Source: Gammaproteobacteria bacterium 50_400_T64
GTDB taxonomy: Bacteria > Pseudomonadota > Gammaproteobacteria > Pseudomonadales > Porticoccaceae
DNA: 64,000 nt
Assembly (NCBI GenBank): GCA_002162755.1
Contig: MAAS01000026.1
Span: 51,669 to 115,668 of the forward strand
Direction of reading: 5' to 3'
Shown here: piece after piece, positions 1 through 64,000 of the stretch
Layout: each line of letters begins with the position of its first letter
Position numbering within the stretch: the stretch's first letter is position 1
The notes under the pieces: generated by a model
The model's input: the letters and a program-made list of their open reading frames with translations, nothing else
What the model was told of the DNA's origin: nothing
The model's database searches: none
Program-made: the position numbers and the translations under genes

Positions 1-2
1 AT

Positions 3-38
3 AGAGCCTGGGAGCTGGTGCAAGAAATGGAAGCTTGA
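3..38 (+). CDS. 3' end of an unidentified upstream gene (partial)
   Basis: The first bases read in frame 3 as RAWELVQEMEA followed by TGA. A strong bidirectional hairpin terminator lies 25 bases downstream, which supports a real gene ending here. Eleven residues are too few to name a family. The call rests only on the open frame and the terminator, and the open frame could be chance. Confidence 0.35.
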   Translation, partial: RAWELVQEMEA

Positions 39-63
39 ATGCAGCGTTAAATTGAAATTTAGT

Positions 64-102
64 GCAAATAAAAAGGGGCTTAATTAGCCCCTTTTTATTT
101 GC
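64..102. terminator. Bidirectional rho-independent terminator
   Basis: Perfect 17-bp inverted repeat (arms 64-80 and 86-102) around a 5-nt loop. The GC-rich core GGGGCT/AGCCCC is flanked by A-rich and T-rich ends, so both strands end in a U-rich run. It sits between the end of the upstream plus-strand gene and the end of the minus-strand LLM oxidoreductase and can serve both. Confidence 0.9.
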
Positions 103-121
103 TTGTACTAACGCGCTGACT

Positions 122-1162
122 TTATAAGATAATGTCAGCCATTAATTCCAGACCTTCTTTGGTGGTTTCACCACCGAGCAACATGGTTGAAACGTGGCCT
201 TTTTTGCCGGCGTCAATCCAGCGCTGTGAACGTTCACGAATGCGTTCGACCGGGCCGACCAGGTGTGCGGCATCAACCAATGCATCGGGCACGGCGGCGG
301 CAGCTTCTGCCTTTTTGCCCTCTAAATACAAATCCTGAATTTTCACAGCGGCGTCTTCAAAACCGAGGCGCTTGGCGTAGTCGTTATAAAAGTTTTTAGC
401 GCGGGCACCCATGCCGCCGATGTACAGCGCCATATTGTCTTTTAATGGTTTCATGCACTCTTCAATATCGTCGCCGATAATGACCCGTAAAAAGGGGGCA
501 ATCTCGAAATCGTCGAGGGTTTTATTACCGACATCGGCAAAACCCTTTTCGATAGGCTCGGCAAACACGTGGTATTGCTCGGGATCCATCCACACCGGGA
601 AAAAGCCATCGGCATGGCTCGCGGCAGCGCGCACGCCCGCCGGAGTAATTGTGGCCGCGAAAATAGGCGGTTGCTCTTGAATGTGCAAAATACTTTTCAG
701 CGGCTTACCCATACCGGTAGCGCCTTCACCTTTATAGGGTAGTTGGTACTGTTTTCCTTCGAAGGTGACGGGCCCTTCGCGATCGAAGATCTGCTTCATA
801 ATGGCAATATATTCTTTCAGACGCGTCACTGGCTTGCCGTAGGGCACGCCGTGCCAGCCTTCAACCACCTGCGGACCTGAGGCACCGAGGCCGACAATAA
901 AACGGTTGCCCGAGAGCTGGCTGAGAGACATTGCTGTCATTGCGGCCATGGCAGGGCTTCGCGCCGGCATTTGCATAATTGCTGTGCCGACTTTGATTTT
1001 GCTGGTATTGGCCAGTATCCAGGTGGCGGTGGTCACCGCGTCAGAACCATAGGCTTCTGCTGTCCACACCGAGTCGTAGCCGAGTTCTTCGGCGAGGCCG
1101 ATAGTATCGAGGGGTATTTTTACTGAGTTGCCGGAATAGCCGGTCATTAAGCCGAGTTTCAT
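122..1162 (-). CDS. LLM-class (luciferase-like) flavin/F420-type oxidoreductase
   Basis: 346 aa, the usual length for single-domain luciferase-like monooxygenase (LLM) proteins. The N-terminus MKLGLMTGYSG, the WTAEAYGSDA stretch after strand 2 and GNRFIVGLGASGPQVVEGWHG near residue 90 are typical of the family's TIM-barrel flavin/F420 site. The substrate cannot be read from sequence. Relatives annotated as F420-dependent also occur in organisms without F420, so FMN use is equally possible. The ATG is preceded by AGGA at good spacing. The gene is monocistronic, diverges from an SDR gene and ends at the bidirectional terminator at 64-102. The family is sure; the reaction is not known. Confidence 0.88.
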   Translation of the reverse strand: MKLGLMTGYSGNSVKIPLDTIGLAEELGYDSVWTAEAYGSDAVTTATWILANTSKIKVGTAIMQMPARSPAMAAMTAMSLSQLSGNRFIVGLGASGPQVVEGWHGVPYGKPVTRLKEYIAIMKQIFDREGPVTFEGKQYQLPYKGEGATGMGKPLKSILHIQEQPPIFAATITPAGVRAAASHADGFFPVWMDPEQYHVFAEPIEKGFADVGNKTLDDFEIAPFLRVIIGDDIEECMKPLKDNMALYIGGMGARAKNFYNDYAKRLGFEDAAVKIQDLYLEGKKAEAAAAVPDALVDAAHLVGPVERIRERSQRWIDAGKKGHVSTMLLGGETTKEGLELMADIIL

Positions 1163-1370
1163 AATCCTAGTCCTGATGCTGTGAGTTTTACGCTGTACTA
1201 AGGGCGTATTTTGGGAATGAGTCGTAAGCCTAACGATAACAAACTGCCGTGTGTGGAGCTAGATATGTCTGTTGAACAGTGGTTAATGAATACGCCTTAC
1301 GGGTACTAGCACTTACTCGGGCAAGGGGGTATCTTTGGCTGCAATTACATTCGATACAGGAGAGGCAGCG

Positions 1371-2141
1371 ATGGCCAGGTTTGATAATAAAACAGTCGTA
1401 ATTACAGGTGGTGCTGGAGGCATAGGCTTGGCGGCGGGTAAATTGTTTGCTCGTGAAGGGGCCAACGTCATGCTGGTAGATTTGACAGAAGATGCCTTGC
1501 AGGCAGCTGCGAAAGCAATTGATGCTGGGGATAGAGTCAGTTACCAGCTGGCTGATGTGTCAAAGCCCGAACAAGTTCAGGGCTATGTCACGGCGACATT
1601 GAAATGCTTTGGTGCCATCGACTACTTCTTAAATAATGCCGGTGTCGAGGGCGTGGTGGCGCCGATTATTGATTCACCTGTTGAGGCTTTTGATCAGGTG
1701 ATGGCGGTCAATATTAAGGGTGTGTGGCTGGGTTTGAAATATGTGATTCCCGCCATGCTCGACAATGGCGGTGGCAGTATTGTTATGACTTCATCAATGG
1801 CTGGGCTTAAAGGCACGCCGAATATTTCGCCCTATATTACCAGTAAACACGCCGTGGTCGGCATGATGCGCAGTGTCTCGCAGGAATATGCGACGCAGGG
1901 TATTCGCATTAATACGGTGAACCCGGCACCCATTGAAACGCGAATGATGCGTTCACTGGAAACAGGTTTTGCACCGGGGCAGGAAGAAGCTGCCAAGGCC
2001 CAGCTCAGCCAAATGATGCCCATGGGGCGCTATGGTGAGCCGGAGGAGGTGGCCAATCTAATGGCTTTTTTGTGCAGTGATGACGCCTCGTTTTGCTCCG
2101 GCGGCGTATATTCCGTCGACGGTGGCGGCTCGGCAATGTAG
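1371..2141 (+). CDS. SDR-family NAD(P)-dependent oxidoreductase
   Basis: 256 aa classical short-chain dehydrogenase/reductase. Visible elements are the cofactor glycine motif TGGAGGIG (about residues 12-19), NNAG at about 88-91, and the catalytic Asn114, Ser141/142, Tyr155 and Lys159 (YITSK). The C-terminus SVDGGGSAM is typical. The ORF track starts at a TTG at 1335. I prefer ATG 1371 because AGGAGAG lies just upstream (1358-1364) and because MARFDNKTVVITGG is the normal SDR beginning. An Asp at the end of strand 2 (VDL) suggests NAD(H) preference, an inference. It diverges from the LLM oxidoreductase. The substrate is unknown; steroid or hydroxyacyl substrates are plausible in this genome. 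Confidence 0.93.
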   Translation: MARFDNKTVVITGGAGGIGLAAGKLFAREGANVMLVDLTEDALQAAAKAIDAGDRVSYQLADVSKPEQVQGYVTATLKCFGAIDYFLNNAGVEGVVAPIIDSPVEAFDQVMAVNIKGVWLGLKYVIPAMLDNGGGSIVMTSSMAGLKGTPNISPYITSKHAVVGMMRSVSQEYATQGIRINTVNPAPIETRMMRSLETGFAPGQEEAAKAQLSQMMPMGRYGEPEEVANLMAFLCSDDASFCSGGVYSVDGGGSAM

Positions 2142-2169
2142 GAGCTAGTCCAGCAATATAAAGTGCTGC

Positions 2170-2655
2170 TTAATCTCTGAAGTTATTAAACTGAAAAGCC
2201 TGGCCCAGGTCTGCTTCGCGCACCAGGGCCATGGCACCTTGTAGGTCATCGCGTTTTTTACCAGTAACTCTGATTTTTTCACCTTGAATAGCAACCTGTA
2301 CTTTGGTCTTTGCGGCTTTAATCAGCTTGACGATTTTTTTCGCCGTTGGCTGGTCTATACCCTGTGCAAACCGTATCGCCAGGGAATAGGTTTTTCCGGT
2401 GTGCGTGCAGTCTTCATCGGCATCGATACTGTTTGGGTCAATTTTTCGTTTGACGATATTGTTACTGACGATATCGAGCATCTGCCGGCATTGGAAATCT
2501 GACTCAGCCGAAACGGTAATTACATCATCCTTTAAATCAATACTGGCTTTGACGCCACGAAAGTCAAAACGGGTGGCGAGTTCACGCTCAGAGTTTTGTG
2601 TCGCGTTGCGGATTTCAGTCGTCTCCACTTCGGAGACCATATCAAAAGAGGGCAT
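2170..2655 (-). CDS. yajQ: YajQ family nucleotide/c-di-GMP-binding protein
   Basis: 161 aa, full length for the family. It starts [11 protein letters not shown] and ends FQFNNFRD, both hallmarks of YajQ, which has two ferredoxin-like domains. YajQ-family proteins bind cyclic di-GMP in Xanthomonas and Pseudomonas and act as transcriptional co-effectors; older work describes nucleotide or RNA binding. The gene is convergent with the SDR gene and divergent from the GGDEF gene, so a c-di-GMP effector sits beside a c-di-GMP synthase and two probable phosphodiesterases. AGGA precedes the ATG. Confidence 0.95.
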
Positions 2656-2841
2656 TGTGTTAATCCTGTTATTTATTGAGGCGTTAGCGGGGTACTAGTC
2701 TACTAAAAGACCACCAGTCCACAAAACAGAAGATTAGAATTTGGCTGTGTGGGATTGGCTTGTATCGCTTGTTCTCGACGACTATATTTAGGCTCGTTGA
2801 TGGTTGTAACCCCTATAACACTGAGGCAGGCAGCAAAAATA

Positions 2842-4971
2842 ATGGCAGACGATACAAGAGCCATAGAGGAATGGAAAACCAAATATTTCGATCAGCTCGA
2901 CCGGCTTGATAAAAAAGAAGCCGACTGGGAGCAATTAGAAACCACTTTAAAGCGAGCTGTTGGGCGTTTGAGCATTGCGGCTGAAGGCCAGAATGAAGCG
3001 CTTGATGGTTGCCTTGGTAGCTTGCGCCGCTCTATTAAGAGCAATGTTAACCATCGTCAGCTTGAGCTAATTATTGACGATATTTCGGCCATACTGGCGC
3101 AGCTAGAAGAAAAAAATACCACCCCGGATCGCCTGATTGTAGATGCATTGCTGCAATTGATAGCAGGTTTAAACTTTTCGGATAGTCAGCAGAAGGCCTG
3201 CAAAAAAATCATCAAAAAGCTCGAGAAGTCAGATGACGGGCAGCGTGATAATTTATTGTCTGATACTGCGAGCTTTTTAAATACAACAATTATCACTACT
3301 GATACAGCTGGTGCTAGTAGTAAGCCATCATTTCTGAGTCGTATGTTATCCAGTGCGCCCGCTGAAAATGAGCAAACGCAATCAAGTAGCGAACAACTTT
3401 TAGGGGCAGCTGAAGCCCCGGACCTTTCCCGCTTACTTCTAAGTCTTAATGATTTTTTTGCAGGGCTGCCCTGGCCAGAAACAGAAAAAAAAGCGCTGGA
3501 TAGCGGTCTGGCCACAATGAAAGCCGCGAAAACATTGGATCAGTTACAGACAGCCATTCACCAACTGGCTGATGCTGTATCTGATTGCACTGTCGAAAAG
3601 GCAGGTGAGGACAATGGCTCCAGGTGCGCTGTTTACAAAGATTGCCTGATTGATCTTATTGATGCCCTGGAAGAAGGTCCGCTGGGGCGTGATCTGGAAT
3701 CTTTGAAAGTCAGTGTTCAGCTTGCAACTGAGGATGATGCGCTGGAGGAACTGACCCATCAGTTGTCTGGCTTACTTCTTAAGCCGGGTGTTGATTCTGG
3801 TACTAGTACTAGCGAAACACAACGGCTCTCTTCTGGTAAGCCCTTTGTAGACCCAATTTCTGAACGTCGTACCGAGACCACGAATGCCTCCTTAAATGAA
3901 GAGGCATCGTTACAGCCGACGATACAAGAGTTATTAATTCGTTTGCTTGAGCAGCTCATTGTGCCAAATAGCCTTCAGGCAGAAGCTGATAAAGTGAAAC
4001 AAAAACTTGAAAATATGGCTGCGCCTGGGGACTGGAGGCAATTGCTGAAAGATGTCGCTAATTTGATTAATTCAATACGACTGAGTATGCAGGCTGAAAA
4101 GCATGAGTTTGAAGATTTCTTGCAGCAGGTAACGGGTCGCTTGAAAGACATGGATCTCTTTCTGCAAAGTGAAACGACGAAGCTGGAAAGTGCTCAGAAT
4201 GATGGCCAGCAATTTGACGAGGAGATCCAAAGCAATGTTAAGACTATTCGAGAAGATGTTAATCAGGCAACGGAATTACCCCAGTTAAAGGTGCTGGTCG
4301 ACGATAAGCTTGCCGTGATTTCTGAGCATATTAATGCTTATCGAGTGGCAGAAGAAAAGAGAGCACAGCAATCCAAAGACGATGTCGAATCCATGCATGA
4401 GCGTATGCAGGCCCTGGAGAATGAAGCTGAGTCTCTTAAAAAAGTGATTGTCGAAAAAAACCAGCAGGCGATGTTTGATGCGTTGACGAATGTTCCCAAC
4501 CGCTTGTCTTATGAGCAGAAAATGGAGGAGGAATTTGCACGTTGGCAACGGACGGATTTACCTTTGGTTCTTGCCGTATGGGATATCGACTTCTTTAAAA
4601 AAATTAATGATAACTTTGGTCATCAAGCTGGCGATAAAGTGCTGGAAACGATAGCCCAGCTACTCAATAAACGTATTCGTAAAAGTGATTTCTTTGCCCG
4701 CTATGGGGGGGAGGAGTTCGTTATGTTACTACCTAATACCGAAGGTCAGGCAGCTCTTAAATTAGCCAATGGTTTACGCGAAAATATTAAAAACTGTAGC
4801 TTTCATTATCGCGGTGAGGATGTGCGTGTCACCGTCTCTTGTGGTCTGAGTAGTTTCAGTCAGGGTGATAGTGCTGACCAGGTGTTTGAGCGGGCAGATA
4901 AATCTTTGTATGAGGCTAAGGAGACAGGGCGTAATCGTTGCGTACTGTCGACCGCGTTGAATGACGCTTGA
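2842..4971 (+). CDS. Diguanylate cyclase with long N-terminal helical region (GGDEF)
   Basis: About 709 aa from ATG 2842, which is preceded by GAGGCAGG. The GTG at 2749 in the ORF track has no ribosome site and adds an atypical leader. The C-terminal ~160 residues are a GGDEF domain: DALTNVPNR at the start, active-site GGEEF at about 622-626, and RKSD exactly five residues before it, which fits the RxxD inhibitory I-site. It should therefore make c-di-GMP from two GTP and be product-inhibited. The remaining ~540 residues are acidic and mostly helical, with a likely coiled coil at about 500-545, and show no membrane segment or known sensor domain I can name. Likely cytoplasmic. HD-GYP genes follow on the same strand. 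Confidence 0.93.
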   Translation: MADDTRAIEEWKTKYFDQLDRLDKKEADWEQLETTLKRAVGRLSIAAEGQNEALDGCLGSLRRSIKSNVNHRQLELIIDDISAILAQLEEKNTTPDRLIVDALLQLIAGLNFSDSQQKACKKIIKKLEKSDDGQRDNLLSDTASFLNTTIITTDTAGASSKPSFLSRMLSSAPAENEQTQSSSEQLLGAAEAPDLSRLLLSLNDFFAGLPWPETEKKALDSGLATMKAAKTLDQLQTAIHQLADAVSDCTVEKAGEDNGSRCAVYKDCLIDLIDALEEGPLGRDLESLKVSVQLATEDDALEELTHQLSGLLLKPGVDSGTSTSETQRLSSGKPFVDPISERRTETTNASLNEEASLQPTIQELLIRLLEQLIVPNSLQAEADKVKQKLENMAAPGDWRQLLKDVANLINSIRLSMQAEKHEFEDFLQQVTGRLKDMDLFLQSETTKLESAQNDGQQFDEEIQSNVKTIREDVNQATELPQLKVLVDDKLAVISEHINAYRVAEEKRAQQSKDDVESMHERMQALENEAESLKKVIVEKNQQAMFDALTNVPNRLSYEQKMEEEFARWQRTDLPLVLAVWDIDFFKKINDNFGHQAGDKVLETIAQLLNKRIRKSDFFARYGGEEFVMLLPNTEGQAALKLANGLRENIKNCSFHYRGEDVRVTVSCGLSSFSQGDSADQVFERADKSLYEAKETGRNRCVLSTALNDA

Positions 4972-5195
4972 ATGTAAGTACGTTTGCATGCCCGCACATC
5001 GACACCGCGTGTGACGGCTAGTGGGGTGTTGCAGTGGGTCGAGTTATAAGACCGCTGGTCTGCTATACGGCGGCTGAGTGTTAACTGCATCACAAAATAG
5101 TTGGTAAAATCGCGATTCAAGAATTAGCTTGCCTACGGCTCACTTGAGATGACTTGTAGGGCCATTCAAACAGGAAGTTTCGCGGATTTTAAATA

Positions 5196-6596
5196 ATGCA
5201 TTGTATGAACGTGACCTATGGAAAACCCATGAGTAAAAGCCCTGATTGGCTTAGTGATACCCGTAAAAAAGGGGTCCGCACACCGGTAAGTCAGCTTAAA
5301 GTTGGCATGTTTGTCGCTGAACTGGATAGACCCTGGATGGGAACCCCATTTTTTACAGAGGGTGTGTTAATTAAGCATCATGATCAAATTCGACAGTTTT
5401 CAGAGTATTGCCAGCACGTCTATGTTACTGAGACGCCGGCCGGGTTAAGGCAAGGTAAAAAAACGATGGTTAAGCCGATCGAATCACTTGCGCAGAAGGC
5501 TTCCCGCCCCGTGGCATTTACAACTTTATCCGCGATTCAGGAGAAGCAAAAGCAAGGTCGAAAACCTCTTATTAAGAAGAGGCGGGAAATGATTAAAAAA
5601 AATAAAAGTACGGGTTACGAAATACAGCTGTCTGCGGAACAGGAGCATCCCGCTGCACGAGAGGCATATGATCAGGCAAAGTTAATGCTTGAAAATATTG
5701 TCATTGCTGTTGAATATGGGTCTACGCCCGATATCCATAGCGCGGAAGCGGTTGTTAGACTTTGCCGTGAGAGTGTCGTGCGTAACCCGAATGCGCTTGT
5801 CTGGATGAGCCGAATACAGCATGACAATGCCTATATTGTTAAGCACGGTTTGAGTGTTTGTATTTTGGCAATGGTTTTTGGTCGGTATCTTAATTTTACT
5901 GAGTCTGAGCTCGATGTGCTGGGTTTGTGTGGACTGTTGCATGATATCGGCAAGGTTAAAATTCCTACCGATGTACACAATAAGCGCGGTCTTTTAACCA
6001 CTGATGAGCTGCGTTTGATAAAGCAGCACACAGTAGATGGCTATAAACTTTTACGCGACAATAAAACGCAATTCGCGAAACTAACAGACGTCGCCTTAAA
6101 TCATCATGAAAGGCCTGATGGCCTAGGTTATCCGCGTAATTTAAAAGGCCATGAAATATCCGATTACGCGAAGATCATTGCTGTGGTTGAAGCCTATGAT
6201 GCGATGACTTCGGAGCGCTGTTATGCGGAAGCAAAAGGCCCCGCGGAAGCTCATAAAGAAGTTTATGAAAACTTGGGCAAGCAATTTGACGAGGAGTATG
6301 CACTACAGTTTATGCAAGCAATAGGGCCCTATCCTCCAGGTACTGTCGTGGAACTGCGCAATGGTATGGTTGGTATCGTTCTGACAGGCCACACCAAGTT
6401 TAGACATTTACCGACAGTTATATTGTCTCGAGACACCGATAAGAAAGCCATTGACGATAACGTAACGGATTTATCTCTGACCGATAGCGGCCGTTTAGAT
6501 AAAAGCTATTTGATTCAACGTGCGCTGCCGGATGGCTCTTTCGGTGTCTGTCTGGAAAATCACACCTTAGGTTCTAATAAAGATCCGGAAACCTAA
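5196..6596 (+). CDS. HD-GYP domain c-di-GMP phosphodiesterase with DUF3391 N-terminus (copy 1)
   Basis: 466 aa from ATG 5196; in-frame ATGs at 5205 and 5229 are possible starts. Residues ~28-140 match the DUF3391-type N-terminus (VGMFVAELDRPW...). The HD-GYP domain holds HD at 249-250 in LLHDIGK, a downstream His in HTVDGY, and HHERPDGLGYP (GYP at 311-313), so the metal and substrate ligands look complete. HD-GYP proteins hydrolyse c-di-GMP to pGpG or GMP. The tail IGPYPPGTVVELRNGMVGIVL is shared with the next gene, which is a clear tandem paralogue. No membrane segment. A gap of 224 bp separates it from the cyclase, so it may have its own promoter. Confidence 0.94.
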   Translation: MHCMNVTYGKPMSKSPDWLSDTRKKGVRTPVSQLKVGMFVAELDRPWMGTPFFTEGVLIKHHDQIRQFSEYCQHVYVTETPAGLRQGKKTMVKPIESLAQKASRPVAFTTLSAIQEKQKQGRKPLIKKRREMIKKNKSTGYEIQLSAEQEHPAAREAYDQAKLMLENIVIAVEYGSTPDIHSAEAVVRLCRESVVRNPNALVWMSRIQHDNAYIVKHGLSVCILAMVFGRYLNFTESELDVLGLCGLLHDIGKVKIPTDVHNKRGLLTTDELRLIKQHTVDGYKLLRDNKTQFAKLTDVALNHHERPDGLGYPRNLKGHEISDYAKIIAVVEAYDAMTSERCYAEAKGPAEAHKEVYENLGKQFDEEYALQFMQAIGPYPPGTVVELRNGMVGIVLTGHTKFRHLPTVILSRDTDKKAIDDNVTDLSLTDSGRLDKSYLIQRALPDGSFGVCLENHTLGSNKDPET

Positions 6597-6800
6597 ACTC
6601 TCGCTCCACATCTACGATGATCTTTACGGGCCCACTTTTGGGTGTTTGGTCTGTGATGCTCAATAGCCCCTTCTAATTCTGGCTGGCGTGGCGTTATGGG
6701 ACACTATCTGTTAACTGTAGCACTTTACGACAATCGCAAAGCGATCATACTCATGAGATAAATTAAACGATGCTGCGTCGTCAGCCGAAATTATCAATGG

Positions 6801-8168
6801 ATGGGGTCGATGGAAGATAGTTCTAATGGAGAGAGTCGGGGTGGTGGCCCAGTTCAAAATATAAAGAGAGGTGATTTGGAACGAGTCGATGTGAGTGATA
6901 TCGAGATGGGGATGTTCATTGCCGAGCTAGACCGCCCCTGGTTGGAAACACCATTTTTGTTACAGGGTTTTGAGCTGCGTGATGAGGACGATCTCGAGAA
7001 TCTTAAAAAATATTGCCAGCATATTTATATACCCCGTCAGCCTGAAGTCATAAAAGACAAGCCTCGTGCTCGAACAAGGCGTGGACAAAGACTGCTGAAT
7101 ACCGAAAATAAGGGCACACTGTTGAAGGTCTCGAGTAGTCTAACTACGCAGCCTCAAAAACATCGTATTGTTAGTTCTGATTTAAAATCTAAAGCGAATA
7201 TCATAAAGCAGAATGAGCGTTTGGTCGCTGTGCGTAAAGAGCACAAGATCGCGAAGAAAGCCTATAGCAAGGGCAAAACAAATATTAACCAAATTCTTAG
7301 CTCTGCCAGGTTTGGGCAAATGCTCAATACGGTCACTGCAGAAGGTATTGTGTCTGGTTGTGTTGACAGTATGTTACAAAACCCCGATGCGATGCTCTGG
7401 ATGAGCAAGATGAAGCATGAAGATGAGTACACGGCTGAGCATTGTTTAAACGTCTGTGTTCTTGCCATTGCATTTGGTCGTCATTTGAATTTTTCTAAAG
7501 GTAAGTTACAGATATTAGGGCTTTGTGGGCTGTTGCATGATGTCGGCAAGATGAGAACGCCGGACGAAATTCTCAATAAGCCAAGTTCATTGACGGACGA
7601 AGAATTTGACATCATGAAGGGGCATACTATCGAGGGGTATCAGCTCCTCGTTGAGGAAGGTGGGGCTCCCTATCAGGCAATTGATGTTGCGCTTAATCAC
7701 CATGAAAGGCCGGATGGCAAGGGTTATCCAAATGGTTTGATCGGCAAAGATATATCCGCATACTCGAGGATTATCGCCATTGTTGATGCTTATGACGCGA
7801 TGACCAGTAATCGTTGTTATTCCCGGGCGGTGTCGCCCGTTGAAGCGCAAAGAATTATTTTCCGAAACCGCGGCTCGCAATTTGACGAAAAATACGCACT
7901 TTCATTTTTGCAGGCGATTGGCCCCTACCCACCAGGGACTGTTGTTGAGTTGCATAATGGCATGGTGGGTATTGTGCTTTCGGGGCGGCGAAAAATTCGC
8001 CACTTACCAATGGCTATTCTTGTTCGCAACGCTGAAAAAGAGGAGATCGATGAAAGCGCGGTCGACCTTTCGTTGACCTCTAGTGGAGAGCTGGACAGGG
8101 GTTATCTTATACGTTGTTCTCTGAAGGACGGGGCATTTGGTATCAAACTGGAAGAGCACACAATTTAA
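6801..8168 (+). CDS. HD-GYP domain c-di-GMP phosphodiesterase with DUF3391 N-terminus (copy 2)
   Basis: 455 aa, co-linear with the preceding gene through DUF3391 (about 27-80) and HD-GYP. The catalytic signatures LLHDVGK (HD 246-247), HTIEGY and HHERPDGKGYP (GYP 308-310) are intact, so this is not a degenerate copy. The linker between the two domains (about residues 85-150) and the N-terminus differ most between copies, which suggests split partners or localisation. Starts at 6801 or 6810 are both possible and neither has a convincing ribosome site. Convergent with greB. Role inferred: c-di-GMP breakdown alongside copy 1. Confidence 0.93.
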   Translation: MGSMEDSSNGESRGGGPVQNIKRGDLERVDVSDIEMGMFIAELDRPWLETPFLLQGFELRDEDDLENLKKYCQHIYIPRQPEVIKDKPRARTRRGQRLLNTENKGTLLKVSSSLTTQPQKHRIVSSDLKSKANIIKQNERLVAVRKEHKIAKKAYSKGKTNINQILSSARFGQMLNTVTAEGIVSGCVDSMLQNPDAMLWMSKMKHEDEYTAEHCLNVCVLAIAFGRHLNFSKGKLQILGLCGLLHDVGKMRTPDEILNKPSSLTDEEFDIMKGHTIEGYQLLVEEGGAPYQAIDVALNHHERPDGKGYPNGLIGKDISAYSRIIAIVDAYDAMTSNRCYSRAVSPVEAQRIIFRNRGSQFDEKYALSFLQAIGPYPPGTVVELHNGMVGIVLSGRRKIRHLPMAILVRNAEKEEIDESAVDLSLTSSGELDRGYLIRCSLKDGAFGIKLEEHTI

Positions 8169-8247
8169 TAATAGTGATCCCGTTTTATGTCCTCCCCCTC
8201 TCCCAACGAGAAATATTGCGGTGGGGTTTTTAATGAGTGCTGTCGGC

Positions 8248-8748
8248 TTACTCTGAGTAACGAATCCCAATAATTAGATAATCATGGCTTTCTCCGTTTA
8301 GGGTAAACGCTATTTCATCATCCAGGTTTTTACCGATCAGCGCTTTAGCCAAGGGTGAATCAATACTGATATAACCTTTGCTAGTATCGAGCTCGTCGGC
8401 TCCGACGATGCGATAACAAACGCTTTCAGCATCGTCATCTTCCAGTGTTACCCAGGCACCAAAATAAACCTTGTCGGTGTTGCTCGGTGGGCGATCGACG
8501 ATGGTGAAATCTTCCAGTCGATTTGTGAGATAACGTACGCGGCTATCAATTTCCCGCAAGCGGCGCTTGCCATAAATGTAATCCCCATTTTCTGAGCGGT
8601 CACCATTTTTAGCAGCTTCGTGTACCACGGCGGTCACCTGGGGGCGTTCGACCTTCCACAGCTGTCGTAATTCATCGCGCAACTGTTTCGCGCCCTCACT
8701 GGTAATGTAGGGGCTGGAGGGTTCTCTGGGTGGTCGGTAGCGGCCCAT
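8248..8748 (-). CDS. greB: Transcription elongation factor GreB
   Basis: 166 aa. The N-terminal coiled-coil region contains AAKNGDRSENGDYIYGKRRLREID, with the acidic tip residues (D, E, D) that GreA/GreB insert into the RNA polymerase secondary channel to stimulate cleavage of backtracked RNA. The length, the YIYGKRRLREIDSRVRYL stretch and the basic N-terminus favour GreB over GreA. The C-terminal FKBP-like domain ends at IGIRYSE. It starts two bases after the stop of the S9 peptidase gene, so it is probably the last gene of a minus-strand operon. Confidence 0.95.
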   Translation of the reverse strand: MGRYRPPREPSSPYITSEGAKQLRDELRQLWKVERPQVTAVVHEAAKNGDRSENGDYIYGKRRLREIDSRVRYLTNRLEDFTIVDRPPSNTDKVYFGAWVTLEDDDAESVCYRIVGADELDTSKGYISIDSPLAKALIGKNLDDEIAFTLNGESHDYLIIGIRYSE

Positions 8749-8750
8749 GG

Positions 8751-10709
8751 CTAAGCCGACGTGGAGGGTGAAACAGCAGGCAGATCAAAACCAAAAACCT
8801 CACTGTAAAACTTGAGTTCCTCTAGCATCGCTTTCTCCGTATTTCCTGCCTGCCGAAAACCGTGGCCTTCATCGCTAAAGGGAATGTATTTCACTTTAAG
8901 CCCTTTTTTCTCGAGAGATTCAACCATTGCTTCTGCCTGTTGCGGCGGCACAACTTTATCGTCGAGACCCTGAAAGAAAATTACCGGGCAATTGAGTTTA
9001 TCGATATGGTTAATGGGCGAACGTTGCTTATAGAGTGCTTGCTCAGCGGGGTAGGGGCCGACCAATGTGTCGAGATAGCGCGACTCAAATTTGTGGGTGT
9101 CGCGGGCCAGAGTTTCGAGATCACCAATGCCGTAATAACTGGCACCGGCTTTGAACAAGTCGTGAAAGGCGAGGGCGGCGAGCACGGTATAACCGCCAGC
9201 GCTGCCGCCGCGAATCATGATGCGCTCGGGGTCGACGAGGTTTTGAGCAATAAGATGCTGGGCACCGGCGACCACATCGTCGACATCTTTAATCCCCCAG
9301 GCACCATCCAACGCTTGTCGATAGGGTCTACCGTAGCCGGTACTGCCACGATAATTCACGTCGAGCACCGCAAAGCCACGATTAGTCCAGAACTGTATTT
9401 TTAAATTGAAACCTGTAGAGGTAGCACCGGTTGGCCCGCCGTGGCACAAGACCAGCAGTGGTGGTTTTTCATCGGTGTTTTGTGAATACGCGGCATTACA
9501 GGGCGGATAATAAAAGCCGTGGGCTTGTTCGTTGTCATTAGTTGAAGAGCCGCTGGTAGTAAATGTAATAGCTTGAGGCTGAGCGTAGTTTTCTGCGGCA
9601 ATGGGCAGGGCGGTAAACTGATGAATGATTTTATATTGAGCCGATTGTGTGTCGAGTTCGACAAGGCAGCCACTTTGTGAAGGCGACGCACCTATAAACC
9701 AGACGCAATTTTCTTTGCTGACTAAAGCCGATATTTGAGTGAAGGGCAGGTCAATGGTCGTTAGTTGTTTGGTTTTTTCATCAATGAGGCCGAGCCGCCA
9801 TAAACCCTCTGTGGTGTAGCAGGCGGCCAAATTACCGTCTCTGCAAAAACCATAAGTCGACATGCCCAGTGTCCACAGTGGCGTGGCAAACTCTGCTTTC
9901 TGTGGACATATTGCTACGCTTTTCTCTGTATTTTCATGGCGATAAATATTCCACCACTCGTTGCGATCCGAGACAAAGTACAATTCGCCAGCGGGTGACC
10001 ACTGGGGCTGAAAAATAGCTTCATCACGGCCACCGGCAATATTTTCTGGGCTGGCCAATAAACCACCGTCATTGAAATTCGCCAGCCATAATTCGCTACC
10101 CTGCCAGGGCATTTGTGGGTGCTGCCAGCTTATCCAGCTAAGTTGTGTGCCATCGGGACTGAGGCGAGGGTAGGCGTAAAAATCTGCGCCGCTGTGTAGC
10201 TCACTAAATTCGTAGGGTGAGTTGGTGGAAAGGGCGGCAATAAAGTTGCGGGGCTCATCAAGTTCGTCGCTGCTTTGTTCGGCGACGCAAATTAAGCGTT
10301 GGTGTTGGGTGTCATAACAAAAATCAGCAAAGCGCAGGTTGTGATTGGCCGGACTAATGGCCTCGGGGCTTGCACCTTTTACCCCTGTGTCGATCCGATA
10401 AATACGCTGATCATTTTGTTCGCAAAAATATAAAACACCAGCAATTACAATATACGGTGCGCCACCGTATTCATGCACGCGGCTACGCGCACTAAAAGGT
10501 GCGGGCAGCACATCCGTTTTTTGCCCCGTGGCATCGTGCCTAACAATTGCATTGCGTCCGCGTTCTTCCGGTCGAGCCTCCAGCCAATAAAGGTCATCAC
10601 CATCAATACACAGGTTATCGATTGAGGGTGCTGCACTGGCAACCTGTCGAGCGCTGATCGGTGATTGCCAGCTGCCATATGCGGTGTTGCTTTTCATTTT
10701 GTCTGCCAT
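8751..10709 (-). CDS. S9 family (prolyl oligopeptidase-type) serine peptidase
   Basis: 652 aa with an N-terminal beta-propeller-like half (about 20-380) and a C-terminal alpha/beta-hydrolase. The nucleophile elbow GGSAGGY places Ser503; the Asp in GLDDKVVPP (about 583) and His616 in DEGHGF complete the triad. HGGPT at about 425 is the usual oxyanion-hole segment. No signal peptide, so a cytoplasmic dipeptidyl- or oligopeptidase is expected. The ATG follows the yciH stop by one base and greB follows its stop by two, so the three genes look co-transcribed. Exact specificity is not readable; S9C-type acylaminoacyl or dipeptidyl peptidases are the closest by pattern. Confidence 0.9.
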   Translation of the reverse strand: MADKMKSNTAYGSWQSPISARQVASAAPSIDNLCIDGDDLYWLEARPEERGRNAIVRHDATGQKTDVLPAPFSARSRVHEYGGAPYIVIAGVLYFCEQNDQRIYRIDTGVKGASPEAISPANHNLRFADFCYDTQHQRLICVAEQSSDELDEPRNFIAALSTNSPYEFSELHSGADFYAYPRLSPDGTQLSWISWQHPQMPWQGSELWLANFNDGGLLASPENIAGGRDEAIFQPQWSPAGELYFVSDRNEWWNIYRHENTEKSVAICPQKAEFATPLWTLGMSTYGFCRDGNLAACYTTEGLWRLGLIDEKTKQLTTIDLPFTQISALVSKENCVWFIGASPSQSGCLVELDTQSAQYKIIHQFTALPIAAENYAQPQAITFTTSGSSTNDNEQAHGFYYPPCNAAYSQNTDEKPPLLVLCHGGPTGATSTGFNLKIQFWTNRGFAVLDVNYRGSTGYGRPYRQALDGAWGIKDVDDVVAGAQHLIAQNLVDPERIMIRGGSAGGYTVLAALAFHDLFKAGASYYGIGDLETLARDTHKFESRYLDTLVGPYPAEQALYKQRSPINHIDKLNCPVIFFQGLDDKVVPPQQAEAMVESLEKKGLKVKYIPFSDEGHGFRQAGNTEKAMLEELKFYSEVFGFDLPAVSPSTSA

Positions 10710-10710
10710 T

Positions 10711-11037
10711 TTAGCCGCCCGCCATCTTTACGTTATAACCTTCTTTTGTCAGCAGCTCGCGTATTTTTTCTCGGTGGTCGCCCTGTATTTCGATAATACC
10801 GTTTTTCACCGAGCCGCCAGAACCGCAAGTTTGTTTTAGCTTTTTTGCCAGGGTTTTTAATTCAGGCTCAGGCAAGGGTACGCCGCTAATCGTCGTCGCC
10901 GCATTGCCTTTGCGACCACTGGTTTCCCGGCGGATACGCACAATTCCATCACCAGCCAGCGTGCTTGCCGTTTCGTTATCCGTGGTTTTAATACGGCCTT
11001 TGTCGGTGGAGTAAACCAGTCGGGAATTCTTTTTCAT
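10711..11037 (-). CDS. yciH: SUI1/YciH family translation initiation-related protein
   Basis: 108 aa, the size of bacterial eIF1/SUI1 homologues. The C-terminal half VRIRRETSGRKGN..., KTLAKKLKQTCGSGGSVKNGIIEIQGDHREKI is the SUI1 domain with the conserved GCGGS-like loop (here TCGSGGS). YciH is thought to act on initiation-complex fidelity on the ribosome; its role in bacteria is only partly known. It sits directly upstream of the S9 peptidase, with a one-base gap. Confidence 0.93.
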   Translation of the reverse strand: MKKNSRLVYSTDKGRIKTTDNETASTLAGDGIVRIRRETSGRKGNAATTISGVPLPEPELKTLAKKLKQTCGSGGSVKNGIIEIQGDHREKIRELLTKEGYNVKMAGG

Positions 11038-11067
11038 CAGCTTTTAATACAGCCTTATTAGTAGGGT

Positions 11068-12069
11068 TTATGGAATAAGAATGATTTTACCAATATGTGC
11101 ATTACTCTCCATTAACTGGTGGGCTTTACTTGCCTCGTCCAGTTTAAATTCTGAGTGAATGACCGGCTTTATCGTACCGTCATCCAGTAGTGGCCAAACC
11201 TGTTCCTTCAAGCCAGTGGCAATACGAATCTTATTTTCAATCGGCTGGCTGCGCAGGGTAGAACCCGTGAGCACCAACTGTTTAAGCATCACTGCACCGA
11301 AATCAACCTCAGCTTTTGAGCCACGCAAAAAGGCGATAGACACAATGCGTGCCTTCGGTGCCGTGGCTTTAATATTCTTCTGAATGTAATCCCCGCCGAT
11401 CATATCGAGAATCACATTAGCACCTTTGGTGTTTGATTTAATGCCCTTAACGAAGTCTTCGGTGTGATAATTAAAGGCCTTCTCTGCGCCCAGCTCTTCA
11501 CACACACGGCACTTTTCATCGCTGCCCGCCGTGGCAAATACTCTTGCGCCAAAGGCTTTTGCTAATTGAATCGCCGTGGTGCCGATACCGCTAGTGCCGC
11601 CGTGTACCAGGAATGTTTCACCCGGCTGTAGCGCAGCGCGTTCAAACACGTTATGCCAAACGGTGAAAAAAGTTTCCGGCAAGGCCGCAGCCTCGACCAT
11701 CGACAGCCCTTTAGGGATGGGTAAACAAACAGACTGATGAGCCACCGCGTAGTCCGCGTAACCGCCACCATTAAGCAGGGCGCAAACTTTATCGCCAACA
11801 GCCCACTCGCTAACCGCACTGCCGATAGCAACAATTTCGCCAGCGGCTTCAAGTCCCAATAAATCTGATGCGCCGGGCGGTGGCGGGTAAGCACCTTTGC
11901 GCTGGATCACATCGGGGCGATTAACCCCGGCAGCGGCGATTTTGATGAGTACCTCATCGGGGCCACATTCGGGCAGAGGGCGTTCGCCCAGGCTCATGAC
12001 TTCGGGGCCACCGGGGGTGGTGATTTCAATGCATTTCATGGTTGATGGATTCATAGAGGGGCTCGACAT
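11068..12069 (-). CDS. NAD(P)H-quinone oxidoreductase, zinc-independent MDR family (PIG3/QOR-like)
   Basis: 333 aa. The start MKCIEITTPGGPEVM, GVNRPDVIQRKGAYPPPPGASDLLGLEAAG and the Rossmann segment LVHGGTSGIGTTAIQLAKAFGA are standard for the zinc-less quinone oxidoreductases of the medium-chain dehydrogenase superfamily (PIG3/TP53I3-like). No catalytic or structural zinc cysteines are visible, as expected. It probably reduces quinones or enones with NADPH. The listed start adds ten residues before MKCIEI; neither start has a clear ribosome site. A 30-bp gap separates it from yciH, so it may lead the yciH-S9-greB operon. Confidence 0.91.
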   Translation of the reverse strand: MSSPSMNPSTMKCIEITTPGGPEVMSLGERPLPECGPDEVLIKIAAAGVNRPDVIQRKGAYPPPPGASDLLGLEAAGEIVAIGSAVSEWAVGDKVCALLNGGGYADYAVAHQSVCLPIPKGLSMVEAAALPETFFTVWHNVFERAALQPGETFLVHGGTSGIGTTAIQLAKAFGARVFATAGSDEKCRVCEELGAEKAFNYHTEDFVKGIKSNTKGANVILDMIGGDYIQKNIKATAPKARIVSIAFLRGSKAEVDFGAVMLKQLVLTGSTLRSQPIENKIRIATGLKEQVWPLLDDGTIKPVIHSEFKLDEASKAHQLMESNAHIGKIILIP

Positions 12070-12145
12070 ACTATTGGCTGGTGAGTTTGGGCGTAATTAT
12101 AGAGGGTGTGGCTAGTAATGGGGTGTGGGCTGTGTTTTTCCTGTT

Positions 12146-13354
12146 CTAAATCTGAGGTGCTAAATCCGGGAAATACCAGGGCTCTGCATGTTCTGGAATC
12201 GCCCACCGCAGTGGAGACTTGCTACTCGTTTCACTTAGTAGCCCTTCAGTTTTCAACTGACTCAACAAGCGTCTTGCACTGCGCTCCGGCATGCCGCACA
12301 ACTCCAGAGCTTGCGCCCGATCTATCTCGCCATAGATAAAAGCCGTATGTAATATTAGGCCCGCGACAGGTTTAAGCGGCTTATCCATACCTCTTACTCG
12401 AAAGTCATTCCTGGCCCGAACATAGCCATCAATACGCTTACGCAGCCCCGCCAAATCGAGCAACTCGCTGAGGTAATCCACCTGATCAATGGCGGTGTCT
12501 AGCATATAGCGACAAAATTCCAGTAAGCCTTTTTCCGACAGCTGCCCCCGGCCGTCGTAGTCACCCTGTCGAGGCTGATCAGCCAGGGCTAGTGCCGTCT
12601 TGTAATTATTGTTCCCCCTTGCCAGGCCACGGCTTAAGCACCAGGCACCGTAACTATCGAGCCCGGTCGCCTTCAGGGCGGCATCTGTTGCCAACCGTCC
12701 TACGCGGCCATTGCCGTCCAGAAAAGGGTGAATCCATGCCAAACGGTGATGGGCCGCCATAATGGCAATCAGCTTCCTGTCACCACTAAAGCGAGCGGGT
12801 TGATAAGTTTCGCAAAAGCGCGTCATTAAGGCCTCTACATCTTTTGCTGCGGGGGGAATATGTAAGCCAACGGCAACCGGCTGCGTTCGCCACTCCCCGG
12901 GTACCACCTTGCCCACGACCGCACCTTGCTCATCCTTTAGCACCCATAAACTTTCGGGAATATTAAGATAGAACTGCCGGTGAATCTCTTGAATAAACGC
13001 CGGGCTAAAGACTTTCATCGCATCCGGCGATTGCGCCTGCAGCCAGGCTTGCACCGCCATATGCCCGAGTGATTCCTGCTGTAAATCCCGCTTTGCAGCG
13101 TCTGTGTTGTAATCCCCCCGCTGAGCAGCCCTTATCTCATGGGGCTGTGTCGCATTACCCTCTATCAAATTAGAGTAATAGGAATTAATCACCCGCATAT
13201 ACGTTTCAAGCGTCAGGCGTGTTTGCTCTGCGAGCTGTCCCGATAACTTCGCCGATTTCTGGCTTAAGGTCATCGCCAAATCGGGCAATGACGAATGCGC
13301 GAGTGCTTTATCACTGGGTATAAAGGGCGCAACATTAAGTATGGAGCAGGTCAT
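12146..13354 (-). CDS. Fic family protein (class II, self-inhibited) with C-terminal winged helix
   Basis: About 402 aa. The Fic core motif HPFLDGNGRVGR (residues ~209-220) carries the catalytic His and the Asp/Asn, Gly and Arg residues of AMP-transferring Fic enzymes. An N-terminal helix contains SNLIEG, fitting the (S/T)xxxE(G/N) inhibitory motif, which makes this a class II self-inhibited Fic. The C-terminal ~100 residues look like a winged helix (CGMPERSARRLLSQLKTEGLL), common in this subgroup. The first ATG (13360) abuts the GAGGA ribosome site, while ATG 13354 is spaced six bases from it, so I chose 13354. The target protein is unknown. The upstream region carries three GGCCG(C/T)TTTAA boxes. 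It borders a decayed restriction-modification cassette. Confidence 0.93.
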   Translation of the reverse strand: MTCSILNVAPFIPSDKALAHSSLPDLAMTLSQKSAKLSGQLAEQTRLTLETYMRVINSYYSNLIEGNATQPHEIRAAQRGDYNTDAAKRDLQQESLGHMAVQAWLQAQSPDAMKVFSPAFIQEIHRQFYLNIPESLWVLKDEQGAVVGKVVPGEWRTQPVAVGLHIPPAAKDVEALMTRFCETYQPARFSGDRKLIAIMAAHHRLAWIHPFLDGNGRVGRLATDAALKATGLDSYGAWCLSRGLARGNNNYKTALALADQPRQGDYDGRGQLSEKGLLEFCRYMLDTAIDQVDYLSELLDLAGLRKRIDGYVRARNDFRVRGMDKPLKPVAGLILHTAFIYGEIDRAQALELCGMPERSARRLLSQLKTEGLLSETSSKSPLRWAIPEHAEPWYFPDLAPQI

Positions 13355-13398
13355 TCGCATTCCTCAGCGCGTAACAGAGCAAGAAGTAGAGCTATTTT

Positions 13399-13427
13399 GG
13401 CCGTTTTAATGGCCGCTTTAAAAGCGG
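13399..13427. promoter_or_regulatory. Putative operator of the fic gene (tandem boxes and palindrome)
   Basis: Two GGCCG(C/T)TTTAA boxes lie in tandem at a 12-nt period (13399-13409, 13411-13421). The second runs into a perfect palindrome CCGCTTT-A-AAAGCGG (13413-13427). A TATAAA on the minus strand (13437-13442) could be the fic -10 element, which would put the palindrome over the transcription start. Binding by the Fic winged helix (autoregulation) is inference. Confidence 0.5.
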
Positions 13428-13487
13428 TGCAAGTCATTTATATTATTGGATATTTATCAATAAATACAGATATTTGTTGCAATAAAC

Positions 13488-13498
13488 GGCCGCTTTAA
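13488..13498. repeat. Third copy of the GGCCGCTTTAA box upstream of fic
   Basis: Identical to the box at 13411-13421 and 77 bp from it. It lies further upstream of the fic promoter region, where a distal operator would sit. The function is inferred only from repetition. Confidence 0.45.
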
Positions 13499-13704
13499 TA
13501 GCCGGGTGGTTAAGGGTGGCTGTAGTGCCTGCAATAAATGCTCTCTACTTGACTAAGCGGGGTGGCTAGACTGGAATTTGGCTTCGTCTAATAAGGAAAA
13601 TCACACCGTCCAATAGGGAATATACATGTGTCTGATAGGCAGTTAATGAAATATGAAATAGGTATGTTTGTTGGGGTTCGCAGGCTCACCTTCAGCCTGC
13701 GGCC
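13499..13704. other. Non-coding stretch between fic promoter and vsr
   Basis: Together with the fic promoter region this makes about 340 bp without a credible gene. The only structure I see is an 8-bp inverted repeat CGCAGGCT/AGCCTGCG (13679-13686 and 13694-13701). It lies just beyond the end of the extended vsr frame and has no T-run. No insertion-sequence ends or att-like repeats were noticed. Confidence 0.5.
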
Positions 13705-13821
13705 TTACCGATTCTCCTCTGAAACAATTTTTTGCCTCCTGCTTTTGACTTCCCGATAGAGGGTCTCAAAATACCAGGCAGAATCCGCTTGGATAAACTC
13801 ATGCAGTCTCTTGATCGCGTC
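13705..13821 (-). pseudogene. Possible lost C-terminal tail of Vsr (in frame after the TAA)
   Basis: Reading on past the vsr stop gives 38 codons (DAIKRLHEFIQADSAWYFE...) ending in TAA, in the same frame. The composition is amphipathic and protein-like. Chance openness of this length is about 15 percent, so this is suggestive only. It could be a real Vsr tail cut by a stop, a small readthrough product, or coincidence. Confidence 0.35.
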
Positions 13822-14202
13822 TTAAAATTCAATATCTCTCCGTGTTGTGCACTCCCGGATAACCGCAACACGCCAGTCTTCTTCTTTTAACTGTGCTATT
13901 ACACGCTGATCTCGCTGTTTATTGTCGGTAAATTTCTTCTTCCATTTATCCGAATAGTTCCTGTCAGAATACGCAAGCTTGCAGCCTTCATGCTGGTGCC
14001 AGTAACAACCATGGGTGAAAACAGCCACCTTATGGCGACGTAGAACAACGTCCGGTTTAATACTTCCAACCTTGCTGCCAAGTCGAAAACGATAACCGAG
14101 CAGGTGCAGGGCTTTCCGGGTAAGAACTTCTGGTTTGGTATTGCTTGAGCGTATGCCCGACATCATCCGGCTGCGGGTTTCTTTATTGACGATGTCTACC
14201 AT
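13822..14202 (-). CDS. vsr: Very short patch repair (Vsr-type) DNA mismatch endonuclease
   Basis: 126 aa. Vsr nicks next to T:G mismatches that arise by deamination of 5-methylcytosine. RSRMMSGIRSSNTKPE is the family N-terminus. The catalytic set D51 (KPDVVL), F62, H64, W68 and H69 (FTHGCYWH) falls at the same residue numbers as in E. coli Vsr as I recall them. The protein ends abruptly at RRDIEF. The frame then continues past the TAA for another 38 sense codons (to 13707), with a helix-like sequence, so the C-terminus may have been cut by a nonsense mutation. The catalytic core is complete. It travels with a C5-methyltransferase remnant and an MvaI-type nuclease. Confidence 0.9.
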   Translation of the reverse strand: MVDIVNKETRSRMMSGIRSSNTKPEVLTRKALHLLGYRFRLGSKVGSIKPDVVLRRHKVAVFTHGCYWHQHEGCKLAYSDRNYSDKWKKKFTDNKQRDQRVIAQLKEEDWRVAVIRECTTRRDIEF

Positions 14203-14289
14203 TTATTCGGTCCCTCGCAATAGGGCCTGAATTTTAAGACGGCTCCTGGAACACAGGCTTTCAAGATTGCCATCTCAATATAGAAAGAA

Positions 14290-14312
14290 AAAAGTGCCCA
14301 TTGCGCACTTTT
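14290..14312 (-). terminator. Rho-independent terminator after the methyltransferase remnant
   Basis: Inverted repeat AAAAGTGC/GCACTTTT with a 7-nt loop. Read on the minus strand the hairpin is followed by a T-rich run (TTTTTTCTTTC). It lies between the end of the methyltransferase remnant and the start of vsr, so vsr would need its own promoter. Confidence 0.65.
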
Positions 14313-14363
14313 ACGAGGAGTACTATTTCGTCAGTTTGAGCTTTAAAAGTACTTGAGGAATAC

Positions 14364-14997
14364 CTAAGAGCTCAAGCTCAGCGGATATTGGTGGGCATGT
14401 GCGCTAGCATCATTTTTGAGACTTGTTATATGCGGCTTCATAATTCTTGCGATTTCTTCGATAACAGGCACGACAACGGAATTACCAAACTGCTTATATG
14501 ACTGCGTATCAGACGCTGAGATTTTAAAGTTAGCTTCCCGGCTTGTCGTATCCCATCAAACGTGCGCATTCGCGCGGGGTCAATCTTCTTGGATTCCCCG
14601 ACCCTCGAGATACAAGTATTTCAGAGCCATCCTTGTAATACCTAGCAGATAAGGTACGTGCAACACTCTTCTTCGTCACCATGCCATAACCAAAACCATT
14701 GCCTTTGTGTTTAGCCGCATAGTTATACAAATAGGTCCAGAGCTTGTCACTTAGAATGTATTTATCCAGCACCTTACCTTTCCGGCCGGTGATAAAGCGT
14801 GAGTAGTTTTCATGACTTACATCCTCGCTCCCATCATTTGGGTGCAAGATATCTCCCATATTCATTCTGTCAGGTTCCTGCCCACGAAAAGCATCCCATG
14901 AAAAATCTGTATCATCGATAAAACCAACGAGATAAATACGTTCACGGTGTTGTGGCACAAACCCCTTACGATCTACAACCATAGGGAATACCGGGGC
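14364..14997 (-). pseudogene. C5-cytosine DNA methyltransferase remnant (motifs VIII-X only, frameshifted)
   Basis: The open frame 14530-14982 encodes methyltransferase motif VIII ([15 protein letters not shown]), a target-recognition region and motif IX ([14 protein letters not shown]). It then stops at ...DKPGS-TAA. In another frame directly downstream the sequence continues as NFKISASDTQSYKQFGNSVVVPV, which is motif X, ending at 14364. Removing one base near 14530-14542 restores ...DKPGANFKIS. So there is a single-base frameshift before motif X. Motifs I-VI (SAM binding and the PC catalytic Cys) are absent: upstream is an in-frame TAA at 14998 and then an unrelated ORF. Two independent lesions mean no active enzyme from this copy. 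Confidence 0.9.
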
Positions 14998-15006
14998 TTA
15001 GGTTGT

Positions 15007-15381
15007 TCATCCCACAGCAGTATGTACTGATAATGAGCAATCCCACAATTGATGGTGAGCCTGTCGGAAGTTGTCTAGCAGATGTTCTGTATTTCCCCAG
15101 ACAGGCATAGATGATATTTCTTCATCCGAGGCGCTTATTAATGAGGAAAATTCATGGTAAGAATGGTCTTCTAGTGTCGGGCCATTACTGTACTTCCAAA
15201 GCTGTGAATATAAAGTGGGTATGTTGACCTGTTCGGCAATAAAACACTCGTCAAATTCAAGGTATGACCTTAATTCGTCAATGTATTTTTCAGAAATTAT
15301 TCCAGTCAGTAACAATTGGCCAAAAGCTTTGAAGTTGCCGGCATCTCGGTAAAGGTATTCAAAAATATGATAGTTATGCAT
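15007..15381 (-). CDS. Hypothetical protein of a restriction-modification cassette (124 aa)
   Basis: I do not recognise a named family. The sequence (EYLYRDAGNFKAFGQLLLTG..., FIAEQVNIPTLYSQLW..., GPTLEDHSYHEF) is coherent and acidic. From memory it resembles small uncharacterised proteins that accompany restriction-modification or Vsr genes. No membrane segment, signal peptide or metal-binding cluster is seen. It lies between the MvaI-type nuclease and the methyltransferase remnant on the same strand. Its C-terminus (LWDCSLSVHTAVG) ends at the point where the methyltransferase is truncated, so the last residues may be altered by the same deletion. Confidence 0.7.
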   Translation of the reverse strand: MHNYHIFEYLYRDAGNFKAFGQLLLTGIISEKYIDELRSYLEFDECFIAEQVNIPTLYSQLWKYSNGPTLEDHSYHEFSSLISASDEEISSMPVWGNTEHLLDNFRQAHHQLWDCSLSVHTAVG

Positions 15382-15438
15382 GGGCTTTAAATTCCCCGTC
15401 TGATCTTTAGGTGGCTGAAATCAGAGTCTAGTTGAGTA

Positions 15439-16446
15439 TCAATTTTCATTTATGGAAAGGTCGATTAACTGAGTTTCTTGATACAGGTTTTCTATGGCTT
15501 CCTGCGGTATTCGCCATAGAAAACCATGATCTTTGGTGCGCCCATGTTTTTTAGACAAAGTGAAGTCTAGATAAACATTGCCATCATGTGCCATGCGTAT
15601 AAAGCGGAATAATGAGGGTGTTTTACAATATAAAAGCCGGTCAAAACGACAGCGTGTGTCGCCATTTTTCTGACGATTAATAGACACAGATATATAAGCT
15701 GTTTCGTTGTGTTTAGAAAGTACAGCATCCTCCAAGATGCTGTTGTCATATTCCAGTATTTTAAGTTTCTCTTTGTTAATGGTGATCGTGTTTTTATTGG
15801 GGCTAAGATAGAAGCCTAAAGAGTCTGCTGTATTGTTGAACGAGGTATAGAGTGCCTGCCGTTCTTTTTTCTCATCGTAGTAACCAAATTTTTCAAGCAA
15901 CTCGTTTTTGTCTTTACAAGCTAGATATCGTGATGGCACACGAGAGAACAGCGTCTGAAGAGTTTTACCGTGCTTGGTTTTTAACTCTATTCCCATGAAA
16001 TCTGCTTCTTTTGAACTGTTTTGTGGAATGCTCAGATAGTGCTCTAGCGAGAGCCCATATCGACCGCTTCCCTTGCCCTGTATTGGTAAATAGTCTCGTG
16101 AATATAGTCGCTTGAGCTTGCCAGTAAGCACATCAATAGGCGCTTGTTCCGTAACATTAGTTTGTTTGAGGTGGTTTAGCACTGCCGTCTTTAGTGCGGC
16201 TTGGTATTTGGGCTTTGGACGTAAACCATCAGCATAGGCTAGCTTTTCTTCATAAAGTACCGCGCTGATATTTTGGAATTTGAATTCGAAAGATTTAGCT
16301 GTACGCGAAGGGTGTGCTGCAGAAAGCTTGCGATAGATTGCCGCTTTGTTCGAGGGCTTTGCATTCACCTGAGCTTGCAATAGCTCAAAGTAAGCAAGAA
16401 CAGCTGCGTCTATTTCCGGATTCGACCATGCTATGTTTGTATTCAT
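15439..16446 (-). CDS. MvaI/BcnI-family type II restriction endonuclease
   Basis: 335 aa in two parts. Residues 5-75 (WSNPEIDAAVLAYFELL ... FEFKFQNISAVL) form a DNA-binding-like N-terminal domain shared with other restriction nucleases. Residues ~105-330 are an MvaI/BcnI/MutH-type catalytic domain: E135 in SLEHYL, D149, E154 and K156 in ADFMGIELKTK. The spacing 14/5/2 matches MvaI E36-D50-E55-K57 as I remember it. MvaI cuts CC(A/T)GG; the same or a related target is inference. The reading frame is complete, but the methyltransferase next to it is broken. No clear ribosome site precedes the ATG. Confidence 0.88.
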   Translation of the reverse strand: MNTNIAWSNPEIDAAVLAYFELLQAQVNAKPSNKAAIYRKLSAAHPSRTAKSFEFKFQNISAVLYEEKLAYADGLRPKPKYQAALKTAVLNHLKQTNVTEQAPIDVLTGKLKRLYSRDYLPIQGKGSGRYGLSLEHYLSIPQNSSKEADFMGIELKTKHGKTLQTLFSRVPSRYLACKDKNELLEKFGYYDEKKERQALYTSFNNTADSLGFYLSPNKNTITINKEKLKILEYDNSILEDAVLSKHNETAYISVSINRQKNGDTRCRFDRLLYCKTPSLFRFIRMAHDGNVYLDFTLSKKHGRTKDHGFLWRIPQEAIENLYQETQLIDLSINEN

Positions 16447-16606
16447 GAAGGAGGTAAAGCCTCACACCTGTTCTAGTTTAGAATTCATAATGTACAGGCC
16501 CCTTTGTATCAGAATAGTTGTCATTGTGCTTGATACTCCTCAGCTTGCACCTGCCATCAAACTTTTATACTTTGCCGTTCGACACTCTCTATCAAGGTGA
16601 TTACCT

Positions 16607-19330
16607 ATGAACCAGTCAGTATCAACATCAGACAGCCATGCCCCCCTGCGCAATGATATTCGTACCTTGGGCGGGCTGCTGGGCGAGACGATCCGCGAGC
16701 AGGATGGTGAGGCCGTGTTCGCGCTTATCGAGGAAATTCGCCATTTTTCCAAGGCGGCGCTGGCGGGTGATGCTAGCGCGCATCAGCAGCTTGAAAGCGT
16801 AATGGCGGGGCTGGATGACGCTGCCTTAATTCCGGTGGTGCGTTCTTTCGGGCTGATGTTGAATTTGATGAATATCGCGGAGGAGTATCACCGGGTGCGG
16901 CGTTTGAGTGAGGCTAGCCACCGCGAGACGAGCCACCGAAAATCACTGCCACAGTTGCTTATGCATCTGGGTGAGCAGGGCATTTCTAAATCACGCATTG
17001 CTGAAACGATTGAAAACCTGACCATTGAGCTGGTGCTAACAGCTCACCCCACGGAGGTTTCTCGGCGCACGGTGAGCCAAAAATACGACCGTATTGCCGA
17101 TCATCTTGAAACCCTCGACCGGGTTAATCTCACTGGCTACAAACGCAATGCGCTGAAGCAGGAGCTGCGTCGGGAGATCGCTTCTCTGTGGGCCACGGAT
17201 GAAATTCGTCACAACAAGCCGACGCCGGTGGATGAGGCCAAATGGGGCATTGCGACGATTGAACAAACCCTGTGGTCGACGGTGCCAGAGTTGCTGCGCG
17301 AATTCGATTTTAGTCTGCGGGAGCAGTTGGGCGAGGGACTGAGTCTTGACGCGGTGCCGATCAGTTTTGCTTCGTGGATGGGGGGCGATAGGGATGGTAA
17401 TCCGAATGTCACGGCCAAAACTACGGACGAGGTGTGCTGGTTGTCGCGCTGGCAGGCGGCGGAATTGTTGCAGAGGGATATTGAGCAACTGCGTTCGGAG
17501 TTGTCGATGGCGAGCTGCAGCGCTGCCTTGCGCGCAGCGGTGGGTGAGCATCCGGAGCCCTATCGACAATTATTGCGCGGGGTGCGGGATCGGCTGGTGC
17601 TGACGCGGGATAGCTTAAAGGCAAAACTCGATGGCGAGTTAACGGTCGATGACAGCGCGATTTATTTTGATGTGGATGAACTCAAGCAAGCGTTGATGCT
17701 GTGTTATGACTCGCTAGTGGGGCAGGGCATGGCCACCATTGCCGATGGTCGGCTGACGGACATTATTCGCTGCGTGAATTGTTTTGGTTTGAATTTAACG
17801 CCGCTGGATATTCGCCAGGAGTCATCGCGCCATGCCGAGGTGCTGGATGCGGTGACGCGCTACATTGGTGTCGGCCATTATTCGCAATGGAGCGAAACAG
17901 AAAAGCTGGCCTTTTTAAGTGCTGAGTTAAAGCAGCAGCGGCCACTGATTCCCTCGGCTTTTTTGAACCAGACAATCGATCCCGCATGGCTTGAGACCTT
18001 TCACGAGGAGGTCGATTATTCCATCGACAATGTTTACGAGGTTTTACAAACCTGCCAAACCATTTCGAAGCACCCGCGCAGTAGCTTTGCCAATTATATT
18101 ATTTCCATGGCTCACTCGGGTTCTGATGTGTTGGCGGTGATGTTGTTGCAACGGGAGGCGGGCGTGACTGAGCCACTGCCGGTGATGCCTCTATTTGAAA
18201 CCCTGAGTGACCTTGAAAATGCACCGGGGGTTATCGACAACTTATTTAAGATTGAAGGCTATGCGGATTCGATTAATCACTGCCAGCAAATTATGGTGGG
18301 TTATTCGGATTCCGCCAAAGACGCGGGCTTTTTAGCGGCGTCTTGGGCGCAATATCAGGCTCAGGAAAAGTTGGTAGAGATTTGCCAAAATCACAAAATA
18401 CAGCTGCGCCTGTTTCATGGTAGGGGTGGTTCGATGAGTCGCGGCGGTGGTTCTGCCCACGATGCGCTGCTATCTCAACCTCCCGGTGCGGTTGAGGGTT
18501 ATGTGCGCATTACCGAGCAGGGCGAGATGATTCGCTTTAAATTCGGCCTGCCCGGTATCGCCTTTCGCACCCTGGAGCTGTATACCTGCGCAACGCTGGA
18601 GGCGACGCTGTTGCCACCACCCAAGCCCTCGCAGCCATGGCGCGACTTGATGGATAAAATGACGGCTTGTTCACTGCAAAGTTATCGCAATGAAATTCAT
18701 GCGCCGGATTTTCTCGAGTATTTTCACGAGGCAACGCCGGAGCAGGAATTGCAGCGGCTGTCCCTCGGCAGCCGTCCGGCAAAACGCAAAGCCAGTGGCG
18801 GCATCGAAAGTTTGCGCGCCATTCCCTGGGTCTTCGCCTGGACACAAACGCGGCTGTTGATTCCCGCGTGGCTGGGTTCGGACAGTGCGCTGGAAGCTGC
18901 GATTAAAGAGGGCGACCTGCAATTGGTGCAGGAGATGTCGGCAGAGTGGCCTTACTTTGCTTCGATTATCGACATGCTGGAAATGGTGCTGGCGAAGGCC
19001 GAGCCCCAGGTGTCTGAATATTACGAGCAGCGTCTGGTGGGTGAAACTCTGCAGGCAGTGGGCGCGCAGCTGCGCACACGTTTGGCCAGTGTGGTGGACT
19101 CCGTGAATACGGTGCGGGGTTCAGAAAAACTCTTGCAGAGTAGTCCGGTGATACAGCATTCGATACGGGTCAGAAACCCCTACGTGATGCCCCTGCATTT
19201 TTTGCAGGCTGAAATTATGCGCCGTTTGCGGGCAGCGGGGGAGAGTCATTCAGCGGCGAAAGATATTTATGAGCAGGTACTGAAAATATCAATTACCAGT
19301 ATTGCGGCGGGAATGCGTAATACGGGCTAG
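16607..19330 (+). CDS. ppc: Phosphoenolpyruvate carboxylase
   Basis: 907 aa, full length. It carboxylates PEP with bicarbonate to oxaloacetate, refilling the TCA cycle. Diagnostic segments are LTAHPTEVSRRTV (catalytic His, about 145-157), MGGDRDGNPNVT, FHGRGGSMSRGGG (mobile loop, about 604-616) and the C-terminus AAGMRNTG, which is the conserved (Q/R)NTG end that binds aspartate-type inhibitors. AAGGTGA precedes the ATG. Monocistronic. Codon use and GC look like core genome, unlike the AT-richer nuclease genes just upstream. Confidence 0.98.
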   Translation: MNQSVSTSDSHAPLRNDIRTLGGLLGETIREQDGEAVFALIEEIRHFSKAALAGDASAHQQLESVMAGLDDAALIPVVRSFGLMLNLMNIAEEYHRVRRLSEASHRETSHRKSLPQLLMHLGEQGISKSRIAETIENLTIELVLTAHPTEVSRRTVSQKYDRIADHLETLDRVNLTGYKRNALKQELRREIASLWATDEIRHNKPTPVDEAKWGIATIEQTLWSTVPELLREFDFSLREQLGEGLSLDAVPISFASWMGGDRDGNPNVTAKTTDEVCWLSRWQAAELLQRDIEQLRSELSMASCSAALRAAVGEHPEPYRQLLRGVRDRLVLTRDSLKAKLDGELTVDDSAIYFDVDELKQALMLCYDSLVGQGMATIADGRLTDIIRCVNCFGLNLTPLDIRQESSRHAEVLDAVTRYIGVGHYSQWSETEKLAFLSAELKQQRPLIPSAFLNQTIDPAWLETFHEEVDYSIDNVYEVLQTCQTISKHPRSSFANYIISMAHSGSDVLAVMLLQREAGVTEPLPVMPLFETLSDLENAPGVIDNLFKIEGYADSINHCQQIMVGYSDSAKDAGFLAASWAQYQAQEKLVEICQNHKIQLRLFHGRGGSMSRGGGSAHDALLSQPPGAVEGYVRITEQGEMIRFKFGLPGIAFRTLELYTCATLEATLLPPPKPSQPWRDLMDKMTACSLQSYRNEIHAPDFLEYFHEATPEQELQRLSLGSRPAKRKASGGIESLRAIPWVFAWTQTRLLIPAWLGSDSALEAAIKEGDLQLVQEMSAEWPYFASIIDMLEMVLAKAEPQVSEYYEQRLVGETLQAVGAQLRTRLASVVDSVNTVRGSEKLLQSSPVIQHSIRVRNPYVMPLHFLQAEIMRRLRAAGESHSAAKDIYEQVLKISITSIAAGMRNTG

Positions 19331-19391
19331 TACGGTGAGTGAACTGGATGGGGTGTTGAGGTGTTCTGTTCTGTTCTGAATGAAAAAGAAC

Positions 19392-19415
19392 AGGCACCCA
19401 GCAAGCTGGGTGCCT
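19392..19415 (-). terminator. Rho-independent terminator after the peroxiredoxin gene
   Basis: Eleven-bp inverted repeat AGGCACCCAGC/GCTGGGTGCCT around two bases (effectively a tetraloop), in the convergent gap between ppc and the peroxiredoxin gene. On the minus strand it is followed by TGTTCTTTTTC, a U-rich tract, so it mainly serves the peroxiredoxin gene. It may also help end ppc. Confidence 0.8.
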
Positions 19416-19422
19416 AACTGAA

Positions 19423-19947
19423 TTATTTGCTGGTCAAATAATTCAACATGGTATCTGCATCGCTGACTTCAAAAGGGTCGTCAGGGCAGTTGTCCATCAG
19501 GCCGGACTCGGCAAACAATTGCTGAATCTCGCCGTCGACCACATGCATAGAATAGCGCCATGAGCGATCACCAAAGCCGAGGTTCTCTTTTTTCACTAAC
19601 ATACCCATCAAGCGGCTGAAGTCGCCATTGCCATCGGGCAGCATTTTGACCTTGCTGATGTCGAGCTGTTTTGCCCACTGGAACATGCTGAAGGTGTCGT
19701 TGACGCTGAGGCAATAGACTTCATCAACGCCTTGCGCTTTTAGAGCGTCATATTTTGCTTCGTAACCGGGCAGGTGGGTACTGGAGCAGGTGGGGGTGAA
19801 AGCGCCCGGCAGGGCAAGTACAACGATGCTCTTGCCTTTGAAAATGTCAGATGAAGTGACATCTTGCCAGCGGAAGGGGTTGTCACCGCCGATACTTTCA
19901 TCACGTACGCGTGTTTTAAAGGTTATTTCTGGAACAGTGCTTTTCAT
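19423..19947 (-). CDS. Peroxiredoxin (Prx5/AhpE-like, redoxin domain)
   Basis: 174 aa. PGAFTPTCSSTHLPGY holds the peroxidatic Cys54 with the P-x3-T-x2-C signature of the Prx5 subfamily. A Cys near 153 (MDNCPDD) is a possible resolving residue. Relatives reduce H2O2 or alkyl hydroperoxides using glutathione/glutaredoxin. No glutaredoxin domain is fused here. The W-R-Y segment DRSWRYSMHVVDGEI is typical. Cytoplasmic, and monocistronic with its own terminator. Confidence 0.93.
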   Translation of the reverse strand: MKSTVPEITFKTRVRDESIGGDNPFRWQDVTSSDIFKGKSIVVLALPGAFTPTCSSTHLPGYEAKYDALKAQGVDEVYCLSVNDTFSMFQWAKQLDISKVKMLPDGNGDFSRLMGMLVKKENLGFGDRSWRYSMHVVDGEIQQLFAESGLMDNCPDDPFEVSDADTMLNYLTSK

Positions 19948-20113
19948 ATTGGTCTCTGTGGTTGTTGGATCTTGCCATTTGATGTCGACAAAATTTAGGC
20001 CGCTATTCTACATCAGTAAAACGAGCTGTCTTCGCTTGCGGCCTCAGCTTATTGTGCGAAATGTGAATGAAGTGTCAAGGTCTAAAAGACGCCTGCAGTG
20101 GTGTACCCCACTG

Positions 20114-21328
20114 TTATAGCCAGAACTGCATCAACAAAAAAACCGCACAAATAACAGCGCCGCAAGCGGGTATTGCCAGCGCGAGAAAGTCGCGACGCTG
20201 GTCGCACCAATTAAGCCTTAACAGCGCCAAATTAACCAGTGTAAAAATGCACAAAATAGTGCCGCTGGTGGCTTGGGCGAGTGTTACTAAGGGCGCTAGC
20301 AGTGCGGCACTCAACACCAGTGCGCCGACCAGAAGGGTTGCCGTTAAGGGAGTTCGGGTGCGGGGGTGAACTGTCGCTAAAAAGCGCGGCCCCATGCTTT
20401 TTTTGCCCATGCCATAAAGCACCCGTGAGGCCATAATAATTTGTAGTAGAGCACCGTTAACCACGGCCACGATGCTGATAGCCGTCATCAGTACGACGGG
20501 AATGGCGGTGTTGTGTTCGACAACCAGTACGAGTGGGGCTTTTGACGCGGCGAGTTTTTGCAGGGGCACGGCGGCCAGTGCGCAGAGGGTGACAATGAAA
20601 TAAAGCAGGCAGGCAGTGAGCAATGCCATAAGAATACCGCGCGGCATATTTTTTTCAGGCTGCTTTACTTCTTCAGCCATATTGACCATGTCTTCAAAAC
20701 CGATAAAGGCGTAGAAGGCGAGAAAGGCACCGGCACCAACGCCCTGCCAGGCGCTTAAGTGGGTGGGTATCAGCGGACTGTCGGCGTTAGTAAAAAGAGC
20801 GGGCAGTTTGTCGGCACCGGCGTAAATCACAAAGGCGAGGCCGAGCAGTTCGAGCAAAGTGGTGATGATGGCGACGCTGACAGAAAGTTTTACGCCCCAG
20901 GCGGCAATGGCCGTTAACAAGACAATCAGTAGTGAAATCGTCAGGGTATCGGCCAGCTCGAAAAATACGGCAAAATAGCCACTAAAGCCTCGGGCAATGG
21001 TCGCGGCAGAAACGATGCCGGCAAAGACAATGGCATAACCGACCAGGGTCGACAGCCCTTTCAGGCTAAAGGCCTGTTGTACATAGACGGGTTCGCCAGC
21101 ACTGACCGGATAAAGCCGGGATAAATGTCCGTAGGAATAGGCGCTAAAACTCACCACCAGTGCGGCCAGTACAAAAGCCAGGGGCATAAAGCTGCCAGCG
21201 ATATTGGCAACCTCACCCACCAGTACATAAATACCGGCACCGAGAATAGTCCCTATGCCGTAGAGTGTAATCTGCGTCAGACTAAGGGTGCGCAGCAGAG
21301 GCGTGGGCTTGGCGGTCGGCGCTGTCAT
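20114..21328 (-). CDS. APC family amino acid/polyamine permease
   Basis: 404 aa, strongly hydrophobic with about 11-12 membrane segments. TLSLTQITLYGIGTILGAGIYVLVG is the first helix with the GxGxGxx-type signature of amino acid-polyamine-organocation transporters. FLAFYAFIGFEDMVNMAEEVKQPEKNMPRGI is the conserved helix 6 and following loop. It likely imports an amino acid or amine with a cation; the substrate cannot be told. It ends somewhat short of typical APC length (about 430-480), so it may lack the last helix. Divergent from the ion-channel gene. Confidence 0.92.
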   Translation of the reverse strand: MTAPTAKPTPLLRTLSLTQITLYGIGTILGAGIYVLVGEVANIAGSFMPLAFVLAALVVSFSAYSYGHLSRLYPVSAGEPVYVQQAFSLKGLSTLVGYAIVFAGIVSAATIARGFSGYFAVFFELADTLTISLLIVLLTAIAAWGVKLSVSVAIITTLLELLGLAFVIYAGADKLPALFTNADSPLIPTHLSAWQGVGAGAFLAFYAFIGFEDMVNMAEEVKQPEKNMPRGILMALLTACLLYFIVTLCALAAVPLQKLAASKAPLVLVVEHNTAIPVVLMTAISIVAVVNGALLQIIMASRVLYGMGKKSMGPRFLATVHPRTRTPLTATLLVGALVLSAALLAPLVTLAQATSGTILCIFTLVNLALLRLNWCDQRRDFLALAIPACGAVICAVFLLMQFWL

Positions 21329-21457
21329 GGCGTGATAGTATCAGCCCGGCAAGGGTGATATTCGGCGCAGGGTCAATTGAGCTGAACTATTTATGACCTC
21401 GGTTTTAATTTTTAATCCGACGGGGCAGGCGTTTTTGAGAGAGACGGTAAGCGATAA

Positions 21458-22288
21458 ATGAGTAGTGTGAGAGACAAAATTGGGCTAGTGATTTTTGGTA
21501 CCAATACACCTGCCGGTAAGCTGTTTGATCTGGTTTTAATCTACGCGATACTACTTAGTGTAGGTGCCGTAGTGCTCGATTCTGTCGTCAGCCTGCACAC
21601 GCGCTTTGGCATTTGGTTCACCTATATTGAATGGTTTTTTACGCTGCTGTTTACCGTTGAATATTTTCTGCGTATTTATATCTCCCACCGGCCCCTGCGT
21701 TATGTCTTCAGTTTTTTTGGTCTGGTGGATTTAATTTCTATTATTCCCTCCTATTTAGCGTTGGTGGTAACCGGGGCAAACTATCTGGTTATTATTCGTA
21801 TGCTGCGGGTACTGCGGGTTTTTCGCGTACTTAAACTGGTGCGCTATATGGATGAGGCCAACGTATTAACGCGCTCACTGTATTTGGCGCGGCGTAAAAT
21901 ACTGGTATTTTTTGTCACCGTCATTGTGCTCAGTTTTATCTTCGGCTGTTTGATGTTTGTGGTGGAAGGCCCCGAGCACGGTTTTACCAGCATTCCGAAA
22001 AGTATTTACTGGACCATCGTCACCATCACTACGGTGGGCTACGGTGATATTACCCCGCAAACAGTGCTCGGCCAGTTTATTTCGACCATTGCTATGCTAT
22101 TGGGCTACTCGATTATTGCCATCCCCACGGGCATTATTACCGCCGAGCTAGCCGGTGAAATGAGCCGCGTTCGCTGCGAAAGAAGTTGCCAAAATTGTGG
22201 TCGGGCGAGTCATGAGGCTGATGCCCATCATTGTCGCCATTGTGGTGCGGGCCTGGTGACGGATGAGCTTTCCGAAAACGCTGATTGA
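21458..22288 (+). CDS. Voltage-gated potassium-type ion channel with C-terminal zinc ribbon
   Basis: 276 aa. Six membrane segments; S4 (RMLRVLRVFRVLKLVRY, about 114-130) has regularly spaced arginines as in voltage sensors. The pore carries the K+ selectivity filter TTVGYGD (192-197). After S6 there is no RCK domain. Instead a short cysteine-rich tail, CQNC...HHCRHCG (244-263), looks like a zinc ribbon. Inner-membrane K+ channel by family. The zinc ribbon could set tetramer assembly or sense metal or redox state, which is inference. Divergent from the APC permease. Confidence 0.92.
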   Translation: MSSVRDKIGLVIFGTNTPAGKLFDLVLIYAILLSVGAVVLDSVVSLHTRFGIWFTYIEWFFTLLFTVEYFLRIYISHRPLRYVFSFFGLVDLISIIPSYLALVVTGANYLVIIRMLRVLRVFRVLKLVRYMDEANVLTRSLYLARRKILVFFVTVIVLSFIFGCLMFVVEGPEHGFTSIPKSIYWTIVTITTVGYGDITPQTVLGQFISTIAMLLGYSIIAIPTGIITAELAGEMSRVRCERSCQNCGRASHEADAHHCRHCGAGLVTDELSENAD

Positions 22289-22395
22289 AGCGCTATCGCG
22301 GGCAGTGTTTAATGCGGGCCATCAAATAACTCTGTTGACACCGCGTCGTTATTCTTTGGCGGGGTGTGAAAATACATAAAAATTGGAACATAAAC

Positions 22396-24297
22396 ATGGC
22401 TGAAAATTACGACGCGGTCTATCAGGCCTCACAACAAAACCCTCAGGCCTTTTGGGGCGAAGCGGCCAAGCTGGTGAGCTGGTCTAAAGAGCCGGCGACC
22501 ATTCTTGATGACAGCAAGCCGCCTTTTTTACGGTGGTTCCCCGACGGTGAAACCAACGCCTGTTACAACGCTCTCGACCGACATGTGGCCGATGGCCGGG
22601 CTGATCAGGATGCGCTGATTTACGACAGTCCGGTGACCGACACCAAGTTGCGCTTTAGCTATCGCGAGCTGCTGCAGCGGGTATCGAAATTTGCCGGTGC
22701 ATTGCGGGCAGAGGGAATAGAGAAGGGCGACCGGGTCATCATCTATATGCCCATGGTGCCCGAGGCGGCCATCGCCATGCTCGCCTGTGCGCGCATTGGC
22801 GCTGTGCATTCAGTGGTATTCGGTGGTTTTGCCGCCAATGAATTGGCGGTGCGTATTGATGATGTGCAGGCCAAGATGGTTATCGCCGCTTCCTGCGGCA
22901 TCGAGCCGGGGCGATTGGTGCTCTATAAGCCGTTGCTCGATGAGGCCATTGAGCTCGCGAAAAATAAACCTGAGACCTGCGTTATTTTACAGCGCGAGCA
23001 GTCACCCGGTGAGATGCAGGCCGGTCGCGATAAAGACTGGCACGAACTTGAAGCGGCTGGAGAACCCGTCGATTGCGTGCCCATGTTGTCGACGGATCCG
23101 CTGTACGTGCTCTACACCTCGGGCACGACGGGCGAACCCAAAGGTGTGGTGCGCGATGTTGGCGGCAGTATCGTCTCCCTCAACTGGAGCATGCAAAAAG
23201 TTTACGGTGTAGCGCCGGGCGATGTCTTCTGGGCGGCCTCCGATGTGGGCTGGGTAGTGGGGCACTCCTATATTGTTTACGGCCCGCTGTTTAATGGTGC
23301 CACGACGATTCTGTTTGAAGGTAAGCCCGTCGGCACGCCCGACCCCGGTACTTACTGGCGCATTATTGAAGAGTACGGGGTGAAGGTGTTCTTTACCGCG
23401 CCGACGGCTTTTCGGGCGATTAAGAAAGAAGATCCGAAGGGTGAGTACTTGAGCAAGTACGATCTGTCTAAATTTGAAAGCCTGTTTCTCGCGGGTGAGC
23501 GCTGTGACCCCGACACTCTGCACTGGGCGACGGAAAAACTGCAAATACCGGTGATCGATCACTGGTGGCAAACTGAACTGGGCTGGCCCGCCTGCGCCAA
23601 TTGTCGCGGCATTGAGCTGCTACCCGTGGTGCCCGGTTCGCCCACCAAGCCGGTGCCGGGTTTCGATATTCGCGTGCTCGACGAGCAGGGCGAAGAGGTC
23701 GCTGCCGGTGATATCGGTGCGCTGGCGATCAAGCTACCTTTGCCCCCGGGATCATTTACCACGCTATGGGGCAACGATGAGCGCTTCGTTTCATCCTACT
23801 TTAAGACCTTCCCCGGTTATTACGAAACGGGTGATGCGGGTTACATCGACGAGAATGGTTATGTTTTTGTCATGGCGCGCACCGACGATGTGATTAATGT
23901 CGCCGGTCACCGCCTGTCGACGGGGGCTATGGAAGAAGTACTGGCGGCTCACCCCGATGTTGCCGAGTGTGCCGTGGTGGGTGTCGCCGATGCCATGAAG
24001 GGTCAGGTGCCACTGGGCTTTGTGGTGCTCAATGATGGTGTTGATCGTGCCGATGCCGATATTTGCACTGAAGTAGTGCAGCTGGTGCGGGAAAAGATCG
24101 GCCCTGTAGCAGCCTTTCGCCTTTGCGGTGTGGTTAAGCGCTTGCCAAAGACTCGCTCGGGAAAAATATTGCGTGCCACTATGCGCAAAATTGCCGATGC
24201 GGAGAGCTGGAAAATGCCCGCCACTATTGATGATCCGGCAATTCTCGATGAGATTACGCAAGCGCTTGGGGCGCTGGGTTATCCGGTAAAGGCGTAA
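22396..24297 (+). CDS. prpE: Propionate--CoA ligase (PrpE-type acyl-CoA synthetase)
   Basis: 633 aa from ATG 22396 (MAENYDAVYQAS); the ORF-track start 30 bases earlier adds an odd leader. ANL adenylate-forming enzyme with the P-loop YTSGTTGEPKGVVRD (about 240) and the acylatable lysine in PKTRSGKILRATMRKIA (about 591). The VVRD after the P-loop, the overall length and NACYNALDRHV fit propionyl-CoA synthetase more than acetyl-CoA synthetase; acetate activation is still possible. No prp methylcitrate genes are adjacent. The downstream KGOR operon is separate, behind a 208-bp gap. Confidence 0.9.
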   Translation: MAENYDAVYQASQQNPQAFWGEAAKLVSWSKEPATILDDSKPPFLRWFPDGETNACYNALDRHVADGRADQDALIYDSPVTDTKLRFSYRELLQRVSKFAGALRAEGIEKGDRVIIYMPMVPEAAIAMLACARIGAVHSVVFGGFAANELAVRIDDVQAKMVIAASCGIEPGRLVLYKPLLDEAIELAKNKPETCVILQREQSPGEMQAGRDKDWHELEAAGEPVDCVPMLSTDPLYVLYTSGTTGEPKGVVRDVGGSIVSLNWSMQKVYGVAPGDVFWAASDVGWVVGHSYIVYGPLFNGATTILFEGKPVGTPDPGTYWRIIEEYGVKVFFTAPTAFRAIKKEDPKGEYLSKYDLSKFESLFLAGERCDPDTLHWATEKLQIPVIDHWWQTELGWPACANCRGIELLPVVPGSPTKPVPGFDIRVLDEQGEEVAAGDIGALAIKLPLPPGSFTTLWGNDERFVSSYFKTFPGYYETGDAGYIDENGYVFVMARTDDVINVAGHRLSTGAMEEVLAAHPDVAECAVVGVADAMKGQVPLGFVVLNDGVDRADADICTEVVQLVREKIGPVAAFRLCGVVKRLPKTRSGKILRATMRKIADAESWKMPATIDDPAILDEITQALGALGYPVKA

Positions 24298-24410
24298 TAT
24301 TTAGAAGTGGTATGTAAATTGCTTTTCATATATCCAATTTGCCGGCCTGTTAATTGCTAGGGCTTTCCCTTATTGTGTAAGCCTGTTTACAGAAGTGCCG
24401 TCAATAACTA

Positions 24411-24440
24411 TTTACATATTGGCAGTATTTCCGGTATAAC
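24411..24440 (+). promoter_or_regulatory. Candidate sigma-70 promoter of the 2-oxoacid oxidoreductase operon
   Basis: TTTACA and TATAAC hexamers separated by 18 bp, about 65 bases before the operon's start codon and in the only sizeable gap upstream. Assigned by eye and not verified. Confidence 0.4.
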
Positions 24441-24505
24441 ATCGCCGGTCTTTTGTGTGTCAAAAAACTTGACGGAATTCACTAACGGCCCCGGGAGGGT
24501 TGAGG

Positions 24506-26284
24506 TTGAAGCCTACAAATATAAGTAAACCAGATTATTTCCATAAGGTTGTCGACTGCCAGCATGCCTGTCCAGCGCACACCCCTGTACCTGAATACAT
24601 TCGCCTAATTGCCGCGCAGCGTTATACCGATGCCTACATGGTTAACTGGGAGTCGAACGTGTTTCCCGGTGTGCTGGGTCGGACCTGTGATCGGCCCTGT
24701 GAGCCGGCCTGTCGGCGCGGTCGGGTTGAAGACGAACCTGTTGCCATTTGCCGCCTCAAGCGTGTCGCCGCCGATAACAAAGATGACATTACTCACCTGC
24801 TACCCGCTGCCGGCGCAAAGAACGGTAAAAAGCTGGCATTGATTGGTGCTGGCCCGGCCTCCTTGACCGTGGCTCGCGATTTGTCGCCATTGGGTTATGA
24901 AATTCATGTTTACGATGAAAACGCCAAGGGTGGCGGTTTTATGCGTAGCCAGATTCCCTCCTTCCGCCTGCCCGATGAAGTGCTGGATGAAGAGGTGGGT
25001 TACATCACCGATAACAAGGCCGTAACGACGTTCTACAATACCCGTGTCGACAGTCTTAAGAGCTTGCTCGATAAAGATTACGACGCAGTGTTTGTTGGCT
25101 CCGGCGCACCCAAAGGCCGTGATCTGCCCGACCTGCCGGGCCGCAAAGAAGGCGATGATAATATTCACATTGGTATCGACTGGCTAGCCAGTGTTGCCTT
25201 TGAGCACCGTTCGAGTGTGGGCAAAAAAGTCATCGTTCTCGGTGGCGGTAATACGGCGATGGATTGCTGCCGTACGGCACGACGCATTGGTGGCGCCGAG
25301 GTTAAGGTCATCGTGCGTAGTCCCTTTGCTGATATGAAAGCCTCACCCTGGGAAAAAGACGACGCCGTCGCGGAAGATATTCCGATTGTCGACAATCACA
25401 CGCCGCTAGAATTTGTTATTGAAGACGGCAAGCTGGTCGGTATGCGTTTCGATAAAGTGCGCGCTGAGTATGACAAGAAAGGCCGTCGCAAATTGGTATC
25501 GACCGGTGAAGAGCCAGTGCTCTATCCCTGCGATGAAGTACTGGTCGCGATTGGGCAGGAGAACGCCTTCCCCTGGATTGAAAGTGAAACTGATATCGAA
25601 TTTGATAACTGGGGTCTGCCGACACTGAGCAAAGTGACGTTTCAGTCGACTAACAGCAAAGTCTTCTTCGGTGGTGATTCGGCCTTTGGCCCAGAAAATA
25701 TTATTACCGCTGTTGCTCAGGCCCATCAGGCAGCGATTTCCATCGACCTGTTTTGCCGTGGTGAAGAGCTGACTGTTCGCCCCGCGCCGCAGACCAACTT
25801 GGTCAGCCAGAAAATGGGTATTCACGAGTGGAGCTACAGCAACGCCGTTGGTGATGACCAGCGCTTCAAAGTGCCTCACGCCGATAAGACGGCTGCTCTG
25901 GGCGATCGATTATTGGAAGTGGAGCTGGGCTTTTCGACTGAGACGGGCTTTGAAGAGTCTCAGCGTTGCCTCAACTGCGATGTGCAGACTGTGTTCTCTG
26001 AGGCCCTGTGCATTGAGTGTGATGCCTGCACCGATATTTGCCCCACCGACTGCATTAACTTTATCGAGAATGATAAAGAGCCAGCACTACGTCAAAGTTT
26101 GCGCATGCCTGCAGAGAATCTTACGCAAGATATTTATGTTTCCAGTGATTTGCCGACCGGACGAGTGATGGTCAAGGACGAAGATGTGTGTCTGCACTGC
26201 GGGCTTTGCGCCGAGCGCTGCCCAACATCTGCATGGGACATGCAACAATTTCTCTACCAGGTAACGAAGGCATCTCAACTATGA
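24506..26284 (+). CDS. GltD-like FAD/NAD(P) iron-sulfur oxidoreductase subunit of a 2-oxoacid:ferredoxin oxidoreductase system
   Basis: 592 aa. The N-terminal cysteine cluster (CQHACPAHTPVPEYI ... CDRPCEPACRRG) is the Fe-S domain of the glutamate synthase beta-subunit fold. GAGPAS (about 112) is the FAD motif and GGGNTAMDCCRTARRIG (about 245) the NAD(P) motif. Two C-terminal 4Fe-4S motifs follow: CIECDACTDICPTDC (about 500) and CLHCGLCAERCPTS (about 560). It should shuttle electrons between the KorAB cofactors and NAD(P). I choose TTG 24506 because GGGAGGG at 24493-24499 is then spaced six bases; the TTG at 24500 touches it. The stop overlaps the next start (ATGA). Confidence 0.88.
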   Translation: MKPTNISKPDYFHKVVDCQHACPAHTPVPEYIRLIAAQRYTDAYMVNWESNVFPGVLGRTCDRPCEPACRRGRVEDEPVAICRLKRVAADNKDDITHLLPAAGAKNGKKLALIGAGPASLTVARDLSPLGYEIHVYDENAKGGGFMRSQIPSFRLPDEVLDEEVGYITDNKAVTTFYNTRVDSLKSLLDKDYDAVFVGSGAPKGRDLPDLPGRKEGDDNIHIGIDWLASVAFEHRSSVGKKVIVLGGGNTAMDCCRTARRIGGAEVKVIVRSPFADMKASPWEKDDAVAEDIPIVDNHTPLEFVIEDGKLVGMRFDKVRAEYDKKGRRKLVSTGEEPVLYPCDEVLVAIGQENAFPWIESETDIEFDNWGLPTLSKVTFQSTNSKVFFGGDSAFGPENIITAVAQAHQAAISIDLFCRGEELTVRPAPQTNLVSQKMGIHEWSYSNAVGDDQRFKVPHADKTAALGDRLLEVELGFSTETGFEESQRCLNCDVQTVFSEALCIECDACTDICPTDCINFIENDKEPALRQSLRMPAENLTQDIYVSSDLPTGRVMVKDEDVCLHCGLCAERCPTSAWDMQQFLYQVTKASQL

Positions 26285-28134
26285 AGAGCATAGAGGCAGT
26301 TAACGAATTTGTTATTCGCTTTGCCAACGTCAACGGTACCGGTTCTGCCAGTGCCAATGCGATGTTTGGTAAATCGGTTTTTCGCATGGGTATACCGGTC
26401 AGCCCGAAGAATATTTTTCCCTCCAATATTCAGGGTTTGCCCACCTGGTATGAAGTACGGGTCAGTGAGAAGAACTATCTTGGCCGTCGTGGTGGTGTGG
26501 ATATCGCCGTAGCGATTAACCCGCAAAGCATGGCCCAGGATATGACTGACCTCAATCCCGGTGGCTTTTTCATTTACGACAACACCAAGGCGCTCGATTT
26601 ACGCCTGCATCGTGATGACGTCAACCTGATTGGCTTACCGCTGACGGATATTTGTCGTCGCGAATACAGTCAGGCACGACAGCGCCAGCTGTTTAAAAAT
26701 GTGATTTATATCGGTGCGCTTTCGGCCCTGCTGGATATTGAGTTTTCGGTACTGACAGATCTCGTCGGCGCGCAATTTAAGGGCAAAGAAAAACTGATTG
26801 CCTCTAATATTCACGCCCTTGAGCTGGGTTACCAGTACGCTCAGGACAACTTTTCCTGCCCGCTGAGTATCCGCCTTGAACGCCGTGACTTAATTGGCGA
26901 CAGAGTACTGCTCGAAGGTAATGATGCTCTGGCTCTGGGTGCTGTTTACGGCGGCGCGACTGTCGTGCCCTGGTATCCACTGACGCCTTCCACTTCGGTG
27001 ATTGAAGGTTTTGAAAAATATGCCAACCGCCTGCGTATTGATCCGGGTAGTGGCGATCGCCGCTTCTGTGTCGCACAGGCTGAAGATGAGCTTGCCGCTA
27101 TCGGCATGGTGATTGGTGCTTCTTGGAATGGTGCGCGTTCTTTTACGGCGACATCGGGCCCAGGGTTATCGTTGATGAGTGAGTTTCTTGGCCTGGCTTA
27201 TTTTGCGGAAGTACCGGCGGTTTTGTTTGATATTCAACGCGCTGGCCCCTCCACTGGTATGCCAACGCGCACCCAGCAGTCTGATATCTTCGCAGCGGCT
27301 TACGCTTCCCACGGTGACAGTAAGCATGTGTTGTTAATTCCGGCAGATCCGAAAGAATGCTTTGAAATGTCTGCGGACAGTTTCGATTTGGCCGAACGCC
27401 TGCAAACGCCAGTCATTGTGATGAGCGATCTCGACCTGGGTATGAACGATAATTTATGTGCTCCCTTAGAGTGGGATGACAACCGCGAATACGACAGAGG
27501 CAAAGTCTTGTCGGCAGAAGACCTCGACAATATGACCGAGCGCTACGGGCGCTATCTTGATGTTGATGGCGACGGTATTTGTTACCGCACGTTACCGGGT
27601 ACTCATCCGGAAAAGGGTGCCTTCTTTACCCGTGGCACCTCGCGTAATGAATATGCTGTGTACACCGAGTTTGGCGACGCTTATGTGAAAAACATGGAGC
27701 GCCTCAATGCGAAAATGGAAACCGCAAAAAGCTATGTTCCCGGGCCGGTGACTTATAAAGCCTCTAAAAAGACGCGCGACGGGGTGATTTTTTACGGCAC
27801 TAGCACCGATGCTAGTCTTGAGGCTCTGGATATTCTCGCCGAGCAAGGCTTGCATCTTGATGCCTTGCGTCTGCGTGCTTTCCCCTTCAGCAAAGAGGTG
27901 ACGGACTTTATCGAAAGCCACGACAGGATTTTTGTGATTGAGCAAAACCGCGATGCGCAAATGCGCAAGTTGCTGATTATTGAGTGTGATCTGAATCCGA
28001 AAAAACTGCTGTCTTACGTTCATTACGACGGCATGCCAATGACGGCCCTCGGTGTGTCTGGGCACATTGGCGAAGTACTCGGTAAAAATAATATAACCCC
28101 GATTCGCAAGGGCAAAGCTGGAGCAAAATCATGA
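26281..28134 (+). CDS. korA: 2-oxoacid:acceptor oxidoreductase, fused gamma-alpha subunit (KorA-type)
   Basis: 617 aa from ATG 26281, overlapping the previous stop by four bases. Residues 1-190 form the gamma domain (NGTGSASANAMFGKSVFRMGI, PVSPKNIFPSNIQGLP). The rest is the alpha pyrimidine-binding domain (WYPLTPSTSVIEGFEKY, ATSGPGLSLMSEFLGLAYFAEVPAVLFDIQRAGPSTGMPTRTQQSD). The GPSTGMPT segment and gamma-alpha fusion match 2-oxoglutarate-type KorA. With KorB it would convert a 2-oxoacid plus CoA to acyl-CoA and CO2, passing electrons to ferredoxin or the GltD-like partner. 2-Oxoglutarate is the likely but unproven substrate. The longer ORF from 26188 overlaps the Fe-S gene and is unlikely. Confidence 0.93.
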   Translation: MKSIEAVNEFVIRFANVNGTGSASANAMFGKSVFRMGIPVSPKNIFPSNIQGLPTWYEVRVSEKNYLGRRGGVDIAVAINPQSMAQDMTDLNPGGFFIYDNTKALDLRLHRDDVNLIGLPLTDICRREYSQARQRQLFKNVIYIGALSALLDIEFSVLTDLVGAQFKGKEKLIASNIHALELGYQYAQDNFSCPLSIRLERRDLIGDRVLLEGNDALALGAVYGGATVVPWYPLTPSTSVIEGFEKYANRLRIDPGSGDRRFCVAQAEDELAAIGMVIGASWNGARSFTATSGPGLSLMSEFLGLAYFAEVPAVLFDIQRAGPSTGMPTRTQQSDIFAAAYASHGDSKHVLLIPADPKECFEMSADSFDLAERLQTPVIVMSDLDLGMNDNLCAPLEWDDNREYDRGKVLSAEDLDNMTERYGRYLDVDGDGICYRTLPGTHPEKGAFFTRGTSRNEYAVYTEFGDAYVKNMERLNAKMETAKSYVPGPVTYKASKKTRDGVIFYGTSTDASLEALDILAEQGLHLDALRLRAFPFSKEVTDFIESHDRIFVIEQNRDAQMRKLLIIECDLNPKKLLSYVHYDGMPMTALGVSGHIGEVLGKNNITPIRKGKAGAKS

Positions 28135-29180
28135 GTTATATTCGTCCTTCATTCAGACACCCCAATGCCGAAGCGAATGCCAAAGGCTTTGCTCGCAAAG
28201 ATTACGAGGCGGCGTTGTCGACGCTTTGTGCGGGTTGCGGTCATGACTCGGTGAGTAGTGCGATTATTCAATCGTGCTTTGAACTGGGTGTTGAGCCCCA
28301 TCGGGTCGCAAAAATTTCCGGTATTGGCTGTTCTTCAAAAACACCCACCTATTTTCTCGGCAAGTCCCACGGCTTTAATTCAGTACACGGACGCATGCCC
28401 TCGGTCGCGACAGGTGCCAACATGGCAAACCGTGATCTGCTTTATGTCGGTGTTTCTGGTGATGGTGATACCGCCTCGATTGGCCTGGGTCAGTTTGGCC
28501 ATGTGACCCGTCGTAATCTGAATATGAGCTACATTGTTGAGAACAACGGTTGCTACGGTTTAACCAAAGGGCAGGACTCCGCGACGACCGATATTGGCTC
28601 GAAGAGCAAAAAGGGTGCCCCTAACCCCTTTGAGCCCATTGACCTCTGCGCGCTGGCTCTACAGCTGGGTGCAACTTTTGTCGCGCGCAGCTTTTCTGGC
28701 GATAAAGAGCAGCTCGTACCTTTGCTTAAAGCGGCGATGTCCCACAATGGTTTTGCTTTTATCGACGTGATTTCACCCTGTGTGACGTTTAACAACACGG
28801 CTGCTTCCAGTAAAGGTTATGAGTTCGTTCGCGACCATATGGAAGCCACCGGGAAAATCGACTTTGTACCGGTGCGCTCTGAAATTACTGCTGACTACAA
28901 GCCTGGCTTTAGTGAAGAAATTACCTTGCACGATGGTTCGGTTATCCACTTGTACAAAGATGGCAAGCTGGACTGCACGGATCGTAAGAGTGCTCTGAAT
29001 GCGATTTCAGAATACAGCGAAAAGGGTCAGGTACTGACTGGGCTGCTTTATGTTGATCCTGACAGTCGCGATTTCCACAATATTCAACAGACCGTGGATC
29101 AGCCTTTAAACAGTCTTACTGAGATTGATCTGTGTCCGGGCTCGCGTGCTCTTGCTGCGATTAATGCAAGCCTAAGGTAG
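28131..29180 (+). CDS. korB: 2-oxoacid:acceptor oxidoreductase, TPP-binding beta subunit (KorB-type)
   Basis: 349 aa, starting within the korA stop (ATGA). CAGCGHDSVSSAII and SGIGCSSKTPTYF near the N-terminus, then SGDGDTASIGLGQF...NNGCYGLTKGQ, form the thiamine diphosphate and Mg-binding region. The cysteines in CAGCGH, GIGCSS and SPCVTF would hold the 4Fe-4S cluster of the beta subunit. It completes a three-gene oxidoreductase. Enzymes of this class are usually oxygen-sensitive, so a copy in what looks like an aerobic heterotroph is notable. Confidence 0.93.
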   Translation: MSYIRPSFRHPNAEANAKGFARKDYEAALSTLCAGCGHDSVSSAIIQSCFELGVEPHRVAKISGIGCSSKTPTYFLGKSHGFNSVHGRMPSVATGANMANRDLLYVGVSGDGDTASIGLGQFGHVTRRNLNMSYIVENNGCYGLTKGQDSATTDIGSKSKKGAPNPFEPIDLCALALQLGATFVARSFSGDKEQLVPLLKAAMSHNGFAFIDVISPCVTFNNTAASSKGYEFVRDHMEATGKIDFVPVRSEITADYKPGFSEEITLHDGSVIHLYKDGKLDCTDRKSALNAISEYSEKGQVLTGLLYVDPDSRDFHNIQQTVDQPLNSLTEIDLCPGSRALAAINASLR

Positions 29181-29214
29181 TCATCCTCACGCCATTTCGA
29201 CAAGTATCAAGCCA

Positions 29215-32200
29215 ATGTCGAAATGGCAGTTCTGGGTTGACCGCGGCGGTACCTTTACCGACCTGGTCGCCAGAACGCCGGCTGGCGAGCTACGCAGTCT
29301 AAAACTCCTTTCTGAAAACCCCGAGCGCTACGATGATGCCGTGCTTGAGGGTATTCGACTTTTGTTGGCAGCCCCCAGTGTCGCCACTATCCCCACCGCG
29401 CAAATTGAGAGCATTCGCATCGGTACCACCGTGGCGACCAATGCTTTACTCGAGCGCAAGGGCGTGCCCACCCTGTTGGTTACGACGCGGGGTTTTGCCG
29501 ATGCCTTAAAAATTGGCTATCAAAATCGCCCCGACCTCTTTGCCCTCAATATTCAATTACCCGAGCCACTGTATGAAGATGTGCTGGAAATTGACGAGCG
29601 TCTGGCAGCCGATGGTAGCGTTGTGCGGCCATTGCAGGCCGAGAACTATCTAAGTGAATTGAAGGCCGCTTACCAGCGGGGTTTACGTGCCGTGGCTGTG
29701 GTCTTTATGCACGGCTATAAAAACCCTGCCCACGAACTGGCCATTGGCAAGATTGCTGAGCAGGCCGGGTTTGAGCAGGTTTCTCTTAGTCATGAAGTTA
29801 GCCCGTTAGTGAAATTTGTCGGCCGAGGCGATACAACGGTGGTCGATGCTTACATCTCCCCGGTATTAGCGAAATACGTGCAGCGCCTGTCTGCAGCACT
29901 ACCGGATGTCCCTTTGCTGTTTATGCAGTCGAGTGGCGGATTGACCGATGCGGCGAATTTCCAGGGTCGTAACAGTCTGCTTTCTGGCCCGGCCGGTGGC
30001 GTGGTGGGCGCGGTAATAACTGCTGCTGAAGTCGGCTGTAACAAAGTGCTGGGCTTTGATATGGGCGGTACCTCTACCGACGTTTGGCATTACAAAGGCG
30101 AATACCAGCGGGTTTATGAAACGCAACTCGCCGGGGTGCGGCTGCGAGTGCCGATGATGGATATTCACACCGTGGCTGCTGGTGGTGGCTCGCTGTGCTA
30201 TTGCGACGGCTCGCGTTTTCGCGTGGGGCCGGAGTCAGCCGGTGCTGATCCCGGCCCAGCCTGTTACCGGCGCGGCGGGCCACTGACCGTTACCGATTGT
30301 AATTTGGTGCTGGGCAGGTTGGCGCTGGAGCACTTTCCCGCCGTGTTTGGCCCGGGAGGTGATGAGCCGCTGAGTGTTGATGCCGCACGGGCGAAGTTGC
30401 AGGTAGAGGCGGAGAAAATCCGTCAACATAATCGCGAGCCGCTTTCGTTGGAAGAGGTGGCTTCAGGCTTTATCGGCATTGCTGTGCAGAGCATGGCGGG
30501 TGCGATTAAAACTATTTCCACCCAGCGCGGTTACGACGTTGGCGAATATGCCTTAGCCTGTTTTGGGGGTGCCGGTGGTCAACATGCCTGCGCAGTGGCT
30601 GCGGTGCTGGGGGTGGAGAGGGTACTGATTCATCCGCTGGCTGGCGTGTTATCCGCCTTAGGTATGGGGCTGGCTTCCGTCTCTGCCTTGGCAGATCGAA
30701 CGCTGGGGTGGTCAATGCAATCGCTCAATGAAGACAGTCTGGCCGAGCAGTTTGTGAGTTTGCAGGCGGAGGCACTTGAGTATCTGCCAGAGGAAAAGCA
30801 GGGCCAGCTACGTTTGGTAGAGAAAGCCTACATTCGTTACGAGGGGGCAGACACCGTGCTCGCCGTAGCCCACGACTGTGGTGCGGTAATGCAAGCGGCT
30901 TTTGAGCAGGCTCACCGTGAGCGCTTCTCTTTCCTGCAAAGTGGTAAGGCCTTATTGATTGAAAGTATTTCCCTTGAAGCGGTGCTGGAGCAAGAAGGAC
31001 AGGCCTTCGATGCCAGTACGAGTCCACAGCCCGCTAAATCAGAGAGCACTTCGCCGGTCTACAGTGACGGTGAATATTTGACGACACCGATTACGCAGCG
31101 GGACAGTTTGCAGGCAGGCTCCGTCGTACACGGCCCGGTCATGATTGTTGACAGTAATTCGACCACTATTGTCGACCCCGGTTGGCAGGTTGAGATGCTA
31201 CCCGGCGGCGTGTTGCAGCTCAGTAAAGCGCAGGAGAGGAGTGAGCGGCGCGAGGTGTCTGTTGCGCGCAACCCGGTGCAACTGGAGATTTTCAACTACC
31301 AGTTTATGGCCATCGCCGAACAAATGGGTGCGGTGCTGGCCAATACAGCCCACTCGGTGAATATCAAAGAACGCTTTGATTTCTCCTGCGCCCTGTTTGA
31401 TGCCAATGCCAATTTGATTGCCAATGCCCCCCACGTGCCCGTGCATCTGGGCTCAATGGGTGAAACCGTCGCGTGTTTGATCAAAGCTCGTACTGGTAAT
31501 ATTCAACCGGGTGATGTTTATCTGGTCAACTCGCCCTATGCCGGCGGCACCCATTTACCCGATTTAACCGTGGTGAGTCCTGTTTTTAGTTCAGCGTTTA
31601 ATGCGCAGGATTGTGAGTTGAATCACGAACCAGACTTCTACGTCGCAACCCGTGCTCACCATGCAGATATTGGCGGTATTAGCCCGGGTTCAATGCCTGC
31701 CGAAAGTCGCCACATTGATGAGGAAGGTGTACTGATAGAAAACTTTCTTTTGGTGCAGGCAGGGCAGTTTAGAGAAGACGCGATTCGTGAACTGTTGGCC
31801 AGTGGCTCCTATCCTGCACGCAATATCGAGCAGAATATTGCTGATTTACAGGCCCAGGTGGCAGCCAATAGCTATGGGCTCGCCGAATTAAAAAAGTTGG
31901 TAAAAAACTATGGCCGCGATGTTGTTATCGCCTATATGCAGCATATTCAGGACAATGCCGAAGAGGCGGTGCGCCGGGTAATCACGACATTGCACGATGG
32001 CAGCTTTGAATATGCTATGGACGATGGGGGGCGCGTCAAAGTGGCGGTGAGTATTGATCAGGCTGAGGCGCGGATGTGTATTGATTTTAGTGGCACCTCC
32101 GTGCAATTGCCGGGCAATTTTAATGCCCCCTCTGCAGTGTGTCGGGCGGCCGTGTTGTATGTACTGCGCACTCTGGTGGCAGAGCCCATCCCTCTCAATG

Positions 32201-32820
32201 CGGGTTGCCTGCGTCCGGTCGATATTATTATTCCGTCCGGCAGTCTGTTAAGCCCTCGCTACCCCGCTGCGGTGGTCGCGGGTAATGTTGAAACCTCGCA
32301 ATACGTGGCTGACGTGCTCTATGGCGCTCTGGGCGTGCTGGCAGGTTCTCAGGGCACCATGAATAACCTGACTTTCGGCAACGAAAATTATCAGTACTAC
32401 GAAACTATTTGTGGGGGTGCCGGTGCTGGCGATGGATTTGCCGGAGCCAGTGCTGTGCAGGTGCATATGACCAATTCGCGCCTGACAGATGCGGAGATAC
32501 TCGAATTGCGGTTTCCGGTAATGCTGGAGGAATTTTCCATTCGACGCGGCAGTGGTGGTGCCGGTCAATACCCTGGTGGTGATGGCGTGAAACGAAGTCT
32601 GCGTTTTCTTGAGCCTATGGCGGTGAGTATTTTGAGCGGCCATCGCCGAGTGCCAGCCTTCGGTTTGTTGGGTGGAGGTGAGGGGATGACCGGGAAAAAT
32701 GAGCTTATAAAAAAGGGGGGTAGCGGACGATTATTGTCCCCCACGGCTAGTTTTAGTGTTGAAGCTGGAGATATTTTGACCCTCAGTACACCAGGCGCGG
32801 GTGGTGTTGGAGAGGGCTAG
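29215..32820 (+). CDS. Fused hydantoinase A/B (5-oxoprolinase-type) ATP-dependent hydrolase
   Basis: 1201 aa. The first ~680 residues are the HyuA half (WVDRGGTFTDLVART, IGTTVATNALLERKG, GFDMGGTSTDVW). The last ~510 are the HyuB half (EIFNYQFMAIAEQMGAVLANTAHSVNIKERFDFSCALFD, GDVYLVNSPYAGGTHLPDLTVVSPVF). The single-chain A-B order and length match 5-oxoprolinase (pyroglutamate + ATP to glutamate). Hydantoin or acetone-carboxylase-type substrates are alternatives. It begins 34 bases after korB on the same strand and may be co-transcribed. Glutamate from oxoproline could feed 2-oxoglutarate to the neighbouring oxidoreductase, which is inference. Confidence 0.9.
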   Translation: MSKWQFWVDRGGTFTDLVARTPAGELRSLKLLSENPERYDDAVLEGIRLLLAAPSVATIPTAQIESIRIGTTVATNALLERKGVPTLLVTTRGFADALKIGYQNRPDLFALNIQLPEPLYEDVLEIDERLAADGSVVRPLQAENYLSELKAAYQRGLRAVAVVFMHGYKNPAHELAIGKIAEQAGFEQVSLSHEVSPLVKFVGRGDTTVVDAYISPVLAKYVQRLSAALPDVPLLFMQSSGGLTDAANFQGRNSLLSGPAGGVVGAVITAAEVGCNKVLGFDMGGTSTDVWHYKGEYQRVYETQLAGVRLRVPMMDIHTVAAGGGSLCYCDGSRFRVGPESAGADPGPACYRRGGPLTVTDCNLVLGRLALEHFPAVFGPGGDEPLSVDAARAKLQVEAEKIRQHNREPLSLEEVASGFIGIAVQSMAGAIKTISTQRGYDVGEYALACFGGAGGQHACAVAAVLGVERVLIHPLAGVLSALGMGLASVSALADRTLGWSMQSLNEDSLAEQFVSLQAEALEYLPEEKQGQLRLVEKAYIRYEGADTVLAVAHDCGAVMQAAFEQAHRERFSFLQSGKALLIESISLEAVLEQEGQAFDASTSPQPAKSESTSPVYSDGEYLTTPITQRDSLQAGSVVHGPVMIVDSNSTTIVDPGWQVEMLPGGVLQLSKAQERSERREVSVARNPVQLEIFNYQFMAIAEQMGAVLANTAHSVNIKERFDFSCALFDANANLIANAPHVPVHLGSMGETVACLIKARTGNIQPGDVYLVNSPYAGGTHLPDLTVVSPVFSSAFNAQDCELNHEPDFYVATRAHHADIGGISPGSMPAESRHIDEEGVLIENFLLVQAGQFREDAIRELLASGSYPARNIEQNIADLQAQVAANSYGLAELKKLVKNYGRDVVIAYMQHIQDNAEEAVRRVITTLHDGSFEYAMDDGGRVKVAVSIDQAEARMCIDFSGTSVQLPGNFNAPSAVCRAAVLYVLRTLVAEPIPLNAGCLRPVDIIIPSGSLLSPRYPAAVVAGNVETSQYVADVLYGALGVLAGSQGTMNNLTFGNENYQYYETICGGAGAGDGFAGASAVQVHMTNSRLTDAEILELRFPVMLEEFSIRRGSGGAGQYPGGDGVKRSLRFLEPMAVSILSGHRRVPAFGLLGGGEGMTGKNELIKKGGSGRLLSPTASFSVEAGDILTLSTPGAGGVGEG

Positions 32821-32847
32821 AAGCATTTGATTTTCGAAGACATAGTG

Positions 32848-32881
32848 ATTTTCAGTTATAAATAGTATTATTTTCAGTTAT
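32848..32881. repeat. 12-nt direct repeat upstream of the DUF1302 gene
   Basis: ATTTTCAGTTAT occurs at 32848-32859 and 32870-32881, a period of 22 bp or about two helical turns, in the AT-rich 285-bp gap before the outer-membrane/RND gene cluster. An overlapping inverted pair AGTGATTT (32844) / AAATCACT (32893) is also present. It could be a regulator site; no family can be assigned. Confidence 0.35.
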
Positions 32882-33105
32882 TGGTGTGTGTGAAATCACT
32901 TTCTCATCTCTCTACCGAGAATTATAAAACAGAGTAAAAACAAGCGACTAGGTCGCATTTTTCAATATATGTAAATGAGGTGACGTTTATTCCGGCAAAT
33001 CACTTGACACCCCAACTGCCAAAGATTACCTTTCGCAAACGTTAATAATAAAAATAAAGATTATTTTCGCGTACCTAAATAAGAATCATAAATGGGGGTG
33101 TCATC

Positions 33106-34905
33106 TTGAAGTATTCCAGCTTCAATTCAGAAAGTTTTGTTAAAAATTACACGGCTATTGCCAAAGCGACTACCGCAGCTGCGTTAATACTGGCAGCTAC
33201 TCAGGCGCAGGCATTTCGTTTTGAGGCCGGTGAGTGGGATGGTTATTTCGATACGGTCTTTTCAGCTAGTGCCGCAATGAGAGTGGAGAATTCGTCACAT
33301 ATTGGTGCGGCAAATCCAACCGGTAATGCGACGATTTTTCGCGATGCAGGGGATGTGTATTCCTCTCCGGTTTCCTTATTGACCGATTTTGGTATGAATA
33401 AAGACGGCTTTGGTTTCCTTACCCGTTTTTCTTATACCTATGATTACACCATTATGCATAAGGATTGTAGTAATTGTGAGCGGCCCAATGTTTGGCCAAA
33501 TGCACCAGCTGGCTTCAACCAGGGTACACCAGCAACAGAGTACATAGATGGTATTGACAGCTCAGCGCAGAATTTGGCGGGTAACAAATTTACGCTTTAT
33601 GACGCCTTTGTCTACGGTAGCTGGGATGTCTTTGGTGGGCATCCACTCAATGTGCGTGTCGGTAAACAGGTGATCAACTGGGGTGAAAGTAATATTCAGG
33701 GTGGTGGTATTAGTCAGATGATGAATCCAAAGGATTTATCTAAGGCAACCACACCGGGCACCGATGTTAAAGAAACCTTAATACCGCAAGAATCAGTTTA
33801 CTTAAACTTTGGTTTTACTGACGAAATTAGTCTGGAAGCCTACTACACCTGGAATTGGCGCAATTCGACCTTTATTGGTGCAGGTACTTATTTTAGCCCC
33901 TTCGATTTTTTGGGTAAAGGTTACAACCCTGACCTCTTTGTCCGCGGGATTGAAAAAGCCGGTGAAGAAGAGCCTGAAAGTGGTGGTCAGTACGGTATTA
34001 ATATGCACTTCATCATTCCTTCCTGGAATTATGCAGATCTGGGTATTTACTATGTAAGATCCCATGCATTTAATCCCCGGTTAGGTCTGAATGAGGATTA
34101 TGTGGTTCATCCAGATGCAGCCAGACCTGGTGCGGATACCTTGGCGGGCTACCAGTGGATCTATGCTGAGGATCAGGATACTTTTGCGATATCCCTCAAT
34201 GGTGAAGCCATGTGGGATGGTTCTTTTGCGGTGGAGCTCAACCTCAAGACTGATTTTTACGATACGCGTGAATGTCGTAATCTACACGGTATAAGTGGCG
34301 TTGGTGTGCCCGATTTAGGCGGTATGACTGTTGGAGCGGCTTTTGGTTTAGGGACAGATGCTGACTTTGCTAATAACGACGCGCAAGGCACCATTCCTGG
34401 TTGTGATATTGAGGCCTCTGATGTTTATACCTTCTTAGGTAATTATACTCGCTCTGTGGGTACGGATATATTTGGCGCTGATAAAATGAGCACTATTTTT
34501 GATGTGTCGATGGTCTGGATTGATGGCTTATCCGGGGGTGATCTAACAGATAGAGATAACACCAATACCAATGTTGATACAGGCAGGTTTGATGGCGTTG
34601 ATGCACTTGATCGACCCATTACTGACTTTTCGTGGGGATATACTGCAGTTTTGGCATTAGAGTATAACGATGTCTTTGCCAACGTTAATGTTAGTCCAAC
34701 ACTGATTTTTGTTCACAATGTCGAAGGCTATACACCTTTCAATGCAGGTTCGATGGTGGAAAATCAGCGTGTGATAGTGGCCAAGGTTGGCTTCAGTTAC
34801 TTAACGAGCACGACGGTTGACTTGCAATATACAACCTGGTTGGGAACGGCAGGTACAAGTGAAGACAAGGATAACGTCTCCATCGTATTTAAGCGTAGTT
34901 TCTAG
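33106..34905 (+). CDS. DUF1302 outer-membrane protein
   Basis: 599 aa with a TTG start and GGGGGTG spaced six bases upstream. An N-terminal signal peptide (TTAAALILAATQAQA, cleavage near residue 36) is followed by aromatic-rich, alternating beta-strand sequence ending in a terminal Phe (FKRSF), as in outer-membrane barrels. The mature N-terminus GEWDGYFDTVFSASAAMRV and LNVRVGKQVINWGES are DUF1302 hallmarks. Such proteins sit beside DUF1329 and RND genes in clusters for handling of hydrophobic compounds. The transported compound is unknown. A perfect 18-bp hairpin follows the stop. Confidence 0.9.
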   Translation: MKYSSFNSESFVKNYTAIAKATTAAALILAATQAQAFRFEAGEWDGYFDTVFSASAAMRVENSSHIGAANPTGNATIFRDAGDVYSSPVSLLTDFGMNKDGFGFLTRFSYTYDYTIMHKDCSNCERPNVWPNAPAGFNQGTPATEYIDGIDSSAQNLAGNKFTLYDAFVYGSWDVFGGHPLNVRVGKQVINWGESNIQGGGISQMMNPKDLSKATTPGTDVKETLIPQESVYLNFGFTDEISLEAYYTWNWRNSTFIGAGTYFSPFDFLGKGYNPDLFVRGIEKAGEEEPESGGQYGINMHFIIPSWNYADLGIYYVRSHAFNPRLGLNEDYVVHPDAARPGADTLAGYQWIYAEDQDTFAISLNGEAMWDGSFAVELNLKTDFYDTRECRNLHGISGVGVPDLGGMTVGAAFGLGTDADFANNDAQGTIPGCDIEASDVYTFLGNYTRSVGTDIFGADKMSTIFDVSMVWIDGLSGGDLTDRDNTNTNVDTGRFDGVDALDRPITDFSWGYTAVLALEYNDVFANVNVSPTLIFVHNVEGYTPFNAGSMVENQRVIVAKVGFSYLTSTTVDLQYTTWLGTAGTSEDKDNVSIVFKRSF

Positions 34906-34906
34906 A

Positions 34907-34946
34907 GGAGCAAGACTGTAGCTAAGTATAGCTACAGTCTTGCTCC
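34907..34946 (+). other. Perfect 18-bp intercistronic hairpin between DUF1302 and DUF1329 genes
   Basis: Arms 34907-34924 and 34929-34946 are exact reverse complements (GGAGCAAGACTGTAGCTA) with the loop AGTA. It begins one base after the upstream stop codon. No T-run follows (CAGTAAG), so it is not a classic terminator. It could stabilise the upstream message or set the ratio between the two products. Confidence 0.75.
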
Positions 34947-34996
34947 CAGTAAGAAATAGAAAACCCTATAAAAATAAAGTACAGAAGGTAGTGATT

Positions 34997-36412
34997 ATGT
35001 TGAAAAATACTGAAATAAAAAGAATAGGCAAGGTTCAGGGCCTTGTTGCTGCAGGTGCTTTTGCCCTGTTTGCAGCTGCGCCATTGGCCTTTGCTAAATC
35101 GACACCTGAAGAAATTGCAAAGTTGGGCCTTGAAGGTACGGAGCTAACACCCGTTGGTGCTGTTCGTGCCGGTAATGCCGAAGGCACTATTCCCGAGTGG
35201 AAAAATGAGCGAGTACAGGCACCGTCAGATTTCGTCGTGGGTCAGTATCATACGGATCCGTTTCGTGATGATAAAATCAAGTTTACAATCACGGCTAAGA
35301 ATTACACAGATCACACTGATAAGTTGTCTGAAGGCCAAATCGCGATGTTCAAAACCTATCCCGAATGGTTTATGAATGTCTATGAAACACGGCGCTCAGC
35401 AGTCTATGCTCCTTATATCTACGAGGCTGCTCTGGAAAATGCAGGTACTGCTGAGATTGTTTTGGCACCTGACAAGGGGCAGGGAGTGGTTGGCTTTAAA
35501 GATGCGCATCACTCCTGGGCTTTCCCTATACCCAAAAATGGTAATGAGCTGTTAATCAATCAGGCGACTCGCCCATTGAATGTCTGGGTTGATAGTATGG
35601 AGCAAACCCTGGCGATTACTTCAACGGGTAAATTTACTGTCAATCAGCTTTCTATTCAGCAGCACTATAAATACAGCGATCCTGATATTGAGGACTTCGA
35701 TCCCGAGACAGATCATCTTCATTACTATCAAACTCTTTTAGCGCCGGCGAAGGTTGCGGGTCAGGTTGTACTGGCGAAAGACCCCGTGTCATTTACCAAG
35801 AAGTTCCGTGGTGCCTGGGCTTACAGTCCTGGTCAGCGACGTGTGAAAAGGGCGCCACAGATTGTTTACGACAACCCTTTGACCGCAACAGATGGCCTGG
35901 CAACGACGGATCAGAAGTGGGGTTATAACGGCCCTAATGATAGATTCTCATGGAAGATGCTCGGTAAGAAAGAGATGTATGTTCCCTACAATGCCTACAA
36001 GCTGCACTCAGCTGACGCGACAATCGATAAGGTTATTACCGCAGAAGGTCGCTTGAATCAGGACTACGCTCGTTATGAGCTGCATCGTGTATGGATTCTT
36101 GAGGGGACGCTTAAAGAGGGCACGAGCCACGACTATGCGCGACGAGTGATGTACCTTGATGAAGATTCTTACTTTATTATGGTAGCTGATGGCTATGACC
36201 GCCGTGGTGAAATCTGGCGTTATTGGGAAGACCACGATGTTATGTACTATGACATTGGTTTTCAGGCGCCAGCAGCTGAGTTTCAATACGACATGCAGGC
36301 CGGACGTATGGTTGCGCTACTTTTTGATAAAGCCAATCCACCAGACTTTACGGGCCGTTGGGAGGATAAATATTTTACTCCTGCTTCGATTCGGCGTAAC
36401 GGGGTTAGGTAG
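34997..36412 (+). CDS. DUF1329 domain-containing envelope protein
   Basis: 471 aa from ATG 34997, preceded by AGAAGGTAG. The ORF-track start at 34940 lies inside the hairpin region and is unlikely. Signal peptide VAAGAFALFAAAPLAFA is cleaved near residue 35. The mature start KSTPEEIAKLGLEGTELTPVGAVRAGNAEGTIPEW and the segment GQRRVKRAPQIVYDNPLTATDGLATTDQ are DUF1329 signatures. The fold is related to periplasmic lipoprotein-carrier types, so a periplasmic role carrying a hydrophobic ligand between RND pump and outer membrane is plausible; this is inference. Confidence 0.92.
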   Translation: MLKNTEIKRIGKVQGLVAAGAFALFAAAPLAFAKSTPEEIAKLGLEGTELTPVGAVRAGNAEGTIPEWKNERVQAPSDFVVGQYHTDPFRDDKIKFTITAKNYTDHTDKLSEGQIAMFKTYPEWFMNVYETRRSAVYAPYIYEAALENAGTAEIVLAPDKGQGVVGFKDAHHSWAFPIPKNGNELLINQATRPLNVWVDSMEQTLAITSTGKFTVNQLSIQQHYKYSDPDIEDFDPETDHLHYYQTLLAPAKVAGQVVLAKDPVSFTKKFRGAWAYSPGQRRVKRAPQIVYDNPLTATDGLATTDQKWGYNGPNDRFSWKMLGKKEMYVPYNAYKLHSADATIDKVITAEGRLNQDYARYELHRVWILEGTLKEGTSHDYARRVMYLDEDSYFIMVADGYDRRGEIWRYWEDHDVMYYDIGFQAPAAEFQYDMQAGRMVALLFDKANPPDFTGRWEDKYFTPASIRRNGVR

Positions 36413-36430
36413 TATTGATATTGGCGATTG

Positions 36431-36463
36431 AAAAAAGGCAGGTGTTAAACACCTGCCTTTTTT
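36431..36463 (+). terminator. Rho-independent terminator after DUF1329 gene
   Basis: Fifteen-bp inverted repeat AAAAAAGGCAGGTGT/ACACCTGCCTTTTTT with a 3-nt loop, 18 bases after the stop and followed by more T. It is nearly symmetrical and could work in both directions. It separates DUF1302-DUF1329 from the YCF48-like and RND genes. Confidence 0.9.
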
Positions 36464-36701
36464 TGTTTTAAATTTAATAATAACTAAATTTAATTAAGGA
36501 TAATTCGACTGAGTTGATTCTATAAGCATTAGGGATTTAAAGAGAAAATAAATAGAGTTTATAAGGTTAATAATTTACACTATGTAAATCAGTTGTCATT
36601 TGCGGGTCTGGCGAAAATAATCTGTATTAATAAAGACTTGAGCTGTAAGTTTTTGATTGCTGAGTATAAATGGATTGAGTGGAATTTAAGGGGTGGAGAA
36701 C

Positions 36702-37748
36702 TTGAAGTATTTCCAGTTGTTGGAGAAAAACACGAGGTCGCAACGATCTGGTGTTGGGTTTCTGGGTCGAATTGTAGTTGGCCTTACGGTGTTGTCTTTA
36801 AACTGTTTAGCTTGGTCGGATCAGTCGCTGCAGCGACCAGTGATGAAGTCGAAAATGGCCAGTCATATATTATTGACCGACTCGGTTCATAGTGGTGAGC
36901 GTTATATTGCGCCGGGTTTGTATGGCAATATTATTTCTTCGGCTGACGGTATCAACTGGACGCAGTCTAATTCACCGACACAAGCCTTGCTGACAACTAT
37001 CTTTTTTATTGATGATAAAGAAGGTTGGGTTGGCGGTCATGATACTTTAATTTTACATACTGTTGACGGCGGCGAAAATTGGGAGATTCAATATGAAGAC
37101 CCAATTACAGGTGGTGATATACCCAAGCCAGTCCTGGATATTGTCTTCAAAGATAAAAATCACGGTTATGCGATTGGCGCTTATGGTTTGATACTAATAA
37201 CCAGTGATGGCGGTAAAAATTGGGATATGATCGAGACCTCCTCCGGTCTTTATGACTTGCTGGAAAGTAAGGAAATGGAGCCTGAGCCAAACTTTAACAG
37301 TATGATTCTCTATCAAGATAAGCTGCTTATAGCGGGGGAGCTTGGCACAATTCTTATTTTCGATGAAACAGCTGAAGGTGATGCTCGCTGGCAAATAATC
37401 GATTCCCCCTACACGGGTTCTTTTTTTGGTATAAAGGAGTTGAGTACTGGTGAGTTATTTATTTATGGCTTGCGGGGGAATTTGTATCGTTCGTCAGACG
37501 GTGCGAAAAGCTGGGATAAAATTGAAACAGGTACGATAGCCAATATTTTTGATTGCTTTGAAACGGCAGATGGAATGCTGGTTTTTACAGGTGCAAGTGG
37601 TACTGTTTTACGCATGGATAAGACCGCAATGGCGGCAGAAAAAATGCCCTACCCCCATTTTGATTCACTGATGTCAATACAAACAATAAGAGACGGTGAG
37701 TTGTTGCTATTTGGTAGCGCTGGTGTAAAGACTATTTCAATACAATAA
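36702..37748 (+). CDS. YCF48/BNR-repeat (photosystem II stability factor-like) exported protein
   Basis: About 348 aa. A TTG at 36702 spaced five bases from GGGGTGGAG is preferred over the GTG at 36693. A hydrophobic segment (GRIVVGLTVLSLNCLAWS, about 22-39) is a signal peptide. The rest is a beta-propeller with repeated SxDGGxxW blades (HTVDGGENWEIQ, TSDGGKNWDMI, RSSDGAKSWDKI). Proteins of this YCF48-like family recur next to DUF1302/DUF1329/RND genes. Role unknown, probably a periplasmic accessory to the pump downstream. A 289-bp gap after a terminator precedes it, so it should have its own promoter. Confidence 0.87.
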   Translation: MKYFQLLEKNTRSQRSGVGFLGRIVVGLTVLSLNCLAWSDQSLQRPVMKSKMASHILLTDSVHSGERYIAPGLYGNIISSADGINWTQSNSPTQALLTTIFFIDDKEGWVGGHDTLILHTVDGGENWEIQYEDPITGGDIPKPVLDIVFKDKNHGYAIGAYGLILITSDGGKNWDMIETSSGLYDLLESKEMEPEPNFNSMILYQDKLLIAGELGTILIFDETAEGDARWQIIDSPYTGSFFGIKELSTGELFIYGLRGNLYRSSDGAKSWDKIETGTIANIFDCFETADGMLVFTGASGTVLRMDKTAMAAEKMPYPHFDSLMSIQTIRDGELLLFGSAGVKTISIQ

Positions 37749-37858
37749 TTATTTATTCTTTGTTCAATTGGTGCGCTGGGATGGCAGGGGTATTTTCACC
37801 TCAGATATCTTTGCGCTATCTATATTTCCATTTGGCAGAGTAAAAAAGGGTAGTAGTA

Positions 37859-40288
37859 ATGCTAAAAAATAAAATAACAGCGTGGGTTCAGAGTAAACTT
37901 TTTTCTAATCGTATTTTAATTTTATCGATGTTTTGCCTGGTTACCTTGTTTATGGGCTACCACGCATCTTCATTGCGAATGGAAGCTGGTTTTGAAAAAC
38001 TACTCCCTTTAAAGCATGGATATTTGCAGACGCTTGTCAAGTATAGAGAAGAGTTTGGTAGTGGTAATCAGTTAATTATTGCCCTCACTCAGGATGAAGG
38101 TGATATTTTTAACGCGGAGTTTTTTGCAGCATTAAAAGCGGCGAATGAAGAAGTTTTCTTTTTGCCGGGCGTGGCGCGTCATACTGTGACTTCAATTTTG
38201 ACACCCAATGTACGCTATATCGAATTAGTTGAAGACGGCTTTGCAGGAGGCAATGTTGTGCCTGCGGAATTCCGCCCTACCGATGAGTGGTGGCCGGTAC
38301 TGCGAAATAATATTATTAAGTCGGGCCGTCTTGGCAGTCTAGTCGCCAATGATTTTTCCAGTGCTTTGATTCGAGTTGAATTACTGGATATGGATCCCTC
38401 TACCCGGGAACCCCTGGACTACCAAAAAGTCTCGCAAGACTTAGAAGATAAAATCCGTAATATTGAGACTGACAAGATTAGTGTTCGTATTATTGGTTTC
38501 GCGAAATCTACCGGTGATATCGCTGACGGGGCCAGAGTGGTTATGCTGTTTTTTGGCGCAACCTTTATTTTTACCGGTCTGTTTCTTTATGTGTATACCG
38601 GATCGGTTAAAGCGACTTTATTACCCTTGTTGAGTGGTCTGGTGGCAGTGGTTTGGCAAATGGGTCTGCTGCCTTTGATGGGCTTTAGTCTTGACCCCAT
38701 GAGTATTCTGGTGCCTTTCCTAGTGTTTTCGATTGCAGTTAGCCATGGTATTCAGAAGATTAATGCATGGCTTTGGCAAACTATGTATGGCGGGGTAGAA
38801 GATGACAGGGGTAATCCTGTTGACCCCCCACCAGAAAAAGCCGTTGGTGTCACGGGTATGATTGCTGCCCAGCGGGCATTTCACGCCCTTTTTATTCCCG
38901 GTATTATTGCTTTGATTAGTGATACGGTGGGTTTTTTAACGGTGCTATTAATCGATATCGGTATTATTCAAGAAATGGCGATTGCGGCAACCTTGGGTGT
39001 GGCGTCGATCATCTTTACCAACATGGTGCTGTTGCCTATTCTCCTGTCTTACATTAATCCTAACAATCTTGATAAGTTGCGCGCCAAGCATGAACGGGGT
39101 GAAATTCGCCGTGACAGATGGTGGCGAATGCTAGGTAAGCTGACTCATACCAAGCCTTCGATTATTGTTCTTGTTATATGTGCTTCTCTGACAGTATGGG
39201 GAGGTATTGCCAACAACGATTTGAAGATCGGTGATTCTCAAACGGGTATACCTGAATTGCGGGAGGATGCACGTTACAACGTCGATAGTCGTGTTATCAC
39301 TGAGCGTTTCTCGGTGGGTGTGGATAAACTCAGCCTGGTGATCGAATCACAAGATAATGCCTGTGTCGATTTTGATGTAATGAATGAAATTGATCGTTTT
39401 TCCTGGCATGTGCGCAATTTGCCAGGGGTGAAGTCGGTGAGCTCGTTGGTCGACAACATGAAGGTGATTTTAACGGCGAATAATGAGGGTAGTCCCCGCT
39501 GGTTCGCCCTGTCGCGAAACGCCAGTACCATGTCATCCTCCCTCTATCATATGGGTGCCGGTGGCGATGAGTTTATGGATGCGGCCTGTAAAGCCATGCC
39601 GATGAATATATTTACCATGGATCACAAGGCTGAAACGATAAACTCGATCATTAAGGGTATTGGTACCTTTGAATCGACTCTGCCTCTGGAAAGGTTCAAC
39701 CCGCTATTGGCAACGGGTAATGTTGGTATTATCGCTGCGACGAACGATGCTGTTAAAGACGCACAGCTGCCCATTATGTTTTGGGAATTCTCAGCGATTA
39801 TTGCCTTGACGATTCTTACCTTTAGATCCATTGGCGGTATGCTTTGCATCGTTCTACCGCTAACCATGGTGTCAATACTCTGTTACGCATTAATGGCTAT
39901 TTTGGGTATTGGGCTAAAGGTGAATACTTTGCCAGTTGTTGCTCTCGGTGTGGGAGTGGGTGTCGACTATGCGGTGTATATTTACAGTAAGCTCGGCCAT
40001 TATATTGAGGAGGGTCAAACCATCGAAGAGGCCTTTATCCATGCCATGCACACCACCGGGCGTCCCGTTATTTTCACTGGTGTGGTTCTCGGCGTGGGTG
40101 TTGGTGCGTGGATATTTGCACCCCTCAAGTTCCAGGCCGATATGGGCATTATGTTGACCTTTATGTTTGTCATTAATATGCTGGCGGCAATTATCGTGAT
40201 GCCCGCGCTAGCTCGCTGGTTGCTGGTGCCGAAATACAAGGCTGCCCAGGCGGCTTTAGCCAACGGCGGTGGCTCTAAGGCCCACTAA
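37859..40288 (+). CDS. MMPL/RND superfamily transporter
   Basis: 809 aa. One N-terminal membrane segment, a large periplasmic loop (about 50-220), then a membrane bundle, and a repeat of the same pattern in the second half. The second half carries the RND helix-4 motif GVGVGVDYAVYIYSKL; the first half has FSIAVSHGIQKI at the matching place. The size suits MMPL/HpnN/sterol-sensing-type RND proteins rather than ~1030-aa drug pumps. It likely exports or moves a lipid or terpenoid-like compound with DUF1302/DUF1329 partners. A strong terminator follows the stop. Confidence 0.92.
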   Translation: MLKNKITAWVQSKLFSNRILILSMFCLVTLFMGYHASSLRMEAGFEKLLPLKHGYLQTLVKYREEFGSGNQLIIALTQDEGDIFNAEFFAALKAANEEVFFLPGVARHTVTSILTPNVRYIELVEDGFAGGNVVPAEFRPTDEWWPVLRNNIIKSGRLGSLVANDFSSALIRVELLDMDPSTREPLDYQKVSQDLEDKIRNIETDKISVRIIGFAKSTGDIADGARVVMLFFGATFIFTGLFLYVYTGSVKATLLPLLSGLVAVVWQMGLLPLMGFSLDPMSILVPFLVFSIAVSHGIQKINAWLWQTMYGGVEDDRGNPVDPPPEKAVGVTGMIAAQRAFHALFIPGIIALISDTVGFLTVLLIDIGIIQEMAIAATLGVASIIFTNMVLLPILLSYINPNNLDKLRAKHERGEIRRDRWWRMLGKLTHTKPSIIVLVICASLTVWGGIANNDLKIGDSQTGIPELREDARYNVDSRVITERFSVGVDKLSLVIESQDNACVDFDVMNEIDRFSWHVRNLPGVKSVSSLVDNMKVILTANNEGSPRWFALSRNASTMSSSLYHMGAGGDEFMDAACKAMPMNIFTMDHKAETINSIIKGIGTFESTLPLERFNPLLATGNVGIIAATNDAVKDAQLPIMFWEFSAIIALTILTFRSIGGMLCIVLPLTMVSILCYALMAILGIGLKVNTLPVVALGVGVGVDYAVYIYSKLGHYIEEGQTIEEAFIHAMHTTGRPVIFTGVVLGVGVGAWIFAPLKFQADMGIMLTFMFVINMLAAIIVMPALARWLLVPKYKAAQAALANGGGSKAH

Positions 40289-40300
40289 CAGTTAGAAGAG

Positions 40301-40337
40301 CACAAAAAAGCCCGCTAATTTGGCGGGCTTTTTTGTG
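40301..40337. terminator. Rho-independent terminator after the RND transporter gene
   Basis: Fifteen-bp inverted repeat CACAAAAAAGCCCGC/GCGGGCTTTTTTGTG around a 7-nt loop, ending in six T. It lies 12 bases after the stop. The matching A-run makes it usable for the minus strand as well. Confidence 0.92.
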
Positions 40338-40487
40338 GGTATTAATGGGGTGTTGTGTTGGTGGCTTTACATGTTGGGTGGCCGAGACGGTATTGCAGGA
40401 ATAAGTCTATGGCGGCTACTGAACTTGTAGCATGCTATTGAGTGTTTTTTTGATACTGAAATAACAGCGTGTTATTTGCAAGAAAGA

Positions 40488-40564
40488 TGGTGCCCCCGGA
40501 GAGATTCGAACTCCCGACCAATCGGTTCGAAGCCGATTACTCTATCCAGCTGAGCTACGGAGGC
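40488..40564 (-). tRNA. tRNA-Arg (anticodon UCG)
   Basis: 77 nt on the minus strand including an encoded CCA. Acceptor arms GCCTCCG/CGGGGGC pair over 7 bp with one T-G; D-arm AGCTCAGCTGGATAGAG; anticodon stem ATCGG/CCGAT with loop CTTCGAA (UCG at 34-36, reading CGA); T-loop GTTCGAATC. Complete and unbroken. No integrase or direct-repeat att site was seen beside it. Confidence 0.95.
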
Positions 40565-40721
40565 GTAGGCGGATCTATAACCCGCCAATCGGCGGGCCGC
40601 TATTGTGCCAGCTTTGGCAGGTAAAAAGCCATCGGATTTTGTCACTTACTGAAAAAGCGCAGGTGTCAATGTACCGCTAAGCTTCTGGTGTTAAGAAGCT
40701 GCCTTATCTGAAATGTTGCGA

Positions 40722-41513
40722 TTATTTACCTTGCCAGTTTGGCTTGCGCTTTTCAGCAAAGGCTGCAGGCCCTTCTTCGAAATCAGCACTGTCTATCAAT
40801 GTTCTTACCGAAGGCAGGCTCATGCAGCCTTGAATGGCCCCCTCCAGTTCTAATTGGTCGAGACTCTGCATAACAGTATTTTTACTGGTGCGGATAGAGA
40901 CGGGCGAGCACTGTAAAATTAATTCGGCCCAGCGTCGAGCTTCAGCCATTAACTCAGACTGGGACACGACAGCATTGACGTAACCGAGAGACATACCCTC
41001 TTCAGCACTTACGTGGCGGCCGGTGAGTATCATGCCCATCGCGGGCTTAAGGCCAATCTGGCGAGGTAGCCGTTGCAGGCCGCCAGCGAGTGCGGCGAGG
41101 CCCACTCGCGGTTCCGGCAGAGCAAACTTGGCATTGTCAGCGGCAATAATTAAGTCGCAGGCCAGGGCGATTTCAAAACCGCCTCCCATGGCGACCCCAT
41201 TAACAGCGGCGATAATGGGTTTGTCGCAATCAAAGCGTGAAGTCAGTCCGGCAAAGCCGGTTTCGGGTGTGCCGCGTTTACTGCCACTGGCATGATATTT
41301 AAGATCATTGCCAGCGCTAAAGGCGCGATTACCGGCACCGGTGAGAATTGCTACCCACTGCTCGGGGTCTTCTGCAAAGTGATTAAAGACCTGTTCCAGC
41401 TCGAAATTGGCGGGTGGGTGGAGGGAGTTCATTACCTCCGGACGATTGATGGTTACGGTGAGTATGTGGCCATCAATTTCGGCACGGCAAAATTCCAAGT
41501 TTTCGTAATTCAT
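40722..41513 (-). CDS. Enoyl-CoA hydratase/isomerase family protein
   Basis: 263 aa from ATG 41513 (AAGGAAA upstream; the track starts one codon earlier at GTG). Crotonase fold: GNRAFSAGNDLKYHA forms the oxyanion-hole loop, ACDLIIAADNAKFALPEPRVGLAALAGG carries the second catalytic region with Glu in PEPRVG, and KPNWQGK is a typical C-terminus. Likely hydrates or isomerises an acyl-CoA in beta-oxidation or a ring-cleavage pathway; the exact substrate is unknown. It belongs to a loose minus-strand group with an MBL hydrolase and an SDR. Confidence 0.93.
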   Translation of the reverse strand: MNYENLEFCRAEIDGHILTVTINRPEVMNSLHPPANFELEQVFNHFAEDPEQWVAILTGAGNRAFSAGNDLKYHASGSKRGTPETGFAGLTSRFDCDKPIIAAVNGVAMGGGFEIALACDLIIAADNAKFALPEPRVGLAALAGGLQRLPRQIGLKPAMGMILTGRHVSAEEGMSLGYVNAVVSQSELMAEARRWAELILQCSPVSIRTSKNTVMQSLDQLELEGAIQGCMSLPSVRTLIDSADFEEGPAAFAEKRKPNWQGK

Positions 41514-41617
41514 CACTCATTTTCCTTATTTATTTATTATTTTTGTGGCGATATATTTTATTGGTGTGTACATGAAACTTGCATCGACGCGATGGGTAGT
41601 GGCCCTTTTAATGCCCG

Positions 41618-42661
41618 TTAAGTAGGAACGGGTGTTGAGCGGTAGTGATACTCGATAACGCCATTTTTTTCGGTCTCAGCCAGATGGCCCGCATCTTCCA
41701 ATAAGTCGCAGTGGCCGATAATTTCCGACATCACCGGTACGATTTGCGTTTTCCAGGCTTTGGGGAAAAGTTCTTTGCCGACGGCCATGGGAGTCATCGG
41801 GCCGTTGGCTTCGAGAATACGGCTGATCTTTAACAGGCGACGATCTGTAGACAGCCCATAAGATTTAATAAGCTCAAGATGGTCTGTAATGGGTGCGCCG
41901 TGGGATGGGTACGTCACACGGGCGGGATAGGGTGCCACTTTGGCCAGGGAGTCCTGATATTGACTCAATACACGGGGTCGTACTTCGCCCTTGTTACGCG
42001 GCATTTGAGAGAGGCAAACAGGGGTAATGTCGGGTAGCAAATGGTCCCCGGAAAAGAACAGCTGCAGCTCTTCCTGCCAATAAACCACCTCGTCAGGGCA
42101 ATGCCCCGGTGTGTGTATGGTTTTCAGATCAAAGCCGGGAATCGCGATGATCTCGTTATCTTTCAACAGGTGATCGGGCTCCATCGGGTGGTAGCCATCG
42201 GCGATTTTAGCCCGACGTAATATGGCTTTGTCGGCCAGTTCCCTGTCGACACCCCACAGGGCGTAGTAATAGAGTTCCAGTTCTTTGCGTTCCGGCGGTG
42301 GGCGCATACGCTCGTTGGTTAGCCACAAGTTTTCGTGGGCCCAGAGTTGGCAGTTGGATAACTCGTGAATGCGCTGGGCCTGGCCGTAATGGTCGGTGTG
42401 GCCGTGAGTGAGCAGGATTCTATCGATGTCCTCTACCTGCAGATCGAGCTCGGCGAGACCGTCATTAAGGGCCTGCCAGGCTTCATCGGTGCAAATTCCG
42501 GTATCGATGAGAATTAATTCATCACCGCTTTGCTCGGGGAAAATAAGGTAGCTATTGATGTCGCCCAGCCCCGGATAGCCGGTAGGCGTGGGGATGCGGC
42601 CAATTCTGCTGGAACTCTCTTTATCACTAAAGCGTTTAACGCCAACTTCTTCTTTGCTCAT
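41618..42661 (-). CDS. MBL-fold metallo-hydrolase
   Basis: 347 aa. The metallo-beta-lactamase motif THGHTDHYGQ (HxHxDH) and later HTPGHCPDEVVYW, FSGDHLLPDITP and a final YPSHGAPI supply the usual zinc ligands. The C-terminal ~90 residues (RRLLKISRILEANGPMTPMAVGKELFP) look like a winged-helix extension of glyoxalase II/LACTB2-like proteins. Those act on thioesters, glutathione adducts or RNA; here acyl-CoA context suggests thioester hydrolysis, an inference. Confidence 0.92.
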   Translation of the reverse strand: MSKEEVGVKRFSDKESSSRIGRIPTPTGYPGLGDINSYLIFPEQSGDELILIDTGICTDEAWQALNDGLAELDLQVEDIDRILLTHGHTDHYGQAQRIHELSNCQLWAHENLWLTNERMRPPPERKELELYYYALWGVDRELADKAILRRAKIADGYHPMEPDHLLKDNEIIAIPGFDLKTIHTPGHCPDEVVYWQEELQLFFSGDHLLPDITPVCLSQMPRNKGEVRPRVLSQYQDSLAKVAPYPARVTYPSHGAPITDHLELIKSYGLSTDRRLLKISRILEANGPMTPMAVGKELFPKAWKTQIVPVMSEIIGHCDLLEDAGHLAETEKNGVIEYHYRSTPVPT

Positions 42662-42781
42662 TTGTTTGTTTTAGCGGCTTACAGGGCCGCTACCCATAAT
42701 TGTCAGCCGACAATGATGACCAAAATTGACGTCAATGGGAAGTCATTCAAAGAGATATCGACGCCCAAAAAGCATTGGGTC

Positions 42782-43525
42782 TTAGATCAGCGAGCGCTGG
42801 CCACCATCGATAACCAGGGTTTCACCGGTTACGAAGCCCGCTTTGGAGGTCGATAAAAAGGCGATCAACTGAGCAATTTCTTCCGCCTCGCCAAAGCGCT
42901 TCATGGGGATGCGCGATATCACTCGTTTTTCCACCTCGGTGCCGCCAAAGTTATCGCCGACCATATCGGTTTTTACAAAGCCCGGGGCTACGCAGATAAC
43001 GCGTATTTGATCCCTTGCCCATTCGCGTGCCAGGGCCCGGGTCAGGCCTTCGATACCGGCTTTTGAGCTGCAATAGGGTGAGTTGTTGGCGACTCCGCTT
43101 GAGCCGTAGGTGGAACCGACATTAATAATGACGCCACCGCCACGGGACTTCATTACCGGCTGTACGGCGCGTGACAGCACCCAGGGGGCGACGAGGTTGA
43201 CGTTGAGCACCTCACGAAAGCGATCGGGGGAGATATCTTTCACCGCTGCGCCCTCGGTAATGCCGGCGTTATTCACCAGTACATCAATACCGCCGTGCAA
43301 GGCGCTGACCTCGTCAACCAATGTTTGCAGGTCGTCATCACTACTGACATCGCCGGTATGCACGCTGGCTTTACCGCCGGCAGTCTCAATCAGTGCTGCT
43401 GTTTCATCGAGCTTGGTTTTATCACGGGCAAAACAAGCGACGCTAAAATCGTATTCAGCCAGGGCGATGGCAATGGCGCGGCCGATGCCTCGGCTGGCAC
43501 CGGTAACGAGTGCAACTTTATTCAT
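42782..43525 (-). CDS. SDR-family oxidoreductase (FabG-like)
   Basis: 247 aa. TGASRGIGRAIA (cofactor motif), NNAG, INVGSTYG (Ser), YCSSK (Tyr/Lys) and CVAPGFVKTDM follow the 3-oxoacyl-ACP reductase pattern closely; the C-terminus TLVIDGGQRSLI is typical. TGA-SRG with Arg suggests NADP(H). AAAGGAAA precedes the ATG. Together with the hydratase and MBL gene it may process a beta-hydroxyacyl or beta-keto intermediate. The upstream 473-bp gap contains inverted repeats that could be operators. Confidence 0.93.
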   Translation of the reverse strand: MNKVALVTGASRGIGRAIAIALAEYDFSVACFARDKTKLDETAALIETAGGKASVHTGDVSSDDDLQTLVDEVSALHGGIDVLVNNAGITEGAAVKDISPDRFREVLNVNLVAPWVLSRAVQPVMKSRGGGVIINVGSTYGSSGVANNSPYCSSKAGIEGLTRALAREWARDQIRVICVAPGFVKTDMVGDNFGGTEVEKRVISRIPMKRFGEAEEIAQLIAFLSTSKAGFVTGETLVIDGGQRSLI

Positions 43526-43998
43526 AGTAATTTTCCTTTACAGTAGGTTGTGGGTATCAGTTGATTATTCTTATCGGGGGAAATTTTCGAGGACAATATC
43601 GCACGGCTTAACCAGGCCATAGACAAGCTCGCGGCCCGCGTTGGTTTTTTTCTATTGTTATAGACAATTTTCTTGCCCCGGCTTAGCGGGATAAAATAAA
43701 CACGGCGATCATTAATATTCAGCCCAGCTTGGTGAATTCATTCGCGTTTGATGACTTTAGAACATACTCCGCCATTATTCGGTTGGCGACATCTTGGGGA
43801 AAACCGAGCACACGAATGCCATCGAGAATGTATTCTTTTCCAGGGTTAACCCACCTTTATAATAATTAATTGTTTGGGGTTTAGTGCCTTGAGCCAGTCC
43901 TTTAGAATGCTGTGACAGATTTTAAGAGCTATCACCCGTAAGGGATAGCACAAATAACAATATTCTTTTTTCAATAACTAAATAAGGTGGAATTAAAT
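43526..43998. other. 473-bp divergent intergenic region between two SDR genes
   Basis: It contains ATTGT-N5-ACAAT (43655-43669), an 8-nt direct repeat ATAGACAA (43619 and 43661, period 42), and a hairpin GCTATC...GATAGC (43928-43949) with inner CCC/GGG pairs just before the plus-strand SDR. A short protein-like reading frame lies at 43719-43856 on the minus strand. No complete gene. It likely holds both promoters and operators. Confidence 0.5.
43719..43856 (-). pseudogene. Short protein-like reading frame, possible gene remnant
   Basis: Forty-five sense codons ending in TGA without a start codon: RWVNPGKEYILDGIRVLGFP... The sequence is protein-like and loosely recalls C-terminal parts of luciferase-type or acyl-CoA proteins, but I cannot name it. 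It could be the relic of a deleted gene or chance. Confidence 0.3.
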
Positions 43999-44937
43999 AT
44001 GGGTAATTTATTAGCAGGGCAGGTCGCCATCGTCACGGGCGCGGGTCGGGGAATGGGTCGTACACATGCGCTAGCACTAGCAGCAGAGGGCGCAAAAGTT
44101 GTGGTTAATGACCTCGGAGGCTCCGTACTCGGCGCGGGTGATGACGCTAGCCCGGCAGATGATGTGGTGAATGAAATCATCGCCGCTGGTGGCGAGGCTG
44201 TGGCCAATTACGGCAATGTTACCAGCGTGGCCGATGGCGAAAGCATGGTGCAGCAGGCATTGGATGCCTTTGGGCGGCTCGATATTGTGGTCAACAACGC
44301 GGGTAATATCCGCAATCAACTCTTCGTCAAAATGAGTGAGGAAGAGTGGGATAGCGTCATTGCAGTACACCTCAAAGGTTTGTTTTCAGTAACAAGGCAG
44401 GCGGCAGAAATCTTCCGCAAGCAGGGCAGTGGTCGCATTGTGAATACAGCGTCTGAAGCGGGTCTGGGCGGTTATGCCGCCTCGAATTATGCTGCAGCAA
44501 AAGAGGGCATTGTCGGCTTTTCTCGTACCCTGGCTTTAGAGCTTGGGCCCTACAATGTCACTACTAACGCCATTCGCCCTCGTGCCGGTACGCGCATGGC
44601 CGGTGCTGTGGATATGAAAAAGGCGCTGGAAATGGCCCGTGCTGGCAAGTTGCCGCTGCCCGAATTTATGTTTGAAATTGAAGATATGACGGAAGACTCC
44701 GAGACCTTTGCCCCCGAGCAGGTTTCACAATTGGTGGTTTTTCTCTGCACCGAGGCGGCTTCGCATATTAATGGCCGTGACTTTATTGTCGGCGGTGGTG
44801 AAATCACCCTGGTTTCTCTACCCACCAAAGAGCGCAGTATTTTTAGCGATACCCGTTGGACTCAGGAGCAATTACAGGACTTGATGCCGAAGACTTTGGC
44901 TAAAGGGCTGAAAAACCCGGCGGCACCACGCACCTAA
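43999..44937 (+). CDS. SDR-family oxidoreductase, extended (hydroxyacyl-CoA dehydrogenase-like)
   Basis: 312 aa from ATG 43999, with AAGGTGG upstream. TGAGRGMGRTHALALAAEGAKVVVNDLGGS is the beginning seen in multifunctional-enzyme-type 3-hydroxyacyl-CoA dehydrogenases. NNAG, the YAAAK catalytic pair and VNTAS follow. The C-terminal tail (about 255-312) is longer than in simple SDRs and has an RSIFSDTRWTQEQLQDLMP segment. NAD(H) preference is suggested by the Asp after strand 2 (VVND). Divergent from the FabG-like gene. Confidence 0.92.
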   Translation: MGNLLAGQVAIVTGAGRGMGRTHALALAAEGAKVVVNDLGGSVLGAGDDASPADDVVNEIIAAGGEAVANYGNVTSVADGESMVQQALDAFGRLDIVVNNAGNIRNQLFVKMSEEEWDSVIAVHLKGLFSVTRQAAEIFRKQGSGRIVNTASEAGLGGYAASNYAAAKEGIVGFSRTLALELGPYNVTTNAIRPRAGTRMAGAVDMKKALEMARAGKLPLPEFMFEIEDMTEDSETFAPEQVSQLVVFLCTEAASHINGRDFIVGGGEITLVSLPTKERSIFSDTRWTQEQLQDLMPKTLAKGLKNPAAPRT

Positions 44938-44966
44938 TACAGCATTTTTTACAGTTGTCATTATTG

Positions 44967-44998
44967 AAGCGGGTTCAGTGATACTGAGTCCGCTTTTT
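44967..44998 (+). terminator. Rho-independent terminator after the SDR gene (convergent with wzz-like gene)
   Basis: Stem AAGCGG/CCGCTT with inner TCAG/CTGA and loop TGATA, followed by TTT on the plus strand (CCGCTTTTT). It overlaps the stop codon of the minus-strand Wzz-like gene (44975-44977), so the coding end doubles as a terminator arm. Confidence 0.7.
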
Positions 44999-47086
44999 AA
45001 TGGACGGCAATTTCTTAAGCGCGGGGTGAACTGCCTCAATTTCGTCGGCGGCTAAACCGGGGCCAGAGGGCGATAGCTGACCGTATTGTGTCAATTGCAC
45101 GGGTGACAGCGGGCCAACAATACTGCCAAGTTCGGATAGCTTGATGCCCGATCGGACGAGGAAGTAGATATAGCTTTGCTGCAGGCAAGTACTGTTGATA
45201 CTTGATGGCTCACTCAGCCCCGCATCAATAGCGGCACAGCTGAGCATGGCATTAAAAAACGTATCGTCAGTTTCTTCATCGGCAGACAGCCATTGGGGTG
45301 CGCCCTGGGTTTTTGCCAGCAATTCTTGTAACGCTGGGGGTATGGCTAGCGCCCTGGGATTAAATGTGTTGAGTTGTATTTGCTGTGGGGTTTGTTGATG
45401 AGAGGTTTGCTCGGGAAGCGTAAAACTCTCGGGCTTCAATGCTCCCAGTTCATCGGGTCTAATGCCCGATAACAGCAGAGCGATGAGTTGTTGTGTTGGC
45501 AGATCTGCTGCAGCGAGTAGCGCTTTGATTTCCCTTTCCTCAAGTTCTCTGACGCTAGTGTCGACAGAGGGCTTGCCTAAAAGTGTGCTCGCACTTTGTT
45601 CCAGGGAGAGGCCCTCATTCCTGGCTTCATCTAATAATTGTGCCTGAGGTATTTGTTTTTCTGGGTTTGCAGCCAGGCGTGAGTCAAGGATGGTGACATA
45701 GTTGGGTGCTGGTGCCTGGTTTTGATTGTCGTCATGAGTACGGCGCAGGAATTCATACAGCCAGACGGCCAGTAAACCCAGTAGCAGCGAGCAGACCGCA
45801 ATAATTCCGGCATCGCGCCAATAGAGGGGGTAAACCGCTGTGTCTGATGCGTAAGCCGGTTCGATAATTTGAATTTGCGGGTATTTTTGCTGCTGCTCAA
45901 TATGCAGATCAGTGATGCGTTGCAGGATGACACGCTTGTGCTCTTCGAGTTGAATCAGCTCTTCTTTCATCGCCTCGTGTGCCGAGAAGCTATTGCTAAA
46001 AGTGAGGGCGGTTTGTTTGTAATCGTCAAGTTGACGTTGCAGTGCAATTTCGGCAATTTTTGCCGCTTGATAGTTACGTGATGCCGTTGCTAGCACGAGG
46101 GATTGACCGGCGGCTTCTTTCTCGGCAAGTGTTTTTTCTATAGCGGCCAATTGCTCGGGAATGGCTTTCATTTCCGGATGCAGGGCCATGTAGTCACGTG
46201 TGTATTTATTATCCAGTTCGGTGAGCTTGTCCTGTAATCGTCTTTGGCGCAGCTGTAAATCAGAGAAGGCGCGTTCATCACTGGGTGCTATCAGCGTTTT
46301 TCCCTGAGCGGCTGCAGCCTGTATGGCGTCAAGTTCGGCTTTCGTGGTGACGCGTTTTTCAAGTGCGGTGTTAAGAGCGTCTGTCAGCCCCTTGAGTTTG
46401 GCGTAAACCTCATTTTCATCTCTGCCTAAAGAGAGGATGTTGTTATTGGCGCGGAACTTTTCGAGTTCTTCGCGCTTGCTGACAACTTCATTTTCTATGC
46501 GGGTTTGCTGCTCTAATAGAGCGCTAGTAGTCTCGGCAACATTTTTTTCAATAGCGTCACGACGCGATTGGGCATAGGTGGCTATGAGGGTGTTGAGCAG
46601 AATTGGGAGTATTTCAGCGTTGTAGCCTTTGGCGCTAATCTCAAGCAAATTGCTTGCGTCGAGTGGCGCAACGCTCAGCATTTTTTGGAATTCGGCACTA
46701 TCGTTTGGTAGTGATCCTGTTGCATATTCTTCGGCACGAAGTTGTGCCAATGTGGTATCTAAGGTCTCTCGGGCGCGCAACAGGTTCTTTTGTATGAGGC
46801 CGTGCTGCAAGCTTGGGTCTGCTATTTCGGCGCCAACCTGGTTGGGCGTAACGGTGAGTAAAACCGCTGAACTCGCATAAATTGCCGGTCGGCTAAAATC
46901 GTAAATTAGGCCCAGGCTGGCACACAATAGGGTGGTGATAAAGAAAATGCGGAAGCGTTGAGATTGATGCCAGGGGATTCTTTTTTTAAAGGGACGAGGG
47001 TAATCAATGTTACCAAACCCTGGGCCTGGCGTGTTGCCGGGATAAGTCCCGGCCGGTTCCGCAAGAGGTAGCTTGTTGCTAGTCAT
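44975..47086 (-). CDS. Wzz/GumC-type polysaccharide co-polymerase fused to a degenerate tyrosine-recombinase-like domain
   Basis: 703 aa. Residues ~46-65 and ~427-450 are membrane segments framing a long periplasmic region rich in coiled coil (about 160-400), the layout of Wzz/GumC/Etk N-terminal proteins that set polysaccharide chain length. No C-terminal kinase Walker motif is present. Instead residues ~523-703 resemble the catalytic fold of tyrosine recombinases: LIALLLSGIRPDELGALK (Arg I box), FFNAMLSCAAIDAGL, then INSTCLQQSYIYFLVRSGIKLSELGSIVGPLSPVQLTQYGQLSP. The HxxR residues are replaced, Arg I and a Tyr remain, so it is probably inactive. No polysaccharide genes flank it. Confidence 0.8.
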   Translation of the reverse strand: MTSNKLPLAEPAGTYPGNTPGPGFGNIDYPRPFKKRIPWHQSQRFRIFFITTLLCASLGLIYDFSRPAIYASSAVLLTVTPNQVGAEIADPSLQHGLIQKNLLRARETLDTTLAQLRAEEYATGSLPNDSAEFQKMLSVAPLDASNLLEISAKGYNAEILPILLNTLIATYAQSRRDAIEKNVAETTSALLEQQTRIENEVVSKREELEKFRANNNILSLGRDENEVYAKLKGLTDALNTALEKRVTTKAELDAIQAAAAQGKTLIAPSDERAFSDLQLRQRRLQDKLTELDNKYTRDYMALHPEMKAIPEQLAAIEKTLAEKEAAGQSLVLATASRNYQAAKIAEIALQRQLDDYKQTALTFSNSFSAHEAMKEELIQLEEHKRVILQRITDLHIEQQQKYPQIQIIEPAYASDTAVYPLYWRDAGIIAVCSLLLGLLAVWLYEFLRRTHDDNQNQAPAPNYVTILDSRLAANPEKQIPQAQLLDEARNEGLSLEQSASTLLGKPSVDTSVRELEEREIKALLAAADLPTQQLIALLLSGIRPDELGALKPESFTLPEQTSHQQTPQQIQLNTFNPRALAIPPALQELLAKTQGAPQWLSADEETDDTFFNAMLSCAAIDAGLSEPSSINSTCLQQSYIYFLVRSGIKLSELGSIVGPLSPVQLTQYGQLSPSGPGLAADEIEAVHPALKKLPSIKKRTQYH

Positions 47087-47135
47087 TCCTCATCCCTGTT
47101 GTTCGCATTGCATTGGTTGCTTAATTTTACAGCGT

Positions 47136-48659
47136 TTATTCCAGCAAAATACGCAATTGCGTTTTTAGAATTTTACCGTAATTGTTTTTTGGCAGCTGGG
47201 CCACAAAGTGATAGTGCTTGGGGCGTTTAAAGCGGGCCATATTGTCGATACAAAACGCGTCGAGTTGTGCTTTGTCGAGAGTAGCCGTTTCCCGTTGCAC
47301 GACAAAGGCGACGACTACCTCTCCCCAGTCGGGGTCGGCTTTGCCAATCACCGATACTTCAATAATGTCTGGGTGTTCAAGCAGGATTTCTTCGACTTCC
47401 CGAGGATAAATGTTGGTGCCGCCGCTGATGATTAAATCCTTCGAGCGGTCTTTCAAGGTTAAATAACCCTGAGCATTGAGCATGCCCATATCGCCGGTAA
47501 AGAGCCAGCCATCGACAATGGTCTTTGCCGTTGCTTCGGGGTTTTGCCAATAACCACGCATCACGGTATCGCCGTTAACGAGTATCTCGCCGACTTCGCC
47601 GTCGGGGAGTTTGTTGCCATCCTCGTCGGCAATGCGGATTTCAACCGGCACCTGAGCGCAGCCGACAGAGGCGAGGAGTTCGTCCAGTGGCAGGTCGTCC
47701 CGGCCGAGGTGGTCGGCACGATTGAGGCAGCTGATGGTCATTGGGGTTTCGCCCTGGCCGTAGATTTGTGCAAATTTATTGCCAAAGCGCTCCATCGCGA
47801 CTTTGATGTCGGCGACATACATCGGCCCACCGCCGTAAATCATTACCTTTAAGTTGTCGGTGTTTTCATCTTTTGCCGGGGGTGTTTCGACCATGCGCTT
47901 AATCATGGTCGGCGCGGCAAACATCGACACTTGTGGATAGTGCTTGATGAGCTGGAGGATTTCTTCTGGCTCAAAGCTGCCACTCTGGGAAACAACCTGG
48001 TGGGCACCGGCGGCAATATTAGGAAAGGCGTAAAGACCGGAGCCGTGGGACATGGGTGCGGCGTGAAGCAGGGTAGCACCGGGTTCGATGGTGTCGACAC
48101 TGGCGAAGTAGCTTTGCGTCATCGCCATTAAATTGCGATGGCTGAGCATCGCACCCTTGGGCTGGCCTGTGGTGCCGCTGGTGTAAAACAGCCAGGCAAT
48201 GGCGTCGGGCTCGCATTGTTGCAGGGCTAAAGGGGGCGATTCATAGACTTGTTGAAATGCTGTGGAATTAACGCTGATGAATGATTTTAGCGTGTCGACG
48301 GTGTTGTTTAATTCACCAATCGTATCGTTGAAATCATCGGTAATAAAAGCGTGGGTTGCGCCACTGTTTTCCAGAATATAGGCGAATTCCCGGCGGTGCA
48401 GTTTGGCGTTGACCGGTACAGCGGTGAGCCCCGCATGCAAAACACCAAACAACACTTCTATGTACTGGGGTGAGTTTTTCATCACCAGTGCGATGCGCTC
48501 GCCGGGCTGGCATTGCAGCTCGTTTTTCAAATAGCTGGCAATGGCTGCAGTACGTTGTGCCAATGTGGCGTAGTCGCAGTGGGGCTCAAGCCCGCTGGAC
48601 AGCGCCCTGTGTTGAGGGAAGCGGCAGGCAGATTTTTCAAGTAGGGCGGCAATATTCAT
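47136..48659 (-). CDS. AMP-dependent acyl-CoA synthetase/ligase
   Basis: 507 aa, a class I adenylate-forming enzyme. P-loop YTSGTTGQPKGAMLSH, the A5 region IYGQGETPMTISCL, the hinge YLTLKDRSKDLIISGGTNIYPREVEE and the C-terminal acylation lysine in PKNNYGKILKTQLR are all present. The length and hinge fit medium/long-chain or aromatic acyl-CoA ligases. Substrate unknown; the hydratase and SDR genes nearby suggest a carboxylic acid degradation route. Convergent with nothing: the wzz-like gene lies downstream on the same strand with a 49-bp gap. Confidence 0.93.
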   Translation of the reverse strand: MNIAALLEKSACRFPQHRALSSGLEPHCDYATLAQRTAAIASYLKNELQCQPGERIALVMKNSPQYIEVLFGVLHAGLTAVPVNAKLHRREFAYILENSGATHAFITDDFNDTIGELNNTVDTLKSFISVNSTAFQQVYESPPLALQQCEPDAIAWLFYTSGTTGQPKGAMLSHRNLMAMTQSYFASVDTIEPGATLLHAAPMSHGSGLYAFPNIAAGAHQVVSQSGSFEPEEILQLIKHYPQVSMFAAPTMIKRMVETPPAKDENTDNLKVMIYGGGPMYVADIKVAMERFGNKFAQIYGQGETPMTISCLNRADHLGRDDLPLDELLASVGCAQVPVEIRIADEDGNKLPDGEVGEILVNGDTVMRGYWQNPEATAKTIVDGWLFTGDMGMLNAQGYLTLKDRSKDLIISGGTNIYPREVEEILLEHPDIIEVSVIGKADPDWGEVVVAFVVQRETATLDKAQLDAFCIDNMARFKRPKHYHFVAQLPKNNYGKILKTQLRILLE

Positions 48660-48869
48660 TGGCTTAAATCAGGTTGTTCAAGATGGGGCGATTCTCTGTT
48701 ATTTAACAGGCGCTGGCAAATGCCTGAGCGTCGAAATCGAATATATCTACTTTACGTGTCGAATCGACTGAGGTGATTACTGGTGGTAACGGCCAGGTTA
48801 CACTCTTGTGCTGAGCTGGGTGCTGCTGTTTAATTCGGGGCACGTTGATTTACAGGGAGAGTTCGCCAA

Positions 48870-50261
48870 ATGTTGCACCAGAAAGATTCTGTTAGAGAGC
48901 AGCTCGACGATGATATTTATGCATCGAGAGACGCCGCCTTAAGACTGCCAAAATATAAAATGCCCGAGCAGGAACACAACGCCCAGGTGATCCATGCTTT
49001 GATTACCGATGAATTGATGCTGGATGGTAACTCTCGCCAAAATTTGGCGACTTTTTGCCAAACATGGCTGGAGCCCGAAGTGCTTGATTTGATGGAGCAC
49101 TCCGTCGACAAGAACCTGGTTGATAAAGATGAATACCCGCAAACAGCCGAAATTGAAAGTCGCTGTGTGCATATCCTTGCCGATTTGTGGAACTCCCCTG
49201 ACTCTGCCAATGCCACCGGAACTTCGACCACCGGTTCGAGTGAAGCGGCAATGTTGGGCGGCATGGCTTTGTTGTGGCGCTGGCGAGATGCCCGGAAGGC
49301 GCAGGGAAAGCCCCATGAAAAACCCAATTTGGTCACCGGGCCAGTGCAAGTTTGCTGGCATAAGTTTTGTCGCTACTGGGACGTCGAGTTGCGTGAAATT
49401 CCCATGGCAAGTGACCGCTATATTATGAACGGTGAGGAAGTTGTTTCTCGTTGTGATGAAAATACTATCGGTGTCATCCCAACGCTGGGTGTGACGTTTA
49501 CAGGGCAATTTGAACCGGTTGAAGAAGTCAGTGCGGCGCTGGATCAACTGGAAAAACAAACCGGCCTCAATATTTCTATGCATATCGATGCCGCGAGCGG
49601 TGGCTTTCTGGCACCCTTCCTAGAACCGGAGCTGGTGTGGGACTTTCGTCTGCCACGGGTTAAATCTATCAATACTTCGGGTCATAAGTTTGGTCTCGCA
49701 CCCCTCGGGGTCGGTTGGGTGATTTGGCATAATAAAGAAGACCTGCCCGATGACCTGGTCTTTAAGGTTAATTACCTGGGGGGTGACATGGTTGATTTTG
49801 CCCTTAATTTTTCCAAGCCCGGCAGTCCGGTGGTCGCCCAATATTATAATTTTCTACGTTTGGGCAAAGAGGGTTATCGCAATATTCATTCGGTGTGCCG
49901 AGAGTTGGCGGTATATCTTTCAAAAGCTATTGCAGAGCTAGGGCCTTTTGAGATTATTTATGATGGCAGCGATGGTATCCCGGCGCTGAGCTGGAAGTTA
50001 AAACCTGGTATGAATCACACTTTTAGTTTGTTTGATTTTGCCGATCGTCTGCGCGCGCGTGGCTGGCAAGTGCCGGCTTATGCCTTGCCCGCCGACATTG
50101 AAGATCAGGTGATTCAGCGAGTTTTAGTGCGCCATGGTTTTAGCCGAGATTTGGCGGATTTGTTGTTAGAGGACTGTCAGAGAGCACTCGATCATCTGGC
50201 GAAGCACCCCGCTACCAATCCCATGACAGAAGATGAAGGGGGAGGTTTTAAGCATGGCTGA
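48870..50261 (+). CDS. gad: Glutamate decarboxylase (PLP-dependent)
   Basis: 463 aa, normal length. AGGGAGAG precedes the [18 protein letters not shown] binds PLP phosphate, [16 protein letters not shown] contains the Asp that pairs with PLP, and [18 protein letters not shown] carries the PLP lysine (about 273). It converts glutamate to GABA, consuming a proton. The C-terminus is close to the E. coli GadA/B end ([10 protein letters not shown]...). The next gene starts inside its 3' end. The link to a cardiolipin synthase suggests an acid or envelope-stress unit, which is inference. Confidence 0.95.
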
Positions 50262-50982
50262 GCCTCGTGCACCGCTGTTGTTGCGGGTGTGGAGGCTTGA
50301 TTCCCGGTTTTTGAATGGCTGGATAGCCAGTTTATTTATGGTAGGTGCAGCCCTCTTTGCCTTGGGCTGCGCACTCTATTTGTTGGGTAGTGACGATGCC
50401 TTTGTTCTGGATAGTATTTTTTTTGTTGGCTCAATATTCTTTACGGCAGCGGCTTTTAGTCAACTGCATCAGGTGCTTGGTGGTGAGGCGGGAAGTACGA
50501 AAACCCGACGGGAGATAATACGTCGAGCCTGTAACAGACAGTCCATCGATGTGCCGTTGATGTCTGCATTTTCCCAGTTTGTCGGCACCTTAATGTTCAA
50601 TATCAATACCTTTGATGCCTTCTTCGAGCTGCAGTGGTTTGCCGAGGGATTACTGGTCTGGACGCCAAATATTATGGGCTCCCTGTTATTTCAGCTGTCG
50701 GGGAGTTTGGCTTTGTATGAAATCACCGGCCGCTGGTGGAGCTGGCCTACAATCCGGCGCCGTCAGGGGATACATTGGTGGATAGGCTACATCAATTTTG
50801 TCGGCTGTGTGGCCTTTCTGGTGTCGGCATTACTCGCTTTTTTTGTTGCCGCTTGGGCCGCTAGTGGGTCCGTTATATTCACTCTGTTAGGCGCTTGCTG
50901 CTTTTTCGTCGCTGCTTTATTAATGTGGCCTGAGATGTATAGCCGTAAAGGCGCTAAGCCATCATGTGGTCGCAATGTTTGA
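50254..50982 (+). CDS. Multi-pass membrane protein (YrhK-like domain) of unknown function
   Basis: 242 aa from ATG 50254; AAGGGGGAGG lies eight bases upstream inside the end of gad, and the two genes overlap by eight bases. Five to six hydrophobic segments are visible ([23 protein letters not shown], ...[18 protein letters not shown], ...[19 protein letters not shown], ...[26 protein letters not shown], ...[18 protein letters not shown]). The first part recalls the YrhK domain of unknown function. Inner membrane. The tight overlap with gad upstream and cls downstream implies shared translation. Confidence 0.83.
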
Positions 50983-52429
50983 GGGCATTAATCTGAGTGC
51001 CAATATGTTCTTTATATTGCTCCACTTTGTGATTGTGACCTTGACGCTATTGCGGGTGCTGCTTCGTCCCTACCGTGAGCCCGCTGCTCGAATTGCCTGG
51101 ATAGCGGTTATTGCGACATTACCCTTTATTGGTGTATTGGCTTATCTGTTTTTCGGTGAAGTTAATATTGCTTATAGGCAGAAAATAAAAATTAAAGCTG
51201 TGTTTGAAAATAACCGGCTGTCGGATACCTCTGTGGTGGTTGAGCAGCATAAAGCAGAAATCCCACTCAATTTTGAACAGGTTTTTAAGCTCGGACAATC
51301 CATTAATGGCTTTTCGCCCATGGGCGGTAACAGCGCTGTTTTAATGGCAGATTCAAATGCCATGATTGCGTCTCTAGTGGCTGATATTGAGCGTGCGCAG
51401 CACCGTGTTCACCTGCTGTTTTATATTTGGCTGATCGACAATAATGGCTGTAAAGTCATTGATGCTCTTAAGCGTGCGGCTGCTCGCGGGCTTGAATGTC
51501 GGGTCATCGTCGATAGTGTTGGCTCTAGCACTTTGATACGGTCTAAACACTGGTCTGCAATGAAAAATGCGGGTGTATCTTTGGCTGTGGCATTGCCCGT
51601 TGGCAACCCTTTATTTAAAGTTTTTATGGGTCGAATTGATCTGCGTAATCATAGAAAAATCGTTGTTATAGATGGTGCTACTACCTATTGCGGTAGCCAG
51701 AATTGTACTGATCCCGAGTTTTTACCTGAAGCTAAATTTGCCCCCTGGGTCGATGTCATGCTGCGTGTTGAGGGGCCTGTTGCGCAACAAAACGAGCAGC
51801 TCTTTGTCAGTGACTGGATGGCCTGGGCGCATGAAGATATTCGTGTTTTGCCAGGCTTGCCAGCGGCTGGTTTAGGGCAAGGCTTTACGGCTCAGGTTTT
51901 TGGTACAGGCCCTGGTAATAGGCCCCTGGCCATGTCTCAGATGATCGTTGCCTTGATCACCTCCGCACAGAGAGAGCTGGTCATTACTACACCCTATTTT
52001 ATTCCTAACGAGGCTATTCAAAGTGCATTGCAGGCGGCAGCCTGGCGTGGTGTGAGAACGACAGTTATTTTCCCCGCGAGAAATAATTCCTGGATCGTAC
52101 AGCGGGCGAGCCGTAGTTATTATCAGGAGTTACTAGCAGCAGGTGTTATTATTTATGAGCACACCGAGGGCCTGTTGCATTCAAAGACTTTAACTGTTGA
52201 TCGTAAGTTTACGATGCTGGGTTCGGCCAATTTAGATCGACGAAGTTTTGATCTTAATTATGAAAATAATATGCTTATTTTTAGCGAAGGTGTTACTGCA
52301 GATCTTGTGGCGCGGCAGGAAGAATATGTGCGCCATGCCAAGCTCATTACACTCGACCTTGTCGGTTCGTGGTCGCTATCCAGCAGGCTGGTGAATAATA
52401 CCCTGGCTGTTCTCAGTCCCATTCTTTAA
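50975..52429 (+). CDS. cls: Cardiolipin synthase (phospholipase D superfamily)
   Basis: 484 aa from ATG 50975, overlapping the preceding stop by eight bases. Two N-terminal membrane segments (FFILLHFVIVTLTLLRVLL, IAWIAVIATLPFIGVLAYLFFGE) precede two phospholipase D HKD motifs: NHRKIVVIDG (about 225) and HSKTLTVDRKFTMLGSANLDRRS (about 402). This is the usual plan of ClsA-type enzymes that join two phosphatidylglycerols into cardiolipin. The HKD residues are intact. Third gene of the gad-membrane protein-cls unit. Confidence 0.94.
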   Translation: MFEGINLSANMFFILLHFVIVTLTLLRVLLRPYREPAARIAWIAVIATLPFIGVLAYLFFGEVNIAYRQKIKIKAVFENNRLSDTSVVVEQHKAEIPLNFEQVFKLGQSINGFSPMGGNSAVLMADSNAMIASLVADIERAQHRVHLLFYIWLIDNNGCKVIDALKRAAARGLECRVIVDSVGSSTLIRSKHWSAMKNAGVSLAVALPVGNPLFKVFMGRIDLRNHRKIVVIDGATTYCGSQNCTDPEFLPEAKFAPWVDVMLRVEGPVAQQNEQLFVSDWMAWAHEDIRVLPGLPAAGLGQGFTAQVFGTGPGNRPLAMSQMIVALITSAQRELVITTPYFIPNEAIQSALQAAAWRGVRTTVIFPARNNSWIVQRASRSYYQELLAAGVIIYEHTEGLLHSKTLTVDRKFTMLGSANLDRRSFDLNYENNMLIFSEGVTADLVARQEEYVRHAKLITLDLVGSWSLSSRLVNNTLAVLSPIL

Positions 52430-52444
52430 ATTAAAGGACAAGAG

Positions 52445-52470
52445 TCGCACTTTGCCCGTGCTAAGTGCGA
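52445..52470. terminator. Hairpin in the convergent gap after cls
   Basis: TCGCACTT/AAGTGCGA inverted repeat with a 10-nt loop, between the cls stop and the minus-strand lipoprotein stop. T-runs are weak on both sides, so efficiency is uncertain. Confidence 0.5.
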
Positions 52471-52486
52471 TCCTTATCGTCATAAC

Positions 52487-52909
52487 TTACGGCTCTACTC
52501 GCGTGTCAGTAAACGAATAACCTTCAATTAATTCTGATGTTTTTTCGTTAGTGGTGATTTCCGTAAATTTAATTTTATTGTCACCGATTAATTCGTAAGC
52601 ATATTTGTCGGCTTTGTCATGGACGCCATTTTGCTTTTCGTAAAAGTATTCGCCCTCTAACCACCAGGTACCTTCGTTAGTCTCTGTGCTTTTGATGACG
52701 CTGTATTCATAACTTTTATAAATCAATTGAAAAGTGCCGTCGGCTTTACGGGTTTGTAGCCAGCTGTCTTTACGGTTCTTGTTTTTGTGCGCGTATTCGC
52801 CGACCCACGCACCGACGAATTTTTCTAGTTCGGGTGCTTTGCTTTCGGCGTGGGTGTTGATGCCTGTGCAGCTGAGTAGGATGGCTAATAATAAAGTTCT
52901 GATTTTCAT
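52487..52909 (-). CDS. Small secreted protein, probable lipoprotein, unknown function
   Basis: 140 aa from ATG 52909. The start MKIRTLLLAILLSCTG gives a lipoprotein-type signal peptide with LLSC as a likely lipobox. The mature part is a hydrophilic, strand-rich sequence (FVGAWVGEYAHKNKNRKDSWLQTRKADGTFQL, GTWWLEGEYFYEKQNGV), reminiscent of lipocalin-like proteins. The 254-aa ORF in the track extends upstream into the yciK gene in another frame and is not credible. Function unknown. Confidence 0.8.
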   Translation of the reverse strand: MKIRTLLLAILLSCTGINTHAESKAPELEKFVGAWVGEYAHKNKNRKDSWLQTRKADGTFQLIYKSYEYSVIKSTETNEGTWWLEGEYFYEKQNGVHDKADKYAYELIGDNKIKFTEITTNEKTSELIEGYSFTDTRVEP

Positions 52910-52940
52910 AATGGATTCCAGGTGTTTAGTGGATTGTGGG

Positions 52941-53702
52941 TTACTGAGCATCAAAAGACTGGCCGCTAATACCTTTGCTGTCCGGCCCCAGCAGGTAGAG
53001 ATAGGCAGGCATAATTTGTTCGGGAGTGAGCAGCGTGCCGGGGTCTTCTGCGGGGTAGGCAACGGCGCGCATGGGGGTGCGGGTGGCACCCGGGTTGAGG
53101 CAGTTGACGCGAACATTGCTGACTTCTTCAAGCTCACCGGCGAGGACTTGTGCGAGACCTTCGGTGGCAAATTTCGAGACTGCGTAAGCTCCCCAAAAGG
53201 GGCGACCTTTGCGCCCGACACCGGATGAGGTGAAGACAATGGCGGCGTCATCAGCGGTTTTTATTATCGGCAGCAGCGCTTTTGTGAGCAGGAACTGGGC
53301 GTTGAGATTAACCTGCATCACTTGCTGCCAAATTGGTGCTTGATAGTTGGCGATAGTGGTGCGCTGGCCGAGCATCCCCGCATTGTGCAGAAGGCCGTGT
53401 AAGCCGCCAAACTCCTGTTCGATATTGCTGGCCATGGTTTGGTAATCCTGCTCGGTAGCCCCTTCAAGGCAGAGCGGATAAATAGCCGGGGTCGGTGAGC
53501 CTGCGTTCTCTATTTCATCGTAAACCGCTTCGAGTTTTTCGACGGTGCGCCCGAGCAGAATAACCGTTGCACCGTGGGTCGCGAAACTGATCGCCGCCGT
53601 GCGACCAATGCCGCTGCCAGCGCCGGTGACAAGAATCACGCGGTCGTGCAGGCAGTTTTCCGCTGGCTGATAGGTTTTTGGATCTTGAGTGCTCATGGTC
53701 AT
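52941..53702 (-). CDS. yciK: YciK family SDR oxidoreductase
   Basis: 253 aa. TGAGSGIGRTAAISFATHGATVILLGRT, HNAGMLG and YAVSK give the full SDR catalytic set. The N-terminus and the C-terminal GPDSKGISGQSFDAQ match YciK. The physiological substrate of YciK is not established. It sits directly downstream of mupP on the minus strand, as in Pseudomonas. Confidence 0.93.
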   Translation of the reverse strand: MTMSTQDPKTYQPAENCLHDRVILVTGAGSGIGRTAAISFATHGATVILLGRTVEKLEAVYDEIENAGSPTPAIYPLCLEGATEQDYQTMASNIEQEFGGLHGLLHNAGMLGQRTTIANYQAPIWQQVMQVNLNAQFLLTKALLPIIKTADDAAIVFTSSGVGRKGRPFWGAYAVSKFATEGLAQVLAGELEEVSNVRVNCLNPGATRTPMRAVAYPAEDPGTLLTPEQIMPAYLYLLGPDSKGISGQSFDAQ

Positions 53703-53755
53703 AGTTTTTACTTAGGTTAGCGGGTTTGTCGTATTGGTGATGATTCTGACGAATC

Positions 53756-54421
53756 TCAGGCAATCAGTAAATCATAGAGTTGCCGGGAGTCGTCGACCAG
53801 GTAATCAGCGGCCCAGTCTTGCGGGTTTTCATCTTCGTCGATATAGCCAAAAGCCGCAGCGATGGTTGCGGTGCCAGCGTTGCGACCGGATTCGATGTCG
53901 CGCAGGTGGTCGCCGATAAATACCGTGTGTTGGGGGGCGACGCCGAGTTGGCTGCAGGCCAGTAGCACGGGCTCAGCGTGGGGCTTGTTGTGCTCAACAT
54001 CGTCGGGGCAGACAACGGATTGCGGTGCGGGCTGCAGGGCGAGGCCTTCGAGTATCGCGTCGGTAAAGCGGCGTGGTTTATTGGTGACAATGCCCCAGGG
54101 GATATTGCGCTGGCCGAGGGCGTCGAGCAGCTGCGCCAGGCCGGGAAAGAGGCAGGTTTTTTGCGCTAGATGCTCAAAATAAATATCGAGGAATTCTGTC
54201 CGCAGTGTTTCGAAGCCGGGGTCACCCTCGTTGCAATTAAAGGCATGGCCGAGCAGCCCGGCAGAGCCGTGGGTGATGGTGGCGCGAATATCGTTTTCCG
54301 CCAATGTCGGCCGTTGGTGGCGCGTTAAAATACTATTTATCGACGTAGTAAAGTCGGGCGCGGTGTCGAGCAGAGTACCGTCGAGGTCAAACAATACGGC
54401 CTGATAGTTTGCGGGTGACAT
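53756..54421 (-). CDS. mupP: HAD hydrolase, N-acetylmuramic acid 6-phosphate phosphatase-type (MupP) / phosphoglycolate phosphatase-like
   Basis: 221 aa. HAD motif I DLDGTLLDTAPDF, motif II in GIVTNKPRRF, and motif IV HTVFIGDHLRDIESG are intact. Sequence alone cannot separate Gph from MupP, but the position between ubiG and yciK is the MupP locus in Pseudomonas, where the enzyme serves peptidoglycan recycling (MurNAc-6-P to MurNAc). AAAGGAAAG precedes the ATG. Confidence 0.88.
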   Translation of the reverse strand: MSPANYQAVLFDLDGTLLDTAPDFTTSINSILTRHQRPTLAENDIRATITHGSAGLLGHAFNCNEGDPGFETLRTEFLDIYFEHLAQKTCLFPGLAQLLDALGQRNIPWGIVTNKPRRFTDAILEGLALQPAPQSVVCPDDVEHNKPHAEPVLLACSQLGVAPQHTVFIGDHLRDIESGRNAGTATIAAAFGYIDEDENPQDWAADYLVDDSRQLYDLLIA

Positions 54422-54486
54422 GCACGACTTTCCTTTTATATAGCGGGCTTTAAAATTGACGACGGGTGGTTGAAGCCGGCGTTTCG

Positions 54487-55212
54487 CTAAGCCGGTTTGC
54501 GGGCATGCATTAGATAGTTAATGCTGACATCGCGCTCGTTGAGGCTGTATTTTTTACTCAGCGGGTTGTAAACCATGCCGGTCATTTCAGTCACTTCAAG
54601 CCCGGCCTCTCGCGCCCAGCGCGTTAGCTCAGAGGGGCGAATAAAACTGCCGTAGGTGTGGGTGCCTCGGGGCAGCATGTTGAGCACGTATTCGGCGCCG
54701 ACAATCGCAAATAGGAAAGCCTTGGGGTTGCGGTTGATGGTCGAGAAGTAAACATCGCCACCGGGCTTCACCAGCTGCGCGCAGGCTTTAATGATGGATG
54801 AGGGGTCGGGCACGTGTTCGAGCATTTCCATGCAGGTGACCACATCGTAGTTTGCTGGGCTTTGTTCGGCCAGTTGTTCCGCAGTGATTTGTTGGTAGTC
54901 AACATCGACACCCGATTCAAGGCTGTGCAGGCGGGCGATTTGCAGTGGCGTTTTGCCCATGTCGATGCCTTTCACCTGTGCGCCGCGTTGGGCCATTGCT
55001 TCGCAGAGTATGCCGCCACCGCAACCAACGTCGAGTAGGGCTTTTTCGGCCACTGGTGATAGTTGGTCTATCCAGTTGGCGCGCAGGGGGTTGATGTCGT
55101 GCAGGGCTTTGAACTCGCTATTGCGATCCCACCAGCGGCTGGCGAGGGCTTCGAATTTGGCAATTTCCGCCGCATCAACATTGTGTGTGCTGGGTGAATC
55201 GTTGCTGCTCAC
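54487..55212 (-). CDS. ubiG: Bifunctional ubiquinone biosynthesis O-methyltransferase UbiG
   Basis: 241 aa, starting at GTG with CGGAGA upstream. [29 protein letters not shown] is the UbiG N-terminus, [16 protein letters not shown] is the SAM-binding motif I, and [11 protein letters not shown] is motif III. It methylates two hydroxyl groups during ubiquinone synthesis. It is followed by mupP and yciK on the same strand with short gaps. Confidence 0.96.
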
Positions 55213-55269
55213 GTCTTTGTTCTCCGGGTGTCTTTTGTTGTGCTGTTTGCTTACAAGTTGGGGGCAGTG

Positions 55270-56595
55270 TTAGCGCTCCGCCTGTATTTTTGCTTGCCAG
55301 GTCTGGGCTTTTTTAACGAGTTCGCTTTGGTCGGTGTGGAGTAGCTGGCCGTCTTCGACCCGCAACTTGCCGTCGACCCAGGTGTGGCTTACTCGGCTTG
55401 CGCTATCGGTATAAATAAGCTGCGAAAACGCATTATACAGAGGCTGGCTGGCGATACCGGAAAGATCAATGGCGACTAGATCGGCGGCTTTGCCGACTTC
55501 GATGCTGCCGGTATCAGTGTCAATACCGAGTGCTCGCGCACCATTAATAGTCGCCAGTTCCAGTGCTTCGTGGGCCGGCAGTAGTTCGGGATTGCCGGAC
55601 ACGCCTTTGGCAATCAGTGCGGCGGTGCGCGCTTCGCCGAGCAGGCTGAGGTCGTTGTTGCTGGCGGCACCGTCGGTGCCCAGCGCGATGTTAATACCGG
55701 CCTTTTGCAGGGCGTCTATCGGGCAAAAGCCATTGCCGAGCTTAAGGTTGGATTCGGGGCAGTGAATAACGTGGCTGCCGCTTTCAACCAGTAGGGCGAT
55801 ATCACTGTCGATCAATTGGGTCATGTGCACGCACTGGGTGAGGGGTGACAGCAGGCCGAGCTTACTGATGCGTTCAATGGGGCGCAGGCCGTGATCGGCA
55901 ATGCTTTGTGCCACTTCATCGGCACTTTCATGCAGATGAATTTGAATCGGCGCGTCGAGTTCACCGGCCAGCGTCGCTATTTTTTCCAGTGCCGGGTCGT
56001 TAACCGTATAGGGCGCATGGGGGCCGAAGGCGATGGAAATGCGCTTGTCGTCGCGGAACTCATCCCGCAGGGCCAGACCTTTGTGGATGTATTCGTCGGC
56101 ATTGCGTGCCCAGGCGCTGGGGAATTCAAGCACGGGAAAGGCCAGCTGGCATTTGATGCCATTGCTGCGGGCGGCGCGGGCTGTTTGGTCGGGGAAAAAA
56201 TACATGTCGCTAAAGCAGGTGGTGCCACCGAGGAGCATTTCGGCGATGGCGATTTCGGCGCCATCGTAAACGAATTCTTCGCTCATCCAGCGGCTCTCCA
56301 CAGGCCAGATCGATTCATTCAGCCAGGTGTGCAGGCTTTGGTCGTCGGCGTAGCCGCGCAATAGCGACATGGCCGCGTGGCCGTGGGCGTTGATTAAGCC
56401 GGGAATTAATAGCGAGTCGGGTAGGTCGTATTGCTGCTCAGCGCTAAAGCGTTGTTGCGCTTCGCCACTGGGTAGAAGAGCGATAATTCTGCCGTCGCGG
56501 ATGGCGATGCTGCAGTCGCGCAGCACGGTGTTGCGCGGTACGACGGGAATTAGCCAGCCGGCGTTGATGAGAATGTCGATGTTTTCTTCAGGCAT
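55270..56595 (-). CDS. mtaD: TRZ/ATZ family amidohydrolase (methylthioadenosine/S-adenosylhomocysteine deaminase-like)
   Basis: 441 aa from ATG 56595 (MPEENIDILINAGWLIPV); the track ORF adds 28 improbable residues. Amidohydrolase metal ligands are seen in GLINAHGHAAMSLLRGYADD, QIHLHES and GTDGAASNNDLSLLGE. The length and locus next to ubiG correspond to the gene annotated MtaD in Pseudomonas, which deaminates 5'-methylthioadenosine. The usual neighbour mtnA is absent here. The 3' end lies close to ubiG. Divergent from gyrA. Confidence 0.88.
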   Translation of the reverse strand: MPEENIDILINAGWLIPVVPRNTVLRDCSIAIRDGRIIALLPSGEAQQRFSAEQQYDLPDSLLIPGLINAHGHAAMSLLRGYADDQSLHTWLNESIWPVESRWMSEEFVYDGAEIAIAEMLLGGTTCFSDMYFFPDQTARAARSNGIKCQLAFPVLEFPSAWARNADEYIHKGLALRDEFRDDKRISIAFGPHAPYTVNDPALEKIATLAGELDAPIQIHLHESADEVAQSIADHGLRPIERISKLGLLSPLTQCVHMTQLIDSDIALLVESGSHVIHCPESNLKLGNGFCPIDALQKAGINIALGTDGAASNNDLSLLGEARTAALIAKGVSGNPELLPAHEALELATINGARALGIDTDTGSIEVGKAADLVAIDLSGIASQPLYNAFSQLIYTDSASRVSHTWVDGKLRVEDGQLLHTDQSELVKKAQTWQAKIQAER

Positions 56596-56801
56596 GTTTG
56601 TCGGGGGTGCTCGGCGTTGGCAATGGGGCAAAAATGCGGAGTATAGCCTACTGGGCGAGCACCTGACGGGGCCGGTCAAAATAGGCCTGTCGGTGAAGTT
56701 TTATGCTACAATTTCGCGCTTATGTGTCGGCAAAAGAGTGCGGTGCCAGTAGAGCGCTGCCCAGGTCGGGCAAGACGGGAATTTCCAGGATATAAGTGGG
56801 T

Positions 56802-59423
56802 ATGGTTGAAACAGCCGAACAAGTAGTACCGGTTAATATTGAACATGAACTGAGTAAGTCCTATCTCGATTACGCCATGAGTGTGATTGTTGGACGGGCG
56901 TTACCGGATTTGCGCGATGGTCTCAAGCCTGTGCATCGGCGCGTTCTGTTCGCGATGAGCGAGCTCAATAATGACTGGAATAAACCCTATAAAAAGTCGG
57001 CCCGTGTGGTCGGTGATGTGATTGGTAAATACCATCCTCACGGTGATTCCGCCGTATACGACACCATCGTTCGCATGGCTCAGTCGTTTTCACTGCGCTA
57101 TCCGTTGGTGGATGGTCAGGGCAATTTTGGTTCGGTCGATGGTGACTCCGCTGCGGCAATGCGTTACACCGAAATCCGCATGTCGAAAATCGCCCACTCC
57201 CTGTTGGCGGATCTCGATAAAGAGACCGTCGACTTCGTCCCCAATTACGACGAGTCGGAGTGGATTCCCGACGTGCTGCCGACGCGCGTGCCCAACCTGC
57301 TGGTCAATGGTTCGTCCGGTATTGCTGTGGGCATGGCGACCAATATTCCGCCGCACAATCTGCGTGAAGTTATCTCCGCCTGTCTGGCGTTGATTGAAAA
57401 CAAAGACATTAGTATTGATGAGTTAATGACACTGGTGCCGGGGCCAGACTTTCCCACCGCCGGTATCATTAATGGTCGGGCGGGTATTCTCGAAGCCTAC
57501 CGCACCGGGCGTGGGCGCATTTATATTCGCGCCAGAGCTGAAGTTGAGGTCGACGAAAAAACCCAGCGCGAGACCGTCATTATTAGTGAGATTCCCTATC
57601 AGCTGAACAAAGCCAAGCTGGTTGAGAAGATCGCCGAGCTGGTTAAAGACAAGAAAATTGAAGGCATTTCCGAACTGCGCGATGAGTCTGATAAAGACGG
57701 CTTGCGGGTGGTGATTGAACTGAAGCGTGGCGAGATGGGCGATGTGCTGCTCAACAACCTCTATGCTCAGACCCAGCTTGAAAGTGTGTTCGGCATTAAT
57801 ATCGTCGGCATCGTCGACGGTCAGCCGCAAACGGTTAATCTCAAGCGCTTGCTGGAAATCTTCGTGCGCCACCGCATGGAAGTGGTCACCCGTCGTACCA
57901 CCTTTTTATTACGCAAGGCGCGGGAGCGGGGCCATATTCTTGAAGGCCTGGCCGTGGCTATTGCCAATATCGACCAGGTAATCGCCTTGATTAAAGGTTC
58001 GCCAACGCCTGCCGATGCCCGTCAGGGCTTGCTCGATATGGGCTGGAGCGCGGCGGAAGTACTGCCCTTTTTAGAGCGTGCCGAGGGCGCCTGTCGTCCC
58101 GATGAGTTGAGCGCCCAGTACGGTCTGCGCGACAACAAATACTACCTGTCTGAAGCTCAGGCTCAGGCGATTCTCGAGTTGCGCCTGCACCGTTTAACGG
58201 GCATGGAGCATGAGAAGTTACTGGCGGAGTATCAGGTGAAGCTCGACGAAATCGTTGAGTATCTGGAAATTCTTGGCGATACCGGTCGCTTGATGGCTGT
58301 TATTAAAGAAGAACTTATAGCCATCGACGAAGAGTTCGGCGATGAGCGTAAGACTGAAATTGTTGATTCGCGCCGTGATTTGACCATTGCCGATCTCATT
58401 CCCGAAGAAGATCGCGTGGTAACAATTTCCCACGGCGGTTATGCTAAAACTCAGCCTCTGGCGGACTACCAGGCCCAGCGCCGTGGTGGCACCGGGCGTT
58501 CGGCGACAGCAGTGAAAGACGAAGATTTCGTCGAGCACCTGCTGATTGCCAATACTCACAACACGATTTTGTGTTTCACCAATGCCGGCAAGGTTTATTG
58601 GTTGAAAGTGTTTGAAATCCCCGTCGCTAGCCGCAATGCCCGTGGTCGTCCGATGGTGAATTTACTGCCCCTGGATGAGGGTGAGCGCATTACCTCAATG
58701 CTGCCGGTGGAAGAATACCGTGACGACCAGTATGTGTTTATGGCAACGGCCAATGGCACGGTGAAGAAGACTGAATTGTCTGCTTTTGCCCGTCGCCGTA
58801 GTGTTGGCTTGCGCGCGCTGGCGCTGGAAGAGGGCGATCGTTTGATAGGCACGGCAATTACCGATGGTGATTGCGATGTCATGTTGTTCTGTTCCAGTGG
58901 CAAAGTGACGCGCTTTAACGAGAACGACGTGCGAGCCATGGGTCGCACAGCCAAGGGTGTACGCGGTATGCGTGTGCCGGAAGGTGAAGAGTTGATTTCA
59001 CTGATTATCCCCGCCGAGGACAAAACGATTTTGACCGTTTGCGCCAAGGGCTACGGCAAGCGTACATCGCTGACCGAATTTCCCAATTACAAGCGCGGGG
59101 GCCAGGGCGTGATCGCCATTCAAACCTCCGAGCGCAACGGCCATTTAGTTGGTGCCGTGCAGGTTGATGCCAGTCACGAAATTATGCTGATTTCTGATCA
59201 GGGTACGCTGGTTCGTACTCGTGTCGACGGCATTCCTACTCTGGGTCGTAACACCCAGGGTGTGCGCTTGATTCGTGTGCGTGAGGACGAAACCCTCGTC
59301 GGCGTGGCGGATATTCAGGAAGAAGAAGCTGAAGTCGTTGTAGAAGGTGAGGTTGAAAATGGCGCTGAAGCGGCTTCGCCCGGCTCTGAATCAGATACAG
59401 ATACAGGCAGCAGTGATGACTGA
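56802..59423 (+). CDS. gyrA: DNA gyrase subunit A
   Basis: 873-875 aa; ATG 56802 or the in-frame GTG 56796 (AGGA at 56787-56790 suits the GTG slightly better). The breakage-reunion domain has [18 protein letters not shown], with the Ser83- and Asp87-equivalents of quinolone-susceptible enzymes, and the active-site Tyr in AMRYTEIR. The C-terminal beta-pinwheel begins with QRRGGTG, a GyrA-box with Thr where E. coli has Lys. An acidic tail follows. With GyrB it supercoils DNA. pheA overlaps its end by eight bases. Confidence 0.98.
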
Positions 59424-60522
59424 TGATAAGAGTGCCGCTGGCACGACTGTCGATCTGCCCGCTTTGCGTGATCAGATTGATAGCATCGACAAGCAATTAC
59501 TGACGCTAATTAGCGAGCGGGCGCGTTGTGCCCAGAGTGTTGCCGAAGTGAAGGTCGCCTGTGGCGATGCCGTTTTTTATCGGCCGGAAAGAGAAGCACA
59601 GGTACTGCGCAAGGTAATGGAGGCTAACGCTGGCCCCCTTGACGATGAAGAAGTCGCCCGCCTGTTCCGTGAAATTATGTCGGCCTGCCTGGCCCTTGAA
59701 CAGCCGGTCACAGTGGCTTTTCTCGGCCCGGAAGGTACCTTTACTCAGGCTGCAGCGTTAAAGCATTTTGGTCATTCAGCCGTGAGCCGGCCAATGACAG
59801 CTATCGATGAGGTGTTTCGTGAAGTCTCGTCGGGGGCAGTGAATTACGGTGTAGTGCCTATTGAGAATTCCACCGAGGGGGTGGTGAATCATACCCTCGA
59901 TAGTTTTGTCGAGTCTTCGCTGAAGATTTGCGGTGAAGTTGAATTGCGTATTCATCATCACTTTATGCTCGGCGACAATACTAAAGCTGAGAATATCACT
60001 CGGGTTTACTCCCACTCCCAATCGTTAGCCCAGTGTCGTAAATGGCTGGATGCGAATTACCCGGGCATTGAGCGCATTCCCGTTAGCAGCAATGCCGAAG
60101 CGGCGCGGCGGGTGCAGGGTGAGTGGAATTCGGCGGCCATAGCCGGTGATATGGCAGTGCAACTTTATTCGCTGGAAAAAATTCACGAAAAAATTGAAGA
60201 CTACCCGGATAATTCGACGCGTTTTCTGGTCATAGGGCGGGATGATATTCCACCCAGTGGCGATGATAAAACCTCGATTATTGTTTCAGTCAACAATGCC
60301 CCGGGTGCTTTGTATTTGTTGCTGGAGCCCTTTCAGACTCACGGTGTCGATTTGACCCGTGTCGAGACTCGGCCAGCGCGCAGCGGCACGTGGAGCTATG
60401 TGTTTTTCATTGATTTTGTCGGTCATCAGGATGATGAGAATGTCATGGCAGCGTTGGCTCAGGTACGGGAAGTAGCGGCAGATTTACGCATTTTAGGCTC
60501 CTACCCCAGCGCGGTACTTTAA
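59416..60522 (+). CDS. pheA: Bifunctional chorismate mutase/prephenate dehydratase (P-protein)
   Basis: 368 aa from ATG 59416, overlapping the gyrA end. Residues ~14-95 are the AroQ chorismate mutase ([30 protein letters not shown]). About 105-280 is prephenate dehydratase ([44 protein letters not shown]). About 290-368 is an ACT domain with the phenylalanine-binding segment [24 protein letters not shown]. Phe feedback inhibition is expected. Unlike Pseudomonas, no serC lies between gyrA and pheA and no hisC follows. Confidence 0.97.
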
Positions 60523-60556
60523 GCATTCGTTGTTGACCTTTTTATAAGGGGTAAAT

Positions 60557-60566
60557 CCCCCCCCCC
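60557..60566. repeat. Run of ten C between pheA and tyrA-aroA
   Basis: A homopolymer of ten cytosines on the plus strand, about 50 bases before the tyrA-aroA start. Such tracts are prone to slippage. It is outside any gene, so at most spacing or transcription would change. A sequencing artefact in length is possible. Confidence 0.7.
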
Positions 60567-60617
60567 ATGTTTTAAACGCTGGTTTTTACGTACTGCAAAT
60601 TTCGCGAATACCTTGTT

Positions 60618-62864
60618 ATGACTGATTTATCGACAGTGAATATGACGGCGCCTATGGGTCGACTCTTGGTGGTTGGCCTTGGCTTGATCGGCGGCAGTTT
60701 GGCGCTGGCAGCACGGCAGCGCCATTTATTTCGTGAGGTGATTGGTGCTTCACGCAGTCCGGCGACTTTGCAGAAAGCCTTAGAGTTGGGCATTGTCGAC
60801 CGGGTGGAAAGTGATTTGCCGACGGCACTGGCGGCAATGGAGGCCGGTGATATCGTGGTTGTTGGCGTGCCGACATTAACGGTGCCCAATATCATTACGC
60901 AATTAAAAGAGCACCTAGCGCCAGAGGTGAGTTTCACCGATGTGGCGAGTGTTAAGGGCAGTATTGTTGCCTCGGTTAAAGATATTTACGGTGCGGTGCC
61001 AGCACAATTTGTACCGGGCCATCCTATTGCAGGCTCGGAAAAAAGCGGCGTTGCGGCCTCTTTGCCAGATCTTTACGACGACCATCGTGTCATTCTTACG
61101 CCGTTGTCTGAAACGGGTGAGGCGCACACGGCTCGTGTTGCGGCTATGTGGCGCGGCGTGGGTGCAACCGTGAGTGAAATGCCGGTGGAAGAACACGATG
61201 AGGTCCTGGCGGCGACCAGTCATTTGCCTCACCTGCTGGCGTATTCACTGGTCGATACTCTGGCAGGGATGGAAGAAAACCGCGAAATATTTCGTTATGC
61301 CGCAGGTGGCTTCAGGGACTTTACACGCATAGCGGCGAGCGATCCCATTATGTGGCACGACATTACGTTGGCCAATAGCGAGGCTATTGTCGAGGTGCTG
61401 GATAGTGTTGCCGACCACCTGCAACGCGTACGCACAGCCATTCTCTCAGGTGATAGCGAACACCTGCTCGGCGTTTTTACCCGAGCAAAGGAAGCGCGTC
61501 ATCATTTCCAAATCATGCTCGACAACAAGGCGTATCTGCAAACTATGGGCTCCACAGAAATTAAATACCGTGTAGAGGCGGGTGGCGTATTGCAGGGCAG
61601 GGCCCGGGTGCCCGGCGACAAATCGATTTCCCACCGCTCCATCATGCTGGGTTCGTTGGCTGAGGGCGTAACCGAAGTGTCGGGTTTTCTCGAGGGTGAA
61701 GACAGTCTCGCTACCCTGCAGGCCTTTCGCGATATGGGCGTGGTGATTGAAGGGCCGGATAATGGCCGGGTTGTCGTGCACGGTGTCGGTCTACAGGGCT
61801 TGAAAGCGCCGGCGGGGCCTCTTTATTTGGGCAACTCCGGCACCTCTATGCGCCTGCTGGTAGGCATATTAGCGGGCCAGACTTTCGATAGCGTGCTGAC
61901 GGGTGACGACTCTCTCTCCACGCGTCCGATGAAGCGGGTCGCCGATCCTCTGGCGCTAATGGGTGCTGATATAGAAACCGGTGAGGGTGGTACGCCACCT
62001 TTGCGCATTAAAGGCAATCGCCCCTTGCAGGGCATTGATTACAAATTGCCGATGGCCAGTGCTCAGGTTAAATCCTGCATTTTGCTGGCAGGCCTGTATG
62101 CCAATGGCGAAACCTGTGTCACTGAGCCTGCACCAACTCGTGATCACACTGAGCGCATGCTGAGAGGCTTTGGCTACGGTGTGAAAACTGACGGCGGAGA
62201 AGTCACTCTGAGTGGCGGTGGTACTTTGCAGGGCGGGCTCATTGATGTGCCCTCCGATATTTCGTCTGCGACTTTTTTCATGGTTGCCGCATCAATAGCC
62301 GAGGGTTCGGATATTACCCTCAGCCACGTCGGTATTAACCCGACGCGCATTGGGGTGATCAATGTTTTGCGTTTGATGGGTGGGGATATTACCCTGTTTA
62401 ATGAACGTCTCGCTGGCGGTGAGCCGGTGGCCGATATTCGTGTGCGCTCTGCTGTTTTAAAAGGCATTGCGATTCCTGAGGATCAGGTGCCATTGGCCAT
62501 TGATGAATTCCCTGCCATCTTTGTTGCCGCGGCCTGTGCTGAGGGCACGACGGTGCTAACCGGTGCCGAAGAGCTGCGCGTTAAAGAGAGCGACCGCATT
62601 CAGGCGATGGCCGATGGCCTAAAAATACTCGGCATATCCGCTGAGCCAACCGCCGATGGCATTGTTATTGAAGGTGGCCAGCTACAATCTGGTGAAGTCA
62701 ACAGTCTCGGCGATCACCGTATTGCCATGTCTTTTGCTATCGCTGGCTTAAGAGCTAGCGGATCAATTTCAATTCGCAATTGTAATAACGTGGCGACATC
62801 ATTCCCGGGCTTTGTCGAGTTGGCAAACACGCTGGGCCTGAAGGTGAGTGAGGAAAATCAATGA
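60618..62864 (+). CDS. Fused prephenate dehydrogenase / 3-phosphoshikimate 1-carboxyvinyltransferase
   Basis: 748 aa. Residues 1-300 are Tyr[17 protein letters not shown] (NAD site), [15 protein letters not shown] and the catalytic His region [14 protein letters not shown]. About 310-748 is AroA (EPSP synthase): [76 protein letters not shown]. The fusion is known from Pseudomonas and relatives. It links tyrosine synthesis to the shikimate pathway in one chain. ATG 60618 lacks a strong ribosome site; 60642 and 60654 are alternatives. The cmk start overlaps its stop (ATGA). Confidence 0.96.
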
Positions 62865-63568
62865 ATAGTATTAAGGCCCCGATCATTACCATCGACGGGC
62901 CAAGTGGCTCTGGTAAGGGCACGATTAGTCAGTTGCTGGCGAGTAAGCTGGGTTTCCACTATCTGGATAGTGGCGCGCTCTATCGGCTCGTCGCCATGGC
63001 AGCAAAGCGCCACGGTGTTGCGCTGGATAATGTTGAGGCCTTGGCCGTATTGGCGGCACATATGGACGTTGTCTTTGAAATGGATGAAGAAGGTGGTTCG
63101 CCCAAAGTGGTACTGGAAACGGAAGATGTTTCCGACTTGATTCGTGGCGAAGAGGTCGGTGCGCAGGCCTCGAGGGTTGCCGCATTTCCCGAGGTACGCA
63201 GTGCTTTATTACAGCGTCAAAAGGCTTTTGCTCGAGAGCCAGGCTTGGTCGCTGATGGCCGCGATATGGGTACGGTAATTTTTCCGGATGCAGAGGTTAA
63301 AGTTTTCCTCACCGCGAGTGCTGAAGCACGGGCTGAAAGGCGACATAAGCAGTTGATTGATAAGGGGGAAAGTGGTAGTCTCCGCGACCTCGTTGAGAAG
63401 GTGGAAAGCCGTGATGAGCGCGACAGAACCCGCGCGGTGGCGCCTCTACTGCCCGCGCAAGATGCAGTCACTGTTGATAGCACGGCGCTGAGTATCACTG
63501 AGGTTCTTGATGCGGTGTTAAATGTCGTTGCTCAGCGACTAAAAATCCAGGTGCTAACTAGGCACTAA
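62861..63568 (+). CDS. cmk: Cytidylate kinase
   Basis: 235 aa. [36 protein letters not shown] is the P-loop and CMP-binding start of Cmk; [32 protein letters not shown] follows. It phosphorylates CMP/dCMP. It starts inside the tyrA-aroA stop and lies upstream of rpsA, the standard cmk-rpsA pair. Confidence 0.97.
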
Positions 63569-63601
63569 GTTGAACAAAGAAATTTGAGCGAAAATTTAAC
63601 T

Positions 63602-63676
63602 GAAGTCGCTGGCGTTCACGCCAGTATTGCACCAGTGGCTTCTTAATGTGAATGACCCGAGAGTCTGGCAACTCGG
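63602..63676 (+). promoter_or_regulatory. rpsA: Structured rpsA leader
   Basis: Two stem-loops in the cmk-rpsA gap. The first has an outer stem GAAGTC/GGCTTC (63602-63607, 63637-63642) and inner hairpin CTGGCG-TTCA-CGCCAG (63609-63624). The second is CCGAG/CTCGG (63657-63661, 63672-63676). S1 represses its own translation through a folded leader in E. coli; the same control here is inference. Confidence 0.5.
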
Positions 63677-63741
63677 CTGCGGGCACTGGTTACGCGCATT
63701 AGCGGCGAGCCAACTAGCCCTTTAAATGAGGTATTACCCGG

Positions 63742-64000
63742 ATGAGCGAAAGCTTTGCTGAACTTTTTGAAGAGAGTTTATTAACGGTTGAAATGGCACC
63801 TGGTTCAATAGTAACCGGTGTTGTTATCGATATAGACAAGGACTGGGTAACAGTCCACGCCGGATTGAAATCGGAAGGCGTTATTGCCGTAGAAGAATTT
63901 TTCGATGACAACGGCGAATTGGCTGTAGCGATTGGCGACGAAGTGCAGGTATCGCTGGAGACAGTAGAAGATGGCTTTGGTGCCACTAAATTGTCTCGCG
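63742..64000 (+). CDS. rpsA: 30S ribosomal protein S1 (5' part, runs off the window)
   Basis: The first 86 codons from ATG 63742, with a GAGG about 11 bases upstream. [28 protein letters not shown] is the S1 N-terminus, followed by the first OB-fold repeat ([11 protein letters not shown]-like, [17 protein letters not shown]). S1 recruits mRNA to the small subunit. Truncated by the window end. Confidence 0.96.

Follow-up and report, generated by a model that had tools for sequence, protein, structure and literature searches.

A degenerate tyrosine-recombinase catalytic domain fused to a putative polysaccharide co-polymerase in Gammaproteobacteria

Gene and domain organization

The window, the 64,000-nucleotide stretch of DNA analysed here, carries on its reverse strand a complete gene for a protein of 703 residues (Table 1). 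On the basis of profile scores and the predicted structure we class it as a polysaccharide co-polymerase (PCP) of Wzz/GumC-like type. Proteins of this kind determine how long bacterial surface polysaccharides become and how they are exported; work on how the cytoplasmic side controls assembly has dealt mostly with tyrosine kinases and, more recently, with pseudokinases. That the protein described here controls polysaccharide length or export is itself an inference. Its score against the Wzz profile PF02706 is 21.6 bits, just below the Pfam cut-off of 25.5 that two sister fusions exceed (28.3 and 28.5 bits), and against TIGR03007 it reaches 35.1 bits, far short of the curated cut-off of 278.85.

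In the full-length model two membrane helices flank a periplasmic part of α/β and coiled-coil structure, and a folded tail comes after the second helix and a disordered linker. The pTM of this model is low, 0.38, and the relative placement of the parts is uninformative; the cytoplasmic location of the tail is inferred from PCP topology. The tail lacks an N-terminal core-binding domain, and in the model it is the disordered linker that follows the membrane helix instead. No kinase model covers the tail, which is predicted to adopt a recombinase fold.

Directly upstream, on the same strand and separated by a gap of 49 bp, is an acyl-CoA ligase gene (47136-48659). This adjacency is conserved in the genus of the window and was not found outside it; the two genes possibly form an operon.

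Table 1. Features of the fusion gene and its product, in window coordinates
Feature	Positions	Strand	Basis or remark
PCP (Wzz/GumC-like) with degenerate tyrosine-recombinase catalytic domain, complete gene, 703 aa	44975..47086	-	Open reading frame; PF02706 and TIGR03007 scores
N-terminal segment, disordered, residues 1-36	46979..47086	-	pLDDT <50, full-length model
Transmembrane helix 1, residues 43-65	46892..46960	-	Model helix; Wzz match (residues 44-96) starts here
Periplasmic PCP domain, long coiled-coil helices, residues 66-421	45824..46891	-	PF02706 and TIGR03007 matches; model; dN/dS 0.07-0.12
Transmembrane helix 2, residues 422-451	45734..45823	-	Model; conserved P420 and invariant Y422 at helix start
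Cytoplasmic linker, disordered, fast-evolving, residues 451-511	45554..45736	-	pLDDT <50; dN/dS 0.27-0.43
Degenerate tyrosine-recombinase catalytic domain, residues 512-694	45005..45553	-	Profiles, AlphaFold2, alignment; dN/dS 0.15-0.21; pI 4.84
R543, Arg-I position	45458..45460	-	R in the window's genus only; T/S/A/Q elsewhere
T633, where the box-II histidine belongs	45188..45190	-	Histidine gone in 17/17 sequences
Q636, where the catalytic Arg II belongs	45179..45181	-	R retained in 11/17 sequences
P659, where His-III of LGH belongs	45110..45112	-	H in 1/17
Y668, nucleophilic tyrosine position	45083..45085	-	Y in 15/17
C-terminal motif L-S-P-x-G-x-G-L...E-I...[HY]-P-A-L, residues 671-690	45017..45076	-	P688 nearly invariant

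Homology, predicted fold and distribution of the tail

Taken alone, the window tail is near noise in profile searches, with E-values of 0.0026 for the phrog_1 integrase and 0.13 for XerA_Arch, and it has no match in Pfam. The reading of a single sequence therefore needed outside support. An earlier note on this DNA had described a Wzz-type protein with a tyrosine-recombinase-like tail, and the family substantiates that description. The tail of L007, from another family than that of the window, scores 34.1 bits against PF00589 (Phage_integrase), above the cut-off of 27.1; this model matches 10 of 16 tails at E<=1, the best at 1e-10, and XerA_Arch matches the best family member at 1.9e-12. A profile built from the 16 tails and compared with the PDB finds 3nkh (1.6e-12), IntI4 (1.3e-10), XerC-like 4a8e (2.6e-10), XerA (3.7e-10), P2 integrase (1.1e-8) and XerD (1.9e-6), and in turn picks up, at 1e-9 to 1e-13, proteins of other genomes that appear to be genuine recombinases. 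The motifs SGIRPDEL, STCLQQSY (residues 632-639), IVGPLSP (656-662) and LTQYGQL occur in the order that the note had given, and both order and spacing agree with tyrosine recombinases; from G658 to Y668 the spacing is, without gaps, that of LGH...Y in Xer proteins.

Structure prediction had been named beforehand as a test able to refute the idea, had it returned disorder or another fold. AlphaFold2, given the 16 sequences as input, returns a confident recombinase-like fold for the tail (pLDDT 90.9, pTM 0.88) without disorder, the C-terminal segment being modelled less confidently (pLDDT 75 dropping to 48). The domain is present where it had been placed, with the correction that the folded part begins near residue 512 (position 45553), slightly before the 45520 first proposed. 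The 50 PDB matches listed by Foldseek consist of tyrosine recombinases and SroF, a phage repressor with the recombinase fold; the leading matches have TM-scores of about 0.55-0.67, with probability 1.00 to XerA, P2 and XerH. Sequence comparison and modelling together thus show that the tail (residues ~512-694) is homologous, by descent and in its predicted fold, to the tyrosine-recombinase catalytic domain.

The survey for the same fusion that the note had suggested covered 58 genomes of relatives, 392 of the order, 369 of the class, 112 of the family and 399 of the phylum. It yielded 16 intact fusions from 12 genera and nine families, all within the class of the window. With this recurrence and the predicted fold, a recombinase-like domain where a tyrosine kinase usually sits, as first supposed, is well supported. 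Members of the window's genus share 63-66% identity and remoter proteins 43%, 37% and 26%, the similarity being nearly full-length. Searches of plasmids with the full-length L040 protein and of phages with the L040 tail gave no homologues. The order search also produced six proteins of the same PCP clade that have no tail.

Fusion tails form one clade against true recombinases (support 99/98) and evolve fast relative to them. A single clade (99/99) likewise unites the fusion PCP parts to the exclusion of exosortase-locus and kinase-type PCPs, with the tailless group nested inside it (100/99 at the enclosing fork, 89/93 at the closest). Because of this nesting the trees, in each of which several inner branches are unresolved, point to one fusion, after which a sister lineage apparently lost the tail.

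Within the genus dN/dS is 0.15-0.21 for the tail, 0.07-0.12 for the PCP part where computable and 0.27-0.43 for the linker. The least saturated pair, L004-L006, gives 0.21, 0.095 and 0.41, respectively; we caution that the other pairs are near synonymous saturation. At a dN/dS of ~0.2 the tail is, by this measure, under purifying selection. Its rate of evolution is about double that of the PCP part, and one lineage has apparently lost it, so it is not essential everywhere.

These rates bear on the possibility that the tail is a non-functional relic, an accidentally fused recombinase gene in decay. Fast evolution relative to true recombinases, the loss in one lineage and a broken gene in one draft genome (G006) could be so explained. 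Decay is hard to square, however, with an open frame and a confident fold retained in 12 genera, with a tail dN/dS of about 0.2, half that of the linker, or with a conserved C-terminal motif that recombinases do not have, and we consider it very improbable.

Two further observations concern individual lineages. The broken gene, L034 of G006 (8377-9512), is missing about 300 residues from its middle and has a changed frame; its PCP part is very close to that of the window (dS 0.26) and its tail far (dS 1.28), which suggests recombination or a chimeric draft assembly. The tailless sister PCPs L022-L027 have a conserved segment after membrane helix 2 (VTLSGVHxYP or similar), resembling the sequence NYVTILDSR with which the linker begins in the window's genus, and this segment is possibly a second cytoplasmic contact.

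Catalytic residues, charge and action on DNA

Residues were counted in an alignment of 17 fusion sequences (the 16 intact and one fragment) with 17 bona fide recombinase domains. The latter were chosen partly by their Arg-I and HxxR motifs, and their perfect scores are therefore partly built in; the counts for the fusion sequences are unaffected by that choice. The loss of key catalytic residues, already noticed in the single sequence, extends to the whole family. No fusion retains more than three of the six residues of the catalytic set R-K-H-R-H-Y, and the window protein retains two, R543 and Y668. The box-II histidine is gone from every fusion sequence and His-III from all except one, and the β-lysine is at best doubtful in two and otherwise lost. 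Arg II and the tyrosine are more often retained (11 and 15 of 17, respectively).

SGIRPDEL had been taken as the Arg I box, and R543 does occupy that position. Arginine is found there in the window's genus only and the nearest relatives of the genus have threonine, so R543 is probably a later change and not a relic. Other positions are kept: an acidic residue, E or D, lies three positions past Arg I in all 16 sequences that cover it, and the glycine preceding His-III is invariant among the fusions. Conservation extends to the segment beyond the tyrosine, which ends in [HY]-P, aligning near the HHPR end of Xer proteins. The C-terminal motif of the fusions is absent from recombinases and is located where these have their partner-exchanging C-terminal helix.

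There is a marked difference in charge. The 16 intact tails have pI values of 4.3-6.2 and net charges of -3 to -14 (4.84 and -8 in the window), compared with 7.2-11.2 and 0 to +13 for the 17 true recombinase domains, with no overlap between the two sets.

Does the tail still act on DNA? With catalytic residues lost and all tails acidic, we conclude from the sequences that recombination by the tail is excluded and that DNA binding is unlikely. An active site-specific recombinase at the membrane could be argued only from the tyrosine retained in 15 of the 17 sequences; with at most three of six catalytic residues, no box-II histidine anywhere and an acidic domain, its probability is negligible, and the catalytic losses refute it in practice.

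A membrane-anchored DNA binder, which would tether the chromosome or regulate genes in response to the periplasmic PCP part, deserves more attention since a precedent exists in MrpR, a dead recombinase that works as a repressor by binding DNA (PMC10516654). SroF is among the structural matches, and Arg II, retained in 11 of 17 sequences, would also fit such a role. Every intact tail is acidic, however, and a disordered linker takes the place of the core-binding domain, which in recombinases completes the DNA clamp. The box-II histidine is gone in all and the β-lysine in nearly all, whereas MrpR retains its lysine (PMC10516654). We judge DNA binding of this kind improbable.

Genome context, proposed role and comparison with known systems

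The neighbours of the fusion gene vary among genera, and most have metabolic or housekeeping functions. No conserved operon partner was found across the fusion loci examined, no polysaccharide genes adjoin the fusion gene in most genomes, and a search upstream of fusion genes at 19 loci for a sigma-54 promoter like that of the PEP-CTERM regulon gave nothing above shuffles. As polysaccharide genes are lacking beside most fusion genes, the case for a role in polysaccharide synthesis depends on the PCP part and on the moderate association of the fusion with exosortase. An exosortase occurs in nine of the 12 fusion genera, compared with 90 of the 272 genera sampled from the class (binomial P 0.004) and 49 of the 109 sampled from the order (P 0.035). 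The three fusion genera without a match are represented by drafts of at least 190 contigs. If the tailless sister group is added the count is 14 of 17 genera, with P values of 4e-5 (class) and 0.002 (order). The statistic ignores phylogeny.

On another contig the window's genome has an exosortase-A locus with its own TIGR03007 PCP (496 bits), an XrtA-associated tyrosine autokinase, a polysaccharide deacetylase and exosortase A. As a separate PCP and kinase are thus provided, the fusion protein is an additional PCP and not the canonical one. Its own gene is not part of any polysaccharide locus.

Close to this locus is a gene (L087 1528-2451) resembling a polyprenyl-phosphate transporter, with 344 bits against NF052564, under the cut-off of 400. 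The fusion gene of G002 is directly followed by a gene (L014 10573-11700) whose product has a PEP-CTERM-like C-terminus, and in G006 a similar reading frame is in the same position (L034 9695-10780); the window has no PEP-CTERM-like gene at the corresponding position.

The tail might serve only as a platform for a dedicated cytoplasmic partner, without any part in ring formation. That partner could be a further Wzx/Wzy component, a metabolic enzyme or a free-standing kinase, for instance the XrtA-associated autokinase. A platform would be compatible with a fold that has been kept while taking on a new surface charge and a new, conserved C-terminal motif, with the long flexible linker, and with the presence in this genome of an XrtA kinase and a PCP encoded separately. 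No adjoining partner gene is conserved, the neighbours varying among genera, and we think this explanation rather unlikely.

The reading we favour, as probable, is that a domesticated pseudo-recombinase serves as the cytoplasmic assembly or scaffold module of an orphan PCP, replacing the tyrosine kinase. An orphan paralogue of the exosortase-type chain-length family gained, once, an Xer/integron-type catalytic domain at its cytoplasmic C-terminus. This domain has lost most of its catalytic residues and the positive charge to be expected of a DNA-holding surface. It would now be a pseudoenzyme and would hang on a flexible tether of ~60 residues below the PCP oligomer, at the position that the tyrosine kinase occupies in Wzc-type proteins. 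Neighbouring tails may swap C-terminal segments cyclically, forming an assembly contact that needs no phosphorylation. The output would likely be a modulated surface polysaccharide, plausibly an exosortase-A-linked one. The assembly role, the ring exchange, any partner, the target polysaccharide and the role in chain length are all inferred.

The exchange of segments is suggested by analogy and there are no oligomer data. In the non-phosphorylated Wzc octamer the tyrosine-rich tail of one kinase domain inserts into its neighbour (PMC8285477). In the XerH synaptic complex the C-terminal helix of the catalytic domain enters the neighbouring subunit in a cyclic domain swap, and Cre and lambda integrase do the same (PMC5241119). 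Since both assemblies are held by a C-terminal segment entering a neighbour, recombinase geometry could replace that of Wzc. The most specific form of the proposal, a third kind of PCP control module in which an acidic, recombinase-fold ring former drives PCP assembly by cyclic C-terminal exchange without phosphorylation, is tentative and we put it forward as possible, not as likely.

Should a recombinase fold indeed stand in for the kinase, this would suggest that control depends on the geometry of assembly and not on the chemistry of the kinase. As far as is known, it would also represent something rare among prokaryotes, the conversion of a DNA-recombinase domain into a membrane-linked module that has probably lost contact with DNA. 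About a dozen natural variants exist for testing. We found no description of a PCP-recombinase fusion in the literature, having consulted open-access papers only, and as far as we could find a recombinase-derived pseudoenzyme in this position of a PCP has not been described before. Since some members exceed the Pfam Phage_integrase cut-off, public domain databases may already list the combination of PCP and Phage_integrase without comment.

Several known systems share part of this arrangement. The XrtA chain length determinants (TIGR03007) share with the fusions a pair of membrane helices and a periplasmic part built on long coiled coils, and the model matches all 15 fusions scanned at E<=0.1; unlike them, the window protein lies outside the XrtA locus, scores below the cut-off and has an extra cytoplasmic domain. 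Wzc-type PCP-2a autokinases similarly combine a PCP with a folded cytoplasmic C-terminal domain past membrane helix 2, but there the fold is a kinase and not a recombinase, and the fusion has no tyrosine-rich tail. In sequence the closest relatives of the tail are Xer recombinases and integron integrases, which are themselves active, mostly basic, two-domain DNA enzymes; this is not the case for the tail. The phage repressors MrpR and SroF have the tyrosine-recombinase fold, and MrpR is without recombination activity; it has a core-binding domain and binds DNA (PMC10516654), whereas the fusion tail is membrane-anchored, acidic and limited to the catalytic half. In function the pseudokinase EcpK comes nearest, by analogy: it has been proposed to act as a scaffold for its PCP independently of phosphorylation. 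In EcpK/EpsV and HfsB/HfsA, as proposed for the fusion, a dead enzyme would support a PCP without phosphorylation (PMC12004946); those pseudoenzymes are separate proteins of kinase fold, whereas here the fold is that of a recombinase and it is fused to the PCP itself.
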